Assembly (NCBI RefSeq): GCF_000526675.1
Contig: NZ_JAGN01000003.1
Coordinates: forward strand, 1 to 64,000
DNA: 64,000 nucleotides
Source: Atopobacter phocae ATCC BAA-285
GTDB lineage: Bacteria > Bacillota > Bacilli > Lactobacillales > Aerococcaceae
Direction: 5' to 3'
Position numbers and translations under genes: made by a program. Within the stretch, counting starts at the first letter, position 1, and the number at the start of each line of letters is the position of its first letter. The notes below the pieces were generated by a model. It made no database searches. It saw nothing but the letters and a program-made list of their open reading frames with translations, and was not told where the DNA came from. Positions 1 through 64,000 of this stretch are shown in pieces.

Positions 1-378
1 CTCATTACCTGCTAAATCTTGTTTTGAGAATTTGACTACCGTTTCTTTTTCTTTATAGTCGTCTACCATTATTAGTAAACCATCTGCACCTTCTTTATTA
101 CCTGTTCCTACTTCTACATTTTGAATTTCAAGTTTTTGAGTCTCTTTATTTCTCACTACTTCAAATTTGATTTCTGTTGCTATTTTATATCCCTCTGGTG
201 CTGCTGTTTCTGTGAATGTATATTTTCCTTCTTTAACTGTAAATTCTTTTGCTTTTGTCTTACCGTCAGATTCCCATGTTTGTTTATCTCCATTATTACC
301 CGTTAAGGTAATTGTTGCTCCTTTTAACTCATTACCTGCTAGATCTTGTTTTGAGAATTTAACCGTTGTTTCTTTTTG
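1..378 (-). repeat. In-phase Cna-B tandem repeat, 327-bp period
   Basis: The sequence at 1-50 recurs at 328-377 with only a few base changes. The period is 327 bp, exactly 109 codons, so it matches one complete Cna-B domain plus the start of the next in the adhesin gene. The high DNA identity suggests a recent duplication or homogenisation of repeats. The total copy number cannot be known because the window edge cuts the array. Confidence 0.8.
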
Positions 379-1155
379 ATTTGAATTTTCTATAGGAATT
401 ATTTCCTTAGTATTCTTATTAATAAGGTTAGCTCCTAAAAGATTTTGATATTGTTTGCCATCTGCTTGTGTTACACCATTTGATATGTATAAATCTAAAG
501 TGGAATTTTCTGGAATTTTCTCAATTTCTTCTGGTATTTGGTATGTAGGTTGCTTGTCTTGATAAGCCTTTAAATAATAATCCAACACATCATTATCTAA
601 AATTTCACTTTTAGCATTAGTTAAAAGTATAGACAATGCTAGCGCTTCTTCGTCTTTAGGAAGACTTTGCAATTGTCCAATATTAATATACTGTCCATCA
701 GTAAAGTGCCAAACTGCCATTTGAGTTATTTCTCTATATTTGTCATCAGAAAGGTTTAAAGATTTTTGAATAATTTTTCCATTTGGATACCCTTGTGTTA
801 AAATTATTTTTAAAGCATTTATCAGCTTTTCACCTTTATATTTTGATTTTTCATTAACATGATTTTGAAAACTAACTACATCGCCAGTTGTTTTTTTATA
901 AGCAAATCCGTTAATATCTCTTATCCCTCCGGGCCAATGATATTCTTTATTAAAGCAATAAACTATACGTTTATTATCATTAGTCTCCTTATCAACAACT
1001 GCTAATTTTCTTATATTGCCAATCCCACCTTCTTGATATCCAATATAATTGAATTCATCGCTACTATTGAATCCTTCTGCCATCACGTTACTCGGCAAAA
1101 GTCCCAACGCAATAAGCATAAAAGATAATATAAATGAAATAAATTTTTTCTTCAT
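1..1155 (-). CDS. Thioester-domain surface adhesin with Cna-B repeats (3' part outside window)
   Basis: This reading frame is open from the ATG at 1155 to the left edge (385 codons, no stop), so the C-terminus and any LPXTG anchor are not visible. Residues 1-26 are a signal peptide (KKK, hydrophobic stretch, then a likely cut after VMA). Residues 60-160 look like a Cys-Gln thioester domain: Cys67 in VYCFNKE and Gln145 in TQMAVWHF are the expected bond pair. From about residue 260 there is a Cna-B/SpaA-type repeat that starts VKFSKQDLAGNEL, with the candidate isopeptide Lys there and a Glu in FTETAAPEGY. A second copy begins just before the window ends. Families with this layout sit at the tip of Gram-positive surface adhesins and pilins and can bind host targets covalently; the host role is inference. 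A ribosome site (GGAGAAG) precedes the ATG. Confidence 0.85.
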   Translation of the reverse strand, partial: MKKKFISFILSFMLIALGLLPSNVMAEGFNSSDEFNYIGYQEGGIGNIRKLAVVDKETNDNKRIVYCFNKEYHWPGGIRDINGFAYKKTTGDVVSFQNHVNEKSKYKGEKLINALKIILTQGYPNGKIIQKSLNLSDDKYREITQMAVWHFTDGQYINIGQLQSLPKDEEALALSILLTNAKSEILDNDVLDYYLKAYQDKQPTYQIPEEIEKIPENSTLDLYISNGVTQADGKQYQNLLGANLINKNTKEIIPIENSNQKETTVKFSKQDLAGNELKGATITLTGNNGDKQTWESDGKTKAKEFTVKEGKYTFTETAAPEGYKIATEIKFEVVRNKETQKLEIQNVEVGTGNKEGADGLLIMVDDYKEKETVVKFSKQDLAGNE

Positions 1156-1518
1156 ATTTCTTCTCCTTTAATTCATATTTTTTTAACCTATAATTATAGT
1201 AAAGCATTAAATTGATATATTTTCAATAATCAATTTGTACACTATATATAAAAAAATTTAATTTATTACTCACCTGCTGCAAGAGTCATTATCTGAATTA
1301 ATACAAGTTCATCACTTAACATGAGACATTATCTAGCTGTCTATTTAAGTAGGTAGAGTTTAATTCTTTTTAGTCCGTTCATACATATGTGTGTTTCAAA
1401 GACGAATAACCATTACAATTAGTCAAAAAGGAACTATACCTATTTTCAGTTATCATTATACTACAAATTTGTAATTCATAAAATCTTTTTTAACAATTAT
1501 CATTTTATTTTCTATTAA
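1156..1518. other. Intergenic region without a recognisable gene
   Basis: About 360 very AT-rich bases upstream of the adhesin and downstream of the DUF4300 lipoprotein terminator. It must contain the adhesin promoter, but I could not choose one with confidence. I see no tRNA, no convincing small ORF with a ribosome site, and no mobile-element ends. Confidence 0.5.
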
Positions 1519-1550
1519 AAAACTCACACCAATTGATATGGTGTGAGTTT
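1519..1550 (-). terminator. Rho-independent terminator after DUF4300 lipoprotein
   Basis: AAACTCACACCA at 1520-1531 pairs with TGGTGTGAGTTT at 1539-1550 around a 7-base loop. Read leftward, the hairpin is followed by a T-rich tract. It lies just past the lipoprotein stop. Confidence 0.85.
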
Positions 1551-1564
1551 ATAATATTATTATT

Positions 1565-2428
1565 TTATTTCTGATAAAGTAGATGATCATTTTCCATAAT
1601 GATCGGTGGTAATTCATCTTTTTCGCCGTAAAGATCATCACGATTTAATAAATAGTCATTTAACTCTTCTCGTGATTGGAAAGTGGTCGTTTGGAATGGG
1701 TATAGCGGACCAAATTTCTCTATGAAAATGAGTTGCGTTCCTTGTTCCATTAGAACACCTGTATGTCCAACAAAGCGAATATCTTCTAATGGTGAATGCA
1801 AATACACGTTGACTAAGGACATGTTGCCTGGAGCCATTTGAATTTCTCTGTCGCTCCACGCTTGCTGAATTAATTGTATTTGTTCCTCTTCTTTTTTCGT
1901 TCCATTCATTGGTACCCAATTGAATAAAGTAATAAAATTGGCACGTTCTTCTGGTGATAAATGATACATATCAAATTGATCAATCGCTTCTATATCAAAC
2001 ATTAAAAACGTATCATCATTAATCGCTTGATGATTGGTTTGAATTAAATGTTTGGATAAAAGGAAACTTGATAAACGACAATTGACTTCTGGAAATAAAT
2101 CACCTGAATCTGTTTCTTTCATTTCTAAACTAACATTGCTATAATCCACTTTTAAATCATGTAATGGGGTTAAACCATTTGTTAGCGAATCATTTTTAAC
2201 CCGCTGATTAAAATCATCTGCCCATTCTATTAATGTGTCGATTTGTTGATCGGGTACTTTATTTTCACTTAGTATATCTTTCGCTTCTTGTTGTGTCGTT
2301 TTATTATTTAAGTTAGTGTAGTAAATTTTAGTTGATTGCACATCTGGTTGCGCTGAGTCTGTATTTTCTTTAGTATGGCATCCTGTTAATACAACACATG
2401 CAGCGATTAAGGTCAGTATTTTTTTCAT
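1565..2428 (-). CDS. DUF4300-type lipoprotein
   Basis: A 287-residue lipoprotein: KK, a hydrophobic stretch and the lipobox LTGC with the lipidated Cys at residue 17, so it should be anchored on the outer face of the membrane. The body resembles what I know as DUF4300 (IYYTNLNN near the start, FNWVPMNG in the middle, VYLHSPLED, and GHTGVLM followed by a conserved segment ending in ELNDYLLNR). No catalytic motif is evident and the function of the family is unknown to me. It lies 23 bp downstream of a TetR-family gene in the same direction, probably in one transcript that ends at the hairpin at 1519-1550, so that regulator may control its level. The family call is from memory of motifs. Confidence 0.7.
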   Translation of the reverse strand: MKKILTLIAACVVLTGCHTKENTDSAQPDVQSTKIYYTNLNNKTTQQEAKDILSENKVPDQQIDTLIEWADDFNQRVKNDSLTNGLTPLHDLKVDYSNVSLEMKETDSGDLFPEVNCRLSSFLLSKHLIQTNHQAINDDTFLMFDIEAIDQFDMYHLSPEERANFITLFNWVPMNGTKKEEEQIQLIQQAWSDREIQMAPGNMSLVNVYLHSPLEDIRFVGHTGVLMEQGTQLIFIEKFGPLYPFQTTTFQSREELNDYLLNRDDLYGEKDELPPIIMENDHLLYQK

Positions 2429-2451
2429 AACGTACTCCTTTATTATGTTAT

Positions 2452-3021
2452 TTATCGTATGGGGGTGGTGCCGTTTAATTTTTTTAATGTCAGTCTTATC
2501 GTATCTTCTAAAAAGTGATCAACATAAGACACTATTTCTTCTGGTGTTGTGTGCATTCCTTGACGTGCCCATTCTAAAATTAAACCGGACAGTGCACGTT
2601 CGTAAAAGAAGGCGACTGATTCAATATGTTCGATGGCTTCTTCTTTTTTCTCAACTAACGCTTGCTTCGTAATTAATTGTTGAATAATATGCAATGAGAT
2701 ACGATTGAGGAAATCCGTTAAATATTCACGTCCTTTTGAATGATACGTGTGATAGAGTAATCGTTCATTCATTTTCATATATTGCAACGCTTTTTTTAAG
2801 CCTATTTGCCACGTATCATACGTTATATTTTCACCAAGAACTGCCATCAATTTTTTGTTATAATAAACTTCGACTAAATCAAATACATCTTTGAAATGAT
2901 AATAAAAAGTTTGACGGTTCACTCCTGCAATTTGAATGAGTTGAACAATGCTAATATCATCTAAAGATTTCTTGCTGAGTTCTTGTTCTAAAGCATTTAA
3001 TAATTTTAACTTAGCTCCCAT
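2452..3021 (-). CDS. TetR/AcrR-family transcriptional regulator
   Basis: 189 residues. The N-terminal 50 residues form a TetR-type helix-turn-helix: ISIVQLIQIAGVNRQTFYYHF, with the family's characteristic FYYHFKD recognition region. The rest is helical and variable, as expected for a ligand or dimerisation domain; the pattern resembles the DhaS-like branch with a TetR_C_8-type C-terminus. It is first in a two-gene leftward unit with the DUF4300 lipoprotein and is divergent from the MurE-type gene at 3187. The likely effect is autoregulation and control of the lipoprotein; the ligand is unknown. The ribosome site (GAAAGGACGG) is a short distance before the ATG. Confidence 0.85.
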   Translation of the reverse strand: MGAKLKLLNALEQELSKKSLDDISIVQLIQIAGVNRQTFYYHFKDVFDLVEVYYNKKLMAVLGENITYDTWQIGLKKALQYMKMNERLLYHTYHSKGREYLTDFLNRISLHIIQQLITKQALVEKKEEAIEHIESVAFFYERALSGLILEWARQGMHTTPEEIVSYVDHFLEDTIRLTLKKLNGTTPIR

Positions 3022-3139
3022 GTTAACCGTCCTTTCGTCTATGATTTTAACACATTCAATGAGGAAATGACTATCAAAAAATCATATTTCATAGTGGATA
3101 AAAATGAAGGTGAAATCATGTCAATTTAACGATTGAAAC

Positions 3140-3168
3140 TTGCTTATCTTGATGCAATCCAATACAAT
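3140..3168 (+). promoter_or_regulatory. Candidate sigma-A promoter for the MurE-type gene
   Basis: -35 TTGCTT at 3140-3145, 17-bp spacer, -10 TACAAT at 3163-3168. The start codon is at 3187 with a GAGGTG ribosome site at 3175-3180. Confidence 0.5.
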
Positions 3169-3186
3169 TTATATGAGGTGAAATGA

Positions 3187-4581
3187 ATGAATGTAACTGA
3201 ATTATTTCCAAATATGACGATTCCATCGTCAACTGATTATCCGATTCAACATATTACAACGAACACAAAAGATGTAAAAGAAAACACACTTTTTATAGCG
3301 ATTAAAGGAGCGCGTATTAATACACACGATGAGCATTACTTAAAAGAAGCCTATGAAAAAGGAGCACGTGTTTTTGTACTTGAAGAAGTACGTGATTTAC
3401 CAGCAGATGCTTTGCCTATCATCGTTCCGAATACACGAGAAATGGTAGGTTTAATTGCATCACATTTTTATGGTAATCCTTCTCACTCATTAAAAGTAAT
3501 TGGAGTGACAGGTACAAAAGGAAAAACATCAGTCACTTATATATTAAAAGGGTTGCTAGAAGGTTTGAATAAAAAAGTCGGAGTGATTGGAACAAATGGT
3601 GCAGTCATTAACGGTGAACAAATTGATTTAGATAATACGACACCTGATCCGATTACTTTACAGCGATTATTCCGACAAGCAGTTGATGCTCAAGTAGAAT
3701 TTATTGCTATGGAGGTCAGCTCTCAAGCGATGAAACAATGGCGTGTTAATGGTACACATTTTAATGCCGCATTGTTTACCAATTTATCGCAAGATCATAT
3801 TGGACCAACTGAACATGCTACATTTGAAGAATATCGTGACGCCAAAAAAGCTTTACTATACTTAGCTGACCATGTCATTATTAACCGTGATGATGAACAC
3901 TTTGACTATTTAACGCATGATTTAGACCAGCCAGTCATTTCTATAGGGACGCATGATGCAAACTACGTTATCACACCAAAAGAAAATCAGTCTTTTATGT
4001 TAAATAAAGCAACCATTCAAACTAATTTATATGGTGGGTTTAATCAAGTTAACTTATCTTTAGCTATCGCCGCATTATATGAGTTAGGCTTTTCTGTTGA
4101 TGAACAACGTCAACATACACAACAATTGGCGATTCCTGGTCGGATGGAAGTCATTCATAAAAATGAGCGAACCTTTTTAATTGATTATGCTCATAACGAA
4201 TTGTCTTTAACTAGTCTATTCAATGAACTAAAATCATGGAACAAAAATCGTACGATTTTAGTCATTGGTTCAGTCGGTAATCGGACATATGAACGACGTA
4301 AAGAAATTCCATCGATTGCCAACCAATTTGTTGACGAAATCGTCTTAACGTCTGACGACCCATATTATGAACCACCGATGGATATTATCGAAGAAATGGC
4401 ATCCTACAGTACCATTCCAACTAAAAAAATAGAAAATCGTGCTGAAGCCATTCGTGCAGCCTATATTGATTCTGAACCAGGTGATTTAATTATTGTCGCA
4501 GGTAAAGGAGCTGAAACTTTCCAAAAAGTAAAAGGTGAGCACGTTCCTCATAACGATAAAGAAACTGTTTTAAGCTTATAA
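3187..4581 (+). CDS. murE: MurE-type UDP-N-acetylmuramyl-tripeptide synthetase
   Basis: 464 residues, a Mur ligase that adds the third stem-peptide residue to UDP-MurNAc-L-Ala-D-Glu in the cytoplasm. The ATP loop is GTKGKTS (109-115). The MurE-type substrate region TTPDP at 151-155 is present. EVSSQA at 176-181 and the carbamylated-lysine region EYRDAKKAL (Lys220) follow. The C-terminal domain has GSVGNRTYERR and AGKGAE. The residue-selecting motif, DNPRxE in diaminopimelate enzymes, here reads DDPYYEPP (390-397). The Arg is absent, which argues against diaminopimelate and fits L-Lys or another diamino acid. It stands alone rather than in a division/cell-wall cluster and is slightly shorter than the usual 480-500. 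A strong bidirectional terminator follows. Confidence 0.85.
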   Translation: MNVTELFPNMTIPSSTDYPIQHITTNTKDVKENTLFIAIKGARINTHDEHYLKEAYEKGARVFVLEEVRDLPADALPIIVPNTREMVGLIASHFYGNPSHSLKVIGVTGTKGKTSVTYILKGLLEGLNKKVGVIGTNGAVINGEQIDLDNTTPDPITLQRLFRQAVDAQVEFIAMEVSSQAMKQWRVNGTHFNAALFTNLSQDHIGPTEHATFEEYRDAKKALLYLADHVIINRDDEHFDYLTHDLDQPVISIGTHDANYVITPKENQSFMLNKATIQTNLYGGFNQVNLSLAIAALYELGFSVDEQRQHTQQLAIPGRMEVIHKNERTFLIDYAHNELSLTSLFNELKSWNKNRTILVIGSVGNRTYERRKEIPSIANQFVDEIVLTSDDPYYEPPMDIIEEMASYSTIPTKKIENRAEAIRAAYIDSEPGDLIIVAGKGAETFQKVKGEHVPHNDKETVLSL

Positions 4582-4606
4582 TTGAATTGATCAACTTGCT
4601 CAATCA

Positions 4607-4654
4607 AAAAACGCTCGAGTTCAATCTAAATGATTGTGAACTCGAGCGTTTTTA
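4607..4654. terminator. Bidirectional terminator between murE-type gene and membrane-protein gene
   Basis: AAAACGCTCGAGTTCA pairs with TGAACTCGAGCGTTTT, with A and T runs on either side. It lies between two convergent genes and can serve both. Confidence 0.92.
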
Positions 4655-4669
4655 TTTATATTAATGACT

Positions 4670-5194
4670 TTAATTCATAAACGAATCTTCTTCATCCATT
4701 TCTTCTTCATCTACATAAAAATCCATATCGTCTGCTAATACTTTTTCATCACGAAAACGATAAGCTTGAATTGCTCCATATAGTCCGACAATCGTCAACA
4801 TATATGAAATAATTTGCATTCCCTTCATCAATGGTGTGTAAGCAAAAGGGATATTACCATTAAAAATATTGTACAAGTTATATATGACACTAAGCGAACT
4901 AATAACATACATAATCAAAATAAATGTTTCCCATTTTGCTTTTAAAATGCCATTAATCATAAAGAAGGTAGGAACTAATCCAATTACTAACCCAACTAAT
5001 CCAAAAATAATTACCATACCCATATTTGACATCGCTTCAGGTGGCATATCTCCCATCTGTGTCACCAATACAAAAATCGTCGTTAAAACAGACCAAACTA
5101 ATGCTGTAAATATTGTAATCTTTAATAATCGATTGGCACGATAATATGCGTCACTCACTAAATATTTTCCAATCATATTGTCCCAATTTTCCAT
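4670..5194 (-). CDS. Four-helix membrane protein of unknown function
   Basis: 174 residues. Four hydrophobic segments lie at roughly 26-46, 60-82, 90-110 and 126-146, followed by a strongly acidic cytoplasmic-type tail (VDEEEMDEEDSFMN). There is no signal peptide and no catalytic motif, and I do not recognise the family. It stands alone between two convergent/co-directional neighbours, sharing the 4607-4654 terminator. The ribosome site (AGAGGG) is a few bases before the ATG. The acidic tail is the only distinctive feature; a small membrane-stress or lipid-associated role would be a guess. Confidence 0.7.
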   Translation of the reverse strand: MENWDNMIGKYLVSDAYYRANRLLKITIFTALVWSVLTTIFVLVTQMGDMPPEAMSNMGMVIIFGLVGLVIGLVPTFFMINGILKAKWETFILIMYVISSLSVIYNLYNIFNGNIPFAYTPLMKGMQIISYMLTIVGLYGAIQAYRFRDEKVLADDMDFYVDEEEMDEEDSFMN

Positions 5195-5267
5195 GTAATC
5201 CCTCTTTTCTAAATATTTAATACCTATTTATTATTACATAAAAATTTTATTCAAACAATACCACTCA

Positions 5268-8200
5268 TCATTCTAAGAATAATTGTCTTAATTCCTGATC
5301 AGTTAGCGATTGATTTAATGATATGACTTCATCCTGATCTGCGACAATTTCATTAAATAGACTGCGCTTAGCAGATTGTAATTCGCGAATTTCTTCTTCA
5401 ATGGTTCCTTCTGCAATTAAACGATACACATGCACATCTTTTTTCTGGCCTAATCGATGGGCACGCGCAAAAGCCTGTGATTCCACCGCCGGATTCCACC
5501 ATAAATCGAGTAAAATAACGCGATTAGCCCCTGTTAAATTGAGTCCTGTGCCTCCCGCTTTTAACGAAATAATAAAGACATCCGCATGTCCAACATTAAA
5601 ATCATCGACCATTTTTTGTCTTAAATTCATTGGTGTCTTACCATCTAAGATGAACACACGATAGCCCGCATCTTTTAAAAAGTTAGCTAAATAAGGTAAG
5701 CCAGATGCAAATTGACTAAAAATAAGCCATTGATCGGTTGGGTTTTCTTGAAGCAAATGAGTGATTTGCATGTATTTACTGGATGGAGTGGTCCACTCTT
5801 TCGTTACTAATCCAGGATGACAACAAATTTGACGTAAACGAGTTAAGCCCGCTAAAATGGAGAATCGATATTTGCCAAAATTCTTGCCTTCAATTTCTGC
5901 CATTTGAACTTTAATTGCATCTAATTGACTTACGTATAAAGACCGTTCAAAAGTTGAGAGAGGTACTAATTGATCTTCTTCAATTAATTCTGGTAAATCA
6001 AATAGTACTTGACTCTTCTCACGTCTTAAAAAGAAAGGTGCTGTTAATCGACGAATTTCATTTAAATCAGTTATTTCAAAATGCTTTTTCGATTCAAATA
6101 ATCCGGGAATAACTAACTGAATTAATGCCCATAATTCATCCATTTTATTTTCGATTGGAGTGCCACTTAATGCATAAATCGGACGATCGGTCCATTTCAT
6201 TAACGCATGATGTGTCTTACTCCGGTCATTTTTAACGTATTGCGCTTCATCTAACACGACCGAAGCAATATCCAGTGGGAAAAACAATTCATGATCTTGT
6301 AAAAATGTTTGGTAACTCATAATCAATATTTGATACTGTGCGTTATCTTTCAACAAGGTCATTCGCTCAACCGGTTGCCCGCGGTATGCTATGGCTGATA
6401 GTTCAGGAACAAAACGTTTAATCTCATCTAGCCAATTGTCAACTAATGACGCTGGACAGCAAATAATAATGTGGTCAGACGGCTGGAAGCGTTCATCTGC
6501 ATATTGAGTGGCAATTAAAGATAACATTTGAATCGTTTTCCCTAATCCCATTTCATCGGCCAAAATACCGCCCATATGCCAATCATTTAAGCGTTTCAGC
6601 CATTTCACTCCCTCAATTTGGTAAGGTTTCAAATAATCTTGAAGGACTAGATCTGTTGTAATTGATTCGGCTTCTTGATTTTGAAATTGGTGTAACAACC
6701 AATCAAAGGATGAGGTGGTGGCAATGGCATCTTTATCCACTCGTTCTAAATAGCGTTGGATGAGTGGTAATTTAATCATCGGTAACTCCATTACTGGTTG
6801 AATCGTTGATCGTTTTAAGTGCAACTCATCAATCAATTCATTAACTTCTTGCTCGCTAGATGCATCAACCGCGATAAATTGAAAGGGTTCGATTTCGACA
6901 AAGCGTTGGTTTGTTGCAATCGCATCTGTCAATAATTTAATTTGGCTTTGGTCTAAATCATCAGTTTCGAACTCAATAGACAAATAGCGCCCTCGTTCAT
7001 TTATTTTAGGTCGCATTTTCACCTGATCAATAGTTGGTCGAGTTGATGCACGTAAGTTAAATTCATGTTGACGTAAATAAGGTAAGATTTCATGTGAAAT
7101 TTTCCATCGATCCGCTACGTCTCGTCCCGAAAAAATAAATTGATGATCTTGATACGTTGCCCCAAAATTCATTAATTGTTCGAAAAAAGCAAGTTCCTCT
7201 ATACTTCGCCAAACGATAAGTTGTAAACGTGGTTCTTCTAAAATGATGGGATAAGACATTTCATCCCCGTATTCAAAAAAGACTTCAAGATATAGTTGAT
7301 GTTCGTCAAATCGGCCGTCAATTTGAATCGTTAACTCTTCCACTTGTTCACCCGATGGAATTCCATTAGCAACATCTTTTAATAAAGGCCATACAGCTTG
7401 AACCATCGAACTTTGACGTTCGCCTAATGTAAACTTTGGACCTGAAGATACGTGTAATCGTTTTCCATAATATGTGCCATGAGCGAGCTCTCCTAATATA
7501 CGTAATGTTTCCATCTGCTGGTACGTTAACCGGTACCACGTTTGATCCATTATCATCACGCGATAATTTAAATCAAGCTGATACGGTGTCTCTAATTGCA
7601 TTTGGACTTGATCATTTACTAGGGCATTAAATGGTTTTTTTATGGGTGTTGTCATCCAGTTCATTTCAAATGTAATACTTAACTGCAAGTTTTTTTGATT
7701 AACCTGTTTTGCCCACTCCAAAAATTCTGGTAAAATCGTTGAATCAATGACTAAATGATGACGATAACGTTTACTGTTATTTAATATGTTCATGTGATTT
7801 GACTTTAAAACCAATTGACCTAGTAGACGAAAGTGATTCATTGTTTCTTCTTTAAAGCGTAAGATTGGTTCTATATATTCTTGGTGTACGAGTTTTTCTA
7901 AAAATTCTATCGTTGATATTTCTTGCGGTAAAAAATCTAATTTTGTCAAAATAAACGATGCATCAATCCCACCGTAAACGACTGCATCCGATGTAAAATG
8001 TAATGGAATCGTTTCTATTTGAGTAAAGTGTTCTAAGTGATACGAATTGAAACGTGATTTAATTAATAATAATTCATTTAAGTTAATCGATTGCTCGATG
8101 GATTCAAACACACTGTTTTCATGATCTGATTCCATCCAATATCTACGACCGATTCGTTGTCGTAATTCTAACTCGACCGCAACTGTATGCACACAAAAAT

Positions 8201-8399
8201 GATGTGCTTGCCAATATGCACATTGACAGGTATCTTCTTCTTTTCCTGTTCCATCAATTTGCACGCGGTAATTCCGGTCATCAATTACTTGCGCAAAAAA
8301 AGCTGGAAAATCTTTGGCTGCGCCTATCTTTACAATTCTTTTTTCTTCTACTAATTGCTTGGCTGACTCAATTAAATGGTCGGGTACACTCCACTTCAT
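5268..8399 (-). CDS. SWIM zinc-finger SNF2-family helicase (HepA/RapA-like)
   Basis: 1043 residues from the ATG at 8399, chosen because AAAGAGGTGG sits five bases before it; an in-frame ATG 18 bp upstream lacks such a site. Near residues 58-71 there is a SWIM zinc motif (CQC then FCVH). A long bacterial SNF2-associated region follows. The helicase core has DEMGLGKT (about 615-622), LDEAQ as the DEAx box, SGTPIENK, and the C-terminal lobe motifs SLKAGGTGLNLT and ARAHRLGQ. SNF2 proteins translocate on double-stranded DNA with ATP. Related bacterial proteins are linked to recycling of stalled RNA polymerase or to nucleoid processes; the precise role is unknown. It is monocistronic and divergent from plsC. 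Two-gene defence systems can contain SNF2 proteins, but no partner nuclease or methylase is nearby. Confidence 0.9.
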   Translation of the reverse strand: MKWSVPDHLIESAKQLVEEKRIVKIGAAKDFPAFFAQVIDDRNYRVQIDGTGKEEDTCQCAYWQAHHFCVHTVAVELELRQRIGRRYWMESDHENSVFESIEQSINLNELLLIKSRFNSYHLEHFTQIETIPLHFTSDAVVYGGIDASFILTKLDFLPQEISTIEFLEKLVHQEYIEPILRFKEETMNHFRLLGQLVLKSNHMNILNNSKRYRHHLVIDSTILPEFLEWAKQVNQKNLQLSITFEMNWMTTPIKKPFNALVNDQVQMQLETPYQLDLNYRVMIMDQTWYRLTYQQMETLRILGELAHGTYYGKRLHVSSGPKFTLGERQSSMVQAVWPLLKDVANGIPSGEQVEELTIQIDGRFDEHQLYLEVFFEYGDEMSYPIILEEPRLQLIVWRSIEELAFFEQLMNFGATYQDHQFIFSGRDVADRWKISHEILPYLRQHEFNLRASTRPTIDQVKMRPKINERGRYLSIEFETDDLDQSQIKLLTDAIATNQRFVEIEPFQFIAVDASSEQEVNELIDELHLKRSTIQPVMELPMIKLPLIQRYLERVDKDAIATTSSFDWLLHQFQNQEAESITTDLVLQDYLKPYQIEGVKWLKRLNDWHMGGILADEMGLGKTIQMLSLIATQYADERFQPSDHIIICCPASLVDNWLDEIKRFVPELSAIAYRGQPVERMTLLKDNAQYQILIMSYQTFLQDHELFFPLDIASVVLDEAQYVKNDRSKTHHALMKWTDRPIYALSGTPIENKMDELWALIQLVIPGLFESKKHFEITDLNEIRRLTAPFFLRREKSQVLFDLPELIEEDQLVPLSTFERSLYVSQLDAIKVQMAEIEGKNFGKYRFSILAGLTRLRQICCHPGLVTKEWTTPSSKYMQITHLLQENPTDQWLIFSQFASGLPYLANFLKDAGYRVFILDGKTPMNLRQKMVDDFNVGHADVFIISLKAGGTGLNLTGANRVILLDLWWNPAVESQAFARAHRLGQKKDVHVYRLIAEGTIEEEIRELQSAKRSLFNEIVADQDEVISLNQSLTDQELRQLFLE

Positions 8400-8430
8400 G
8401 AATACCACCTCTTTCATATGCCATTCCTTT

Positions 8431-8439
8431 ATTATACCA
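8431..8439 (-). promoter_or_regulatory. Extended -10 promoter of the SNF2 gene
   Basis: Leftward TG-G-TATAAT, a consensus extended -10, about 30 bp before the start codon at 8399. No good -35 is visible. The box overlaps the perfect 12-bp palindrome ATACCATGGTAT at 8434-8445. Confidence 0.6.
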
Positions 8440-8473
8440 TGGTATTATTAAAAGAGCATTTTTTCCTTAAAAA

Positions 8474-8482
8474 TGATATACT
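8474..8482 (+). promoter_or_regulatory. Extended -10 promoter of plsC
   Basis: TG-A-TATACT at 8474-8482, 43 bp before the plsC ATG. The -35 region is poor, as is common for extended -10 promoters. It is divergent from the SNF2 promoter, about 40 bp away. Confidence 0.55.
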
Positions 8483-8525
8483 ATTTTTGAAGTATTTATA
8501 TATAGAAGAATAAAGGAGTTCTAAC

Positions 8526-9128
8526 ATGATCTTTAAATTAACATTCCTATTCATTAGAGGATTAATTCGATTACTCAATGGACCGACAGAAGTCATTGGT
8601 CGTGAGAATTTACCAACCGATACGGGATATACCGTTGTCGCCCCCCATCATTCTTGGTTAGATCCCGTTTTAGTCGCATTAGCGATTCAACCTCAACCGG
8701 TTATCTTTATGGCAAAAAAAGAACTATTCCGTCCCGCTTTTTTTGCATCATATATTAAAAAGTTGGGCGCTTTCCCAGTTGACCGTCAAAATCCTGGTCC
8801 TTCTGCTATTAAAATTCCTGTTCAAGCCATTAAGCAAGATAAAAAAGCACTCATTATTTTCCCGACAGGAACGCGTTATGCATCAGAAATTAAAAGTGGC
8901 GCTGCAACGATTGCTCGTCTAAGTCAATCTCCAGTTGTGCCGATTGCTTATAACGGTCCACTCACTTTACTCGATGCATTAAAACGGAAAAAAATGCAAG
9001 TTGTCATTGGTGAACCTTTCTACATCCAATCTAAAGAAGATGTAAAAGATTTTTCCAATCGTTTAAATGCTATTTTTCAAACCATTGATAAAGTGGCACC
9101 GATAACGACTGACTCATCTGAATTATAA
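8526..9128 (+). CDS. plsC: 1-acyl-sn-glycerol-3-phosphate acyltransferase (PlsC family)
   Basis: 200 residues. It transfers a second acyl chain to lysophosphatidic acid to make phosphatidic acid at the inner face of the membrane. The catalytic HX4D motif is in APHHSWLDP (about residues 38-46). Block III reads FPTGTR, the Firmicute variant of FPEGTR, and block IV is VVPIAYNGP. An N-terminal hydrophobic segment fits membrane association. The length is typical for short Gram-positive PlsC. AAAGGAG precedes the ATG, and a bidirectional terminator follows within 10 bp. Confidence 0.88.
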   Translation: MIFKLTFLFIRGLIRLLNGPTEVIGRENLPTDTGYTVVAPHHSWLDPVLVALAIQPQPVIFMAKKELFRPAFFASYIKKLGAFPVDRQNPGPSAIKIPVQAIKQDKKALIIFPTGTRYASEIKSGAATIARLSQSPVVPIAYNGPLTLLDALKRKKMQVVIGEPFYIQSKEDVKDFSNRLNAIFQTIDKVAPITTDSSEL

Positions 9129-9133
9129 ATAAC

Positions 9134-9170
9134 AAAAAACCTGAAACCATTATCGGTTTCAGGTTTTTTT
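9134..9170. terminator. Bidirectional terminator between plsC and the ABC exporter
   Basis: AAAAAACCTGAAACC pairs with GGTTTCAGGTTTTTT around a 6-base loop, flanked by A and T runs. It lies between convergent plsC and the ABC exporter operon. Confidence 0.95.
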
Positions 9171-10936
9171 TATTGAGATTGACCTTGAACTTGGTACATT
9201 TGAGCGTAAACACCTTGTTGTTGCAACAATTCATCATGTGTCCCACGTTCAATAATTTCTCCATGATCTAAGACTAAAATTTGGTTCGCATCACTAATGG
9301 TTGACAAACGGTGAGCAATGGCAATCGTTGTTCGATTTTGACGCATAGATTTTAAACTATCTTGAATAATCATTTCCGTTTCGGTATCAATATTAGCTGT
9401 TGCTTCATCCATCACTAAAATTTTAGGATGTCGAGCAATTGTACGCGCAAACGAAATTAATTGCCGTTCGCCACTTGAATAAGAACTTCCCCGTTCTAAC
9501 ACTTTTGAATCATATTGATCTTCTAATCGTTCAATGAAATGACTTGCATTGACATATTCTGCGGCTTGTTTAATCTCTTCTAAACTCATGTCTTCTTTTA
9601 ATAAGGCAATATTTTGCTTAATGTCACCATAAAATAGAAAAGAATCTTGAAGAACTAAGCCCACCTTGTGACGTAACTCTTCTAAAGGATAATCTTTAAT
9701 CGACTGACCATCAATTAAAATATCGCCACGATCAAACTCATAAAATCGCATAAATAAATTAATTATAGAACTTTTCCCTGAACCTGTTTGTCCCACTAAA
9801 GCGACTGTTTCACCTGGTTCAACAGTGAACGAAATATTTTTCAATACATCGACTTCTCCATCGTATGAGAATGAAACATTTTTAAATTCAATACGTCCTT
9901 CACTTATTTCAATTGGTTGATTCATTTGTTCTGGCGCCGTTTGTTCGTGATCTAACAGTTGAATAATACGTGTACCAGAAACAATGCCATCTTGGTAGAC
10001 ACTCAAGTTATTCATCATCATCCCCATTGGACTAAAGAAATTAGCGATATACATCGTAAAAGCATAAATTATCCCAACGTCTAATGGCTCATTTAAAGCT
10101 TGCACACTGAATAGTGCTAGAACAAGCGCTGTCGCTAAAGCTCTTAAAAAATGAATGACGGGCATTAGTAGTAATGAATTAAGTTTTACTAATCGTAAAT
10201 TGGATACATAAAAAGCTTGATTTGTTTCATTAAATGTTTCGTTCATTCGATTTTCTTGATGAAACATCTGAATAATCGGCATCCCCGATATCGCTTCATT
10301 TAATTGCGCATTCACTTGACTCAAATTTTCTCGCATTCTTCGATAAAATAACGAACTTTTCTTTTGATACAAGCCAATCACTCCAGCGATTAACGGAGCA
10401 AAAATTAAGAAATATAATGTAATCGTCGGATTCAACGTGTACATCGCAATACCTGCTGCAATCATGCTTAAAATCCCTTCAATTAAAGCAAGAAAGACAG
10501 ACCAAAATTCATTAATCGTTTGTGTATCATTAGTTAAACGCGAAATGATTTTTCCAGTCGGTGTTTGATCAAAGAAAGACATGCTTAGTGTGTTTATTTT
10601 TTCAAACAGCTGATTGCGAATGTATCGCACCGTTTGTGCACTTGCCACAGTAAAAATATATCGTTCATAATATTGTGCCAGCATTTTGAGTAAATTACCG
10701 ACCATATACGCTATAGCAAACCAGACGCTGATTTTGATGGTCGCTTGTCCTGGCGTCAAATAATCATCAATATAACGTTGAATAATAATCGGTAAGCCCA
10801 TATTAATCGCAGCAAGTACTAAGCTTAATATTAAACTCATCAAAAATTGCCACTTAAATGGTTTAGCAAATTGAATTAACCGTTTAATTACTTCAATCGA
10901 CTGTTTGAACGTTAATTGTGGTCGTTTCTCATGCAT
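9170..10936 (-). CDS. Heterodimeric ABC exporter subunit with catalytic Walker B Glu
   Basis: 588 residues: an exporter-type six-helix membrane domain (about 30-320) fused to an ABC ATPase. Walker A is GQTGSGKS, Walker B is ILVMDEAT with the catalytic Glu, and the H-loop is AHRLST. The signature, normally LSGGQ, is degenerate (YSSGERQ). Its partner (10938-12686) has the opposite pattern, so the pair forms one consensus and one degenerate ATP site, as in BmrC/BmrD (YheI/YheH) and LmrC/LmrD multidrug exporters. Translation is coupled to the upstream gene: one base separates the partner's stop from this ATG, and the ribosome site GGGAGGGG lies within the partner's last codons. Substrate unknown; multidrug or lipid export is likely. 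Confidence 0.93.
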   Translation of the reverse strand: MHEKRPQLTFKQSIEVIKRLIQFAKPFKWQFLMSLILSLVLAAINMGLPIIIQRYIDDYLTPGQATIKISVWFAIAYMVGNLLKMLAQYYERYIFTVASAQTVRYIRNQLFEKINTLSMSFFDQTPTGKIISRLTNDTQTINEFWSVFLALIEGILSMIAAGIAMYTLNPTITLYFLIFAPLIAGVIGLYQKKSSLFYRRMRENLSQVNAQLNEAISGMPIIQMFHQENRMNETFNETNQAFYVSNLRLVKLNSLLLMPVIHFLRALATALVLALFSVQALNEPLDVGIIYAFTMYIANFFSPMGMMMNNLSVYQDGIVSGTRIIQLLDHEQTAPEQMNQPIEISEGRIEFKNVSFSYDGEVDVLKNISFTVEPGETVALVGQTGSGKSSIINLFMRFYEFDRGDILIDGQSIKDYPLEELRHKVGLVLQDSFLFYGDIKQNIALLKEDMSLEEIKQAAEYVNASHFIERLEDQYDSKVLERGSSYSSGERQLISFARTIARHPKILVMDEATANIDTETEMIIQDSLKSMRQNRTTIAIAHRLSTISDANQILVLDHGEIIERGTHDELLQQQGVYAQMYQVQGQSQ

Positions 10937-10937
10937 A

Positions 10938-12686
10938 TTAAGCCCCTCCCTTCAACGATTGTTCGACTTGTTGTCGTTGATACATATCATAATACCAACC
11001 CTTTAATGCCATTAAATCGTCATGTGTCCCTCGTTCAGCAATGGTTCCTTCATCGATGACTACAATTTCATTAGCATGCATCACACTACTTAAACGATGG
11101 GCTGCAATAATGGTGGTTTTATTGTGGCGTTCTTGTTTAAGATGCGCTAAAATACGTTCTTCAGTTTTAGCATCAACTGCCGATAACGAGTCGTCTAAAA
11201 TTAAAATTTGTGGATCCGAAACAAGTGCGCGTGCAATCGAAATCCGTTGTTGCTGACCTCCGGATAAAGACACTCCACGCTCTCCTACTAACGTTTCATA
11301 TCCTTCTGGAAATTCCGATATGGCTTCGTCAATATCAGCTAAACGAGCAGCCTCTTTCACTGCTTCAAGCGGTAATCCAGGATTTCTAAATCGAATATTG
11401 TCTAAAATTGTCGTTGAAAATAGAAAATTATCTTGTGGAACATATCCTAATTGATTCAAATAATAATCTAAATCATAATTTAGGATGTGTTCATTATTTA
11501 AAGTAATAGTTCCTTGATAATGGTCATATTGTCTGAGTAACAATTTGAATAAGGTTGTTTTACCTGATCCCGTTTTCCCTACAATACCTAATGTTTCTCC
11601 AGGTTTTACAGTTAAATGAATATTATTTAAATGACCTGATTGACTTTCATTATATTGAAAATGATCGATATGAAGCGCCAGTTCTCCATGGCCATTTTCT
11701 TGTTTACCATCTTCTTTTAAATAAATACTTGATTGTTCATTTAATAACGCATCCACTCGGTCATAACTAGCACTTCCACGTTGAAGTACATTCACTAATC
11801 GACCAACAGCTAACATCGGCCAAATCATCATACTAATATAATTAATAAATGCAATAAACTGTCCTAACGATAATTGTTTCGTTGTAATTAACCAGCCACC
11901 AAAAATAATCGTTAACATATAACTTAAACCAGTAAAGAAGTTGATATTCGGATTAAATAAGGCATCTAAACGATTCACTCGTTTATTTGCTTCAAAAACG
12001 GCTTCTGTATGTTTCTTAAATTGTTTTAAATCTTCGTGCTCTTCCCCAAACGTACGAATGACTCTAACACCAGAAACACTTTCTTGAACTTTTGAATTTA
12101 AATTTGAAAATTCTGCTTGTGCTTGTTTGAAACCAGTATGCATTTTCCGTCCAATTAAATTAGATGATAAAATTAAAAAAGGCAAAGGCATCATCGCAAT
12201 TAAAGTTAATCGCCAATCCACAAACACCAGCATAGCAATTAATGTCGATCCCCCCGTAAAAATGGAGTCTGCAAATGTCAAAATCCCCGGTCCGGCCACC
12301 ATTCGAATAGCGCTCAAATCGTTTGTCGCATGTGCCATTAAATCTCCCGTACGATGCCGATCAAAGAAAGGTTGATCCATATTGGTATAATGACGGAATA
12401 AACGTGTTCTTAAAATACGATCTAATTTACTAGCCGTACCAAAAATATTTGTACGCCAAATATAACGTGCGACGTATTGCGTTATTCCGGTCAAAAGTAA
12501 CAAGCCGATAAACCAAACCGTTTGTCTCATCGTCAACTCTTTGCTAACGATCGCATCAATCATACGACCGATAATATATGGATTGACGGCTTGTAAAATT
12601 GCAACTAATAATAGCATCATTAACCCAATCACATATGCTCTTTTTTCTTGTTTAAAAAACCATCCTATTTTTTTATAGATGGACAT
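10938..12686 (-). CDS. Heterodimeric ABC exporter subunit with degenerate Walker B
   Basis: 582 residues from the ATG at 12686, chosen for AAGGAGG seven to ten bases ahead; an in-frame start 30 bp upstream has no ribosome site. It has a six-helix exporter membrane domain and an ATPase with Walker A GKTGSGKT and a perfect LSGGQQQR signature. The Walker B reads ILILDDS, with Asp in place of the catalytic Glu. Together with the second subunit this gives a canonical site built from that subunit's Walker motifs and this signature, and a degenerate site built from the reverse pair. This asymmetric design is known for YheI/LmrC-type subunits, which open the operon, as here. The ligand is not predictable. 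Confidence 0.93.
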   Translation of the reverse strand: MSIYKKIGWFFKQEKRAYVIGLMMLLLVAILQAVNPYIIGRMIDAIVSKELTMRQTVWFIGLLLLTGITQYVARYIWRTNIFGTASKLDRILRTRLFRHYTNMDQPFFDRHRTGDLMAHATNDLSAIRMVAGPGILTFADSIFTGGSTLIAMLVFVDWRLTLIAMMPLPFLILSSNLIGRKMHTGFKQAQAEFSNLNSKVQESVSGVRVIRTFGEEHEDLKQFKKHTEAVFEANKRVNRLDALFNPNINFFTGLSYMLTIIFGGWLITTKQLSLGQFIAFINYISMMIWPMLAVGRLVNVLQRGSASYDRVDALLNEQSSIYLKEDGKQENGHGELALHIDHFQYNESQSGHLNNIHLTVKPGETLGIVGKTGSGKTTLFKLLLRQYDHYQGTITLNNEHILNYDLDYYLNQLGYVPQDNFLFSTTILDNIRFRNPGLPLEAVKEAARLADIDEAISEFPEGYETLVGERGVSLSGGQQQRISIARALVSDPQILILDDSLSAVDAKTEERILAHLKQERHNKTTIIAAHRLSSVMHANEIVVIDEGTIAERGTHDDLMALKGWYYDMYQRQQVEQSLKGGA

Positions 12687-12781
12687 GTAAAAACCTCCTT
12701 CAGTTAACCATTCCACTCCTCACTACTTTACCTAATTCTTCTCCCTAATTGCAAAGAAAACACTCGCTAATTGCCCCATAT

Positions 12782-12811
12782 AAAAAGAGTTGGGAAAGTC
12801 CCAACTCTTTT
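12782..12811 (-). terminator. Terminator downstream of yneF
   Basis: AAAAAGAGTTGGGA pairs with TCCCAACTCTTTT around a 3-base loop, with a T run when read leftward. It separates yneF from the ABC exporter operon. Confidence 0.9.
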
Positions 12812-12842
12812 ATCAACATCTATTAAACACTTTTTGTGTGTT

Positions 12843-13091
12843 TTACTTTTTTTTCTTTTTGTTTTTTGCATCACGTTTTGCTTGCATTTTGATTGAATTC
12901 GCTAATTGACGAATTTTTGTTTCTGAAGGTTTTTGTCCCATTTGAATCATCATTGTACGTAACATTGTTTCATCAATTGGTGGATTCTCTTCAAAATATT
13001 TAATCATGTAGTAACGTGCACCGAAAAAGCCACCAACTAATCCAATCATAACACCGATGATGACGAATAAAATCCATACGCCTGTATTCAA
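12843..13091 (-). CDS. yneF: YneF family (UPF0154) small membrane protein
   Basis: 82 residues. One N-terminal transmembrane helix (residues 5-25, with GLVGGFFGARYY at its end) is followed by NPPIDETMLRTMMIQMGQKPSE and a lysine-rich tail. This is the UPF0154/YneF pattern, conserved in Firmicutes and often close to transketolase and YnzC as it is here (and in Bacillus, where sosA/yneB-ynzC-tkt-yneF lie together). The function is unknown. A ribosome site (GGAGGGG) is present. It is followed by its own terminator. Confidence 0.9.
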   Translation of the reverse strand: MNTGVWILFVIIGVMIGLVGGFFGARYYMIKYFEENPPIDETMLRTMMIQMGQKPSETKIRQLANSIKMQAKRDAKNKKKKK

Positions 13092-13178
13092 GATTACCCC
13101 TCCTTTATATGATTACCTTGTCTATTTTACGAAAAATCACGCCATAAAGAAAGGTTAAATCACAAATTATTTCATTGA

Positions 13179-15182
13179 TTATTTTACAAATGTTGAACGG
13201 TATAGGTTTACAACGTTCTCTACTGTAAAACCATATTCTTTCATCACTGTATTACCGTTTCCGCTGGCACCGAAACGATCAATACCTAATGATACACCGT
13301 CTAGCCCAACGAACTCGCCCCAACCAAATGTACTTGCCATTTCGATTGACATACGATTACGTACACTATTTGGTAACACTGATTCTTGATAAGCTGCATC
13401 TTGTTGCTTGAAGCGGAATTGACTTGGCATTGATACAACTGATACATCGATACCTTCTTCACGCAATTGTTTTTGAGCTTCCATTGCTAAGTATACTTCT
13501 GAACCAGTAGCCATTAAAATACCCATTGGGGTTTCTGCTTGACTTGGTGATAACACATAAGCACCTTTTTTAACGCCTTCTAATGCATGTTCTTTTGTAC
13601 CAGGCAATACTGGTAATCCTTGACGTGTTAAAACTAATACAGTTGGATGTTGTTTACTTTCAAGTGCCATTAACCATGCTGCAGCCACTTCATTACCATC
13701 TGCTGGACGAATTGTGTCTAAGTTTGGTAATGAACGGAAAGTCGCTAATTGTTCAATTGGCTCATGAGTTGGTCCATCTTCTCCAACGGCAATTGAGTCA
13801 TGTGTATAAACGTATGTAGCTGGGATATGACTTAATGCAGCTACACGCATTGCTGCTTTTAAGTAATCAGAGAATACAAAGAATGTTCCGCCATAAGCTC
13901 TTGTTCCGCCATGTAGTAAAATACCACTTAATGCAGCACCCATTGCAAATTCACGTACACCAAACCAAATATTACGTCCTTCATAATTTTCAGCGGTAAA
14001 GTCGCTATCTGATTTAATCATTGTATTATTTGAGCTAGCTAGATCAGCAGATCCACCCCAGAAATGTGGAACAGTTTCTGCAATTGCTTGAATCACTTGT
14101 TGACTCGTTACACGACTTGCTAAAGCATCAGAGCCTACTTCATATGAAGGTAATTTTTCAATTAAATCAGTTGGTAATTCATCATTAAAAGCTGCTTTAT
14201 ATTGGGCTGCTTTTTCTGGGAATTCACGTTGGTAGTCCTCAAATAATTGTGTCCATTCATCATATTCATTTGCACCTGTTTCAACCATTAATTTTTCAAA
14301 GCGATGTGCAACATCTTCTGGTACTTCGAATGGTTCATAAGTATAACCGTAAACTTTTTTAGCTGCGGCAATTCCTTCTTCACCAAGAGGCGCGCCATGA
14401 ACTTTATTTGTTCCTTCATTTGGTGAACCAAACCCAATCACTGTTTTCACTTCAATTAATGTTGGACGTTCTGTTTCTGAATGTGCGGCTTCAATTGCTT
14501 CTGCAATTTCATCTAGGTCATTACCGTCTTCTACGCGAACATAATGCCAGTTGATTGCTTCGAAGCGTTTTTTAATATCTTCACTAAATGATTGATCTAA
14601 GCGACCATCTAAACTAATATCGTTTGAATCGTATAAAACGATCAATTTATCTAATTTTAAGTGGCCTGCTAATGATAGAGCTTCACTTGAAATACCTTCC
14701 ATTAAATCACCGTCACCACATAATGCGTATGTGTAATGATCTACGACTGGGAAGTTTGGTTCATTGTATGTCGCTGCTAAATGGGCTTCAGCCATTGCCA
14801 TACCCACTGCATTAGCAATCCCTTGTCCTAAAGGTCCTGTTGTTACCTCTACACCATCAGTGTAATGTACTTCTGGATGTCCAGGTGTTTTACTTTCAAA
14901 TTGACGGAAGTTTTTTAAATCTTCCATACTGATGTCGTAACCTGATAAATGTAATAAACTATATAATAATGCGGATCCATGTCCAGCTGATAAAACAAAA
15001 CGATCGCGGTTGTCCCATTTTGCATGTTTTGGACTAACTTTTAAATATTTAGAGAATAACGTATACGCCATTGGAGCGGCACCCATTGGTAAACCTGGAT
15101 GTCCTGAGTTTGCCTTTTGAATCATATCCATACTTAGTGCACGAATTGTATTTACTGCTAATTGATCGGTATTATCAAACAT
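13179..15182 (-). CDS. tkt: Transketolase
   Basis: 667 residues, full length. This thiamine-diphosphate enzyme of the non-oxidative pentose phosphate pathway moves two-carbon ketol units between sugar phosphates. Visible motifs are [13 protein letters not shown] near the N-terminus, the ThDP/Mg site CGDGDLMEG (about 154-162), the pyrimidine-domain segment FGVREFAMG and [15 protein letters not shown]. It lies between ynzC and yneF in the conserved Firmicute order. The ribosome site AAGGAG precedes the ATG. It probably belongs to a leftward unit with the YnzC-like gene, 12 bp upstream. Confidence 0.97.
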
Positions 15183-15194
15183 TTTTCCATCTCC

Positions 15195-15449
15195 TTAAAT
15201 ATTTTTTAAGTGTCGATTATGAATCTTTTTATTTTTTTGAACTTCTTTTAAGCGGTTTGGTGTCACATCATTACCTTCTTGATCAACAACCTTCATCCCC
15301 TCGATGTGTTGTCGCATTCCTGTACGAAAAACTGTTAAATATTCTTGACGCAATTGGTCTTGTTCAACTTGTTCAGCTTCCGTTAATCCTTCAGCTTTTT
15401 TCTTTTTCGCTAAGGCATTAATGCGATCCATCTTGTCTTGGCTTAACAC
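15195..15449 (-). CDS. YnzC-like DUF896 protein
   Basis: 84 residues from a GTG at 15449. I choose this start because AAAGGTGG lies seven bases upstream and because it aligns end to end with remembered Bacillus YnzC (SQDKMDRINALAKKKK against its N-terminus); the ATG at 15455 is almost fused to the ribosome site. The protein is a helical hairpin rich in Lys and Glu, then LRQEYLTVFR and EGNDVTPNRL, the DUF896 signature. In Bacillus, YnzC sits in the SOS-induced yneA-yneB-ynzC operon opposite lexA. Here too it is divergent from lexA and upstream of tkt. Its molecular function is unknown. Confidence 0.88.
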   Translation of the reverse strand: MLSQDKMDRINALAKKKKAEGLTEAEQVEQDQLRQEYLTVFRTGMRQHIEGMKVVDQEGNDVTPNRLKEVQKNKKIHNRHLKNI

Positions 15450-15589
15450 AATCATCCCACCTTTACATTTGTTCAAATAGTAACACATTCTATCTTATCA
15501 TAATCTTTCAAAAAACTGAACTAACAGAAGCAACTCTTTATGTGAAAACAAAGGTTTATGTGTCATATTGAACATCTCTTCAACCAATG

Positions 15590-15603
15590 CGAACATTTGT
15601 TTG
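15590..15603. promoter_or_regulatory. SOS box (LexA operator)
   Basis: CGAAC-ATTT-GTTTG, one mismatch from the perfect palindrome of the Gram-positive SOS box (CGAAC-N4-GTTCG). It overlaps the -35 of the lexA promoter, so LexA binding would block its own transcription. It lies about 140 bp upstream of the divergent ynzC start, so it could also act on that gene. Confidence 0.75.
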
Positions 15604-15629
15604 ATTATCTACTTGGCATTTGATATACT
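15601..15629 (+). promoter_or_regulatory. lexA promoter
   Basis: -35 TTGATT at 15601-15606, 17-bp spacer, -10 TATACT at 15624-15629. The SOS box overlaps the -35. The start codon is at 15686. Confidence 0.7.
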
Positions 15630-15685
15630 ATTAATAAGAAATTCTATACGCACTGCGAGATGCTTAATCGAAAAGGACGGTTATT

Positions 15686-16309
15686 ATGACAAAAAAACTG
15701 ACGACGCGGCAATTAGATATACTAACATTTATTCATGAATCCATTCGTGACAATGGCTATCCACCCACTGTACGTGAAATTGGGAATGGCGTTCAATTAG
15801 CCTCCACTTCTACGGTGCACGGCCATCTAAATCGTTTAGCAGAACGCGGTTATTTATATCGTGATCCGACTAAACCACGTGCTATGGAATTAACACATAC
15901 AGCTATTCAAGCACTTGGCATTCAAGCCGATCATATTCCTATGTTGGGTACGGTAACTGCTGGCGCGCCTATTTTAGCAGTAGAAGAATCTACTGATATG
16001 TTCCCAACTCCACCACATTTAAAGGACTACAATAATGATTTATTTATGTTAACCATTCGTGGTGATAGTATGATTAATGCGGGAATTCTTGACGGCGACC
16101 AAGTTATTGTCAAAAAAACACCTACTGCATCAAATGGTGAAATAGTGATTGCGTTGACGGAAGAAGACGAAGCCACATGTAAAAGATTTTATAAAGAAAA
16201 GGATCATTATCGACTACAACCTGAAAATGATACGATGGATCCAATCATATTATCACATGTTACAATTTTAGGTAAAGTTGTTAGTTTATATCGAGAACAT
16301 GTTTATTGA
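15686..16309 (+). CDS. lexA: LexA repressor
   Basis: 207 residues. SOS-response repressor that self-cleaves when RecA is activated. The N-terminal winged helix-turn-helix ([14 protein letters not shown], about 28-41) is followed by the Ala92-Gly93 cleavage site (TVTAGAPI) and the catalytic pair Ser128 ([14 protein letters not shown]) and Lys166 (ATCKRF). Length and layout are standard. Its promoter carries an SOS box, consistent with autoregulation. The gene diverges from the ynzC-tkt unit and ends in a bidirectional terminator shared with apt. Confidence 0.97.
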
Positions 16310-16315
16310 AACACT

Positions 16316-16364
16316 AAAAAGTCCCTACTCAATTAGAACTAGTCTACTTGAGTAGGGACTTTTT
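16316..16364. terminator. Bidirectional terminator between lexA and apt
   Basis: AAAAAGTCCCTACTCAA pairs with TTGAGTAGGGACTTTTT around a 15-base loop. It ends both lexA and the long leftward cluster that finishes with apt. Confidence 0.95.
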
Positions 16365-16371
16365 GTTATGT

Positions 16372-16884
16372 TTAGTATTCCATTAACGCAAATGTGTCAT
16401 AACCTTTTATTTTGTCACGACCATTTAAGTCTTTTAATTCAATTAGGAATGCAGCACCGACTACGATACCGCCTAATTTTTCGACCATTTCGATTGTCGC
16501 TTTAATTGTACCACCTGTTGCTAATAAATCATCACAAATTAAAATGCGTTGACCTGGTTTGATGGCGTCTTTATGCAATTGTAAAATGGCTTCGCCATAT
16601 TCTAATCCATAAGATACTTCTACTGTTTCACGTGGTAATTTGCCTTTTTTACGTGCAGGAGCAAATCCAACGCCTAATTTATAAGCCACTGGACAGCCAA
16701 TAATAAATCCACGAGCTTCTGGTCCGACAATCATATCCACTTCTTTTTCAATGGCATAGTCTACAATTTTTTGAGTTGCATATTGATACGCTTCGCCATT
16801 TGCCATTAAAGGAGAAATATCTCTAAAGACAACACCTTCTTTTGGATAATTCGGAATACTTGCTATAAATTGTTTTAAATCCAT
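16372..16884 (-). CDS. apt: Adenine phosphoribosyltransferase
   Basis: 170 residues. Salvages adenine to AMP with PRPP in the cytoplasm. The N-terminus ([17 protein letters not shown]) and the PRPP loop ([13 protein letters not shown], about 121-133) are typical, as is VGPEARGFI. It lies 12 bp after recJ; recJ-apt is a common Firmicute order (often followed by rel, which here is elsewhere). It is the last gene before the 16316-16364 terminator. Confidence 0.97.
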
Positions 16885-16896
16885 TTTATACCTCTT

Positions 16897-19221
16897 TCAG
16901 TTTGTTAAAACATTCATGATTTTTTCGAGCGGCTGGAATTGATAGAAACGTTCTTCTTCAATTGCTTGGAGCCGCTGCTGATACAATTTAGATGAATCAA
17001 TTGGTTGTTGTACTGGTTTATCAACCCGCACAATCTGACCACTCTCTATTGTAACAAATTTTAATTCATAAAACACGTTTATCATCCATTTTAAATCACT
17101 AATTTTTAAATTCAAAGTAGTTTCAAGTTCTTTTACTTGTTCAAAAGATAAAGTATTTTTTTGGTAGATGATTTTGTATAAACGCTTAAACTCTTCAATT
17201 TTTGGCATGGATCGTTCTAAATAACGATAAAATCGATGCATTACTACCCATATCTCTTCACTGTGAAATTTCAGTGGTTCATCATATCGAGTTATCAATG
17301 GTATTAAAGGACACTCCAAGAAAATTTGACGATCAAATGTTTGGTCAAATGTTACTTGATTCAGCTCATTGTAACTAATCGCTTCGCTGGTTGCATCTAA
17401 TTTTTCTTTTAAAACGTCACCGATTTTCTCTGTTTCATAAATAAATAATGTTTGTTTTAATTGAAGTAGTTGTGGGTCTAATTTGCTTTTTCGCTCATCT
17501 AACCAAATTTTCCCCATTAATTCGTATCCTTTTAATCGAATTTGTGGGGTCTCTTCTCCACGCCATTTATTAAGATCTAATTCACCAATGATTTTTAAAG
17601 AGTGAGCGTGGCTTAATTGTTTTTCATTATCGCCCCAATTAAAGCCTAGAACTTCGATTGCGTCATTCGTTGGGTGATCCACTTTTGCTTTAAAGTGCGC
17701 TTGATTAACGCCCATTGTACGTCCATCTTTTAATTTAATGGACTCGATTCCAATGAGTGGTTGGGTAAATCCCATACCGTATGGCCCAATAGCTTTCAAT
17801 TGATTGACAAAATCAATAGTTAAGCGCTCAATCGGTAAATTTAAATCAATCGATTCTTCGATAACTAGATCGTCTAAGGAAACATCATCCAATGCACGTT
17901 CTAATAATTTAATCATTTCATGTAATTGGTCTTTTTTCATAGTTAAGCCTGCTGCGCCGGCATGTCCTCCAAAGTACATAATTGAAGAAGCTGCCTCTTG
18001 AAGTAATTGATATAAATTAATTGATGGGATGGAGCGACCTGACCCTTTTATTTCTCCACTATTTGATCCATCACCTAAAAGAATAACTGGCCTAGCATAA
18101 CGATCAACTAAGCGTGACGCAACGATTCCTAAAATGCCCACGTGAAAATCTGGTTCATATAAGACGATTATTTTAGGTAAGGGTTGCGTGGATGTTTTTT
18201 CTTCTAATAATGTCGCACATCGCTCGGTAACTTGTTCCACCAAATCGACACGTTGTTGATTAACTTGTTCCATTTGTTGGGCAATTTCATCAGCGACTTC
18301 ACTATCAAGCGCAGTTAAAAGTGACACGGCTGGATTGGGATCGTCTAATCGACCTAATGAATTAAGTCTTGGTGCTATTTTAAATCCGATCGTCTGTTCA
18401 TCAATTAATTGTCCTGCTTGTATACCACTTGCTTCTAGTAAACTTTGAATACCCATTCGTAAGGAATGATTCATTAATTGAATCCCCTGTTTGACCAGGG
18501 TTCGATTTTCATCTGTCAATGAGACTAAATCAGCTACTGTTCCAATGGCTGCTAAGTCTAGTAGCTCCATTGGCAATTCACCAGTCAATGCATGTGCTAC
18601 TTTGAAAGCTACACCAGCACCACTTAAATCACCGAATGGATAAGTTCCTTTTGGATGGCGTGGATGTACAATAGCATAAGCTGAAGGTAACTCAGCTGGA
18701 ATTTCGTGATGATCGGTTACAATAACATCTACTCCCATTGCCTGAATTGCTTCAATGGCTTCTTTCCCACTGACACCATTATCAACGGTTACAATTAAAG
18801 AAACACCTTGTTGTTTAAAATATTTATAAACGTCTAAGTTGGGGCCATAGCCATCAGTGAAACGATTGGGTAAATAGTAAGATACTTGTGCCCCAAGCTG
18901 CTCTAATGTTTCATATAAAATACTTGAACTGGTCATCCCATCGGCGTCGTAATCACCATATATCAGAATGGATTCTTGTTCCTCTACAGCTGATATGATT
19001 CGATCAACTGCTCGTTGCATATCATGTAATAAAAAAGGGTCATGATAGACAGGATTTTCTGTTTGAAGTAACGTTTCAATCATTTCTAATGATTGCCATC
19101 CTCTGCGCCAAAGTAATTCAACAATTAATGGATCTAACGTCAATTGGCTAGCGATTGTTTCAACGGTTTGTTGTTCAACGGCTTCTAATGGTTGGGGCCA
19201 AGTGAAATGTACTGATTTCAT
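16897..19221 (-). CDS. recJ: Single-stranded-DNA-specific exonuclease RecJ
   Basis: 774 residues. A 5'-3' single-strand exonuclease for recombination and mismatch/base-excision repair. The DHH superfamily motifs are in order: YGDYDADGM (motif I), VTVDNG (II), VTDHHEI (III), SGAGVAFKVA (IV), then FGGHAGAAGLTM in the DHHA1 domain. After that comes an OB-fold region (GVNQAHFKAKV) and an extra C-terminal domain of about 200 residues, as in other Firmicute RecJ proteins. The length fits the Bacillus type. It is 35 bp downstream of the SDR gene and 12 bp upstream of apt. Confidence 0.95.
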   Translation of the reverse strand: MKSVHFTWPQPLEAVEQQTVETIASQLTLDPLIVELLWRRGWQSLEMIETLLQTENPVYHDPFLLHDMQRAVDRIISAVEEQESILIYGDYDADGMTSSSILYETLEQLGAQVSYYLPNRFTDGYGPNLDVYKYFKQQGVSLIVTVDNGVSGKEAIEAIQAMGVDVIVTDHHEIPAELPSAYAIVHPRHPKGTYPFGDLSGAGVAFKVAHALTGELPMELLDLAAIGTVADLVSLTDENRTLVKQGIQLMNHSLRMGIQSLLEASGIQAGQLIDEQTIGFKIAPRLNSLGRLDDPNPAVSLLTALDSEVADEIAQQMEQVNQQRVDLVEQVTERCATLLEEKTSTQPLPKIIVLYEPDFHVGILGIVASRLVDRYARPVILLGDGSNSGEIKGSGRSIPSINLYQLLQEAASSIMYFGGHAGAAGLTMKKDQLHEMIKLLERALDDVSLDDLVIEESIDLNLPIERLTIDFVNQLKAIGPYGMGFTQPLIGIESIKLKDGRTMGVNQAHFKAKVDHPTNDAIEVLGFNWGDNEKQLSHAHSLKIIGELDLNKWRGEETPQIRLKGYELMGKIWLDERKSKLDPQLLQLKQTLFIYETEKIGDVLKEKLDATSEAISYNELNQVTFDQTFDRQIFLECPLIPLITRYDEPLKFHSEEIWVVMHRFYRYLERSMPKIEEFKRLYKIIYQKNTLSFEQVKELETTLNLKISDLKWMINVFYELKFVTIESGQIVRVDKPVQQPIDSSKLYQQRLQAIEEERFYQFQPLEKIMNVLTN

Positions 19222-19256
19222 TTCATTCCTCGTCTCTCTATCTCTAAAAACTGTTG

Positions 19257-20030
19257 TTATTTCTTATTAAATAATTTGACAGTTAGAAAGTCACTAACTG
19301 TTGGAAATACTGTATAAATTAAGTGTGCTGCATGCATAATATATGGACGGTTTAATTCACGTTTATAATGTGTTAATAAACGGACACTTTCTTTTGCTAA
19401 TTTTGTCGCGTCTAACATAATCATTTGAACGCTTTTTTCATATTCGCCACTATTATCAGCCACTTTAAAGAAATTCGTTTGAATTGGACCAGGATTAATT
19501 ACTGATACTTTCACAGGAGAATCTGCTAATTCTAAACGTAAAGCATTTGAATAACTAATCACTGCACTCTTCGTTGCACTATACACTGCAGTTTTTGGTG
19601 TTGCTATTTTACCAGCAATTGATGCCACATTAATAATATGACCTGATTGTTGTTTTAACATTTTATTTGCACTCGCTTGTGAAAGTGCCATTAGCTGAAA
19701 GACATTTACTCGGAACATTTGCTCCGTTTGATCATAATCTAGTTCATCATATGGCTTGAACAATCCATAACCAGCACAGTTTACTGTTACATCCAATTGC
19801 TCTAATTGTTCTATTTTTTCTACCAGTTTCATAACGTCTTCTTTTTGACTTAAGTCGGCTATTATCATTTCCGTTGATTGTTGGTTATATGTATCGGTTA
19901 GCTGCTTAACGTCATTCAAACTATCTGCATTTCGTCCAACAATAACTAATCGATAGCCTGCCATTGCTAAAATTGTTGCAATTTCTTTTCCTAAGCCACT
20001 GCTTGCTCCCGTTACTAAAGCTGTTTTCAA
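19257..20030 (-). CDS. Short-chain dehydrogenase/reductase
   Basis: 257 residues. A Rossmann-fold oxidoreductase: the cofactor loop is TGASSGLGKEIA (7-18), an Arg after the second strand (GRNADS) suggests NADP preference, NCAGYG is the NAG motif, and the active site is Ser (VASIAGK) plus YSATK. The C-terminal tail (HLIYTVFPTVSDF) is typical of the DltE/YqjQ-like SDR group, which often lies beside rnz in Firmicutes, as here (20 bp apart). The substrate is unknown. Confidence 0.9.
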   Translation of the reverse strand: MKTALVTGASSGLGKEIATILAMAGYRLVIVGRNADSLNDVKQLTDTYNQQSTEMIIADLSQKEDVMKLVEKIEQLEQLDVTVNCAGYGLFKPYDELDYDQTEQMFRVNVFQLMALSQASANKMLKQQSGHIINVASIAGKIATPKTAVYSATKSAVISYSNALRLELADSPVKVSVINPGPIQTNFFKVADNSGEYEKSVQMIMLDATKLAKESVRLLTHYKRELNRPYIMHAAHLIYTVFPTVSDFLTVKLFNKK

Positions 20031-20050
20031 AATAGCACCTCTTCTTTCTT

Positions 20051-20980
20051 TTAATCGTCTTTTATCATCACTTCAAAATGATCTAAATCCCTTGCAACAA
20101 TAGTTTCTGCAAAGGCATGTTTCGCTTCTTGAATGAATTGTTTCAATTCTTCACCTAAATAGCGGCTACTAATATGCGTTAAGTAAAGTTGTTTAACTTG
20201 GCAGGATTTCGCTAACTCTGCTGCATCATTAATTGTTGAGTGGTAATAATTATAGGCTAAATCTTTATCAGCTGATTTAAAAGTTGCTTCATGAATTAAA
20301 GCATCACAATTTTTAGCAATCTTTTCTCTTTTAGCCGTTCGTCGTGTATCTAAAATAATACCAACAATTCGTCCTTTAACGGGCGCTGATAAATAGTCGT
20401 CCCGCTTATACAATTTGCCATTGTGTTCCACTTCACCTTTTTGCTTCAGTTGTCCAAATAAAGGACCAGCTGGCAATCCATCTGCGATTAATCGATCAGC
20501 TTGCAAATGACCTATCGAATCTTTTTCTTCTACTCGATAGCCAAAACTTTTCACACCATGTTCCAAGGTATAAGCTGACACTTTAAATGTAGCATCATCA
20601 ATAATCGTTTGATCATCTTCTAATTCTACAAATTTAATCGCATAAGATAGTCGTGAATGACTTAAACGTAAGTTAGTTAACACAAACTCTTTAATTCCTT
20701 TTGGTCCGTAAATCGTCATGGGGTCTTGACCACCTTGATTCTGACGAGATACTAATAACCCGGGCAGTCCGTATATATGATCGCCATGCATATGGGAAAT
20801 AAAGATTCGTTTAATTTTTCTTGGTCGAATCGATGTATGTAAAATTTGATGTTGAGTTGCTTCACCACAATCAAACAACCATATTTCATTTAACTCGTCT
20901 AAAAGTTTTAACGCAATGCTTGAAACATTCCGACTTTTTGAGGGTACACCTGCACCTGTACCTAAAAAAACTAGTTCCAT
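20051..20980 (-). CDS. rnz: Ribonuclease Z
   Basis: 309 residues from the ATG at 20980; an in-frame GTG six bases upstream lies inside the AGAGGTG ribosome site and is unlikely. A metallo-beta-lactamase-fold endonuclease that removes tRNA 3' trailers. The zinc motif is FISHMHGDHIYGLPG, with later ligands at DTRRT and HEATF and a final LTHISSRY. The N-terminus (MELVFLGTGAGVPSKSRN) and the length are canonical for the short bacterial form, including the exosite-arm segment near residues 150-180. Confidence 0.96.
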   Translation of the reverse strand: MELVFLGTGAGVPSKSRNVSSIALKLLDELNEIWLFDCGEATQHQILHTSIRPRKIKRIFISHMHGDHIYGLPGLLVSRQNQGGQDPMTIYGPKGIKEFVLTNLRLSHSRLSYAIKFVELEDDQTIIDDATFKVSAYTLEHGVKSFGYRVEEKDSIGHLQADRLIADGLPAGPLFGQLKQKGEVEHNGKLYKRDDYLSAPVKGRIVGIILDTRRTAKREKIAKNCDALIHEATFKSADKDLAYNYYHSTINDAAELAKSCQVKQLYLTHISSRYLGEELKQFIQEAKHAFAETIVARDLDHFEVMIKDD

Positions 20981-21016
20981 ATACACCTCTTTTCATGTGA
21001 ACCATGTGTCACTACT

Positions 21017-22996
21017 CTATTTATTTGATTTCTTGTGGGACGAATGGGAAGCTTTTAATGATTTAACAACTAATTGAACCATTTTTTCTCTTCCTAATTC
21101 ATTCGGATGAACACCATCATCACCAAACCAGTCTGTTTGACCGTTTGAGAATGACTTCCAGTCAATAATTTGAACTTTTGGATATTTTTCATGAATCGCT
21201 TGATACACGTTATTCACTTCTGTTTCCCATGAACGGTCCACATTAGCATTAACGAAGGCCACTTCATGACCATCTAATAGTTCAATTAAGCTTTCAACTT
21301 GTTGAATTGAGAATCCTCCATTTGTACCTAAGAAGATAACAATTTGATGTTGAATTTGTCCACTTTGAAGCATTTGCTGTAGTTCATTATAACTTTGATA
21401 TAATTGACGACCAACTAAGCCGTTGACATTACTATTTTGGAAAACGGTTTGTAAATTGTCTTGTACCCCTAATAAAATTGAATCGCCATAAAACGTAACA
21501 TCTAAATCTTGTGCAAAAGCTCGTTCCGCTTTACTTAATCCTGGAAACATTGGTAGTGCTGGTTTTATCTCTTTATTCTTGTCGTCTGATTCATCACTTG
21601 CTTCTCGATCATCTGATGGGACAAGTGGTTCTGGATTTTCAGGTGTTCCTTGATCTGATTCCATTTTATCTTTTTGTTTAGTCGTTTTCTTTTCGGACTG
21701 TTTCACTTGTTTATCTGATTGTCGATTTAATTGCTTATTCACATTTGGTGAGTGATTAGAATTAGCCGCTTTACTTGGTGCGGTCATTAATCCCCATCCT
21801 GCAATTAATGGAAGGAGCGCAATTAAAAAGAGTTGCGCTATTTTTCTTGTATGAATGGTTTGATTTTGTCGCCATTCTTGAAAAACTTGTTTTGACTCTT
21901 TCCAAAATGCTACTGAGAAAAAGCCTTGATAATAATGTTTTTCGAACAGTTGATATAATACTTCACCTAATATAAAAATAATTAAAAGTTGCGACATAAC
22001 ATGCCAGAAAAATCCCGGCATAATTTGGCTATATCGAAACTCATAAATGGTAATGACCGGGAAATACCACAGATAATAATAAAAGCTTCGTTTACTTAAT
22101 TGTTTAAAAACTGATAAAGTGAAGATTTTATTTAAAATCGTTTTATGATGTAATGTTATCGCAATCAAAAACATACTGAATAAATCAAAAACAAAAATAC
22201 CACCTCGGTATGTCCAAGGGCTCTTGTCATTTAAATGAAAGATAAACAAACCAACAACAAGTAAACTCAACATATTTAAGCCATTTAAGACTTGTGCTTG
22301 TTTTGTGGTAATATCTTCTCTTAAACGATTATATGGCCATAGATAAGCTAATAAGACTCCCATTAAGAAGGAGAAGGCCCGTGTATCTGTTCCGTAATAA
22401 ACACGAGTAGGATCAATACCTGGTTGAAACCAAATCCCCATCAAAACAGCTGAAATAACACTTAACCCCATCAGTAGATAAGCTATCCCTTTTAGATGCT
22501 TCACATAACGTTGAAATACAGTTATTATGATTGGCAAGAGAATGATTAATTGAATGTATAAAGCGACATACCATAAATGATTATAAATATTTGGAGACAA
22601 ATACATATCAAAATAGGATTCGCCTCGAATAATCTGCATCCAGTTTGTTGTGAAAGTTAAGCTCTCTAATACGTGCAACCGACTATTCATCAATAAGTCT
22701 GGCACGAATAAAGTTACAAAACTTAAACTGACGATAATCGTCGTTAACATGGGACGGTACAATCGCCCTATACGTCGTTTCAAATATTTGACCATTTCAA
22801 AGCGTTGCGCTGACAAATCTTGTCGTATTTTTATTGTGAGCAAATATCCAGCTAATATTAAAAAGATATCTACACCTAAAAATCCACCAGATACTATATA
22901 CGGCATAATGTGATAGAGGATGACACTAATAATCGCCAGCACTCGAATACCGTCTAACGCATCCGCTCTCTGATTAAAATTATTATTTTTCATCAT
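21017..22996 (-). CDS. OafA-type membrane acyltransferase with C-terminal SGNH domain
   Basis: 659 residues. The N-terminal 390 residues form an acyltransferase-3 membrane domain with about ten helices plus a late eleventh; ALDGIRVLAIISVILYH and GGFLGVDIFLILAGYLLT carry the family's arginine and FFxxSG-like motifs. A low-complexity linker rich in Lys, Asp and Ser (about 410-470) leads to an extracytoplasmic SGNH-like esterase fold: FYGDSILLG (Ser), FLGTNGG (Asn) and DDGVHPNELG (Asp-His). Such fusions O-acetylate peptidoglycan (OatA), teichoic acids or surface glycans. Here it sits between obgE and rnz with 11-bp and 36-bp gaps, an unusual place. OatA is possible but not proven. Confidence 0.9.
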   Translation of the reverse strand: MMKNNNFNQRADALDGIRVLAIISVILYHIMPYIVSGGFLGVDIFLILAGYLLTIKIRQDLSAQRFEMVKYLKRRIGRLYRPMLTTIIVSLSFVTLFVPDLLMNSRLHVLESLTFTTNWMQIIRGESYFDMYLSPNIYNHLWYVALYIQLIILLPIIITVFQRYVKHLKGIAYLLMGLSVISAVLMGIWFQPGIDPTRVYYGTDTRAFSFLMGVLLAYLWPYNRLREDITTKQAQVLNGLNMLSLLVVGLFIFHLNDKSPWTYRGGIFVFDLFSMFLIAITLHHKTILNKIFTLSVFKQLSKRSFYYYLWYFPVITIYEFRYSQIMPGFFWHVMSQLLIIFILGEVLYQLFEKHYYQGFFSVAFWKESKQVFQEWRQNQTIHTRKIAQLFLIALLPLIAGWGLMTAPSKAANSNHSPNVNKQLNRQSDKQVKQSEKKTTKQKDKMESDQGTPENPEPLVPSDDREASDESDDKNKEIKPALPMFPGLSKAERAFAQDLDVTFYGDSILLGVQDNLQTVFQNSNVNGLVGRQLYQSYNELQQMLQSGQIQHQIVIFLGTNGGFSIQQVESLIELLDGHEVAFVNANVDRSWETEVNNVYQAIHEKYPKVQIIDWKSFSNGQTDWFGDDGVHPNELGREKMVQLVVKSLKASHSSHKKSNK

Positions 22997-23007
22997 TAGT
23001 TGTCCTC

Positions 23008-24303
23008 TTAGTCTACAAATTCAAACACAAAATCTTTAATTCTCACAGCGTCTCCGTCTTGCGCACCTGCTTCACGTAACGCATCATCAACACCCATACT
23101 ACGCATTTGACGACTGAAACGTTGTACACTTTCGTCATGATCTAAATTCGTCATTAAGTATAATTTTTCGATTTTCGCACCACTTAAAACGTATACGCCA
23201 TCTTCTGAACGTTCTAACTCAAATGGTTTTTCATCTTCTAGTGTATACGTTTCGAATGTATTAATTTCTTCTTCGTTTAATGGGAAGAATTCTGTTTCTT
23301 CAAGAATATCAAACGATGCTTGTAATAATTCGCTGACACCTTCTTGTTTATGTGCAGAAATCTCATAAACTAACGGCTCTTTACCATATTTGTCTTGGAA
23401 ACGTTGTTTGAACTGTTTCAATCGTTCAGCAGCTTCTGGCATATCCATTTTGTTTGCTACTATCAACATTGGACGTTCCATTAGACGTAAGTGATAATTT
23501 TCAAGCTCTTGGTTAATTTGTTCGTAATCTTCAAATGGATCACGGCCTTCTAATCCACCCATATCAATGACATGTAATAATAAACGTGTCCGTTCAATAT
23601 GGCGTAAAAATTGAATACCTAAACCAACACCTTCAGAAGCACCTGCAATCAATCCAGGTAAATCAGCTAATACAAATTGACGATTTTCGGATAAATTAAC
23701 CATTCCTAATTGAGGTGTTAATGTCGTAAATGGATAATCCGCAATTTTCGGTTTAGCACTTGATGAAACGGCTAATAAAGTCGATTTTCCAACAGATGGA
23801 AATCCTACTAATCCAACATCGGCTAAAACTTTCAATTCTAATAGCACTTCTAATTCTTCGCCTGGTTCGCCATTTTCTGCGATACTAGGCGCTGGGTTTT
23901 TGTGAGTTGCAAATCGTTTGTTACCACGTCCACCACGTCCGCCATGTGCCACTATGTATTCTTGGTTAGGTTCTGTTAAGTCAGCTAATAACAATTTTGT
24001 TTCAGCATGACGAACCAATGTTCCAGGTGGTACACCGATTCTTAAATCCTCGGCACCTCGCCCGTATTTACTTTTACTCATCCCTTTTTCACCAGGATCT
24101 GCTTTAAAATGACGTTTGTAACGAAAATCGAGTAATGTTCTTAAACCTTCTTCTACGAAGAAAATAACATCGCCACCTCGTCCACCGTCACCACCAGCTG
24201 GACCACCATCTGGTACATATTTTTCTCGACGGAATGCCACCATTCCATCGCCACCTTTGCCACCTTTTACATACACTTTTGCTTGATCATAAAATACAGC
24301 CAT
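23008..24303 (-). CDS. obgE: Obg family GTPase
   Basis: 431 residues. GTPase of late 50S assembly, also tied to (p)ppGpp and growth control. The glycine-rich Obg domain (1-158; [23 protein letters not shown] split by repeats of GG) is followed by the G domain: [10 protein letters not shown] (P-loop), DLPGLI (G3) and NKMD (G4), then a C-terminal OCT domain from about 340. The length is standard. It lies 11-12 bp from both neighbours in the long leftward series. Confidence 0.97.
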
Positions 24304-24315
24304 TCTATCCCCCCT

Positions 24316-26367
24316 TTATCTTTTCACTTGTAATTCTGTTACATCTGCAAATGTCATAATATAATTCGCTAATTGTCCTAATAAAGTTAAACGATTATTT
24401 CTGGTTGTTTCATCGTCAACCATAATCATATTATCATTGAAGAATTGCTCAATTTTCGGTGCAATTGTTTTTAAATCGTCATAACTAATTGAGCGTTGTT
24501 TTAACGTTTCTTTCCAATTCAATACGTGATGATACAACTCTTTTTCACTTGCTGTTTCGAAATGAGCTTCATCTATTTGTCCATCCGTTGTTTGATCTTT
24601 CTGCATTCGTAACACACGACTCAAGTTTTCAATCGTTGCTTTATAACTTTCGTCTTGCGAAGCTATCATTAATTGGTTCGTCACGTCTTGAATGCGATTG
24701 AAATCAAATAATTGATTGCCTAGTGCAGCTTTGACAATATCATCACGGAAGCCTTCACGTAGCAACCCTTGCGCTAAACGATCTTTCATAAATTGAATCA
24801 CAAGTGCAATGGTTGATTGTTCGTCTCTCTTTATTCCATCGTATAAGCCAATGAACTCATTTAAAACTTGTTCCCAATTTAATGTCCAATTTTCATTTTT
24901 AATGATTTGAATAATCCCAATTGCTTGACGTCTTAAACCAAATGGATCATTTGAACTAGTTGGAATTAAGCCTACTTTAAAGAATGCTAAAAGATGATCA
25001 ATTTTATCACTTAGTGCAAGAACACTAGCTATTGCGGAACTTGGTAAAAGACTACCTGCCCCATCTGGTAAATATTGTTCGCGAACTGCAGTAGCAACTT
25101 CATCTGATTCACCCATTAATTTCGCATAAATGCCACCAATAATTCCTTGTAATTCAGGTAATTCTTGAACGGTTTGAGTGGTTAAATCAAATTTATAAAT
25201 AGCACTTGCACGTTTTAATTGTGCTAATTCGTCCGCTGATAAACCGACTAATTGGCCCAAATGTTGACCAATTGTAATAACGCGTTGTTCTTTTTCAGCC
25301 ATTGTTCCCACTTTTTGATGAACATTTAAGTGAGCCAAACGTTGGTTAAATGTATCGATTGTTTGTTTTTGATCTTCTTCGTAGAAGAACAAAGCATCCT
25401 CTAATCGAGCGACTAAAACTTTTTCATTTCCTTTTTTCACGTTTTCGATATGCTTGTTATCACCATTTCGTACAGTTACAAAATGGGGCAATAATTTGCC
25501 GGCTGGTGTATGCACATCAAAGTAACGTTGATGACCTTTCATTGTTGTAATCAAAATTTCATCCGGGATTGCTAAGTATTTCGGATCAAAGTCACCCATT
25601 AAAATACTTGGGTATTCCACAATTGATGCTACTTCTTCTAGTAATTCATCATCTTTTGCAATCACAATTTGCTGAGTTGCTTCTAAATCACGCATTTGTT
25701 CTTTAATCATTTCACGACGTTGATCTAAATCAACAATGACATATTGTTCTTTCAATTGATCAACATATGAAACGGCACTATTTACTTGGAATGATTCACC
25801 TAAGAAACGGTGTCCTCGTGATTGATTGCTTCCAGTCAAATTAAAAATTTGTACGGGAACAATTTCTTCATTTAATAAAGAAACAATCCAATGAACGGGA
25901 CGAATGTATTGATAGTCATAATCACTCCAACGCATTGATACAGGGAAATTTAATGATTCAAATACTGTACCAATGGATTGTAAAACATCTTGAGCTGGTT
26001 TTCCTTCAATGACTTGTTTTAAGAAAACATACTCGACGTCTTTTACTTGATCAATATATAAATCTGCTAAATCCGCACCTTTACCTCGAGAAAAACCGAT
26101 GGCCGCTTTTGTCCACTGACCTGCTTCATCCACAGCATTTTTCTTTGCTGGGCCTCGAGAGATTTGTTCTAATGTTGTTTGACGATCTGCTAAACCTGAT
26201 ACTAAAACAGCTAAGCGTCTAGGCGTACTATAAACTTTGATCGCTTCAAACGATAAACGTTCATCATTTAAAAATTGCGCTACTCCTGCTTTTAAATCAT
26301 TCATTGCGGGGATAATTGTGCGCGCTGGCATTTCTTCCAAACCTAATTCAATTAAAAAATTATTCAT
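24316..26367 (-). CDS. glyS: Glycine--tRNA ligase beta subunit
   Basis: 683 residues, full length for the beta chain of the alpha2-beta2 bacterial enzyme. It starts NNFLIELGLEEMPAR, which is diagnostic, and includes SMRWSDYDYQYIRPVHWI and GDFDPKYLAIPDEIL, plus DPFGLRRQAIGII in the HD-like/body domain. A C-terminal DALR-type anticodon-binding region follows. It lies 28 bp after glyQ. The T-box at 27570-27731 controls the pair. Confidence 0.97.
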   Translation of the reverse strand: MNNFLIELGLEEMPARTIIPAMNDLKAGVAQFLNDERLSFEAIKVYSTPRRLAVLVSGLADRQTTLEQISRGPAKKNAVDEAGQWTKAAIGFSRGKGADLADLYIDQVKDVEYVFLKQVIEGKPAQDVLQSIGTVFESLNFPVSMRWSDYDYQYIRPVHWIVSLLNEEIVPVQIFNLTGSNQSRGHRFLGESFQVNSAVSYVDQLKEQYVIVDLDQRREMIKEQMRDLEATQQIVIAKDDELLEEVASIVEYPSILMGDFDPKYLAIPDEILITTMKGHQRYFDVHTPAGKLLPHFVTVRNGDNKHIENVKKGNEKVLVARLEDALFFYEEDQKQTIDTFNQRLAHLNVHQKVGTMAEKEQRVITIGQHLGQLVGLSADELAQLKRASAIYKFDLTTQTVQELPELQGIIGGIYAKLMGESDEVATAVREQYLPDGAGSLLPSSAIASVLALSDKIDHLLAFFKVGLIPTSSNDPFGLRRQAIGIIQIIKNENWTLNWEQVLNEFIGLYDGIKRDEQSTIALVIQFMKDRLAQGLLREGFRDDIVKAALGNQLFDFNRIQDVTNQLMIASQDESYKATIENLSRVLRMQKDQTTDGQIDEAHFETASEKELYHHVLNWKETLKQRSISYDDLKTIAPKIEQFFNDNMIMVDDETTRNNRLTLLGQLANYIMTFADVTELQVKR

Positions 26368-26395
26368 CTTGACTCTCCTTTACTTCTCCAATGAC

Positions 26396-27292
26396 TTACT
26401 CGTTGTGGCCCATTGAGTGAATCAACGGGAAGCCTAATTCTTTACGCTCTTCAACGAAAGCAACTGCGATTGCCTTAGCCATTTGACGGATTCGTTTTAA
26501 GTAGGCTGGACGATCGGTCGCTGAAACTACTCCGCGTGCGTCTAATAAATTGAATGTATGGCTACATTTTAAAACATAATCGTATGCTGGATGCACAGCC
26601 TTCGCTTCAATTAAACGATGCGCTTCTTCTTCGTACTCATCAAACCATTTTAATAATTTAGTTTCATCACTTAGTTCAAAGGCGTAGACAGAATGTTCGC
26701 GTTCTGGTTGTTTAAAGATATCACCATATTTCACGCCATCTGTCCAAATAATATCATAGACATTATCTACTCCTTGGATATAAGATGCTAAACGTTCTAA
26801 TCCGTATGTTAATTCACTTGTTACTGAATCAACGGTCAAACCTCCGACTTGTTGGAAATAAGTGAATTGAGTCACTTCCATTCCATCTAGCCAAACTTCC
26901 CAGCCTAAACCAGCACATCCTAAAGAAGGATTTTCCCAGTTATCTTCAACAAAGCGAATATCGTGCGCTAAAGGATCAATGCCTAATTCTACTAAACTTT
27001 GTAAATACAACTCTTGGATTTCTAGTGGAGATGGTTTGATAACCACTTGAAATTGATGATGTTGAAACAAGCGGTTAGGATTTTCACCATATCGTCCATC
27101 TGCCGGACGACGACTTGGTTCAACATAACATGCACGCCATGGTTCTGGACCGATTGCTCTTAAGAAAGTATACGGGCTCATTGTTCCCGCTCCTTTTTCT
27201 ACATCATAACTTTGTAATTGTAAACATCCTTGTTTTCCCCAAAATTGTTGTAAACGTTGGATGATTTCTTGAAATGTTAATACTTGTTTCAT
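26396..27292 (-). CDS. glyQ: Glycine--tRNA ligase alpha subunit
   Basis: 298 residues from the ATG at 27292, preceded by GAGGGG; a longer in-frame start at 27352 would lie inside the upstream small gene. It is the catalytic subunit, class [39 protein letters not shown] and [17 protein letters not shown] are hallmark stretches. The length matches the family (about 295-305). It follows a 79-residue unknown ORF by 19 bp. Confidence 0.97.
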
Positions 27293-27311
27293 CTGCTTCC
27301 CCTCACTCACT

Positions 27312-27551
27312 TTATAACGCTTTAATTGCTGGTAAAAAACTATACTGAACACCTGGAATTGGTTTAATCACCACTTCTTTAATAGAGTCAAGTGGTGTCT
27401 CAAATGAATAGACCGTTTGTTTCGCATTTGTTTCAAATGATTCTACCGGCTCATTATCGTCAAATACTTCCACCGAAACGGGACTCATACTTAAAATTTG
27501 AATTTGATTCGTCGTGAATTTTTCTTTTAAAATAATCACTTCTTTTAACAT
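27312..27551 (-). CDS. Small unknown protein between the glycine T-box and glyQ
   Basis: 79 residues from an ATG at 27551, with a strong TAAGGAGG seven bases upstream; a longer frame from 27599 would run into the T-box terminator. It begins [20 protein letters not shown] and has alternating hydrophobic/polar stretches ([36 protein letters not shown]) that suggest a small beta-rich fold. There is no signal peptide, membrane helix or Cys pair. I do not recognise a family. Its place as first gene after the T-box means it should respond to uncharged tRNA-Gly together with glyQ and glyS. It looks real because of the ribosome site and the tight packing (19 bp to glyQ). Confidence 0.75.
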
Positions 27552-27569
27552 ATTTATCCTCCTTAACCT

Positions 27570-27731
27570 AAAAAAACCCCATGCCAAAAAAATTGGCACA
27601 GGGACGATTACATCGCGGTTCCACCCTATTTCTGCTATTGCAGCACTTCAGTAGTTATTTAATTGTATAAACAATTTGCCATTTAAATTTGTTGGCTTTC
27701 ACCCTTCCAACTCGCTGCTTCTAATCCCCTT
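27570..27731 (-). promoter_or_regulatory. T-box leader of the glyQS operon
   Basis: Read leftward, the T-box sequence GGGTGGAACCGCG is at 27626-27614. It is followed by a terminator hairpin (CCCTGTGCCAA with TTGGCATGGGG, then a T run) at 27604-27570, which the T-box can pair with to form the antiterminator. The upstream GCGAGTTGG..GGGTGAAAGCCAAC stretch matches the apical part of Stem I. A GGC triplet at 27680-27678 is a candidate glycine specifier, but I could not draw the specifier loop with certainty. The gene order makes glycine the expected signal. Confidence 0.88.
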
Positions 27732-27732
27732 C

Positions 27733-27761
27733 ATTTTAATTCACATGTGCCAGAAATGCAA
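27733..27761 (-). promoter_or_regulatory. Candidate promoter for the glyQS T-box transcript
   Basis: Leftward -35 TTGCAT at 27761-27756, 17-bp spacer, -10 TAAAAT at 27738-27733, just past the recO stop. It would start transcription close to the first Stem I bases, which is tight, so an upstream promoter is also possible. Confidence 0.45.
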
Positions 27762-27772
27762 TTAAAATTAGA

Positions 27773-28561
27773 CTATTTAAACCATTTAAGCATATCTTCT
27801 AAGTAGTCCCAACTCTTCAAATGAATTCCAGCATAATCTTTATACAGATTATGCAATAATTGCTTAGCTGCTTGAAACGTTTCATCCTTTATATTCATTT
27901 GACCAAGTTTATTCGGCGTTATCAACCGCATCCGTTGGCACAATGCCACAGCTTGCGGCGACGTGGATAATAGACCTGGAACACTCTTATGCGTTTGTCT
28001 TAAATGGTTATATGCTTCAACTAAAATTACTCCATAAGGTTGATACGAAAAATAACAAGGCTCATGGAAAGCGTTCTTTCCCGTAATTTGACACGTCATC
28101 CAATCTGGATCGACACCAAAAAACGGTAAGACGTGCGTCTCAAGTAGGATTTGCAAAGCATTAGGACTTAATCCTTTTTCCAAATGATTCATCACTTGAA
28201 CTAAGACGTCAAATAATTCACGTTGCACTTCACCATCTTCAAAAGCTGCATCAATAAGTGCCATAAAGTAAATGGCATATGCATAATTGATAGGATCATT
28301 TTGCAACTTTAATCGGCTATTTTGAACCGATGCATCTTTCAAAAAGGATAAACCACTCGGATTAATGCGCCCAAGAAATTGGGAGTGTACAACTGGATTT
28401 AAACTACTTTTCAGTGGATGATTCGGCTGTTTCGAAAGGCCACGAATGAAAAACATCCGTTTGCCATATTCTGAAGTAAATATTTTAACGAGCGCATCGT
28501 GTTCGCGGTACTGTCTTTTAGTTAATACAATTCCTTCAAACGGGGTAAAATATTCACTCAC
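27773..28561 (-). CDS. recO: DNA repair protein RecO
   Basis: 262 residues. Mediator that loads RecA on SSB-coated DNA in the RecFOR pathway. The N-terminal OB fold has GIVLTKRQYREHDALVKIFTSEYG, and the C-terminal helical domain includes CQITGKNAFHEPCYFSY in the usual zinc-finger-like position, though the full four-Cys set is not present. The era-recO-glyQS order is typical of Firmicutes. It is 11 bp after era. Confidence 0.93.
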   Translation of the reverse strand: MSEYFTPFEGIVLTKRQYREHDALVKIFTSEYGKRMFFIRGLSKQPNHPLKSSLNPVVHSQFLGRINPSGLSFLKDASVQNSRLKLQNDPINYAYAIYFMALIDAAFEDGEVQRELFDVLVQVMNHLEKGLSPNALQILLETHVLPFFGVDPDWMTCQITGKNAFHEPCYFSYQPYGVILVEAYNHLRQTHKSVPGLLSTSPQAVALCQRMRLITPNKLGQMNIKDETFQAAKQLLHNLYKDYAGIHLKSWDYLEDMLKWFK

Positions 28562-28572
28562 GCCACTGCCTC

Positions 28573-29493
28573 CTAGTTATAATCTTTTTGACTATATCCT
28601 AAGTTTTCTAATGTACTCTTTTGATCGCGCCATTTTGGTTTAACTTTCACCCATAAATCAAGAAATACACGATTACCTAATAATTGTTCAATATCTTTAC
28701 GAGCGGCCGTTCCAATTTGTTTCAACATTTTTCCGCCTTTACCAATGATAATTCCTTTTTGGCTATCACGATCAATCATAATTGTTGCCTCAATGTGAAC
28801 CACATCTTTACTATCTGTTTTCATTGATTCGACTTGCACTGCCACTGAATGTGGCACTTCATCACGTGTCATTAAAAAGATTTTTTCGCGAATAAATTCA
28901 CTTACGACAAATCGTTCGGGATGATCTGTTACTTGATCTTTTGGATAGTACATTGGTCCAACTGGTAAATTCTTTTTCAGTAAATCTAAGAATGTAGATA
29001 AATTAGCACCATTCAAAGCAGAAATTGGAATAATTTCTTTGAAGTTTAACAAGTGACGATATTCTTCTACCGTGTCGAAAACTTCTTCTGGTGTCATTAA
29101 ATCAATTTTGTTCAATAACAAGAAAATAGGTGTTTTGATTTGACTTAATTTTTCGATAATAAATTTATCTCCAGGTCCTAATTTCTCATTTCCGTTGATT
29201 ACTAAACAAACCATATCTACTTCTTTTAAACTGCTATATGCGCTTTTATTCATAAATTCACCAAGTTCATGTTTTGGTTTATGAATCCCTGGTGTGTCAA
29301 TAAAGATAATTTGCGCATCATCATCCGTATAGACACCTTGAATTTTATTTCGAGTTGTTTGCGCTGTATCTGACATGATTGCTACTTTTTGTCCTAACAT
29401 TTGATTCATTAACGTTGATTTACCAACGTTTGGTCGTCCGACAATTGCAGCGAATCCTGAGTGAAACTCTTTTTTTGTTTTCAGTGTGCTCAA
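28573..29493 (-). CDS. era: GTPase Era
   Basis: 306 residues. GTPase for 30S maturation that binds the 3' end of 16S rRNA. The G domain has [10 protein letters not shown] (G1), DTAQTTRNK (G2 region), DTPGIHKP (G3) and LNKIDL (G4). The C-terminal KH domain has [15 protein letters not shown]. The length is standard. It is 8 bp after dgkA and 11 bp before recO, in the conserved phoH-ybeY-dgkA-era cluster. Confidence 0.98.
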
Positions 29494-29501
29494 TCTCCTT
29501 T

Positions 29502-29876
29502 TTATAATAAGCCATTTAATAATTTAGGTAAAAATATTATCATTCCGACCAATACAGCAATCACACTAGCTAATACCACACCGCCTGCTGCGACATCTTT
29601 AGCTCGTTTAGCTAAAATATGATAATGATTATCTGTTATTAAGTCAGTTAAATATTCAACTGTTGTATTCCATATTTCCATTAATAGTACGAGGGCAATC
29701 GCAAAGACTAGTACAATCCACTCCATCCAATGTAATTGAAAGAATAGACCACTCAGCAAAACTACAACACTAACTAATAATTGCCTTCTGAAATTAGATT
29801 CCATCTGCCAAACAATTTTTAATCCGTCCCATGCATGCCCGAGTGATTTTTGAAACGTTTTATTTTTCCAATCCAT
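29502..29876 (-). CDS. dgkA: Diacylglycerol/undecaprenol kinase (DgkA family)
   Basis: 124 residues, an integral membrane kinase with three helices after an N-terminal amphipathic helix. [13 protein letters not shown] (about 66-78) and [12 protein letters not shown] (88-99) hold the metal- and ATP-binding residues of the family. Gram-positive members mainly phosphorylate undecaprenol to supply the lipid carrier of wall synthesis. The gene overlaps the end of ybeY by 17 bp, which implies coupled translation. Confidence 0.94.
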
Positions 29877-30336
29877 AAGCGTTTAGAAGCTCCTTTTGTA
29901 GCCCAAACATTACTTTTTCATCTTCAGGGGTTTGATGATCGTAGCCCATTAAGTGTAAAAATCCATGAACAGCAAGAAATCCTAGTTCACGATATAAACC
30001 ATGTCCGTACTCCTCAGCTTGTTCTTTAGCTCGTTCAATTGAAATAATAATATCGCCATAATGATGCGGTAAATCCAATTCTTCATCGTCAAAGTCGATC
30101 ATTAATTCGCCTTCGACTGGATCATCCATCGCAAAACTAATCACATCTGTTGGACGATCTATTCCACGGTATTCTGCATTAATTTCTTGGATACGTTCAT
30201 TTGTCACAATTGTAACTGAACATTCTGAACGATCACTTAACTTTAATTCTTCACTGGCAAAAGTTAACACATTTTGGATTAAGTCAGCTTGTTCAGTTGT
30301 TAATAAATTCATTTCATCCATAAAATCGATTTGCAT
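29860..30336 (-). CDS. ybeY: Endoribonuclease YbeY
   Basis: 158 residues. Zinc-dependent rRNA maturation factor (16S 3' end, ribosome quality control). The metal motif is HGFLHLMGYDH (about 124-134). It is preceded by TDVISFAMD and GDIIISIERAKEQAEEYGH, also signatures. Its ATG shares a base with the end of phoH and its 3' end overlaps dgkA by 17 bp. Confidence 0.97.
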   Translation of the reverse strand: MQIDFMDEMNLLTTEQADLIQNVLTFASEELKLSDRSECSVTIVTNERIQEINAEYRGIDRPTDVISFAMDDPVEGELMIDFDDEELDLPHHYGDIIISIERAKEQAEEYGHGLYRELGFLAVHGFLHLMGYDHQTPEDEKVMFGLQKELLNAYGLEK

Positions 30337-31346
30337 TATTCTGTCTCATCACTTTCTTTATCCATTTTTGTTGGTACTTGTTGTTTCTTTTTTTCAAGTT
30401 GGCTATATGCATTAATAATATCCGCAACTAACGGATGACGAATAACATCTTCTGCTGATAATTTAATGCGACTTACTCGTTTTAAATGCTCTAATTTATT
30501 CCACGCATCAATTAACCCGCTCTTTTGCCCAGCCGGTAAATCAATCTGTGTAATGTCTCCATTCACAACCATTTTACTTCCAAAACCTAGTCGTGTCAGG
30601 AACATCCGCATTTGAGCTGTTGTTGTATTTTGAGCTTCATCTAAAATAATGAACGCATCATTTAATGTCCGTCCACGCATATAAGCAAGAGGGGCAATTT
30701 CAATGACACCTCGTTCCATTAATCGCTCGGTGTGATCAATTCCATAAATCGTATATAACGCATCATATAGTGGACGCAAATAAGGATCGACCTTTTCCTT
30801 CAAATCACCTGGTAGAAAACCTAAATTTTCTCCAGCTTCAACTGCTGGACGGGTTAAAATGATTTTTTTCACTTCGCCTTGTCTTAGTGCAGTTGTCGCT
30901 AATACAACAGCTAAAAACGTCTTGCCGGTTCCAGCTGGGCCAACACCTATTGTTAAGTCATGTTTTCTAATTCCGTTAATATATGTTTGTTGTCCCGCTG
31001 TTTTAGGACGAATGGGCTGTCTTTCATGCGTTCTTCCAATTTCTTGTCGGTACAAGTTTAAAAAGGCATCCAAAGTGTTTTTTTCAGCCATTTTAATCGC
31101 TGTCACGATATCTTGCGGCGCTAATGTTATACCACTCGCTATTAAAGTTTCTAATTCATTAAGTAAACGACGAATAATCGATGTTTTTGATGCGTCACCC
31201 AATACTGTAATCGTTTCTCCTCGTGTAAATAATTCTACTTTAAAAGCTTGTTCAATTAAAATTAAATGACGATCATTTGGGCCTAAAAGTACTGGTAATA
31301 GCTCAGGATGTTTTAATTCAATAATCAGATCGTTATTTTCTTGCAA
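30336..31346 (-). CDS. phoH: PhoH family ATPase
   Basis: 336 residues. A P-loop ATPase with a PhoH core: the Walker A motif is GPAGTGKTFLA (about 137-147), Walker B is FIILDEAQN, and TRPAVEAGE and GDITQIDLP are family hallmarks. The N-terminal 100 residues contain a KH-like region. The C-terminus is basic and Gln-rich (KKKQQVPTKMDKE). It has been linked to RNA metabolism and is nearly always upstream of ybeY, as here, with a one-base overlap. Confidence 0.96.
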   Translation of the reverse strand: MQENNDLIIELKHPELLPVLLGPNDRHLILIEQAFKVELFTRGETITVLGDASKTSIIRRLLNELETLIASGITLAPQDIVTAIKMAEKNTLDAFLNLYRQEIGRTHERQPIRPKTAGQQTYINGIRKHDLTIGVGPAGTGKTFLAVVLATTALRQGEVKKIILTRPAVEAGENLGFLPGDLKEKVDPYLRPLYDALYTIYGIDHTERLMERGVIEIAPLAYMRGRTLNDAFIILDEAQNTTTAQMRMFLTRLGFGSKMVVNGDITQIDLPAGQKSGLIDAWNKLEHLKRVSRIKLSAEDVIRHPLVADIINAYSQLEKKKQQVPTKMDKESDETE

Positions 31347-31376
31347 ATGATAACCTCTCTTCTCTTTTACTACAAG

Positions 31377-31820
31377 TTAATTCAACAATTCCATTGCAAT
31401 GTCACGAATGACTGACCCTTCTGCTTGGCCTTTCATTTGCTTTGTTGCTTCTCCCATTAATTTGCCAAATTCTTTCTTACTTGTAATACCTAATTCGTCT
31501 ACTAAACGTTCTAATTCTGCTTTAACTTCTTCAACGCTCAATTGTTGTGGTAAATATTGTTTCACAATTTCAATTTCAAATTGAACTTTTTCAATTAAGT
31601 CTTCACGACTTGCTTGTTCAAATTCTCTTTTTGAATCTTGACGTTGTTTTAATTCACGCGACATAATAGTCACTTCTTCTTCTTGAGATAAATCAGATTG
31701 TTTGTCAATTGCAGCGTTTTGGACAGCTGCTTTTAACATACGCAATACACTCAATGTCTCCTTATCTCTTTTTTTCATTGCTGCTTTAATATCTTGATTC
31801 AATTGTTCAATCAGGCTCAT
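31377..31820 (-). CDS. yqeY: GatB/YqeY domain protein
   Basis: 147 residues. The YqeY family resembles the tRNA-binding tail of GatB and may help in tRNA handling. It starts SLIEQLNQDIKAAMKKRDKETLSVLRML and ends with GKLMGEATKQMKGQAEGS, both diagnostic. It is downstream of rpsU, the usual Firmicute order, but separated from it by a terminator and with its own candidate promoter, so it heads the phoH-era unit. Confidence 0.95.
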   Translation of the reverse strand: MSLIEQLNQDIKAAMKKRDKETLSVLRMLKAAVQNAAIDKQSDLSQEEEVTIMSRELKQRQDSKREFEQASREDLIEKVQFEIEIVKQYLPQQLSVEEVKAELERLVDELGITSKKEFGKLMGEATKQMKGQAEGSVIRDIAMELLN

Positions 31821-31873
31821 GTAACTCTTCCTTCCTTCAACTTACTCATTTATCGATGGTAATCTATACTCTT

Positions 31874-31902
31874 ATTATCCTTTATTTTCGGTGGATTTAC
31901 AA
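31874..31902 (-). promoter_or_regulatory. Candidate promoter of the yqeY-phoH-ybeY-dgkA-era-recO unit
   Basis: Leftward -35 TTGTAA at 31902-31897, 17-bp spacer, -10 GATAAT at 31879-31874, about 55 bp before the yqeY start. Confidence 0.5.
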
Positions 31903-31942
31903 TAGAACGAATTCAACTTAAATAAATCTAAAAACTTGAAAC

Positions 31943-31972
31943 AAAAAAGCTGGAACATAAAGTCCCAGCTTC
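31943..31972 (-). terminator. Terminator after rpsU
   Basis: Leftward AAGCTGG pairs with CCAGCTT around a loop, followed by a run of Ts. It separates rpsU from yqeY. Confidence 0.85.
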
Positions 31973-31988
31973 TCACTAATCATGTGGA

Positions 31989-32162
31989 TTAATGTTTACG
32001 TTTACGTGCTGCCTCAGATTTTTTCTTACGACGAACACTTGGTTTTTCATAAAATTCACGTTTACGTGCTTCTTGCAACGTACCAGATTTTGACACGTTA
32101 CGTTTAAAGCGGCGAAGAGCGTCGTCAAGTGACTCATTCTTGCGAACAATTGTTTTTGACAT
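31989..32162 (-). CDS. rpsU: 30S ribosomal protein S21
   Basis: 57 residues from the ATG at 32162, chosen because GGAGGGAGG lies just upstream; the frame extends to 32222 but without a ribosome site. It has [20 protein letters not shown] and a strongly basic C-terminus ending [13 protein letters not shown]. It is a small-subunit protein needed for initiation. The short stretch to yqeY holds a terminator. Confidence 0.97.
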
Positions 32163-32245
32163 GTTAATTCCCTCCCTCCGAGCTTTTAAGTAACGATTTG
32201 CTAATGACTTAACATATATCATTTAAAACAAAATGTCCTTTTAAT

Positions 32246-32274
32246 AGTTTACAAAATGTTTTCCTATACGTCAA
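32246..32274 (-). promoter_or_regulatory. rpsU promoter
   Basis: Leftward -35 TTGACG at 32274-32269, 17-bp spacer, -10 TAAACT at 32251-32246, about 85 bp before the start codon. A good match to the housekeeping consensus. Confidence 0.65.
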
Positions 32275-32351
32275 CTACATTTTACAAATATATCCTTTTA
32301 TTTTTTGATAATTTTTTAGTGTGCTGTAATCCTTAACCATTTAGCTTTTTG

Positions 32352-34010
32352 CTATGCATCAAGTGTTGAAGCGATTTCTCTGATGAGTTCTTGTAATGAG
32401 CTAATTACCTCTGCTGGTAGCGGATGGTTTGGATATAATTTATTGTGTTCTAATACGTAATCTAAACGACGTTGCATACGATTTCTTAATTTAACCCGAT
32501 ACGCATTGTCTTCGACTGGAATGTGGAAATCTTCAATTTCAGCGTATTGTACATCTTTTAATAATGGGAAATCCATATAAGTCGCTGTTTGTTCAACATT
32601 ACTTTCAATGATTCCAAGTGTATGATGTGGTTTTACTTTATCATTTAAGAAGAATCCCGTATTTACTATATAACAATCTACTTGTCTTTCTTCAAATAAC
32701 GCTTTAAATTTTTCATAATCTTCTACTAATGGATAAACACGGAATGGATTAGCATAAGGTTCAATGACTAACTCATCTTGTTTGCCTATAATATTTTCAG
32801 CACTTGAACGTTTTGTTGCTAATGTACAACCAAATGTTGCTGCTAAAACTGGATCATTGATTTTTAAAACTGGTGGAAGTGAATCATCTTTCATAATCCA
32901 ATAAATCGCATTAATCGGTTCTGTAATATGATCAACACGGTTAGGCGTTGCATAGCGCGACTTCACTGTCCGACCATTTCCATTACGAATATCTTGGGTG
33001 ACTAATACTCGTTCACCCTCTTTATTTCTAGTTACTCCAACGTTTTGAACGGTCATAAAATAATTTTGCTCACGATGACCTACTGGATAGTCATTGGTTT
33101 TATCAAAGTAAGAAGGTTCTAGTGCAACGGATGATCCTGTGATTAAATTGATAACAAAAGCATCATCATGCAATACTTCGATATTATATTTATCATTATG
33201 TTTAGCATGAGTTAAGGTAGATTTACCTGATCCGGATAAACCAAAGAAGCTAGCGACATAATCCCGCTCATTGACATCACGGAAAATTTTCAATCCACCA
33301 TGACAAGAACAAAAACCATTACGGGCTGCTGTTCCCCACGCCAGTGTTAAAGTACCTTTTTTGATTTCACCAAAATAATTTAACCCTAAAATCATAGCAA
33401 CATTATGTTCTGGATCAAAGTATGCCAATCCATTTGGATAATCTGGGTGACGCCAATCTGGGTCAAAGAAAACATAAATATCATTTTCATCGTATGTAAC
33501 AGAATTTTTATAACGTTTTGAATACTGTGCATTGTAAATTTGGAAGTTAAGTAGCCAACTATATAAGTTGTTAATTTGAGTTTGTGGCATTGTGATATGC
33601 GCTTTTACCATAAATTCTTCGTCTAATCCGACAATCGTTGTTGCACGATAAAACGGCTTTAAGCTTCCTTGATAGGCTGCTTCGCGAATAATCTTTTCAA
33701 GTACTTCGTCTTCTTTTGGATTTTGTCCAACAATTCGACGTGCTGCTGCCGTCCGTCCGACTACCGCTCCACCATTTTGCACTAGGATATGTGCTTGACT
33801 AGGTAAACCAAGTTCTTCAGCAAACTGCACATGTTGATCCATTACAATTGTATTTGGTGCTTCTTTAGCCAAATGGTACGCTTGTTTGATGGATTCAATT
33901 TCGACTGCATTATTACCATAAAAAGCTGTTTCAACAACTGTTTTAAGTTGTGAGAAATAACGTTGCTCTGCTCGAATTTCTTCATTTTTAAATGTTTCAA
34001 CTGTTGACAT
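32352..34010 (-). CDS. pckA: Phosphoenolpyruvate carboxykinase (ATP)
   Basis: 552 residues from the ATG at 34010; a TTG four codons upstream is in frame but less likely. It interconverts oxaloacetate + ATP and PEP + CO2 in gluconeogenesis or anaplerosis. The kinase loop is GLSGSGKST, with the metal-binding DDAFVI close behind, and FDPEHNVAMILGLNYFGEIKK and NGNGRTVKSRYATPNR are hallmark segments. It is longer than the 520-540 of many bacterial enzymes because of N-terminal residues. A cre-like site lies on its promoter, suggesting CcpA repression in glucose. It is monocistronic. No clear terminator follows. Confidence 0.96.
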   Translation of the reverse strand: MSTVETFKNEEIRAEQRYFSQLKTVVETAFYGNNAVEIESIKQAYHLAKEAPNTIVMDQHVQFAEELGLPSQAHILVQNGGAVVGRTAAARRIVGQNPKEDEVLEKIIREAAYQGSLKPFYRATTIVGLDEEFMVKAHITMPQTQINNLYSWLLNFQIYNAQYSKRYKNSVTYDENDIYVFFDPDWRHPDYPNGLAYFDPEHNVAMILGLNYFGEIKKGTLTLAWGTAARNGFCSCHGGLKIFRDVNERDYVASFFGLSGSGKSTLTHAKHNDKYNIEVLHDDAFVINLITGSSVALEPSYFDKTNDYPVGHREQNYFMTVQNVGVTRNKEGERVLVTQDIRNGNGRTVKSRYATPNRVDHITEPINAIYWIMKDDSLPPVLKINDPVLAATFGCTLATKRSSAENIIGKQDELVIEPYANPFRVYPLVEDYEKFKALFEERQVDCYIVNTGFFLNDKVKPHHTLGIIESNVEQTATYMDFPLLKDVQYAEIEDFHIPVEDNAYRVKLRNRMQRRLDYVLEHNKLYPNHPLPAEVISSLQELIREIASTLDA

Positions 34011-34060
34011 ATCACATTCCAACCTTTCTCAAATAATTTACTTGGTTTTATTACATCTGT

Positions 34061-34089
34061 ATTATAACACTTTAACCCACTTAGTGAAA
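34061..34089 (-). promoter_or_regulatory. pckA promoter, extended -10
   Basis: Leftward TG-T-TATAAT (-10 at 34066-34061), a perfect extended -10, with a poor -35 (TTTCAC, 34089-34084) 17 bp upstream. That -35 position falls within the cre-like site. Confidence 0.65.
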
Positions 34090-34098
34090 GCGCTTTTA
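34085..34098. promoter_or_regulatory. cre-like catabolite-responsive element
   Basis: TGAAAGCGCTTTTA: 13 of 14 bases fit the CcpA operator consensus TGWAANCGNTNWCA, with the palindromic AAAGCGCTTT centre intact. It covers the pckA -35 position, so CcpA would occlude the promoter. birA, about 130 bp away on the other side, is less likely to be the target. Confidence 0.7.
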
Positions 34099-34163
34099 AA
34101 TATGTTTCGTGTGTATTTTTTGTGTTTATTTAAGTTCTTTGTCACCCTTTATTCGAAAAACGG

Positions 34164-34193
34164 TTGACACAACGAATAAGAGTTCATTACACT
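34164..34193 (+). promoter_or_regulatory. Candidate birA promoter
   Basis: -35 TTGACA at 34164-34169, 18-bp spacer, -10 TACACT at 34188-34193; the start codon follows at 34226. I could not identify a clear BirA operator with the usual spaced GTTAAC inverted repeat. Confidence 0.55.
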
Positions 34194-34225
34194 GTATTCA
34201 TATTACTGTAGAAAGGAGTTAAGAT

Positions 34226-35200
34226 ATGCAATTAAAAGAAGCTTTACGTTCCTATTTTCTGACACACCAAAATGAAGTAATTTCTGGAGCAGATTTAGGG
34301 CGTGAACTTAATGTTAGTCGAAATGCTATATGGAAAGTCATTAATCAATTAAAAGAAGAATTACCTATTGAATCCATTGCTAAATCTGGGTATCGTTTAT
34401 CATTTGATCCGTCATTATTGCATGATGATCAATTACGTTTAGCGTTTCAAAATCAGAAAGTTATTCCTAATCACGTCTTGTTCACAGAAACAATCGATTC
34501 AACGAATTCTTACGCTAAAAATCATTTGTTCCAGCAAGACTTCCCTTCAATTATTGTTTCCAATGAACAAACAGCTGGGCGTGGTCGTTATCAACGAGAG
34601 TTTCTTTCGCCTGCTCAAACTGGCATTTATTTAACCATTTCATTTAAAATGCTCCCTCATTTTACCGATGCAGGACTTATTACAACTGCAGCAGCCGTCG
34701 CAGTAAGACGTGCAATTACGTCTTTATATCACATTGATTTATCCATCAAATGGGTTAATGATTTATTTCTTCATTCAAAAAAAGTAGCTGGCATTTTAAC
34801 TGAAGCAACTACGAATTTAGAAAGTGGGACGATTGATTCTGTTTTTTTAGGAATTGGATTGAATCTCCTTCCCTTACCGGAACTGCCTAATGAATTATCT
34901 CATATTGTTGGAAGTCTATTTCCTGAATCACTACCCGAGTCATTTAATCGATTGGATCTCGTACTTTCCATTTGGCAACATTTTTGGGACATTATTCAAA
35001 ACGATCATACATTTCAGTTTTTAAAAGAATATAAAGCTGCCTGTTTTCTGATTGGGCAACGCATTCAATATTCAAAACATGGTACTACTTATACTGGCAT
35101 TGCAGTTGATATTGATCAACGCGGTAATTTAATCGTAGAAGACGAGAATCATACTCGCGATAAATTATATTATGGTGAAGTGCAATTATTAAAAAAATAA
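34226..35200 (+). CDS. birA: Biotin--[acetyl-CoA carboxylase] ligase / biotin repressor BirA
   Basis: 324 residues. Activates biotin to biotinyl-AMP and attaches it to the carboxylase carrier protein. The N-terminal winged helix (ISGADLGRELNVSRNAIWKVI) shows it is the bifunctional, DNA-binding type. The catalytic domain has ETIDSTNSYAK, the biotin loop GRGRYQREF, and IKWVNDLFLHSKKVAGIL. It is followed 22 bp later by bioY, so ligase and transporter are probably one transcript. AAAGGAG precedes the ATG. Confidence 0.96.
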   Translation: MQLKEALRSYFLTHQNEVISGADLGRELNVSRNAIWKVINQLKEELPIESIAKSGYRLSFDPSLLHDDQLRLAFQNQKVIPNHVLFTETIDSTNSYAKNHLFQQDFPSIIVSNEQTAGRGRYQREFLSPAQTGIYLTISFKMLPHFTDAGLITTAAAVAVRRAITSLYHIDLSIKWVNDLFLHSKKVAGILTEATTNLESGTIDSVFLGIGLNLLPLPELPNELSHIVGSLFPESLPESFNRLDLVLSIWQHFWDIIQNDHTFQFLKEYKAACFLIGQRIQYSKHGTTYTGIAVDIDQRGNLIVEDENHTRDKLYYGEVQLLKK

Positions 35201-35222
35201 AATAAATAGGAGTTTACATTAT

Positions 35223-35750
35223 ATGAAATCATCATCAACAAAATATTTAATTTTAGCTAGTCTTTTTGCTGCCCTAACCTTTCTATTCGGATATATTTCG
35301 ATTCCGGTAGGACCTGTTCCAATTACCTTGCAAACGTTAGGTGTTAATTTATCAGGTATGTTATTACCTTCTCCGTTTGGCGCCTTGGCTATGACGGTGC
35401 ATTTACTACTAAAAGTTATTATGGGCGCTAATCCCCTTACTACACCTAGCTTCGGCTTTTTAATCGGTTTTATTCTTCAAAATATTTTATTAGCTGCTTA
35501 TTTGAAAAAATATTCATTTTCATTTAGTGTTAAACATTTAGTCCCATTATCTCTTATAGCATTATTGACGCCATACATGATTGGATTCCCGTACATGTTT
35601 TATATGGTAAAATATGTTTTTCATTTAGAGGGTAATCTTTTACATTGGTTAAACGCTGGATTTTTCATTTTCTTACCCGGTGATATTTTAAAATGGATTG
35701 TTTCTGTTATTTTATATAATCGATTAAGACGTATTAAACAAATTTTTTAA
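35223..35750 (+). CDS. bioY: Biotin transporter substrate-binding protein BioY
   Basis: 175 residues, about six membrane helices. S component of an ECF transporter for biotin. VGPVPITLQTLGVNLSGMLL (25-44) and a central PSFGFLIGF are diagnostic. No EcfAA'T genes are adjacent, so it should use a shared energising module encoded elsewhere. With birA it suggests that the organism imports biotin; no bio synthesis genes are in the window. Confidence 0.95.
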   Translation: MKSSSTKYLILASLFAALTFLFGYISIPVGPVPITLQTLGVNLSGMLLPSPFGALAMTVHLLLKVIMGANPLTTPSFGFLIGFILQNILLAAYLKKYSFSFSVKHLVPLSLIALLTPYMIGFPYMFYMVKYVFHLEGNLLHWLNAGFFIFLPGDILKWIVSVILYNRLRRIKQIF

Positions 35751-35788
35751 TTGATTTTTCAATTTTAGCCTAATTTCTTCTAAATATT

Positions 35789-35797
35789 TGGTATGAT
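35789..35797 (+). promoter_or_regulatory. Extended -10 promoter of the 368-residue unknown gene
   Basis: TG-G-TATGAT at 35789-35797 between bioY and the next gene, 28 bp before its ATG. No clear -35. Confidence 0.45.
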
Positions 35798-35824
35798 AAA
35801 AGAGAGCAAATAGAGGAGGAAATT

Positions 35825-36931
35825 ATGAAATCAAAAGAAATGAACGAACAGTTAATGGAACCTTTCAAAGCGCCCGAAGGATATACTTTTGAGGCATTGC
35901 GTCAATTATCAAATGAAGATGATTTACCGGAGTTGAAAGAAAAACATCAATTGATTGAACAGTATGATACCAATCAATTATTGCAAGTAATGGCCGTTTT
36001 AAATATGCCTGTCAGTGATGAATGGTCAAAAGAGAAATTATTAGCAACTTATTATGATAAATATTATAGTCCGCGCTATTTAAAATGGTTAATTAGCTTT
36101 GTAGATCCTCGTATTAATCAATTATTTATCAATGATGCTTTTATTTCAAAAGAATCTGTACCACCTCAAGTTTGGAGTGATATTTTACCTGTATTAGATA
36201 TACTTACACAAACAGGTATTATTGAGTCTCAAAAAGTATCTGAATTTGACGCGATTTTTAAAGCTCGACCAGCCTATAGTGAAATGTTATTCACTTTGGC
36301 TGAAAAAGATATTTTCCGTCATACAAATGAATTCAACGTCCTTTTAGTTAGTTTAATGAATCAATTAATAACGGTTTATGGCATCATGAAAGCTGATGAG
36401 GTTAAATCTTACTTAATTCAGTTTAATTTGACTATTGAAGAAAAAGCTGAATATATTTTAGAATTGATACGAACAATGCCTTTAGTATTTACTGTTTTCG
36501 GTTATATGGATGATTTATTCGTTTCTAAACGCTTTAATTCACCAGAAAAAAGAGAAGCATTGTTAGAACAACAAAGTAAGTTTGAACGTTATCACATTGA
36601 TACCATTCAAGAAGCTTTACAAATTGCTAATAATGTCTTTTTACGCGTACCAAGTTCACGTTTATTACGTCGCTTAAAAGACATTACGAAAGAAGCTTCA
36701 GCTAATTTACCAAAAGGGTTTGAAGAACATTTAATTCAACAAGTATTAAACTTCCCAATCCCTTCAGTGGAGCCCCTATTTAATTTAGTCGAGCAATTTG
36801 TTTCAGTGACGGATGAACAAAAACAGCTTTTAGAAGAAGATTTAAAAATTCTCGTTCGCCATAAACACTTACCCGAATTTAACGGTCAATCCGTTCATGA
36901 ATTAATGAAAAAACAAAAAGCAGAGGGATAA
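35825..36931 (+). CDS. Large helical cytoplasmic protein of unknown function
   Basis: 368 residues, predicted almost fully alpha-helical, with no signal peptide, membrane helix, Cys cluster, P-loop or DNA-binding motif. It opens MKSKEMNEQLMEPFKAPEGYTF and ends FNGQSVHELMKKQKAEG. The repeated helical pairs (around 90-130, 160-220, 280-350) give it a scaffold-like look, possibly HEAT-like, but I see no precise repeat. It has its own extended -10 promoter, a GAGGAGG ribosome site, and a terminator hairpin that starts inside its last codons. I do not recognise a family. It lies between biotin genes and a Zur-type regulator without an evident link. Confidence 0.85.
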   Translation: MKSKEMNEQLMEPFKAPEGYTFEALRQLSNEDDLPELKEKHQLIEQYDTNQLLQVMAVLNMPVSDEWSKEKLLATYYDKYYSPRYLKWLISFVDPRINQLFINDAFISKESVPPQVWSDILPVLDILTQTGIIESQKVSEFDAIFKARPAYSEMLFTLAEKDIFRHTNEFNVLLVSLMNQLITVYGIMKADEVKSYLIQFNLTIEEKAEYILELIRTMPLVFTVFGYMDDLFVSKRFNSPEKREALLEQQSKFERYHIDTIQEALQIANNVFLRVPSSRLLRRLKDITKEASANLPKGFEEHLIQQVLNFPIPSVEPLFNLVEQFVSVTDEQKQLLEEDLKILVRHKHLPEFNGQSVHELMKKQKAEG

Positions 36932-36948
36932 TTTCCCACTGCTTTTTT
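36915..36948. terminator. Terminator that contains the stop codon of the 368-residue gene
   Basis: AAAAAGCAG-A-GGGA pairs with TCCC-A-CTGCTTTTTT; the TAA at 36929-36931 lies in the loop region. It is bidirectional because the Zur-type gene ends at 36947 on the other strand. Confidence 0.88.
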
Positions 36949-37375
36949 ACTTTTTACAATCTGGACAGAGGCCATAAACTTCAAAACGATGAGTCTCGAC
37001 ATTGTACCCTTCTAGCTGTTCTCCCATAATTGACATTGGGCAAACATCTAAAGCTTTTATTTTACCGCAATTTTTGCAAATAAAGTGATGATGGTGATGT
37101 CCACTTAAACGACATGCAAAATGAAAATACTTTTCTCCATTTAATTCAGTAGACTCTAACACGCCCAATTCAGTAAATAAGTATAGATTACGATAAATTG
37201 TATCAAAACTTAATGAAGGAAATTGTTCACTCATATATTCCTGAACGTCTTTAGCCGATAAATAGCGATCTTTATCAACAAAATAACGGACTAATGCTTC
37301 TCTTTTATCCGTATATTTATAATTTGCTTCTTTTAATCGCTCAATTGCCCACTCAATATTTAATTCCTTGGACAT
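36947..37375 (-). CDS. zur: Fur-family repressor, Zur type
   Basis: 142 residues. The winged-helix region (LSFDTIYRNLYLFTELGVLESTE) is Fur-like. The His-rich GHHHHHFICKNCG (93-104) and C-terminal CPDC give the structural zinc site (Cys100/103/137/140). ALDVCPMSIM and the HRFEVYGLCPDC ending match remembered Bacillus Zur much better than Fur or PerR, so I call it the zinc-uptake repressor. It would repress zinc-import genes when zinc is ample; no target is obvious in the window. The gene is monocistronic and divergent from yqfL. Confidence 0.85.
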   Translation of the reverse strand: MSKELNIEWAIERLKEANYKYTDKREALVRYFVDKDRYLSAKDVQEYMSEQFPSLSFDTIYRNLYLFTELGVLESTELNGEKYFHFACRLSGHHHHHFICKNCGKIKALDVCPMSIMGEQLEGYNVETHRFEVYGLCPDCKK

Positions 37376-37405
37376 TCAATCACCTTCCTTTGAAATACCA
37401 TTATT

Positions 37406-37434
37406 ATATTATGCTTAATTTCAATAAATATCAA
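37406..37434 (-). promoter_or_regulatory. zur promoter
   Basis: Leftward -35 TTGATA at 37434-37429, 17-bp spacer, -10 TAATAT at 37411-37406; the start codon is at 37375. Confidence 0.6.
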
Positions 37435-37452
37435 CTTTTTTAAATAGGTATA

Positions 37453-37461
37453 TGCTATACT
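37453..37461 (+). promoter_or_regulatory. Extended -10 promoter of yqfL
   Basis: TG-C-TATACT at 37453-37461, 63 bp before the yqfL start. The -35 is weak. Confidence 0.5.
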
Positions 37462-37523
37462 ACAATTGAAAATCGATCTACTATTATAAATGTGCCCATT
37501 CATTTAGAAAAAGGAGTGTTTTC

Positions 37524-38357
37524 ATGCCTAATTTTACTTTTGTGGCAATAACTGATACATCTGGTGAAATTATTGACTCATTATTAATTGAAGTAATGAA
37601 ACATTATCAACAAACCGATGTGCAAGTTATTCCTTACCAATTTATTACGACTCATAAACAAATTGATCGAATTCTAGAACGATACCAAGAACAGCATGTT
37701 TTAGTTATTCACGCCTTTATAAAAAAAGATTTGCGCGATCATTTTAAATCTATTTGCCATTCTTATCAAATAAGGCATCACGACTTACTCGGTCCTTTAC
37801 TAGAAGCCATTGATGGCAAAGTAAAAAATCAAAAAAACGGATCGCCAAGACTTAAGCACCATTTAACTGATGCTTACTTTGACCGAATTGGTGCTATTGA
37901 ATACACGGTAACAAACGACGATGGTAAAAATCCTAGTGGACTGCCTGAAGCTGATATTGTTTTACTAGGTGTTTCAAGAACGAGTAAAACTCCGTTATCT
38001 ATGGTCCTTGCTAATCGCAATTTACGTGTCGCTAATTTACCGATTATGCCTGAAGCCACAGTACCTAAAGAATTATACCAAGTAGATCCACGTCGTTTAA
38101 TTGGATTGACGACTACGGTTGATGTATTAAAGAATTACCGTGAAGAACGCATGCGTAGTTACGGATTATCTAGCGAATCACCGTATACATCAATTGAACG
38201 AATTCACGAAGAACTAGACTATGCTAAAACATTGTATGAACGTTTAAATTGTCCTGTTATTATTAACACAAGCACTCGTTCAATTGAAGAATCCGCAGCC
38301 GTTATTTTAAGTTACATTGATCAAGTTAAACTTCCATTACATGCGCATGTAAATTAG
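37524..38357 (+). CDS. yqfL: Pyruvate, phosphate dikinase / PEP synthase regulatory kinase-pyrophosphorylase
   Basis: 277 residues, DUF299 family. These proteins switch PPDK or PEP synthase off by ADP-dependent Thr phosphorylation and on by Pi-dependent removal. The P-loop is [11 protein letters not shown] (about 149-159), preceded by ADIVLLG and followed by [15 protein letters not shown], all hallmarks. The N-terminal half has the usual AITDTSGE start. The target enzyme is not in the window, but pckA, another enzyme that makes PEP, lies 3.5 kb away. Its last 32 bp overlap the end of convergent nfo. Confidence 0.93.
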
Positions 38358-39219
38358 GATTAAATGTTTGATGTTGTAGCATTTTAATTTCATAATAATA
38401 TGGTGCTTTTTGATTTTTCTTGTCTTCACCAATCCAAGGCGTTTCTAATATTTTAGGAACGTCTTTAAAGCGTGGATCATTAACTAACCGATTCAAAGTT
38501 TTAAAGCCAATTTCTCCATAACCTAAGTTCTCATGACGGTCTTTATGCGCACCTACTACATTTTTTGAATCATTGATATGCAATACCTGTAAACGCTCTA
38601 ACCCAATAACTCGATCAAATTCTTCAAAAACCTCGTCATACTGATCCACTAATTGATACCCTGCATCATGCACATGACAAGTGTCAAAGGTCACCGATAG
38701 TTTATCATCTAAATGTACCCCTTCAATAATTTGAGCCAACTCTTCAAATGTACGTCCAATTTCAGTTCCTTTTCCCGACATCGTTTCTAATGAAATTTTA
38801 GCCGTTTGATCAGGTCGTAAAATATCGTTCAAACTATCAACAATTTGCTGAATCCCCACTTGTGCACCGGCTCCTACGTGGGCACCTGGATGAAGTACAA
38901 TTTGTTTCGCACCTATCGCCTCAGCTCGTCTAATTTCTTCACGTAAAAATTCTCTAGCAAATTCATTATAGCCAGGTTTCGTTGTGTTCGCTAAATTAAC
39001 AATATATGGTGCATGTACGACTACTTCAATTAAACCATTTTGTTGCATAAATTGTTGTCCTGCTTCAATGTTCAGCTCGTCAATCGCTTTTCGTCGCGTG
39101 TTCTGTGGTGCTCCAGTATAAATCATAAACACATTTGCATCGTATTGAAATGCTTCTTGGGCTGCTCCAAGTAGCATTTCTTTCCCTTTCATTGATACAT
39201 GTGATCCTACTTTTAACAT
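38326..39219 (-). CDS. nfo: Endonuclease IV
   Basis: 297 residues. Class II AP endonuclease of base-excision repair, a TIM-barrel enzyme with three zinc ions. [10 protein letters not shown] at the start, [36 protein letters not shown] and HINDSKN carry the metal ligands, and [11 protein letters not shown] completes the set. The length is right. Its 3' end overlaps yqfL by 32 bp in convergent orientation. Confidence 0.97.
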
Positions 39220-39261
39220 GGCTTCTCTCCTGTTCTTTTGCTATAAACGTTAAATACTATA

Positions 39262-39289
39262 AAGAAAACCAGCTATTTATCATAGCTGG
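39262..39289 (-). terminator. Terminator after aspS
   Basis: Leftward CCAGCTA (39289-39283) pairs with TAGCTGG (39275-39269), then TTTTCTTT. It lies between aspS and nfo, and the nfo promoter must be nearby. Confidence 0.75.
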
Positions 39290-39305
39290 ATTCAATTTTA
39301 ATTCA

Positions 39306-41063
39306 TTATTTTGTTTTTAAGTGTAATTCATTCAATTGTTTCGTATCTACAAAACTTGGTGCATTTGTCAATGGATCAACTGCATTTCCATTTTTTGAGA
39401 ATGCAATGACTTCACGAATATTTTGTTCACCTGCTAATAACATTACTAAACGGTCTAATCCTAAAGCAATTCCTCCATGAGGTGGGAACCCGTATTCAAG
39501 TGCTTCTAATAAGAAACCAAATTGGCCACGTGATTCTTCTTTAGACATACCAATGCGTTCAAACATGGCTTCTTGCATTTCAACGGTATTAATACGTAAT
39601 GAACCACCACCAATTTCATATCCGTTTAATACGATGTCATAAGCTGCGCCTCGTGCTTCATCTGGTGCTTCCAATAAAGCTTTTGGATCATCATTAACTG
39701 GCTTAGTAAATGGATGATGTGCTGCAACGTATCGTTCAGCATCTTCATCGTATTCAAACATTGGCCAGTCCACAATCCATAAGAAGGCTAATTCTGATTC
39801 ATCAATTAATTGATGTTTTTTAGCTAAATGAACACGTAACTCACCCAATGATTGATGGACAACTGATGCTTGATCTGCACAGAAGAAAATAATATCGCCC
39901 ACTTGTGCATCTAAGCGTTCTACTAAGTCTGCTGATTGATCCGTTAAGAATTTAGCAATTGGTCCTTTGAAACCTTCTTCATCTACTTTCAACCAAGCTA
40001 ATCCTTTAGCTTTGAATTTAGCAACGAATGTCGCTAATTGATCAGCATCTTTTCGACTATATTCATCGGCTAAACCTTTTAAATTAATCGCTTTTACTAA
40101 TCCATTATTTTCAACGACTGATTTAAATACTTGTAATGAGCTAGAAGCAACAATATCCGACACGTTGATTAACTCCATGCCAAAACGTACATCCGGCTTA
40201 TCACTACCAAAACGATCCATCGCCTCATCATAAGGCATCCGTTTGAATGGAACTTTAATGTCTTTTCCAAGTGATTCTTTAACCACATATTTCAATAATT
40301 CTTCTGTAATAGTTTGAATTTCTTCCATCGTTAAGAAAGATGTTTCTAAGTCTACTTGTGTAAATTCAGGCTGACGATCACCACGTAAATCTTCATCACG
40401 GAAACAACGAACAATTTGGTAATAACGATCTAATCCACCAGCCATTAATAATTGTTTAAATATTTGTGGCGATTGTGGTAAAGCATAAAATTCTCCACTG
40501 TGAATACGAGACGGAACTAAATAATCACGTGCACCCTCTGGAGTTGAACGTGTTAAATATGGTGTTTCAACATCGATAAAACCTTCTCCATCTAAGAAGC
40601 GACGAATCGCATGAGTAACTTTTGAACGTAACATTAAGTTTCTTTGTTTTGATGGACGTCTTAAATCTAAATAACGATATTTCATTCGTAATTCTTCACT
40701 CATTTGATGTTCGTCATCAATATAGATTGGTGAAGTTTTAGCTTTGTTAAATACAGTTAATTCTTCCACTTCAATTTCAACAGCACCTGTTGCTAAGCGA
40801 GGATTTTCAAGTCCTTCTCCTCTGCTACATACACGTCCTGTTGCTTGTAATACGTATTCACTTCGTATCGATTCAGCTGCCGCAAAATCGTCTTTTACTA
40901 AACTTGCATCAAATTTTAATTGAACTAATCCTGTACGGTCTCTTAAATCGACAAAGATTAATCCCCCATGGTCACGACGAGATTGAACCCAACCATTTAC
41001 AGTCACAATTTCTCCAATATGTTGTTCTCTTAATTCGCCGTTGTAATATGTCCTTTTTTTCAT
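39306..41063 (-). CDS. aspS: Aspartate--tRNA ligase
   Basis: 585 residues from the ATG at 41063, chosen because AAAAGG lies nine bases before it; the in-frame ATG at 41072 touches that site. A class II enzyme of bacterial type: an OB-fold anticodon domain with [16 protein letters not shown], motif 2 [16 protein letters not shown], the GAD insertion domain (about 280-420), and motif 3 [15 protein letters not shown]. The hisS-aspS order is common in Firmicutes, and both share the T-box at 42464-42655. Confidence 0.97.
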
Positions 41064-41108
41064 TCGTAACATCCTTTTCTCGATAAATTTATTTTATTCT
41101 AATTAATC

Positions 41109-42425
41109 TTATGCCTTAAAATATTCATCAATGACTGAAGAATCTAAAGTCAATTGATTGAATAAAGCGTCGAATGATTCATCCAAATCATCTAAATGAA
41201 TGGATAATTCTTTTTTCGTTTTTTGACCTTTAAACACAGCCTCTTGTTTTTCGACTTCTTCAGATCCAATAGTTACAACAACTTGTGCTTGTTGACGTTC
41301 GGCTTGTTTAAACTGAGTTCTTAATTTTCGACCTAAGTAATCACGATCGACGCTATATCCGAGATGGCGTAATTGATTCATTAGTTTTAGCACGGTCTCT
41401 TCAGCTTCTTCACCTAAACTAGCTATATAGACATCAAGTGGTTCCACTTCATTCAAATCAACCGCTTCAATATCTAATAGCATCATTAAACGTTCCATTC
41501 CAGCGGCAAAACCAATTCCTGGAGTTGATGGTCCACCCAGTGACTCTACTAAGCCATCATAGCGTCCACCTCCACAAATAGTTGTATTAGCGCCGAATTC
41601 TTTTGAATTAGTCACAATTTCAAAAACCGTATCTTGATAATAATCCAATCCACGAACTAATTGATGATCAATTTCAAATGGAACTTCAAATAGTTCAAGC
41701 AATTCAATCACGCGGTCAAAATGTTTTCTAGACCCTTCACTTAAGAAATCAATCATTTTAGGCGCATTTTTAACTATTTCTTGGTCCTTTGTATCTTTAC
41801 TATCTAAAACGCGTAAAGGATTTTCTAAATAACGTCTTTGTGAATCACTACTTAATTCGGCCTCAAATGGTTTTAAATAATTAATTAACGCCTCACGATA
41901 AGCTTGGCGGTCAGCTGGTTGACCTAATGAATTAATTAATAACTTTAATTGTTTTAATCCTAGTTCACTGAATAAATCCATGGCTAAACTAATCACTTCA
42001 ACATCTACACTTGGATCGACCGCACCAAAAACTTCACAACCTAATTGATGAAATTGACGCATTCGACCTGCTTGGGGGCGTTCGTAGCGGAACATCGGTC
42101 CAATATAGTATGCTTTAAAAGGATTCGGAAATTCAGGTCCAAACCATTTATTTTCAATATATGCTCTAACAACTGATGCAGTGCCCTCAGGACGTAAAGC
42201 TAAATGGCGATCACCCTTATCATTGAAATCATACATCTCTTTTGAAACAACATCTGTCCCATTACCAACACCACGCGAAAATAAATCGTATGATTCAAAA
42301 ACTGGTGTTCTTACCTCATTAAATCGATAATCGTTCATAATAATACGGATTGTTTCTTCAACTTTTTGAATGCGACTTAATTGTCGACCAGATAAATCTT
42401 GAGTTCCTTTTGGACGCTTTATCAT
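41109..42425 (-). CDS. hisS: Histidine--tRNA ligase
   Basis: 438 residues from the ATG at 42425 with GAGGAGG ahead; a frame extension to 42449 is unsupported. A class II enzyme: KRPKGTQDL at the start, LRPEGTASVVRA, motif 2 FRYERPQAGRMRQFHQLG, the histidine loop RGLDYYQDTVFE and motif 3 GIGFAAGMERLM. The C-terminal anticodon domain includes DVYIASLG. It is followed by aspS after 45 bp. Confidence 0.97.
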   Translation of the reverse strand: MIKRPKGTQDLSGRQLSRIQKVEETIRIIMNDYRFNEVRTPVFESYDLFSRGVGNGTDVVSKEMYDFNDKGDRHLALRPEGTASVVRAYIENKWFGPEFPNPFKAYYIGPMFRYERPQAGRMRQFHQLGCEVFGAVDPSVDVEVISLAMDLFSELGLKQLKLLINSLGQPADRQAYREALINYLKPFEAELSSDSQRRYLENPLRVLDSKDTKDQEIVKNAPKMIDFLSEGSRKHFDRVIELLELFEVPFEIDHQLVRGLDYYQDTVFEIVTNSKEFGANTTICGGGRYDGLVESLGGPSTPGIGFAAGMERLMMLLDIEAVDLNEVEPLDVYIASLGEEAEETVLKLMNQLRHLGYSVDRDYLGRKLRTQFKQAERQQAQVVVTIGSEEVEKQEAVFKGQKTKKELSIHLDDLDESFDALFNQLTLDSSVIDEYFKA

Positions 42426-42463
42426 AATATTTCCTCCTCTTTTGATCAAATCTAGCCCATGAA

Positions 42464-42655
42464 TAAAAAAAGACCCCTAGCAAATAACTTGCTAAGGACG
42501 AATTAATCGTGGTGCCACCTTAATTTAGTTGTAATATACAACTCTTTTTCCGATAACGGTTGGTCCGATGTGTGTTTATTAAGTGTTTTCTTGTTTTTTA
42601 ATTGGAATAGTTCGCACCTACCACTATCTCTCTTTACCAAATTAATAAACAATAC
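42464..42655 (-). promoter_or_regulatory. T-box leader of hisS-aspS, histidine specifier
   Basis: Leftward, the T-box sequence AAGGTGGCACCACG is at 42521-42508. It precedes a terminator (CCTTAGCAA with TTGCTAGGGG, then a T run) at 42500-42464. Stem I closes with GTTTATTAA (42650-42642) against TTAATAAAC (42582-42574). The triplet immediately before the 3' strand of that helix is CAC (42585-42583), a His codon, in the expected specifier place. The GGTAAAGAGAGATAG..GGTGCGAACTA stretch is the apical part of Stem I. The histidine assignment follows from this layout and from hisS being first. Confidence 0.88.
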
Positions 42656-42926
42656 TTGTCTTAAATCACATATTTTTTAATATTCTCTTAAACGTAATTA
42701 ACTAAATTGTACAGAAATTTTATTTAAAAATCAAATGATTGTTCTGAAATATTAGTATTTTCATTTGATTATAAATGTGCGCATATAAATTGTCAACATG
42801 CTTTATTCAATGCTTTTTTAAACTTCTAAACGCTCTTTAATTCCTAACTAAGCATGATATAACTTTCTCATATTTTACGATGATTATTACAATAAGTTTA
42901 CAATTAGATAACGAAGATTAGAAAAA
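42656..42926. other. Intergenic region between hisS leader and amidase
   Basis: About 270 AT-rich bases, part of a 577-bp gap. They should carry the promoter of the hisS-aspS leader, but I could not settle on a box pair. I see no small ORF with a ribosome site and no RNA gene. Confidence 0.5.
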
Positions 42927-42955
42927 TTAAAACGTTTTATAAAACCTGTTACAAT
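42927..42955 (+). promoter_or_regulatory. Candidate amidase promoter
   Basis: -10 TACAAT at 42950-42955 in the extended form TG-T-TACAAT; a weak -35 TTAAAA at 42927-42932 lies 17 bp upstream. The start codon is at 43003. Confidence 0.5.
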
Positions 42956-43002
42956 AAAGACAATCTTGTATAAAGATAATAGACAGGAATAGGATGATCG
43001 AT

Positions 43003-44325
43003 ATGAAAACGACTTTTATTGATTGGATTAAACAATCAAAAGTTTACTCCGTAATTATCGCAGTAACCTTTCTCCTCTGTTTCATTATACTGTCGTTTCT
43101 GCTTAACGCAAGCAATCGAAAAGTAATTGATGTTCCTCATCAGGCAGTTTATGAATCACAGGAAACCTCTTCAAATGTTCTTACCATGTTAAAAAAAGGT
43201 GATCGAGTTCAAGTATTAGAGTCCTCAAATAATTGGTCTTATATTTTAACTGATTCTAACGAGCGAGGCTATCTCTCTCAATCAACCCCAGTACCAATGA
43301 ATAAGAAAGTAACAAAGAAGAAAAAAGATACCCAACTTGCAGTTGTAAAGAAAGAAAATGCAGCTATTCGTAATCAAGCAGATGATACGAGTGAACTTTT
43401 AGGTATCGCTCAACCAGATGAAGAGTTTGTTATTAAATCAATTGACGAGCAATGGGTCAGCATTCTCTATCAAGAAGGAATTGGCTATATTAAAAAGGAT
43501 ATAATCACTATAAGAAAAGGATCCGCCAAAGACATAAAAGAAACAATTAAAGATCCAGTTGATCACTTAGTCATTGTGAAAGCCAATCAATCCGCTCTAT
43601 ATTCAAAAGCTGATTATGATAGTCCCGCCATCGAATCAGTGGCTAGAGAACAGGTTTTTCCATACATCTCTGAGAAAGAAGATTTTTATTACGTTCGAAT
43701 TAATGATGATTTTGCTGGATATATTCCAAAAAAAGATGTTGAAAAGAATTTTTCGACTCCAAATAAAGATACTAAACGCCCAAAAAGTTTGAAAAAGGCG
43801 ACCATTGTTATCGATCCAGGTCATGGTGGAGAAGATCCAGGTGCAGTAAGTAATTATTCCAATTGGCATGAAAAAGATTTTACATTGGATGTTAGTTTAG
43901 CGTTGGCGTCTGCTTTAAGAAAAAAAGGTGCAACGGTCTATTTAACACGAGAAGATGATTCTTCTGTATCACTTGCTGATCGTGCCCAGTTTAGCCATGA
44001 AAAGAAAGCTGATGCATTTATTAGTATTCATTTCGATTCCACTCAAGAAGATAACGACAGTACCGGATCAACAACCTATTTTTATGATGAGAGTGATTCG
44101 GACTTAGCGCAGGCTATTAATCAGTCATTAGGACAGCTAACGTTAAGAAATAATGGGGCTCATTTTGGTAACTATCTAGTTCTTCGTGATAATAAACAAC
44201 CTAGCATTTTAGTTGAACTTGGCTATATGAATAACAAAAAAGACGTAAAAGTAATTAGTAAAAAAGCAGAACGTAAAGAAATTGTTGATAAACTACTTAA
44301 AGGCTTCGAACAATACTTTAAATAA
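43003..44325 (+). CDS. N-acetylmuramoyl-L-alanine amidase with SH3b repeats
   Basis: 440 residues from the ATG at 43003, nine bases after AGG; the ATG at 42994 abuts the ribosome site. An N-terminal membrane anchor or signal (about 10-32) is followed by three bacterial SH3 domains (roughly 40-100, 110-170, 185-245; e.g. LKKGDRVQVLESSNNWSYI). A basic linker leads to an Amidase_3 domain with zinc residues in DPGHGGEDPGA, HEKDF and SIHFDST and a final Glu in LVELGYMNN. It cuts the bond between MurNAc and the stem peptide, for wall turnover or cell separation. It is monocistronic. The absence of a clear signal-peptidase site makes a membrane-anchored form likely. Confidence 0.93.
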   Translation: MKTTFIDWIKQSKVYSVIIAVTFLLCFIILSFLLNASNRKVIDVPHQAVYESQETSSNVLTMLKKGDRVQVLESSNNWSYILTDSNERGYLSQSTPVPMNKKVTKKKKDTQLAVVKKENAAIRNQADDTSELLGIAQPDEEFVIKSIDEQWVSILYQEGIGYIKKDIITIRKGSAKDIKETIKDPVDHLVIVKANQSALYSKADYDSPAIESVAREQVFPYISEKEDFYYVRINDDFAGYIPKKDVEKNFSTPNKDTKRPKSLKKATIVIDPGHGGEDPGAVSNYSNWHEKDFTLDVSLALASALRKKGATVYLTREDDSSVSLADRAQFSHEKKADAFISIHFDSTQEDNDSTGSTTYFYDESDSDLAQAINQSLGQLTLRNNGAHFGNYLVLRDNKQPSILVELGYMNNKKDVKVISKKAERKEIVDKLLKGFEQYFK

Positions 44326-44330
44326 TATGC

Positions 44331-44360
44331 AAAAAGCAGCTCACATTGAGCTGCTTTTAT
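44331..44360. terminator. Bidirectional terminator between amidase and dtd
   Basis: AAAAAGCAGCTCA pairs with TGAGCTGCTTTTA around a 3-base loop, with A and T runs. It also ends the rel-dtd operon. Confidence 0.93.
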
Positions 44361-44806
44361 TATTTGTTTTTTGAATCTAAAATAATTGTGACTGGACCGT
44401 CATTTATTAATGAAACTTGCATATCTGCTCCAAATTTGCCGGTTGCTACTTTCAATTGTTCTTCACGTAATAATTGATTAAATGCTTCATACAATTCGTT
44501 CGCTTGATCCGGTGCTGCTGCGGCAGTAAAACTTGGCCGATTTCCTTTTTTTGTCTTTGCTAATAAAGTGAATTGAGAAATCGATAAGACTTGTCCGTTG
44601 ATTTGATGAATTGACAAGTTCATTAACCCTGCTTCATCTTCAAATAAACGCATACCACTTACCTTTCTAGCACAATATGTCACATCATCCATTGAATCTT
44701 CTGCTGAAATACCCACTAAAAGTAAGTATCCCGCATCAATTTGTCCAATCACTTCATCAGCTACTGAAACTGAAGCTTCTTTTACTCGTTGTATTACGAC
44801 TTTCAT
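44360..44806 (-). CDS. dtd: D-aminoacyl-tRNA deacylase
   Basis: 148 residues. Removes D-amino acids (and Gly from tRNA-Ala) from mischarged t[17 protein letters not shown] at the start, the catalytic segment [17 protein letters not shown] (about 78-94) and the C-terminal [11 protein letters not shown] are diagnostic. It is the last gene in the DUF3013-prmA-rsmE-rel-dtd unit, 13 bp after rel, a standard Firmicute pairing. Confidence 0.97.
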
Positions 44807-44819
44807 ACTGTCTCCTTAG

Positions 44820-47051
44820 TTAAGATATAATACGTTGTACTGCATAAACATCTGGTATACTTCTTATTTTATCAACAATTAAAGATAATTGATTCACATT
44901 TTCAATGCCTAGATTAACGGTAATTTCTGCCATTTGATTATCATCGATTTTACCATTAACACCTTTTAAACTTTTAATTGTACTATTAATGACATTTAAA
45001 ACTTCATTCAATAATCCATTACGATTATAACCGCGTACAATTAACTCCGTGTTATATAGTTCTTTTAATTGACTTGTATCTTCCCATTCCATATCAATTA
45101 ATCGATTAATTTCATCTTTCGCACATTGTACGTTAGGACAATCGGTACGATGGACTGAAATACCTCGTCCTTTAGTGATATAACCAACAATATCGTCCCC
45201 TGGAACTGGACTACAGCAACGACTTAAGCGTATAAGTAGATTATCGACACCTTCAACAACCGCTCCACCTGCGTGTTTGACTGTCATTTTATTGTGTCTT
45301 TTTTCTCTCTGTGTTTCAGTTGATTTAGGATCGTTCTCCATCAACTGTCTGAGTTGTTCTTCTTCTAATTGCTCTTGGCGAATTTTTTCAGTCAATTTAT
45401 TCACAATCGAACCCACTGACACGTCACCAAATCCAATAGCAATCATTAAATCTTCTTCTGTCGCAAAATTAAAGCGTTCGCGGACTTCTTTCAATGCTTT
45501 TTTATTCAAGATTTCTTTTGGATTAAATCCTCTTTCTTTCAGTTGGAAGATGATTTGCTCACGTGCTTTTTCAATATACAAATCTTGCTGTTTCATTTTG
45601 AAGAAACGTTTAATTTTATTTTTTGCTTTACGTGTAGATACCATATTAATCCAGTCATACGATGGTCCGTTTGAATTGGAATTAGTCATCACTTCTATAA
45701 TATCGCCATTTTTCAAACGATAATTTAGAGGCACAATTTTTCCATTGACTTTTGCTCCTACCGTTTTGTGACCAACATCCGTATGAATATGATATGCAAA
45801 ATCTAGTGGACTTGCACCATTCGGTAATTCAAATACATCACCTTTCGGAGTAAAAACATAAACTTTATCACGAAATATATCTTCTTTAACGCCTTCAATA
45901 AAGTCTGTCGCATCTTGAGATTCTTGTTGTAATTCCAACAAATCTTTAAACCAATCGAGTTGTTTTTGCAAGGGATCAGCAGTTACTTTTTGAGTCCGCC
46001 CTTCCTTGTAAGCCCAATGTGCCGCTACCCCAAACTCAGCAACATCGTGCATGTCTTTTGTTCTTATTTGAACTTCAACTGGTTTTCCATCAGGTCCGAT
46101 TACGGTTGTATGAATGGATTGATACATATTGTCTTTTGGCATCGCAATATAATCTTTAAATCGTCCGGGTACTGGTTTCCATTTAGTATGAATAATTCCT
46201 AACACTGAATAACAATCACGAATTGTATTAACAATAATTCTTAAAGCCAGTAAATCATAGATTTCACTAAATTCTTTTTTCTGATCGACCATTTTTCGAT
46301 AAATCGAATAAATATGTTTTGGTCGTCCATAAATTTCTGGTTGAACCATATTATCTTGCTCTTTTATAGCTCCGATAATCTCACTAATCGCATGTTCAAT
46401 AAATAATTCACGTTCATCACGACGACTGTCCATCAAATGAACGATACGATAGTATGCTTGCGAATTCAAATATCTTAAACTCGTGTCTTCTAATTCCCAC
46501 TTTATAATATTCATCCCAAGACGGTGTGCTAACGGTGCGTATATTTCTAACGTTTCCTTAGCAATTTTCTTTTGTTTTTCAGGGGATTGAAATTTTAACG
46601 TACGAATATTATGTAAACGATCGGATAATTTCACCATAACTACTCGCAAATCTTTCGCCATAGCTAATAACATTTTACGATGATTTTCTGCTAATTGTTC
46701 TTCATCTGAGCGGTATTTAATCTTACCCAATTTCGTAACGCCATCAACAAGTTGTGCGACAATTGGTGAAAATAAAACAGAAATATCTTCTAAAGTAAAA
46801 CCCGTATCCTCTACTACGTCATGTAAAAAACCGGTAATCACTGTATCGCGATCTAATTTTAATTGAGCTAAAATCCCTGCCACTTGAATAGGATGGATGA
46901 TATATGGTTCGCCTGATTTTCGATATTGTCCTTTATGCGCAACTTGTGCACAATATAAACTTTTTTTCACCAGTTCAACACTTTCATCATTCATATACGC
47001 ACGACACATTTCAATGACTTCTTCGCCTGTCATATTTTCCTTTTTCGGCAT
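44820..47051 (-). CDS. rel: Bifunctional (p)ppGpp synthetase/hydrolase Rel
   Basis: 743 residues. Makes and degrades the alarmone (p)ppGpp. The HD hydrolase domain is intact (FLHDVVEDTG, His77-Asp78 and Glu81-Asp82). The synthetase domain carries the RFKD motif of bifunctional enzymes (PGRFKDYIAMPK), not the EXDD form of synthase-only RelA, and YQSIHTTV. TGS (FTPKGDVFELPNGASPLDFAY), zinc-finger (RLSRCCSPVPGD) and ACT domains follow. It is 2 bp after rsmE and 13 bp before dtd. Confidence 0.97.
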   Translation of the reverse strand: MPKKENMTGEEVIEMCRAYMNDESVELVKKSLYCAQVAHKGQYRKSGEPYIIHPIQVAGILAQLKLDRDTVITGFLHDVVEDTGFTLEDISVLFSPIVAQLVDGVTKLGKIKYRSDEEQLAENHRKMLLAMAKDLRVVMVKLSDRLHNIRTLKFQSPEKQKKIAKETLEIYAPLAHRLGMNIIKWELEDTSLRYLNSQAYYRIVHLMDSRRDERELFIEHAISEIIGAIKEQDNMVQPEIYGRPKHIYSIYRKMVDQKKEFSEIYDLLALRIIVNTIRDCYSVLGIIHTKWKPVPGRFKDYIAMPKDNMYQSIHTTVIGPDGKPVEVQIRTKDMHDVAEFGVAAHWAYKEGRTQKVTADPLQKQLDWFKDLLELQQESQDATDFIEGVKEDIFRDKVYVFTPKGDVFELPNGASPLDFAYHIHTDVGHKTVGAKVNGKIVPLNYRLKNGDIIEVMTNSNSNGPSYDWINMVSTRKAKNKIKRFFKMKQQDLYIEKAREQIIFQLKERGFNPKEILNKKALKEVRERFNFATEEDLMIAIGFGDVSVGSIVNKLTEKIRQEQLEEEQLRQLMENDPKSTETQREKRHNKMTVKHAGGAVVEGVDNLLIRLSRCCSPVPGDDIVGYITKGRGISVHRTDCPNVQCAKDEINRLIDMEWEDTSQLKELYNTELIVRGYNRNGLLNEVLNVINSTIKSLKGVNGKIDDNQMAEITVNLGIENVNQLSLIVDKIRSIPDVYAVQRIIS

Positions 47052-47053
47052 AA

Positions 47054-47848
47054 TTACTCACCCCTTTTATTCAATTGATCTAACTCGGTTAAACTAGATA
47101 TAACACTTAAAAAATAGAGCGGAGCAGTTTCTGCACGTAAAATTCGCGGACCTAAACTTTTAGGGATTGCCCATTGACTTAAATACGCACGTTCAGATGA
47201 ACTAATCCCACCTTCAGGACCAAATATTGCATAAATAGCATGATTTTTCATACTATTTTTCACTAATTCACTCCAACTCATCGATGATTGCACCATGATT
47301 TCATCAGTTTGTAACCCATTTTCATCTTTTGCTTGCTCTTCATCAGCTAGAACGACAACTTCTTCATGCCATAAAGGCGCTAATTGTTTCAAGGTATCAC
47401 AAATATTTACTTGCGGAATGGCTAAACGATGTGATTGTTCAGCTGCTTCTTGTGCAATACGCTGAAAACGTTCTAATTTTTGTGCTTTTTTCTTATCATT
47501 CCATTTAACAATCGATCGATCCATCGATAAAAATGTAATCGAGCGTACCCCTAATTCTGTTGTCTTTTGAACAATCCATTCTGGTTTATCTTTCTTTGTT
47601 AACCCACAAATAATATGGACATCTAGTGGAAGTTCAACCTGTTGTTCCACATTTTTGATTGCTCTAACGTATACCGCCGAATCAATAGCAACAATTTCTG
47701 CTTCAAATAATGACTGATTAGGATCAACTAGTAAAATCATTGTCCCTACTTTTTCTCGTAGTACATTCATCAAATGATGCGAAATATCTTTGTCTAATAT
47801 GATTTCCTTACCTACACTTAATTCTTCTGCAATAAAATATCTCTGCAT
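47054..47848 (-). CDS. rsmE: 16S rRNA (uracil(1498)-N(3))-methyltransferase RsmE
   Basis: 264 residues. Trefoil-knot (SPOUT) enzyme that methylates U1498 of 16S rRNA. An N-terminal PUA-like domain (ISHHLMNVLREKVG) is followed by the knot: TELGVRSI, QEAAEQSHRL, FGPEGGISSSE (SAM loop) and LGPRILRAETAPLY. The prmA-rsmE pairing is standard. Confidence 0.97.
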   Translation of the reverse strand: MQRYFIAEELSVGKEIILDKDISHHLMNVLREKVGTMILLVDPNQSLFEAEIVAIDSAVYVRAIKNVEQQVELPLDVHIICGLTKKDKPEWIVQKTTELGVRSITFLSMDRSIVKWNDKKKAQKLERFQRIAQEAAEQSHRLAIPQVNICDTLKQLAPLWHEEVVVLADEEQAKDENGLQTDEIMVQSSMSWSELVKNSMKNHAIYAIFGPEGGISSSERAYLSQWAIPKSLGPRILRAETAPLYFLSVISSLTELDQLNKRGE

Positions 47849-47851
47849 GAT

Positions 47852-48799
47852 TTACTTCTCTCCATGTTTAAAAACTAAACAATGCCAATCATTTTTTTCC
47901 ATGCTTTGTTCAAGTTCAAATCCAACTGCTTCAAATGCTTTCGCTACTTGTTGTTTCTTCGCGCCAATAATTCCTGATAAAATTAAACGGCCTTCTGGTT
48001 TTAATAAACGTTTCGCATCATCAGCCATTAATTCTAAGATTCCCGCTAAAATATTTGCAACAATTATATCTACCGGTTCTGTTTGTTTCGTTAACAAATT
48101 GCCTTCAGAAGCAAAAATACGATCGCTATTTGGATTTAAGCGTGCATTCTCTTTTATAATTTGAGATGTGCTAGGGTCAATATCATAACTAAATACTTTA
48201 TCTGCTCCTAAAGCTGCTGCTGCAATACTTAAAATACCACTACCGCTTCCTACGTCACAAACTGTTACTTGAGGTCGAATATACTGTTCAAGCGCTAGTA
48301 GACATAACTGAGTCGTCGGATGACTACCTGTACCAAAAGCTAATCCTGGATCTAAACGTAATTGAATCGGAAAATCTTCAGTTTCAAAAGCTTCTTCCCA
48401 CTCTGGAACAATAGCCATAAATCGAGTAAGTGCAATCGGTTTATAAAATTCTTTCCAACCATCTTGCCAGTCCGCTGCTTTTAAAGGGGTCAATTCTACC
48501 GTAAATGGTCCTTCTAACGATAGTTGACTTATATTTTCTTTGAATTGCGCTTGATAAACTGGCGTAATTTCATTTTCTAATTGGTAAACCGATAACTTCA
48601 CTTCACCTTGTATACCTTGTGCTAAATCATCTGAAAAAAGCAACCAATCTGGCGAGTCTTTTCTTAATGAATCGAGATCATTAAAACTTTCGACTTCAAC
48701 ACCTTGAAATCCTTGATCCATTAAAAAATTTGTCACTACTTCCTGATCACTTTCAATGACTGCTATTGTTATTTTAACCCAATCGTTATTTGTCGACAT
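47852..48799 (-). CDS. prmA: Ribosomal protein L11 methyltransferase
   Basis: 315 residues from the ATG at 48799, which has GAGGGAG eight bases upstream; a longer frame to 48829 overlaps the previous gene more. It trimethylates ribosomal protein L11. The class I fold has LDPGLAFGTGSHPTT, the SAM loop VCDVGSGSGILSIAAAALGA, and VANILAGILELM. The ATG lies inside the end of the DUF3013 gene (14-bp overlap), so translation is probably coupled. rsmE follows 3 bp later. Confidence 0.97.
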   Translation of the reverse strand: MSTNNDWVKITIAVIESDQEVVTNFLMDQGFQGVEVESFNDLDSLRKDSPDWLLFSDDLAQGIQGEVKLSVYQLENEITPVYQAQFKENISQLSLEGPFTVELTPLKAADWQDGWKEFYKPIALTRFMAIVPEWEEAFETEDFPIQLRLDPGLAFGTGSHPTTQLCLLALEQYIRPQVTVCDVGSGSGILSIAAAALGADKVFSYDIDPSTSQIIKENARLNPNSDRIFASEGNLLTKQTEPVDIIVANILAGILELMADDAKRLLKPEGRLILSGIIGAKKQQVAKAFEAVGFELEQSMEKNDWHCLVFKHGEK

Positions 48800-49388
48800 T
48801 TGAATCTCCCTCGCCATAATATTCTTCATGATCTATTCTCTCGTAATCTAACTTAAATGGATAATAAAGTAAATCTTGATCATAATGCATTAAATCTTTA
48901 GCTTGTTGCACCGTGTGATTAAATTGCTTCATGCTAAATTGTGGTTCATAAATTGTTTGAGAATCGTCACTTAAAAATTCTAATAATTCAAATTCAATTT
49001 GATGCAATGCTTTTCGTAATTCTTTAACAAACTGGTCAATTAATCCTTTTTCAACGCTACCATCATCCGATAATGGAATAGTTAGCAAGTAATTAGGATA
49101 AATTGCAGCTGGCATTGAATTATCAAATACCGCTTGATGAGGTTGTGCAACAAATAAACATTTCACTTGATAAACCCACTCTTTATCCACATTTTGATTG
49201 CCTTCAATGTCCGTTAATGCGATGGAATGATTTTGTTTATTAATTAAATAATTTAGTGTAATTTCTATTTTTGGAAACTTTTCTGACCATTGTACTGTAT
49301 AATTCCAATTAATTGGCTCTTTAGCAAAACGTTGTGCAATATATTTTATGATATTTTGTTCTTCTAATTGTTTAACAACTTTCAACAT
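48786..49388 (-). CDS. DUF3013-type protein
   Basis: 200 residues, acidic, no membrane helix. It opens with a helix (LKVVKQLEEQNIIKYIAQRF), then alternating strands (WNYTVQWSEKFPKIEITLNYL), and ends in a tail that is likely disordered (EEYYGEGDSNVDK). I connect it to DUF3013, a Lactobacillales family of unknown function often just before prmA; this is based on gene order and general pattern, not on a search. Its promoter is at 49446-49418 and it heads the five-gene unit through dtd. Confidence 0.75.
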   Translation of the reverse strand: MLKVVKQLEEQNIIKYIAQRFAKEPINWNYTVQWSEKFPKIEITLNYLINKQNHSIALTDIEGNQNVDKEWVYQVKCLFVAQPHQAVFDNSMPAAIYPNYLLTIPLSDDGSVEKGLIDQFVKELRKALHQIEFELLEFLSDDSQTIYEPQFSMKQFNHTVQQAKDLMHYDQDLLYYPFKLDYERIDHEEYYGEGDSNVDK

Positions 49389-49417
49389 TTCACCTCATTA
49401 ATTACTTGTTTCCCTTT

Positions 49418-49446
49418 ATTTTAACAGAAATTTAGTCATTTGATAA
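49418..49446 (-). promoter_or_regulatory. Promoter of the DUF3013-prmA-rsmE-rel-dtd operon
   Basis: Leftward TG-T-TAAAAT (-10 at 49423-49418) and -35 TTATCA at 49446-49441, spacer 17 bp; start codon at 49388. Confidence 0.6.
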
Positions 49447-49560
49447 TAGAAGTATCTTAAACTCATCATAAATCATTTATTCCATTACAAAAATGTCATT
49501 CTTATCACTTTTATTACGTATTCTCAAAAAAGTGTTGAATAAAGGAATTTTGTTTGTAAG

Positions 49561-49588
49561 TTGACACATAATTTAGTATCATTAATGT
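49561..49588 (+). promoter_or_regulatory. gpsB promoter
   Basis: -35 TTGACA at 49561-49566, 16-bp spacer, -10 TAATGT at 49583-49588, about 75 bp before the gpsB ATG. Confidence 0.6.
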
Positions 49589-49665
49589 AGAGTAAAAACT
49601 CTTTCTTGTTTGGCCAATTAAATGGCTCTTCGAACGCACATAAAATATTAAAGGTGGAAATAAAA

Positions 49666-49983
49666 ATGACAGGCAGAAAACTACATCACACAGATATTTA
49701 TGAAAAAATCTTTAAACGCGCTTTCCGTGGATATAATATTGCGGAAGTTGATGAATTTCTTGATGTGATTATGCGTGACTATAATTCATTTCAAACAGAT
49801 ATCGATTTTCTAGAAACAGAGAACGAACGCTTAAAAGCAAAGATTGAAGAATTATCACAACAAACGCAAGGTGTTAAACGAGAAACAACACAAAATTCAA
49901 ATCAAGGTGTTACAAACTTTGATATTTTAAAACGCTTATCCAATTTAGAACGTAAAGTTTTCGATGATCGTTTACGTGACTAA
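49666..49983 (+). CDS. gpsB: Cell division protein GpsB
   Basis: 105 residues from the ATG at 49666, with AAAGGTGG ahead; the frame opens 60 bp earlier without a ribosome site. It is a DivIVA-family paralogue: the lipid-binding segment HHTDIYEKIFKRAFRGY and AEVDEFLDVI are followed by a coiled coil (about 40-70), a Gln/Asn-rich linker and a short C-terminal helix (FDILKRLSNLERKVF). It links septal and peripheral wall synthesis. The gpsB-rnpB-methyltransferase order is conserved in Firmicutes. Confidence 0.95.
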   Translation: MTGRKLHHTDIYEKIFKRAFRGYNIAEVDEFLDVIMRDYNSFQTDIDFLETENERLKAKIEELSQQTQGVKRETTQNSNQGVTNFDILKRLSNLERKVFDDRLRD

Positions 49984-49997
49984 ACACTCAATGTATT

Positions 49998-50020
49998 GAC
50001 GGGATATCTCGTCATTTTTT
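49998..50020 (+). terminator. Terminator of gpsB
   Basis: GACGGG pairs with CTCGTC (one G-T wobble) around ATAT, followed by ATTTTTT. It lies between gpsB and rnpB and may overlap the rnpB promoter. Confidence 0.65.
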
Positions 50021-50033
50021 AATGACAATTTTG

Positions 50034-50424
50034 ATTTGTAAATTTCGGGTAATTGCGCTTATCGTAAGATAGGTGAGGAAAGTCCATGCTCGCACAAGCT
50101 GCGATGCTTGTAGTGTTCGTGCATAGTGAAAAAATAAGCTATGGCAACGTAAGTTGACGGCAGAAAAAATGGCTAAGGTCTCTGACTATGCCAAAGTATT
50201 CTTGAAAGTGCCACAGTGACGAAGTGTATGTGGAAACAGATACAGTGGAACGCGGTAAACCCCTCGAGCGAGCAACCCAAATATACCATAGGTAGGGGCA
50301 CTCTTTTAGCGGAATTGAACGCGTGAAGGAGGCACTTTAAAAAGTGCAGACAGATGATTACCCCAACATTAACGCCTGCAATTAATGTTGGACAGAACAT
50401 GGCTTACAGAAATTTACAAGCAGG
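50034..50424 (+). ncRNA. rnpB: RNase P RNA, B type
   Basis: About 390 bases. The P4-forming block GAGGAAAGTCCATGCTCGCA is near the 5' end, and ACAGAACATGGCTTACAGAA is the matching 3' block. GTAGTGTTCGTG and GATGATTACCCC are also hallmark segments. The ends are set by the P1 helix, TTGTAAATTT (50036-50045) with AAATTTACAA (50410-50419). The layout is that of Bacillus-type RNA rather than A type. It is the catalytic subunit that makes tRNA 5' ends. It lies between gpsB and a THUMP methyltransferase, as in other Firmicutes. Exact ends are inferred to within a few bases. Confidence 0.95.
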
Positions 50425-50458
50425 ATTTTTATTTTTTCAACGGCTGAAAGGAGCCTTT

Positions 50459-51598
50459 ATGACAAAGAAATTTCAATTACTTGCAACTATGGCAAGTGGT
50501 TTAGAAACATTAACACGCAACGAACTAACTGATCTCGGTTATGAGGTCACTACTGATAATGGCAAAGTATTTTTTGAGGGTAATTATTCAGATATCGCTC
50601 GTACCAATTTATGGTTAAGAACTGCTGATCGAATTAAAATTGTGTTTGGTCAATTTAAAGCTCTCTCTTTTGAAGAACTGTTTGATCAAACTTATGATTT
50701 ACCATGGGAAAACATCTTACCAATGGATGCTGAATTCCCAGTAAGTGGTAAATCAATCAAATCAAAACTTTATAGTGTGCCTAATGTACAAGCTATTGTA
50801 AAAAAAGCTATTGTTAAACGTTTGCAAGATACTTATAAACGTCGAGGTCAATTACCTGAAACAGGTGCACTTTATCCTATCGAAGTCGCTATTCGTAATG
50901 ACCAAGTTCAATTAACTATTGATACAACTGGTGACAGTTTATTTAAACGTGGTTACCGAATTAGCAAAGGAGCGGCCCCTTTAAAAGAAAATATGGCTGC
51001 AGCTTTAATTTTATTAACTAATTGGTCTAAAGAAAAACCTTTTGTTGATCCAATGTGTGGCTCAGGAACTTTAGCGATTGAAGCGGCTTTAATTGGAATG
51101 AATGTTGCTCCAGGTTTGAATCGTGAGTTTGTCAGCGAACATTGGACTTTTTCTGATGAAAATACGTGGAATGATGAGCGACAACGTGCAGAAGAACAAA
51201 TTGATTATGACATTGAGTTAAATATTGCCGCAAGTGATATTGATCCTCACATGATTGAAATTGCTAAACAAAATGCAATGGAAGCTGGTTGTTATGATCA
51301 AATTCGCTTCAAACAAATGAATGTTGCTGATTTCCGTACATCTGATGAAGACGGTGTACTTGTAACTAACCCACCTTATGGTGATCGTCTGTTAACAGAA
51401 GAAGAAGCTCATCAATTATACAAAGTGATGGGTATTGCTTTTGCACCACTTGATTCTTGGAGTAAATATATTTTAACAAGTGATTTAACTTTTGAATCAT
51501 TTTATGGTCAACGTGCAACGAAAAAACGTAAATTATATAATGGACGAATTCGCACGGATTATTTCCAATATTGGGCACGTCCTAAGCGTTTTAAATAG
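50459..51598 (+). CDS. THUMP-domain class I RNA methyltransferase (YpsC/RlmL-like)
   Basis: 379 residues from the ATG at 50459 with GAAAGGAG upstream; a longer in-frame start at 50354 lies inside rnpB and is rejected. An N-terminal ferredoxin-like/THUMP region (ETLTRNELTDLGYEV) is followed by a class I methyltransferase: PFVDPMCGSGTLAIEAAL (SAM loop) and VTNPPYGDRL, the N-methylase (NPPY) motif for a base amine. The family is annotated as 23S rRNA guanine-N2 methyltransferase; the exact target base is not proven for Gram-positives. It directly follows rnpB, the usual order. Confidence 0.92.
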   Translation: MTKKFQLLATMASGLETLTRNELTDLGYEVTTDNGKVFFEGNYSDIARTNLWLRTADRIKIVFGQFKALSFEELFDQTYDLPWENILPMDAEFPVSGKSIKSKLYSVPNVQAIVKKAIVKRLQDTYKRRGQLPETGALYPIEVAIRNDQVQLTIDTTGDSLFKRGYRISKGAAPLKENMAAALILLTNWSKEKPFVDPMCGSGTLAIEAALIGMNVAPGLNREFVSEHWTFSDENTWNDERQRAEEQIDYDIELNIAASDIDPHMIEIAKQNAMEAGCYDQIRFKQMNVADFRTSDEDGVLVTNPPYGDRLLTEEEAHQLYKVMGIAFAPLDSWSKYILTSDLTFESFYGQRATKKRKLYNGRIRTDYFQYWARPKRFK

Positions 51599-51683
51599 GA
51601 TAATTTAAAATAGATCAATTGCACAACTTTCAATAGTTGTGCTTTTTATCGTTGACTTAGTTTTATTTTTAAGGAGAAATTTT

Positions 51684-52718
51684 ATGGAACGATTAAAATC
51701 TTTTATCATACCCCTTATACCAGGAATTAGTGCTGCCCTATTTTGTGTTATAATAAGCAAAATATTAGCTACCTACTTCTTACCAACCATTGGAGCAGCC
51801 ACATTATCTATTTTAATTGGCATTTTATTAGGGAATACAGTCTTCACTTCCCCACAATTGGCTAAAGGTACTAAATTTTCAGAAAGTAAACTATTAGAAG
51901 TGTCAGTTGTTCTGTTAGGATTAACTGTTACCGTTCAAACTATTACACAACTGGGCTGGTCAGGTTTAGTTTTTATTCTGTTGCAAATCACTATAACACT
52001 TCTGGCTGCTGAAGCAATTGGACGCCGTTTGAAGTTTAATTCCAATATGCGCCGTTTGATGGCTGGTGGAAATGCGGTTTGTGGATCAAGTGCAATCGCC
52101 TCGATTGCTCCTGCTATTGGTGCTTCTGAAGAAGAAAAAGGGCAAATTATTACTTTAGTGAATTTACAAGGAACTGTTATGATGCTAACTCTTCCATTTC
52201 TTGCTCTTTATTTGTGGCCTTCTAACCTTTTAGTTCAAAGTGCATTAATTGGAGGAACGTTGCAATCTGTTGGTCAAGTCGTTGCTGGCGCTAGTTTAAT
52301 GAGTGCAGAACACATCCAATACGCTATGCTATTTAAAATTATGCGTATAATGAGTTTAGTCGGCGTTGTATTTTTATTTAATCGTTTAGCACGTTCATCT
52401 AACCCAAGTGAATCATTGACGTCTAATATGTCCTCTCCACATATAAAAAAAGGAATCCCTTGGTATGTGATGGGATTCCTAGTCGCTTGTTTCATTAATA
52501 GTACATTACCTTTGCCTTCTGTATTTGCAACGACTTCTCATATAATTAGTAGTTGGTTTGAATTAACTGCTCTCGCCGCAATCGGTTTACGTTTAAATTT
52601 AAAACACTTTTTAAAAGAAGGTTGGCAATTTTTAATATATGCCTTATCTGTCGGGATAGTTCAAGTAGTTACTGCAATTACTCTTATATATTTGTTAATG
52701 CTTCATTCATTTAGTTAA
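51684..52718 (+). CDS. YeiH family (UPF0324) membrane protein, putative sulfate exporter
   Basis: 344 residues from the ATG at 51684 with AAGGAG ahead; a longer frame from 51639 has no such site. About ten membrane helices. LLEVSVVLLGLTVTVQTI and AGGNAVCGSSAIASIAPAIGA (with the conserved CGxSA) mark the UPF0324/YeiH group. Its physiological substrate is not firmly known. It appears monocistronic. Its last 8 bp overlap the end of the convergent RNase H-like gene. Confidence 0.9.
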   Translation: MERLKSFIIPLIPGISAALFCVIISKILATYFLPTIGAATLSILIGILLGNTVFTSPQLAKGTKFSESKLLEVSVVLLGLTVTVQTITQLGWSGLVFILLQITITLLAAEAIGRRLKFNSNMRRLMAGGNAVCGSSAIASIAPAIGASEEEKGQIITLVNLQGTVMMLTLPFLALYLWPSNLLVQSALIGGTLQSVGQVVAGASLMSAEHIQYAMLFKIMRIMSLVGVVFLFNRLARSSNPSESLTSNMSSPHIKKGIPWYVMGFLVACFINSTLPLPSVFATTSHIISSWFELTALAAIGLRLNLKHFLKEGWQFLIYALSVGIVQVVTAITLIYLLMLHSFS

Positions 52719-53118
52719 CATGTTTATTGAGCAACGCTCGCGCTAATTCATCAGCTTTTTTATTTTTCTTTTCTGGTACCCAATCAATAATTACTAGTGG
52801 ATACGTATCAAATAATTTTTGAATTTGTTCTAAGAGGTGTTTATAAACTGTTTTCTTTACATATCCTTTTGAAATTGCCTGATAAACAATTTGACTATCT
52901 GTATGAATAAATAATCGTTCATTTGTCGGAAAGTTATAACTCAGCCATTGAACACTATAATAGACTGCATAAAATTCAGCAATATGATTATCCATTGATT
53001 CTTTGATGAGATGTTGATAATGATATTGCTTTTTTTCGTATAGCACATGAGCAGCAACAGCTGTATACGGGCTGTCTTTCTTTACAGCAGCATCTGTAAA
53101 TATTTCAATCATTAGCAT
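52711..53118 (-). CDS. RNase HI-like (reverse-transcriptase-like) nuclease
   Basis: 135 residues. An RNase H fold with all four acidic residues in place: Asp9 (IFTDAA), Glu48 (AEFYAVYY), Asp74 (HTDSQIVYQ) and Asp123 (KKADELAR). It is shorter than classical RNase HI and resembles the standalone family seen in many Firmicutes (YpeP/YpdQ-like). It may degrade RNA in RNA-DNA hybrids, but this is not shown. Its start overlaps the upstream unknown gene by 14 bp, with no strong ribosome site, so it is likely translationally coupled; the internal ATG at 53112 is an equal alternative start. Confidence 0.88.
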   Translation of the reverse strand: MLMIEIFTDAAVKKDSPYTAVAAHVLYEKKQYHYQHLIKESMDNHIAEFYAVYYSVQWLSYNFPTNERLFIHTDSQIVYQAISKGYVKKTVYKHLLEQIQKLFDTYPLVIIDWVPEKKNKKADELARALLNKHVN

Positions 53119-53833
53119 TTAACCAATCTAATGTGTTTAACCAACCCTCAAAAAAGGTTTGGTAATGTATACCTAAATGTTCTTCCAAGTGAGGATAATG
53201 TTCAATTAAAAACATGCGAAATTCTTGCTCTACCAGTCGTTGGGTATTCGAGTCATTCCGATAAAACTCATTAATCCATTGAGGCCAGTTGATCCAATAT
53301 TCTGTTTGATCCAAAGGCATTAGTTGACTTAAATCAATCGATTTGAATTGATTGTCAGCAAAATACTGCACATACTCCGTGTCTGTATTAATTGAATGAT
53401 GCAGACGTGCCATTAAAGATAAATAATCTGCTCGTTCTGCTTTTGTTAATTGTCGTTCTAAAAGCATTTCTTTTGATAAATAATACTTTTCTTCGTCATC
53501 AGGCAATCTTAACCAACTTTCATACCAATGATATCTTTCAGAAATATTCAACCCTTTTTTCAATTGATTTTTCATCGATTGAATTGTTGTTTGTAATTCT
53601 TCTTGAAATGATTGTTGCAGTGAATTTACTGCGGTAAAACGATTAGGTAACTGATTGAGGAGTTGCTGCGCTAAAATCCATTCTTTTAAACGAATTAAAG
53701 AATCAATCAATTCAATATAATTGTCCTCAGTAACTTTCAGTTGATTGGCCGTATCCGAAAAAATGAGTTGACCAATCTGTTCATATTTCTTTTCAGCATA
53801 AAGTGTTTTAATATTTTTATTTAGTTCATCCAT
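53105..53833 (-). CDS. Unknown helical protein coupled to the RNase H-like gene
   Basis: 242 residues from the ATG at 53833. An in-frame GTG 18 bp upstream lies within the ribosome site GAGGTG and is rejected. It is rich in Gln, Leu and Tyr, almost all helical, with TPR-like pairing (YAEKKYEQIGQLIF, RLKEWILAQQLLNQL) and later WYESWLRLPDDEEKYYLSKEML. No catalytic motif. It reads like a helical-repeat or enzymeless partner. The two genes overlap by 14 bp and probably form one unit. I do not recognise the family. Confidence 0.8.
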   Translation of the reverse strand: MDELNKNIKTLYAEKKYEQIGQLIFSDTANQLKVTEDNYIELIDSLIRLKEWILAQQLLNQLPNRFTAVNSLQQSFQEELQTTIQSMKNQLKKGLNISERYHWYESWLRLPDDEEKYYLSKEMLLERQLTKAERADYLSLMARLHHSINTDTEYVQYFADNQFKSIDLSQLMPLDQTEYWINWPQWINEFYRNDSNTQRLVEQEFRMFLIEHYPHLEEHLGIHYQTFFEGWLNTLDWLNAND

Positions 53834-53884
53834 TGCTATTATACACCTCACTTCTATTTATATTTTAAACGTTCTGTCCAAATA

Positions 53885-53910
53885 AAAACAGAGCAAAGAT
53901 AACTTTGCTC
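53885..53910 (-). terminator. Terminator after the DUF2187-like gene
   Basis: GAGCAAAG and CTTTGCTC form a perfect 8-bp stem around ATAA. Leftward it is followed by TGTTTTTATTT. It is just past the stop at 53931. Confidence 0.85.
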
Positions 53911-53930
53911 ATTCACTGTTTTTTATTTAA

Positions 53931-54308
53931 TTACGCATTACTTGCTTCTTTTTCAGCAATTAAATTGATTTCTCCATTTTGGATATTAACAAAATTAATA
54001 ATGTCTTTAAAATTAACAATTGTTCGCTCTTCACAAATGTCATGCATTTGTTCAGCTGAATGAGACCAATTTATTTTTACGACAGCAGAGTTCATTAGAA
54101 GTTTTTCAATTTTACCGAACATCTCATGTTCACGAAATGAAAATTCGATTTCATCTCCAACTTCTGGTCTTAAATCCTCACGAACAGCATCTATAATTTT
54201 TAATGCTTCTTCGTATGGGACATCTAATATATGGGCAATTCTCGACTTACTAGTACCTTTTCTAAGTTCTGTTTCGACCGTTTGACGCATTTTATCTGAT
54301 AATTTCAT
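53931..54308 (-). CDS. DUF2187-like protein with an N-terminal helix-turn-helix-like region
   Basis: 125 residues. Residues 1-45 resemble a small helix-turn-helix (RKGTSKSRIAHILDVPYEEALKI). Residues 48-82 (EVGDEIEFSFREHEMFGKIEK) look like DUF2187, an SH3-like beta-barrel found in short Firmicute proteins such as YkvS. A final segment (FKDIINFVNIQ) may add a strand and helix. The function is unknown; a nucleic-acid-binding role is plausible but not shown. It has its own promoter and terminator. Confidence 0.8.
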   Translation of the reverse strand: MKLSDKMRQTVETELRKGTSKSRIAHILDVPYEEALKIIDAVREDLRPEVGDEIEFSFREHEMFGKIEKLLMNSAVVKINWSHSAEQMHDICEERTIVNFKDIINFVNIQNGEINLIAEKEASNA

Positions 54309-54352
54309 TGATCTCTCATGCCCCTCTCTTTAACTCTAACACCGTTATCTCT

Positions 54353-54361
54353 ATTATAGCA
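54353..54361 (-). promoter_or_regulatory. Extended -10 promoter of the DUF2187-like gene
   Basis: Leftward TG-C-TATAAT, a perfect extended -10 (54361-54353), 45 bp before the start codon at 54308. Confidence 0.6.
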
Positions 54362-54529
54362 TAAAATCGAACGAAAAGCTAAAATGACAGGTAACCCTAG
54401 TTTTAAGCGTTAATAGCGCCTGTTTTTTCAAAAATAATGATGATTTTTAGTCTACTTAAAATGTTCTTTCAATGTTCAATATAGTGATCATTTAATTAAA
54501 AAAATTTATATTTTTCACTTTAAATAACG

Positions 54530-54558
54530 TTGACTTTTCATAAAAAATATCTTATACT
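54530..54558 (+). promoter_or_regulatory. tRNA-Arg promoter
   Basis: -35 TTGACT at 54530-54535, 17-bp spacer, -10 TATACT at 54553-54558; the tRNA begins 12 bases later. A near-consensus stable-RNA promoter. Confidence 0.85.
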
Positions 54559-54569
54559 CATATTGTTGT

Positions 54570-54643
54570 GTTCCAGTAGCTCAGCAGGATAGAGCATTCG
54601 CCTTCTAAGCGAACGGTCGGGGGTTCGAATCCCTCCTGGAACG
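54570..54643 (+). tRNA. tRNA-Arg (anticodon TCT)
   Basis: A complete 74-base cloverleaf: acceptor GTTCCAG/CTGGAAC with discriminator G, D arm with GCTCAG..AGAGC, anticodon arm TTCGC-CTTCTAA-GCGAA with TCT at 54604-54606, and T arm GGGGGTTCGAATCCCTC. CCA is not encoded. It reads AGA codons. It stands alone with its own promoter and terminator. Confidence 0.97.
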
Positions 54644-54677
54644 TATATTGAGTTGAAAATACAACTCGCTAGCATTT

Positions 54678-54713
54678 AACCAACTTCAACGAACGATTGA
54701 AGTTGGTTTTTTT
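54678..54713 (+). terminator. Terminator of tRNA-Arg
   Basis: AACCAACTTCAA pairs with TTGAAGTTGGTT around a 7-base loop, then a run of Ts. Confidence 0.93.
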
Positions 54714-54757
54714 ATTTATACAAATTTTAGACTCATCCATCTTCTTCATAAAGCACT

Positions 54758-54791
54758 TAAAATGGCCCTAGTTAATATTAGGACCATTTTC
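54758..54791 (-). terminator. Terminator of the phosphoglycerate-mutase-like gene
   Basis: AAAATGG-CCCT and AGG-CCATTTT form an interrupted stem just past the stop at 54799. It is weaker than the others. Confidence 0.65.
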
Positions 54792-54798
54792 AGCATGA

Positions 54799-55542
54799 TT
54801 ATTCAACTTCTATATGCCAATTTTCAAATGGTATTTCTTCAAACGAATCGTCATTCACTAACTCTACATCAACAAAATGTTTAATTTGATTTAGAGCTTT
54901 CAAATGAAATTTTCCATTGCGATATTCAACTACTGTTATAGCTGCATTTTTAATTGGTGTATCTAGTTCAAAGTCAGGAATTAATTCATGCATTATATTG
55001 CGAATGGTCATCCCATGACTAACAACTAAAATATTTTCATCTGACTCACGATGTTCACTAATTAATTTAACTAAACCTCGTTCGACACGCGTCCAAAATT
55101 CATTGAAATCTTCTGCCCAACCTTTTGGATCAGCCGCTTTAAAAGCATTTAATTGGTCCATTACAATATGTTTAGAGGTTTTATCGAATTCTCTTTCATT
55201 GTATCCCAATTCTCTTACTTTTTTCCAAGCTTCTCTACCTACTTCACCTTCAAAGGAACCAAAAAATACTTCTCTAAATTCACGCATCATATGTATTTTA
55301 ATATTCTCATTAATATATTGATTATATTTTAAAGCGAGCTGAGCTGTTTCTACAGTTCGTCTTAAATCACTCGTATAAATTGCTTTGAATTTTACATCTT
55401 TTAATCCATAACCACTTCTAAGAACATCAATTCTCCCTTTAGGCGTTAATGGTGCATCAGACCAACCTTGCATACGTTCTAAGGCATTTAAATAAGTTTC
55501 ACCATGTCGCATAAAGTATAAAGTTACACCTTTTTCACTCAT
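54799..55542 (-). CDS. Histidine phosphatase family protein (phosphoglycerate mutase-like)
   Basis: 247 residues. The RHG motif YFMRHGETYLNALERMQGW holds the phosphohistidine, and TSDLRRTVETAQ and VVSHGMTIRNIMHEL supply the other catalytic Arg and His. It lacks the longer insert of a typical cofactor-dependent glycolytic mutase, so it is more likely a broad phosphatase or paralogue than the glycolytic enzyme. It lies 19 bp after smpB and may share that transcript. Confidence 0.9.
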   Translation of the reverse strand: MSEKGVTLYFMRHGETYLNALERMQGWSDAPLTPKGRIDVLRSGYGLKDVKFKAIYTSDLRRTVETAQLALKYNQYINENIKIHMMREFREVFFGSFEGEVGREAWKKVRELGYNEREFDKTSKHIVMDQLNAFKAADPKGWAEDFNEFWTRVERGLVKLISEHRESDENILVVSHGMTIRNIMHELIPDFELDTPIKNAAITVVEYRNGKFHLKALNQIKHFVDVELVNDDSFEEIPFENWHIEVE

Positions 55543-55561
55543 TATTATTCCCCCTTAACTT

Positions 55562-56026
55562 TTAATAGTCTTTCAATGCTCGGTCAACTTCTCGTTTAAT
55601 TGATTTTTGTTTTAAAGATTCACGTTTGTCATACATTTTCTTCCCTTTAGCTAAACCAATTAAAACTTTTGCAAAGCCGTTTTTAATATAAACTTTTAAA
55701 GGAACAATTGTTAAGCCGCCTACTTTGGTTTCTTTTTCTAACTTACTAATTTGGGAGCGATGCAAAAGTAATTTACGATCTCGCAATGGATCATGGTTAA
55801 AAATATTACCTTGTTCAAATGGACTAATATGTATATTTTTAAGAACCGCTTCCCCATTTCGTAAACTTACAAATCCATCTTTTAAATTGAGACGACTTTG
55901 TCGAATTGCTTTAATTTCAGTTCCTTTTAAAATCATTCCTGCTTCGAAGGTTTCAAGAATATGATAATCATGCGAAGCTTTTCGATTTTGAGCTAAAGGC
56001 TTATCATCTGTCTTTTTCTTCATCAT
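55562..56026 (-). CDS. smpB: SsrA-binding protein SmpB
   Basis: 154 residues. The tmRNA partner in rescue of stalled ribosomes. It has [31 protein letters not shown] split over the N-terminal half, [22 protein letters not shown], and the basic tail [23 protein letters not shown]. Two adjacent ATGs (56026, 56023) both fit the GGGAG site. It follows rnr by 9 bp, the conserved rnr-smpB pair; ssrA itself is not seen in the window. Confidence 0.97.
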
Positions 56027-56035
56027 ATACTCCCT

Positions 56036-58402
56036 TTATTTCAATTTCTTTTGACGCTTCATTCTTTTTTTCTTTTTCACTGATTTTGTTTTTGAAGATG
56101 CTTTATCTTTTACAGCTAATTTTAATGTTTTACTTGGCTTTTTGTTAGCTGTTTTTTTATTAGCAGGCTTCTTCGAGCGTTTTTTATTTTTTTTACGTTT
56201 AACCACACTTGTTGTTCGATCAGCTGTCCATGTGTAATTTTCAATCAATTTAAAATCAATTGTTCGTGTTTCTTTATTACTTTGTGTTATTTCTACTTGC
56301 ACTTTATCACCTAAGCGATGCTGTACACCAGTACGTTCTCCTATTAATACCATTCGTCGATCCATAAAATGATAATAATCATCATCTAACGTATTCATAT
56401 GAACTAAACCTTCAATAGTATTTTCAAGTTCTACAAAAAATCCAAAACGTGTGACCGAACTAATAACACCATCAAATACTTCGCCAATATGTCCAGCCAT
56501 ATACTCGGCTTCCTTCATTCGATCCGTTTCACGTTCTGCATCGACTGCTCGACGTTCTGCCATAGAAGTATGCATCGCAATGTTTGCAATTTGATCCGTT
56601 AATCGTTCTTTTTCTGTATCTTCAATCACCGGTTGATTCATGAATCCATAAAAGCGAATCATTCGATGGACAATCAAATCGGGATAACGTCGAATAGGTG
56701 AAGTAAAGTGTGTGTAATCTTCAGAGGCTAATCCAAAATGTCCACCTGGTTCTTCTGAATACTTCGCTTGTTTCATTGAACGTAACATCATGTTAGAAAT
56801 AATTGGTTCGAAGCGATCATTTTTAATTTCTTGTAATAGGTCTTGCAATTCTTTCGGATGTAAAACGTCACTATCTGGTAATGATAAACCAAATGATTGA
56901 ATAAATTGTCTAAATTGCAACATTTTTTCTACGGTTGGTTCTTCATGGATTCGATAAATAAACGGTAATTCTAATTGACTAAAATGACGCGCCACTGTTT
57001 CATTAGCTGCTAACATAAATGATTCAATTAAACGTTCAGCTATGAAGCGCGTACGCTTAATAATAGCAATTGGAAAACCTTGTTCATCTAATTGTATTTT
57101 CGCTTCACTCGTCTCAAAATCAATGGCACCACGTTGATAACGATCTTGCATTAAAGCTTCGTGTAATACACGCATTAAATCCAACATCGGTACCACTTCA
57201 GCGTATTGCTCTAATAGAGCAGGATTAGAACGTTTAAAGATATCATTAACGTCATCATATGTCATTCGATATTTTGAACGTATAACAGCTTCTACTAGGC
57301 GATAATCAACTAATTGATAATCGGCCGTGAAATACATTTCACAGCCCAACACGAGGCGATCAACATTAGGGTGTAACGAACAAATACCATTCGATAATTG
57401 TGTCGGTAACATAGGTACAACACGGTCCGTCACGTACACACTCGTTCCGCGTTCCAACGCTTCTTGATCAATTGCTGACCCCTCTTTTACATAGTGTGAT
57501 ACGTCTGCAATGTATACACCAAGTTTTAAACGTCCATCATCCAATTTTTCTAAATAAATAGCATCATCTAAATCTTTCGCGTCAGCACCATCAATTGTTA
57601 TAATTGGTAAATGTCTTAGATCAACTCGTTCACCAATTTCTTCATCTAATACCGTTTGTGGAATCTCTTGAACTTCTTTCATCACTTCATTAGCAAATGT
57701 CGTTGGAATATGATGTTCTAATAAGACTGACAATATATCAACGCCCGGTTGATTTTTGTAGCCGATTTCTTTTGTAATTAATCCATCTAAATACTTAGGT
57801 GTTTTAGTGGTTGGATATGTTGTTATTTCCATGGCTACAATGGTGCCATTAACTACTTTTAATCCACCTTCTTTAACGAAACAATTAAAATTCGCTACTT
57901 TTTTATTCATTGGATGAATTTTTCCAATGAGCTTTTCTTTTTGTTGATTAAAGATAGGCTCAACTAGGGCCTCATATTCTCCAACGATTTGATTCAACTG
58001 ATGTGAAAGTATTTCAACAACTTCGCCTTCTGCACCTTTGTCAGAGACGTAACTTGAACCTTTAGTAATGGCTACTTTTACTTGATCACCATTCATCGCA
58101 CCGTTTTGAGCGCCACGTGGAATAAAAACATCTGGATCTGTTTCATTAATTCGAACAAAGCCAAATCCTTTATCATTTTGAGTATATGAACCTTCCACCA
58201 TTTCGACAGTGACTGCTTTTTTAAATTGACCATTTGATGTTATTTCGATATATTTTTCTTCTTCTAGTTGAGCTAAAATTTTTACTAACCGTTTAAAACT
58301 TGCACTTGATTGGACTTCAAACACTTCCGAAATCTGATTCACAAAATATGAACCATTGGTCTGTTCAAACCACTCTTTTAACGTATTGTAAGTTAATTTC
58401 AT
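56036..58402 (-). CDS. rnr: Ribonuclease R
   Basis: 788 residues. A 3'-5' exoribonuclease able to unwind structured RNA. An N-terminal winged-helix region is followed by cold-shock domains (VEGSYTQNDKGFGFVRINE), the RNB catalytic core (ITIDGADAKDLDDAIYLE with its Asp cluster, TSVYVTDRVVPMLP) and an S1 domain (GHIGEVFDGVISSVTRFGFFVEL). A Lys-rich tail of about 60 residues closes it. It is between est and smpB, as in other Firmicutes. Confidence 0.97.
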   Translation of the reverse strand: MKLTYNTLKEWFEQTNGSYFVNQISEVFEVQSSASFKRLVKILAQLEEEKYIEITSNGQFKKAVTVEMVEGSYTQNDKGFGFVRINETDPDVFIPRGAQNGAMNGDQVKVAITKGSSYVSDKGAEGEVVEILSHQLNQIVGEYEALVEPIFNQQKEKLIGKIHPMNKKVANFNCFVKEGGLKVVNGTIVAMEITTYPTTKTPKYLDGLITKEIGYKNQPGVDILSVLLEHHIPTTFANEVMKEVQEIPQTVLDEEIGERVDLRHLPIITIDGADAKDLDDAIYLEKLDDGRLKLGVYIADVSHYVKEGSAIDQEALERGTSVYVTDRVVPMLPTQLSNGICSLHPNVDRLVLGCEMYFTADYQLVDYRLVEAVIRSKYRMTYDDVNDIFKRSNPALLEQYAEVVPMLDLMRVLHEALMQDRYQRGAIDFETSEAKIQLDEQGFPIAIIKRTRFIAERLIESFMLAANETVARHFSQLELPFIYRIHEEPTVEKMLQFRQFIQSFGLSLPDSDVLHPKELQDLLQEIKNDRFEPIISNMMLRSMKQAKYSEEPGGHFGLASEDYTHFTSPIRRYPDLIVHRMIRFYGFMNQPVIEDTEKERLTDQIANIAMHTSMAERRAVDAERETDRMKEAEYMAGHIGEVFDGVISSVTRFGFFVELENTIEGLVHMNTLDDDYYHFMDRRMVLIGERTGVQHRLGDKVQVEITQSNKETRTIDFKLIENYTWTADRTTSVVKRKKNKKRSKKPANKKTANKKPSKTLKLAVKDKASSKTKSVKKKKRMKRQKKLK

Positions 58403-58431
58403 TCACTCACCTCCTAATTATTTTTCGCTTA

Positions 58432-59145
58432 TTATAAATGATTATTTAAAAAATTAATGATATCCTGGCCTAACTCATTTCGATCAGGGCCAAACGTGAT
58501 AATGTGTGGACTATTTGGATACCACTTAAAAGTAATTTGTTGATTATTCGTCATTGCATCTGCAAAATCATAGGCTTGATCAGGAAGAATAAAATCATCT
58601 GCTCCTCCTTGAACAATTAGAAATGGTTGTTCAATCGAAGCAAGTTGTGGCTTTATTTCGCTTGCAAATGTCTCAATTTCATCAAACCGCGCTAAAATAT
58701 GCTCTTTAGCCGCTGGTTCCATTTGATTTGCTAATACATATCGATTAAATTCTTGAAGTAATTTTTCTGAATTCATCGCACCTTTTAATATGGGACTACA
58801 CATCACACCTGACGCTTTCAAAGGAAGCAACGTTGCCATTTTAGTAGCAAGTATACCTCCAAGAGATAAGCCGAGCATTGCAATTTCAGTAAACCCTTCT
58901 CGAGATAATTCTTCATACAATTCTTTTAATTGCTCTACCCATTGACTAGGTTCAACATCTAACAAGTCACTTGTAACCGATGTTCCATGTCCTTTTAATA
59001 ATGGCAAATACACTGTATAGCCAGCTCGATTAATTGTGCTTCCTAGTGATTTTAAAGTAGAGGGTGTACCAGTAAAACCATGAATTAAAATGACGGCTTT
59101 CTGATTTGTACCTTTTAATTTTACTAATTGATCTACGTTTGTCAT
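58432..59145 (-). CDS. est: Carboxylesterase / alpha-beta hydrolase
   Basis: 237 residues. HGFTGTPSTL forms the oxyanion loop and GLSLGG (about 93-98) the nucleophile elbow with Ser. GGADDFI and PNSPHIITF give the Asp and His. It is the YvaK/Est30 type that sits between secG and rnr. It hydrolyses short acyl esters in vitro in known members; the natural substrate is unknown. It is 29 bp upstream of rnr and separated from secG by a terminator. Confidence 0.93.
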   Translation of the reverse strand: MTNVDQLVKLKGTNQKAVILIHGFTGTPSTLKSLGSTINRAGYTVYLPLLKGHGTSVTSDLLDVEPSQWVEQLKELYEELSREGFTEIAMLGLSLGGILATKMATLLPLKASGVMCSPILKGAMNSEKLLQEFNRYVLANQMEPAAKEHILARFDEIETFASEIKPQLASIEQPFLIVQGGADDFILPDQAYDFADAMTNNQQITFKWYPNSPHIITFGPDRNELGQDIINFLNNHL

Positions 59146-59256
59146 TAATTAACACCTCAATATATAGTTTACCGACTATCGAGTAAAATAACAATTCAAA
59201 TCCATTTTTTATACCATTTCCTTTATCATTTATTGCTGTTGAATATCCACATGAAC

Positions 59257-59290
59257 AAAAAAAGTCGGAGGCACATTCCCCCGACTTTTA
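59257..59290 (-). terminator. Terminator of secG
   Basis: AAAAGTCGG and CCGACTTTT flank a GC-rich loop; leftward it ends in a T run. It sits between secG and est. Confidence 0.88.
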
Positions 59291-59327
59291 AACGTATCAA
59301 TGCTTATTCTTATTCTAAATGATTCGA

Positions 59328-59561
59328 TTAACGATTTGAAAGAAATTCTAAAGCAAGAGTTAAACCAAGGAAAATAGTACCTAGTATAACTGTTACTCGG
59401 ATTAGAAAAGCCTCAAATCCACGAGCTTTTTGCTTTCCAAATAATTGGTCCGCACCACCAGATAATGAACTAGCAGCATTTGTTTTTGATGGTTGCATTG
59501 CAACAATCACAATAAGTAAACCAGAAATGACGAGTAAAACGGCTAATAGAATACTGTACAC
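59328..59561 (-). CDS. secG: Protein translocase subunit SecG
   Basis: 77 residues, two membrane helices (about 3-22 and 55-74) around a cytoplasmic loop with SSLSGGADQLFGKQKARGFE, the SecG signature. It is the small accessory subunit of the SecYEG channel. The secG-est-rnr-smpB order is standard. It lies 25 bp after the L25-type gene. Confidence 0.96.
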   Translation of the reverse strand: MYSILLAVLLVISGLLIVIVAMQPSKTNAASSLSGGADQLFGKQKARGFEAFLIRVTVILGTIFLGLTLALEFLSNR

Positions 59562-59586
59562 GTTAAAACCTCCTATTTTGGTTTAA

Positions 59587-60189
59587 TTATTCCTCTTCTT
59601 GACCAATAACTGATGGTTCTGCTGCTTCTGTCGTTGCATGCTCATCAACTTGTTGAGGTGCAGAAACTGAAGCAATCGTTGTATCCATATCAGCTAAGAT
59701 AACAACACCTTCAGGAACTTCGATTGAAGCAACTGTAATGCTATCACCAATTTCTAAGTGGCTTGTATTCACGATGAAGTGTTCTGGAATATTTGATGGA
59801 GCTGTTTCAATTTCCACTTCACTTAAGTTTTTACTTACAATACCAACTGTACGTTTGTCGCCATCTTCCAAGATAACTGGAACTGGAACAACGATTTTGT
59901 CACCAGCTTTAACTGATAATAAGTCGATTGAAAGGATTCCACGTTTAATTGATTGACGTTGAACTGATTGTAAGAAGACTTGTTGTTTCTTACCTTCGAT
60001 TTCAAGGTTAAAAACCGCGTTTGCGCCTTCTTCACGAATTAAAAATTCTAATTCTGTTACATCAACTGTTACGTTTGTTGCATCGTTACCATGACCATAC
60101 ATAACTGCAGGTACTCGACCTGCTGCACGATCTTTTTTACTTTGTCCGCTACCAGTGTGTTCGCGTAATTCAGCTTTTAATGTTTTCAT
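59587..60189 (-). CDS. rplY: 50S ribosomal protein L25/general stress protein Ctc
   Basis: 200 residues. The N-terminal 90 residues are an L25 domain that binds 5S rRNA (LKAELREHTGSGQSKKDRAAGRVPAV split in the family's way), and the TL5-type C-terminal beta domain follows (NIPEHFIVNTSHLEIGDSITV). A Glu-rich tail closes it. Long versions are called Ctc and help ribosomes under stress. An inverted repeat in its leader (60246-60264) may matter for control. It is upstream of secG, probably in one transcript. Confidence 0.95.
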   Translation of the reverse strand: MKTLKAELREHTGSGQSKKDRAAGRVPAVMYGHGNDATNVTVDVTELEFLIREEGANAVFNLEIEGKKQQVFLQSVQRQSIKRGILSIDLLSVKAGDKIVVPVPVILEDGDKRTVGIVSKNLSEVEIETAPSNIPEHFIVNTSHLEIGDSITVASIEVPEGVVILADMDTTIASVSAPQQVDEHATTEAAEPSVIGQEEE

Positions 60190-60245
60190 TTTAAAAATTC
60201 CTCCTACAAATATATCTTCTCGATTTTTTCATAGAATCTCTTTTT

Positions 60246-60264
60246 CACTAGTTACTAACTAGTG
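60246..60264. promoter_or_regulatory. Perfect inverted repeat in the rplY leader
   Basis: CACTAGT-TACTA-ACTAGTG, 7-bp arms around 5 bases, 57 bp upstream of the rplY start. It could be an operator or an RNA hairpin in the 5' leader. No T run follows, so it is not a terminator. Confidence 0.5.
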
Positions 60265-60357
60265 ATAATACCTCAAAAAAATTCTAAAAACATGATTTTT
60301 ACATGCCTACCATACATCTTACCACAGTATTGAAAAAATTTCACCAATTTAATTGAT

Positions 60358-60381
60358 AAAATCGCGATAAATAGCGATTTT
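60358..60381. other. Hairpin in the rplY-ATPase intergenic region
   Basis: AAAATCGC pairs with GCGATTTT around an 8-base loop. It lies in the 402-bp gap between divergent promoters. It resembles a terminator but has no gene ending there; it may be an operator or an insulator. Confidence 0.4.
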
Positions 60382-60418
60382 ATTTTTAAATGATAACCAG
60401 TACTATATGTGTTTTAAC

Positions 60419-60433
60419 TGATAATGATTATCA
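60419..60433. promoter_or_regulatory. Perfect Fur box upstream of the P1B-4 ATPase
   Basis: TGATAATGATTATCA matches the 7-1-7 Fur consensus (TGATAATNATTATCA) at all positions. It is about 12 bp upstream of the candidate -35 of the ATPase promoter, not over the promoter. That placement suits an activator or an outward repressor rather than simple occlusion. Confidence 0.85.
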
Positions 60434-60444
60434 GTACCGTTTAA

Positions 60445-60473
60445 GTGACAACATTCTTCTTTGTTGCTATAGT
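60445..60473 (+). promoter_or_regulatory. Candidate promoter of the metal-efflux ATPase
   Basis: -35 GTGACA at 60445-60450, 17-bp spacer, -10 TATAGT at 60468-60473. The start codon at 60592 leaves a 110-base leader. Confidence 0.5.
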
Positions 60474-60591
60474 AAGAATATAGACAGATTAATAATAATA
60501 ATTCTAAATAAAGTGTTGGAGATATTTTTTCATTCTCAATTGCACTTGAATTAAATAACTTAAATACATATTTTTATAGGAGGAACATCAA

Positions 60592-62490
60592 ATGGATGAG
60601 AAAAAATTAGCACTAACAACAACTGTTATTAGTGGGATTTTGATCGTTATTGGCTTTTTAATCCCCACTTCTACCATTCAAACCATTATATTTTTATTAG
60701 CTTTTGTTATCGGCGGATACTTACAGGCAGTTGAAGGGATTCAAGATTCTCTTGAAAACAAACGATTGAACGTCGATATTTTAATGGTCGTAGCGGCACT
60801 TGGAGCAGCTTTGATTGGCTACTGGTTCGAAGGCGCATTACTTATTTTTATTTTCGCTGTATCAGGTACATTAGAAGCATACGCTACTGATAAATCAAAA
60901 AAAACAATGGAAGCTTTACTTGAACAACAACCCACTACAGCTCGAATACAATTAAGTGACGGATCAACTAAAGAAATTGGTATTGATGAATTAAAGATTG
61001 GTGACCGACTTTTACTTCGTAAAGGTGATGTCATTCCAATTGATGGATTTGCTCTTGAACCGATTCAAGTAAATGAAGCCAGTTTAACGGGTGAATCCGT
61101 TCCAGTCGACAAAGAAATAAACGATGAATTATTTGGTGGTACAATCAACGTTGGTGCTTCCGGTACAATGGAAGTGACTAAATTAGCTGAAGATATGGTT
61201 TTTTCAAAAATCATTCAACTCGTTAAAGACGCTCAAGAAAATCAAACACAAACTGAAACATTTATTAAAAAAATCGAAAATAAATACGCCTATGCTGTTT
61301 TAATTGGTGTGCCCATTGCTATATTAATTTTCCACTTTTTCATGGGGTGGACATGGAATGAGTCTCTTTATCGAGGTATGGTCCTTCTAACTGTAGCATC
61401 GCCGTGTGCATTAATTGCGTCAAGTACTCCCGTTATATTAAGTGCTATTAGTAATAGTTCAAAACATGGTATTTTAACTAAAAATGGAGCCATGTTAGAA
61501 ACTCTATACCACGTCAAAGCAATTGCTTTTGACAAAACAGGCACTTTAACTTCAGGAGAATTAACAGTAGATCAAGTGCATTTTGCTGATCATTTATCTC
61601 AAACTGAACAAACTAATCTAAAACAAATTATTAAATCCATTGAAGAACATTCTAGTCACCCTATTGCTAAAGCTATTACAAAAGAATTTGAATCAATGGA
61701 TCGTTTAGAACTTGATGATATTACTGAAGTGAATGCTCATGGTTTAATGGGCCAAATTAATGGTAAGACTTTTAAAGTTGGTAAACGTTCATTTGTTAGT
61801 GATTCCCTTTCATCTCAGTTTGAAAAAATTGCTCAACAAGAACTCCATCAAGGGAAAACAATTATTTATATTGGTCAAGACCAAACATGTGTGGCCATGA
61901 TTAGTCTGATGGATCATGTGAAACCAGAAGCTAAAGCGGTCATTAAACGACTAAAAGAATTGCATATTACACCTGTTTTATTAACTGGCGATCATGACTT
62001 AACCGCACAAGCAATTGCAAATGAATTAGGAATTGATGATGTTCATGCTAACTGTTTACCCGAAGATAAAACTAACTTAATTAAAGAACTACAAGCTACA
62101 TATGGCTCTGTTGCCATGGTAGGTGATGGTATTAATGATGCTCCTGCTCTTTCAACTGCAGATTTAAGCTTTGCTATGGGAACTGGAACAGACATTGCGA
62201 TGGAATCAGCTGATTTTGTTATTATGAGTGACAATTTACAATCGATTACTTATACTCACGAATTAGCACGTAAAGTACGTCGCGTAACGACTCAAAATAT
62301 CACCTTTGCATTAGGTATGATAACACTTTTAATTATTTCAAATATATTCCAATTAATTAATTTACCAATTGGTGTGATTGGTCACGAAGGAAGTACCATT
62401 TTAGTTATTTTAAATGGCCTTCGTTTACTACAAAAATTGCCTCATTATCGTGACACTACCTTTGATATTAATTTATCCAATCGTCGTTAA
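60592..62490 (+). CDS. P1B-4-type metal-efflux ATPase (PfeT/ZosA-like)
   Basis: 632 residues, six to eight membrane helices, no N-terminal metal-binding domain. The ion-path motif is SPC (270-272, TVASPCALIASS) and the last-helix motif is HEGST (598-602, GVIGHEGSTILVILNGL); together they mark group 4 P1B ATPases (PfeT/ZosA, FrvA, CtpD, CoaT). The catalytic DKTGT is at 314-318, TGES and GDGINDAP are intact. Known members export ferrous iron, cobalt or related ions. A perfect Fur box upstream favours iron efflux. AGGAGG precedes the ATG. It is monocistronic and ends in a terminator shared with the nitroreductase gene. Confidence 0.93.
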   Translation: MDEKKLALTTTVISGILIVIGFLIPTSTIQTIIFLLAFVIGGYLQAVEGIQDSLENKRLNVDILMVVAALGAALIGYWFEGALLIFIFAVSGTLEAYATDKSKKTMEALLEQQPTTARIQLSDGSTKEIGIDELKIGDRLLLRKGDVIPIDGFALEPIQVNEASLTGESVPVDKEINDELFGGTINVGASGTMEVTKLAEDMVFSKIIQLVKDAQENQTQTETFIKKIENKYAYAVLIGVPIAILIFHFFMGWTWNESLYRGMVLLTVASPCALIASSTPVILSAISNSSKHGILTKNGAMLETLYHVKAIAFDKTGTLTSGELTVDQVHFADHLSQTEQTNLKQIIKSIEEHSSHPIAKAITKEFESMDRLELDDITEVNAHGLMGQINGKTFKVGKRSFVSDSLSSQFEKIAQQELHQGKTIIYIGQDQTCVAMISLMDHVKPEAKAVIKRLKELHITPVLLTGDHDLTAQAIANELGIDDVHANCLPEDKTNLIKELQATYGSVAMVGDGINDAPALSTADLSFAMGTGTDIAMESADFVIMSDNLQSITYTHELARKVRRVTTQNITFALGMITLLIISNIFQLINLPIGVIGHEGSTILVILNGLRLLQKLPHYRDTTFDINLSNRR

Positions 62491-62541
62491 AAAAACGAGT
62501 ATCTCCTTTCAGATTAACTGATAGGGATACTCGTTTTTTTT
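62489..62541. terminator. Bidirectional terminator between ATPase and nitroreductase
   Basis: AAAAAACGAGTATC pairs with GATACTCGTTTTTT across a loop of about 22 bases. It serves both convergent genes. Confidence 0.93.
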
Positions 62542-62544
62542 ATT

Positions 62545-63174
62545 TTATTTAAATGATGTTAAGCGTTCAGCATCTAATCGCATGGATTCATATCCTTTAT
62601 CAATGGCTCGACCAATCGATAAAATCAATACTGGAACATAACGAGTTGAATCTAGACCAAATGTTTCTGCTAAATTATCTTCGATAAATCCACCAATCGC
62701 ATTAGTATCATAGCCATGATGACGAGCCACTAGCATCATTTGCATAGCGAATAAACTACTATCAATTTTAACAACATCATTAATTTTTTCTCGTGTTAAA
62801 TTTTGATAAATAGGAATAATTGCTTCCATTTGCTTATCACGCATTTCTTGAGACATGGTTCCTGCATCAACTGCTGCATTATAAATTTCTTCTGCATATT
62901 CAACACTTTCCATATCACCGAATATTAAAAGCATCGCTGAAGATGTGTCATTTTGACGTGTATTAAATCGAATAAATGGTTTTAATTTTTCTTTTCCTTC
63001 AGGTGTATCTACAACAACAAAACGCCAAGGTTGCAAATTCATTGAAGAAGGTGCTTTTACCGCTTCATTAATCATTTCTAGCATTTCTTGTCGTTCAATC
63101 TTTATTGATTCATCATACACGCGAATCGATCGTCGATTGAAGACGACATCTGAGAAATTGTTATTTTTCATCAT
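62545..63174 (-). CDS. Nitroreductase family protein
   Basis: 209 residues. An FMN-dependent NAD(P)H oxidoreductase fold: FNRRSIRVYDES at the start (RRSxR FMN-phosphate site), PSSMNLQPWRFVVVD and a late GGFIED near the loop that binds the isoalloxazine. The natural substrate is unknown; quinones or nitro compounds are typical in vitro. Two ATGs (63174, 63171) follow GGAGG. It is convergent with the ATPase. Confidence 0.92.
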   Translation of the reverse strand: MMKNNNFSDVVFNRRSIRVYDESIKIERQEMLEMINEAVKAPSSMNLQPWRFVVVDTPEGKEKLKPFIRFNTRQNDTSSAMLLIFGDMESVEYAEEIYNAAVDAGTMSQEMRDKQMEAIIPIYQNLTREKINDVVKIDSSLFAMQMMLVARHHGYDTNAIGGFIEDNLAETFGLDSTRYVPVLILSIGRAIDKGYESMRLDAERLTSFK

Positions 63175-63282
63175 TATACCTCCACTGAATAAACAGGTTT
63201 CCAGTTGGTTATAGACTTATCCAACTGATATCAATATAAAGTGATTCATTCAGTGAGTCAAACAAAGCGCTCGTTTCTTTTG

Positions 63283-63999
63283 TTAGTGATTTTCAATCAT
63301 CTGTTCATATATTTGTTTTAGTTGCGTGCCAATCTCATTTAAATCATTTTTCTGAATGAGTTGATAACTTTGTTCCACACGTTTTTTTGTTTGAGTAGGG
63401 TTACTTTTAATTGATAAAATAGCTTGTTTAAAATCTTCTACTTGTTTGCCTTTTAACACATGCTCATTATCTATGAACCACTCACGATAAATAGGTATAT
63501 CACGAACGATTGTTGGGACTTTCAATGCTAGTGCTTCAAGTAAAACGATACCCTCAGTCTCTTCTTGTGTCAGAAAAACAAACGCATCACATCCAACATA
63601 CGCTTCTCTTAACTCACTTGCAGGAACATATCCTGGAAAAATAGCATTATCTGGCGCTGTTTTAATTGCTTGTCTTACATGACTAGGTATTTGCCATAAT
63701 GGTGTTTCACCAAACCAAATGAAAGTCACTTCCGGCATCGATTGTGCTAGTTTAATCCAATCTAAAATCCCTTTTCGCTCAATCCACATACCTACAGAGA
63801 TGATTACTGGTTGATCAGCATTCAGGTGATATTTTTTGCGAAAAGCATGAGGATCAATTTTATCACGATTATATAATTTTAAATTGATTCCATTAGACAC
63901 AACATAAACCGGTGGCATATCGCCGTAGCTTTCGATGAGCGCTTTGGAATAGGGAGTGGGCGTGATAATTGCATTGCCAGATTGATACGCATAAATCAG
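63283..63999 (-). CDS. GT4-family glycosyltransferase, C-terminal part (5' part outside window)
   Basis: The frame is open to the right edge; the first in-window Met (63918) is internal, because the preceding codons (AIITPTPYSKALIESYGDM) are typical GT-B sequence. The donor-sugar half is visible: VISVGMWIERKG, FPGYVPASELREAYVGCDAFVF, then the EX7E motif in EETEGIVLLEALALKVP, and VRDIPIYREWF. The EETEG stretch and the RDIPIY ending are what I recall from Gram-positive glycolipid synthases (CpoA-like glycosyl-diacylglycerol transferases). It could equally act on another lipid-linked acceptor. The N-terminal half is not in the window. Confidence 0.88.
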   Translation of the reverse strand: MIYAYQSGNAIITPTPYSKALIESYGDMPPVYVVSNGINLKLYNRDKIDPHAFRKKYHLNADQPVIISVGMWIERKGILDWIKLAQSMPEVTFIWFGETPLWQIPSHVRQAIKTAPDNAIFPGYVPASELREAYVGCDAFVFLTQEETEGIVLLEALALKVPTIVRDIPIYREWFIDNEHVLKGKQVEDFKQAILSIKSNPTQTKKRVEQSYQLIQKNDLNEIGTQLKQIYEQMIENH

Positions 64000-64000
64000 C

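Follow-up and report, generated by a model that had tools for sequence, protein, structure and literature searches.

A family of proteins of about 80 residues with a predicted beta-sandwich fold, encoded between a glycine T-box leader and glyQS in two families of Lactobacillales

The minus-strand reading frame at 27312-27551 of the window, a stretch of 64,000 nucleotides from Atopobacter phocae ATCC BAA-285, is a genuine gene of an undescribed family. It follows a T-box that has a glycine specifier and a terminator, and precedes the glyQS genes of glycyl-tRNA synthetase. We regard the reality of this 79-residue gene, together with its T-box control, as practically certain. Its product may be an effector coupled to glycine starvation, with GlyQS or a protein of glycine metabolism as its partner, a reading to which, taken as a whole, we assign a probability of roughly 0.4. 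The general arrangement, in which an uncharacterised gene is led by a synthetase T-box, is already known. What is undescribed, as far as databases and the open-licence literature show, is this family of proteins of about 80 residues, with its fold and its invariable place next to glyQ in two bacterial families; no description of this small gene was found in open-licence papers.

The gene and its glycine T-box leader

On the minus strand, the gene order is recO, T-box leader, 79-residue gene, glyQ and glyS (Table 1). The gene runs from an ATG at 27551 to a stop codon at 27314-27312, with an AAGGAGG at 27564-27558, six bases ahead of the ATG, and purine-rich sites also precede its homologues at the loci inspected. 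The stop is separated by 19 nt from the ATG of glyQ (27292). An earlier note on this DNA had described a small gene of 79 residues with a strong ribosome site between the T-box terminator and glyQ, and the coordinates agree with that description. When the 285-nt gap was shuffled 2000 times with its dinucleotides preserved, an open reading frame of at least 79 aa appeared 4 times; these shuffles, together with the dN/dS values given below, rule out a chance reading frame as the origin of the gene.

Table 1. Features of the glyQS locus in the window, in order of transcription.
Feature	Coordinates	Strand	Basis or remark
T-box leader, overlaps recO 3' end	27597..27789	-	Rfam RF00230, 49.3 bits, E 8.4e-10, under gathering score of 93
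GGC, putative glycine specifier	27678..27680	-	54 nt before core
T-box core GGGTGGAACCGCG, antiterminator side	27614..27626	-	sequence match, aligned with relatives
Intrinsic terminator of T-box	27577..27603	-	terminator at 27603-27577
Ribosome-binding site AAGGAGG	27558..27564	-	sequence
79-aa gene (undescribed family, predicted beta-sandwich), first cistron after T-box terminator	27312..27551	-	homologues, selection, predicted fold
glyQ, glycyl-tRNA synthetase alpha subunit	26396..27292	-	Pfam PF02091, 469 bits
glyS, glycyl-tRNA synthetase beta subunit	24316..26367	-	Pfam PF02092, 643 bits

In T-box control, uncharged tRNA pairs with the specifier and stabilises the antiterminator. The leader in the window has both the core GGGTGGAACCGCG (27626-27614), which occurs as a single copy in the genome, and a competing terminator (27603-27577). 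Its putative specifier GGC, judged by sequence, corresponds to the amino acid of the regulated operon, and in the genomes that carry the small gene each of the 32 leaders has a GGC 46-58 nt ahead of its core. The gathering score of RF00230 (93) was reached by none of the four Enterococcus loci scanned, and the window leader scores 49.3 bits. The MFE fold of the window leader is no better than those of shuffled sequences (z -1.4), and the T-box assignment therefore rests on the motif, the specifier and the Rfam score. From its position as first gene of the T-box-glyQS unit and from the glycine specifier, the 79-residue gene would be expected to rise with uncharged tRNA-Gly, as the earlier note had also proposed.

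Distribution, conservation and loss of the family

The family is present in 33 species genomes from two families of Lactobacillales. The window's own family (f1) accounts for 9 carriers among 76 genomes, and Enterococcaceae for 24 among 105. A single-sequence search with the window protein gave a match in 12 of 198 relatives. A profile search of the order matched 31 of 395 genomes, two of these matches being weak and not of the family; in Enterococcaceae, a profile search found 24 full matches and one weak match (G265) among 105 genomes. A class-wide sample of 398 genomes returned four matches, three already known and one weak and partial with a stop (G697). The counts leave out the weak matches, which score 17.8-20.8 bits: G265 and G697, both partial, and G013 and G023, where partial matches fall inside reading frames of 485 and 1465 aa. 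Scanning named genomes by pattern gave 18 Enterococcus loci, including E. gallinarum, E. casseliflavus, E. dispar, E. canis and E. thailandicus; these overlap the genomes found by profile and are no extra evidence. A single-protein search of a genome contigs collection with a family protein gave no match. The match in G417, which is counted as a carrier, begins at residue 14. At the E. innesii locus (L058, near 3001) the match also begins at residue 14, and there the small gene seems, from its sequence, to have a frameshift close to codon 13.

In all 33 carriers the small gene is followed directly by glyQ in the same orientation. Homologues always upstream of glyQ are what the earlier note had advised looking for, and its refuting condition, a lack of homologues with a conserved reading frame, fails on these 33 genomes. 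In 32 of the 33 the small gene is preceded by a T-box core, and all 32 leaders have the Stem I distal motif as well as GGC. The one exception is E. rivorum (G387), where the contig reaches no further than 191 nt beyond the start of the small gene. Positions 19-96 of the same locus (L045) match the terminal part of a group II intron (RF00029, 46.5 bits), apparently inserted between the T-box and the small gene. The family searches found neither a second copy nor a fusion of the small gene, with one match in each matching genome. The spacer between small gene and glyQ measures 11-64 nt in the nine f1 members (29 nt in G063); among Enterococcaceae carriers, the seven that were measured span 13-443 nt. 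Since it reaches 443 nt in some Enterococcus, translational coupling to glyQ is not general.

The codons of the gene are under purifying selection. Among the 24 pairs listed, dN/dS is 0.05-0.35 in 23, the exception being one pair at 0.71 that rests on seven changes; the ratio was computed for equal-length pairs above 60% nucleotide identity, and dS was saturated in six further pairs. In the family alignment, M1, F12, V60, F72, P74 and A78 are invariant columns, and T41, Y48 and P66 are nearly so. These conserved positions are structural rather than catalytic in character. The alignment contains no conserved charged or catalytic-type residues, which makes an enzyme unlikely. The protein is acidic, with a pI of 4.1-5.1 over the 16 members listed, and this argues against a role in binding RNA. 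Inspected by eye, the family alignment shows neither a signal peptide nor a membrane segment, and from its sequence the small protein would appear to be soluble and cytosolic.

The gene is absent from most of the genomes in both families, 67 in f1 and 81 in Enterococcaceae, and glyQ from none (present in 76 of 76 f1 and 105 of 105 Enterococcaceae genomes). Because it is so often missing beside glyQ, GlyQS does not need the small protein. The T-box core was found in 63 of the 67 f1 non-carriers, at 78-208 nt from glyQ in 62 of them and at 313 nt in G049, and none of these 63 core-to-glyQ gaps holds a reading frame of the family. In Enterococcaceae, 79 of the 81 non-carriers have the core, 73-884 nt before glyQ, with the longer gaps mostly in genera g38, g51, g39, g23 and g78. 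A search of the longer gaps found no family remnant at E 0.1 apart from two short matches judged spurious. Spacers of up to 884 nt between T-box and glyQ, some consisting of visibly repeated blocks, occur at L141, L203, L154 and other Enterococcus loci. Three loci of genus g15 (L103, L123 and L080) and L125 show no T-box core upstream of glyQ by the pattern used; there the leader has possibly been lost or changed.

Two genomes, G036 (L105) and G056 (L096), share genus g10 with five carriers. In both, a strong ribosome site survives in the gap before glyQ, as does a stretch, GFYPAI or EFYPVI, that resembles the end of the small gene. The G056 stretch was found by tblastn at E 0.003-0.01 in a tiny search, and that of G036, which gave no hit, was read by eye. 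These two species probably hold a relic of a lost small gene. A GlyQ tree was built for 97 genomes, of which 33 have the gene and 64 lack it, and the presence of the gene changes on it at least 14 times; the tree was made by a quick method with 42 of 86 inner branches unsupported, and two loci lacking a readable glyQ were left out. From these changes and the probable relics it follows that the small gene is dispensable and has been repeatedly lost. A tree of 28 small proteins groups them largely by genus and family. Its exceptions are G063, an f1 genome that falls with Enterococcaceae (support 97/95), and G010, placed beside the clade of the window and not with its own genus (92/81). This pattern is consistent with a gene inherited mainly vertically, lost many times and transferred perhaps once. 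A recent mobile gene is rejected, as there is no plasmid or phage match and the tree is mostly vertical, G063 excepted.

Predicted fold and relation to known families

AlphaFold2 predicts a seven-strand beta-sandwich for the window protein, with a pLDDT of 93.4 and a pTM of 0.82, and for the member from E. canintestini it predicts the identical strand order (pLDDT 92.7, pTM 0.81). The beta-rich fold that the earlier note had thought likely is thus what the model returns. The note had also recognised no family, and searches of Pfam, NCBIfam, PHROGs and PDB agree with it, as none of them gave a credible match by sequence to the window protein or, for Pfam and PHROGs, to 20 members. The best values were E 0.003 in Pfam, to an Ig-like nucleoporin domain in one of the 20 members, E 0.0016 in PHROGs, to a 'head closure' profile in two of the 20, E 0.073 in NCBIfam, searched with the window protein, and 0.01 for a PDB profile.

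Structural searches with the predicted model were similar in outcome. Foldseek against PDB gave a best E of 0.034, to a CBM51 (TM 0.51), the best BFVD match was the viral VP9 at E 6e-3 (TM 0.56), and VIA-align gave Z up to 6.8 (Ena2A, supernatant protein factor) with an rmsd of 2.6 over 72-75 residues. These are values usual for any small beta-sandwich, and as modelled no family stands out. What the predicted protein shares with GOLD, CBM51/CBM-like, Ena pilin and sensory rhodopsin transducer domains is the overall seven-strand sandwich, at Z of at most 6.8. It differs from them in that identity is below 20% among the matches listed and the Z values are typical of unrelated sandwiches; no shared function is implied. 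Nor is the small protein a piece of the synthetase itself, since hhalign found no sequence kinship with GlyQ or GlyS (probability 0.3 and 0.2%), which rules that origin out.

Candidate roles of the protein

The reading we prefer takes the small protein to be a starvation-coupled effector. When charged Gly-tRNA is short, uncharged tRNA-Gly would pair with the GGC specifier, as is known of T-boxes, the antiterminator would be stabilised, and the small protein would be produced together with GlyQ and GlyS. The product would be a soluble beta-sandwich, not an enzyme, with another protein as its binding partner. That it acts by binding a protein is, we think, probable. Because the small gene never leaves glyQ, GlyQS, made from the same mRNA and perhaps tuned or stabilised, is the first candidate partner, and a glycine-pathway protein would be the second; that the bound protein is GlyQS itself we consider doubtful. 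Modulation of the enzyme, one of the roles offered in the earlier note, would fit the strict synteny; against it stand the lack of sequence kinship with GlyQ or GlyS, the frequent absence of the small gene beside the same enzyme, and the unrelated genes that other lineages have in the slot. In 198 column-residue tests, no GlyQ column was tied to the presence of the gene, and the comparison of the best 12 with independent pairs, of which two were supported, had no power.

The composition of the protein would suit such a role. Glycine makes up 2.2% of residues over 28 members, which are related to one another, against 5.8% in window reading frames of at least 150 aa (17,787 residues); the window gene has one glycine codon in 79, and GlyQ has 7.0% glycine. 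By glycine content, the window reading frame in its longest form (95 aa) is fifth lowest of 60, four other window reading frames being lower and some others equally low. A low glycine content is suggestive of a protein that could still be translated when Gly-tRNA is short. In its fullest form, the proposal is of a new tRNA-Gly-responsive effector family in which a glycine-poor sandwich binds GlyQS or another glycine-pathway protein and alters its activity, and this we hold to be rather unlikely. If it were true, a T-box riboswitch would govern a synthetase plus a dedicated small partner, a second control layer on glycine charging in enterococci and their relatives. The protein would then join the small number of proteins that modulate a bacterial synthetase, built in under the riboswitch of that synthetase.

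The model for the logic of such an effector is anti-TRAP (AT, rtpA/yczA) of Bacillus subtilis, described in PMC11255114 as a small protein that acts by binding a protein and whose production depends on a T-box sensing uncharged tRNA. The likeness, drawn by analogy, lies in small size, control by a T-box and, as proposed for the window protein, action through binding. In contrast to anti-TRAP, which has a Trp T-box, binds zinc and has TRAP as its partner, the window protein is under a glycine T-box in a synthetase operon and, having no Cys and no His, is not of the zinc-binding type. TrpM (SCO2038) of Streptomyces coelicolor, as described in PMC5036795, is a looser parallel, a small reading frame in an amino-acid operon whose product adjusts that pathway and interacts with a protein partner. 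It differs in being another protein, from a Trp biosynthetic operon. We claim no homology of the small protein to either.

The strongest rival, nearly as probable as the effector reading, is that the gene is a passenger of the T-box slot, with a product that borrows the glycine-starvation signal and acts on something unrelated to GlyQS, in metabolism or stress. Other genes do occupy the slot, and the signal is thus open to genes that do nothing for GlyQS. Of 13 genomes in the streptococcus-like genus g24, four (L230, L232, L236 and L241) have in this slot a GFA-family gene of 123 aa (PF04828, 90 bits), a family with no match in the window protein and 19 relatives. In a fifth g24 genome (G121, L243), a metallopeptidase-like reading frame of 265 aa lies between T-box core and glyQ, with an HEFAHW motif and a weak likeness to Peptidase_M9 collagenase (23.5 bits, cut-off 26). 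Table 2 of Wels 2008 (PMC2494555) lists spr1331 of Streptococcus pneumoniae, under a glycine T-box, as 'Gly-tRNA ligase related hypothetical', and EF2480 as 'Gly related hypothetical'. As listed there, spr1331 resembles the window gene in being an uncharacterised gene under a glycine T-box, and differs from it in that the streptococcus-like slot holds the 123-aa GFA-family protein; from its description we infer that spr1331 is this slot gene. The passenger reading also gains from the repeated changes in presence on the GlyQ tree and from the probable relics in two species. A pure passenger, however, would be expected elsewhere at times, and the family adjoins glyQ in every one of 33 genomes from two families. 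Even for a passenger, the T-box-glyQ junction would be a place where genes have settled more than once to exploit the signal of glycine shortage, and the family itself is conserved, previously unannotated and open to testing in culturable enterococci.

Less probable by far is a domesticated phage or virus beta-sandwich, of the capsid or tail accessory type, brought under tRNA-Gly control. The viral VP9 and 'head closure' matches point in this direction, but tblastn with one Enterococcus member found no homologue in 50,697 phage records, the window protein has none in 72,556 plasmid records, the fold is very common, and inheritance is mostly vertical. More improbable again is a cis-acting leader reading frame of which only the translation would matter, through coupling to glyQ or shielding of the mRNA. 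The short distance to glyQ in the window and the other f1 members would suit it, yet the residues are under purifying selection, the predicted fold is confident and conserved, and the spacers in Enterococcaceae can be long, and we reject a purely cis-acting leader on these grounds. The slimmest chance falls to a helper of glycine uptake or wall cross-bridge supply, raised in the earlier note, which has only the glycine T-box in its favour and against it both the lack of a signal peptide or membrane segment in the alignment, as judged by eye, and the enterococcal carriers, the best known ones, since enterococci are not known to use glycine cross-bridges.

Elsewhere in the window, at 42491-42671 on the minus strand, lies a second T-box of 106 bits, an ordinary synthetase T-box whose downstream reading frames we take to be hisS and aspS.
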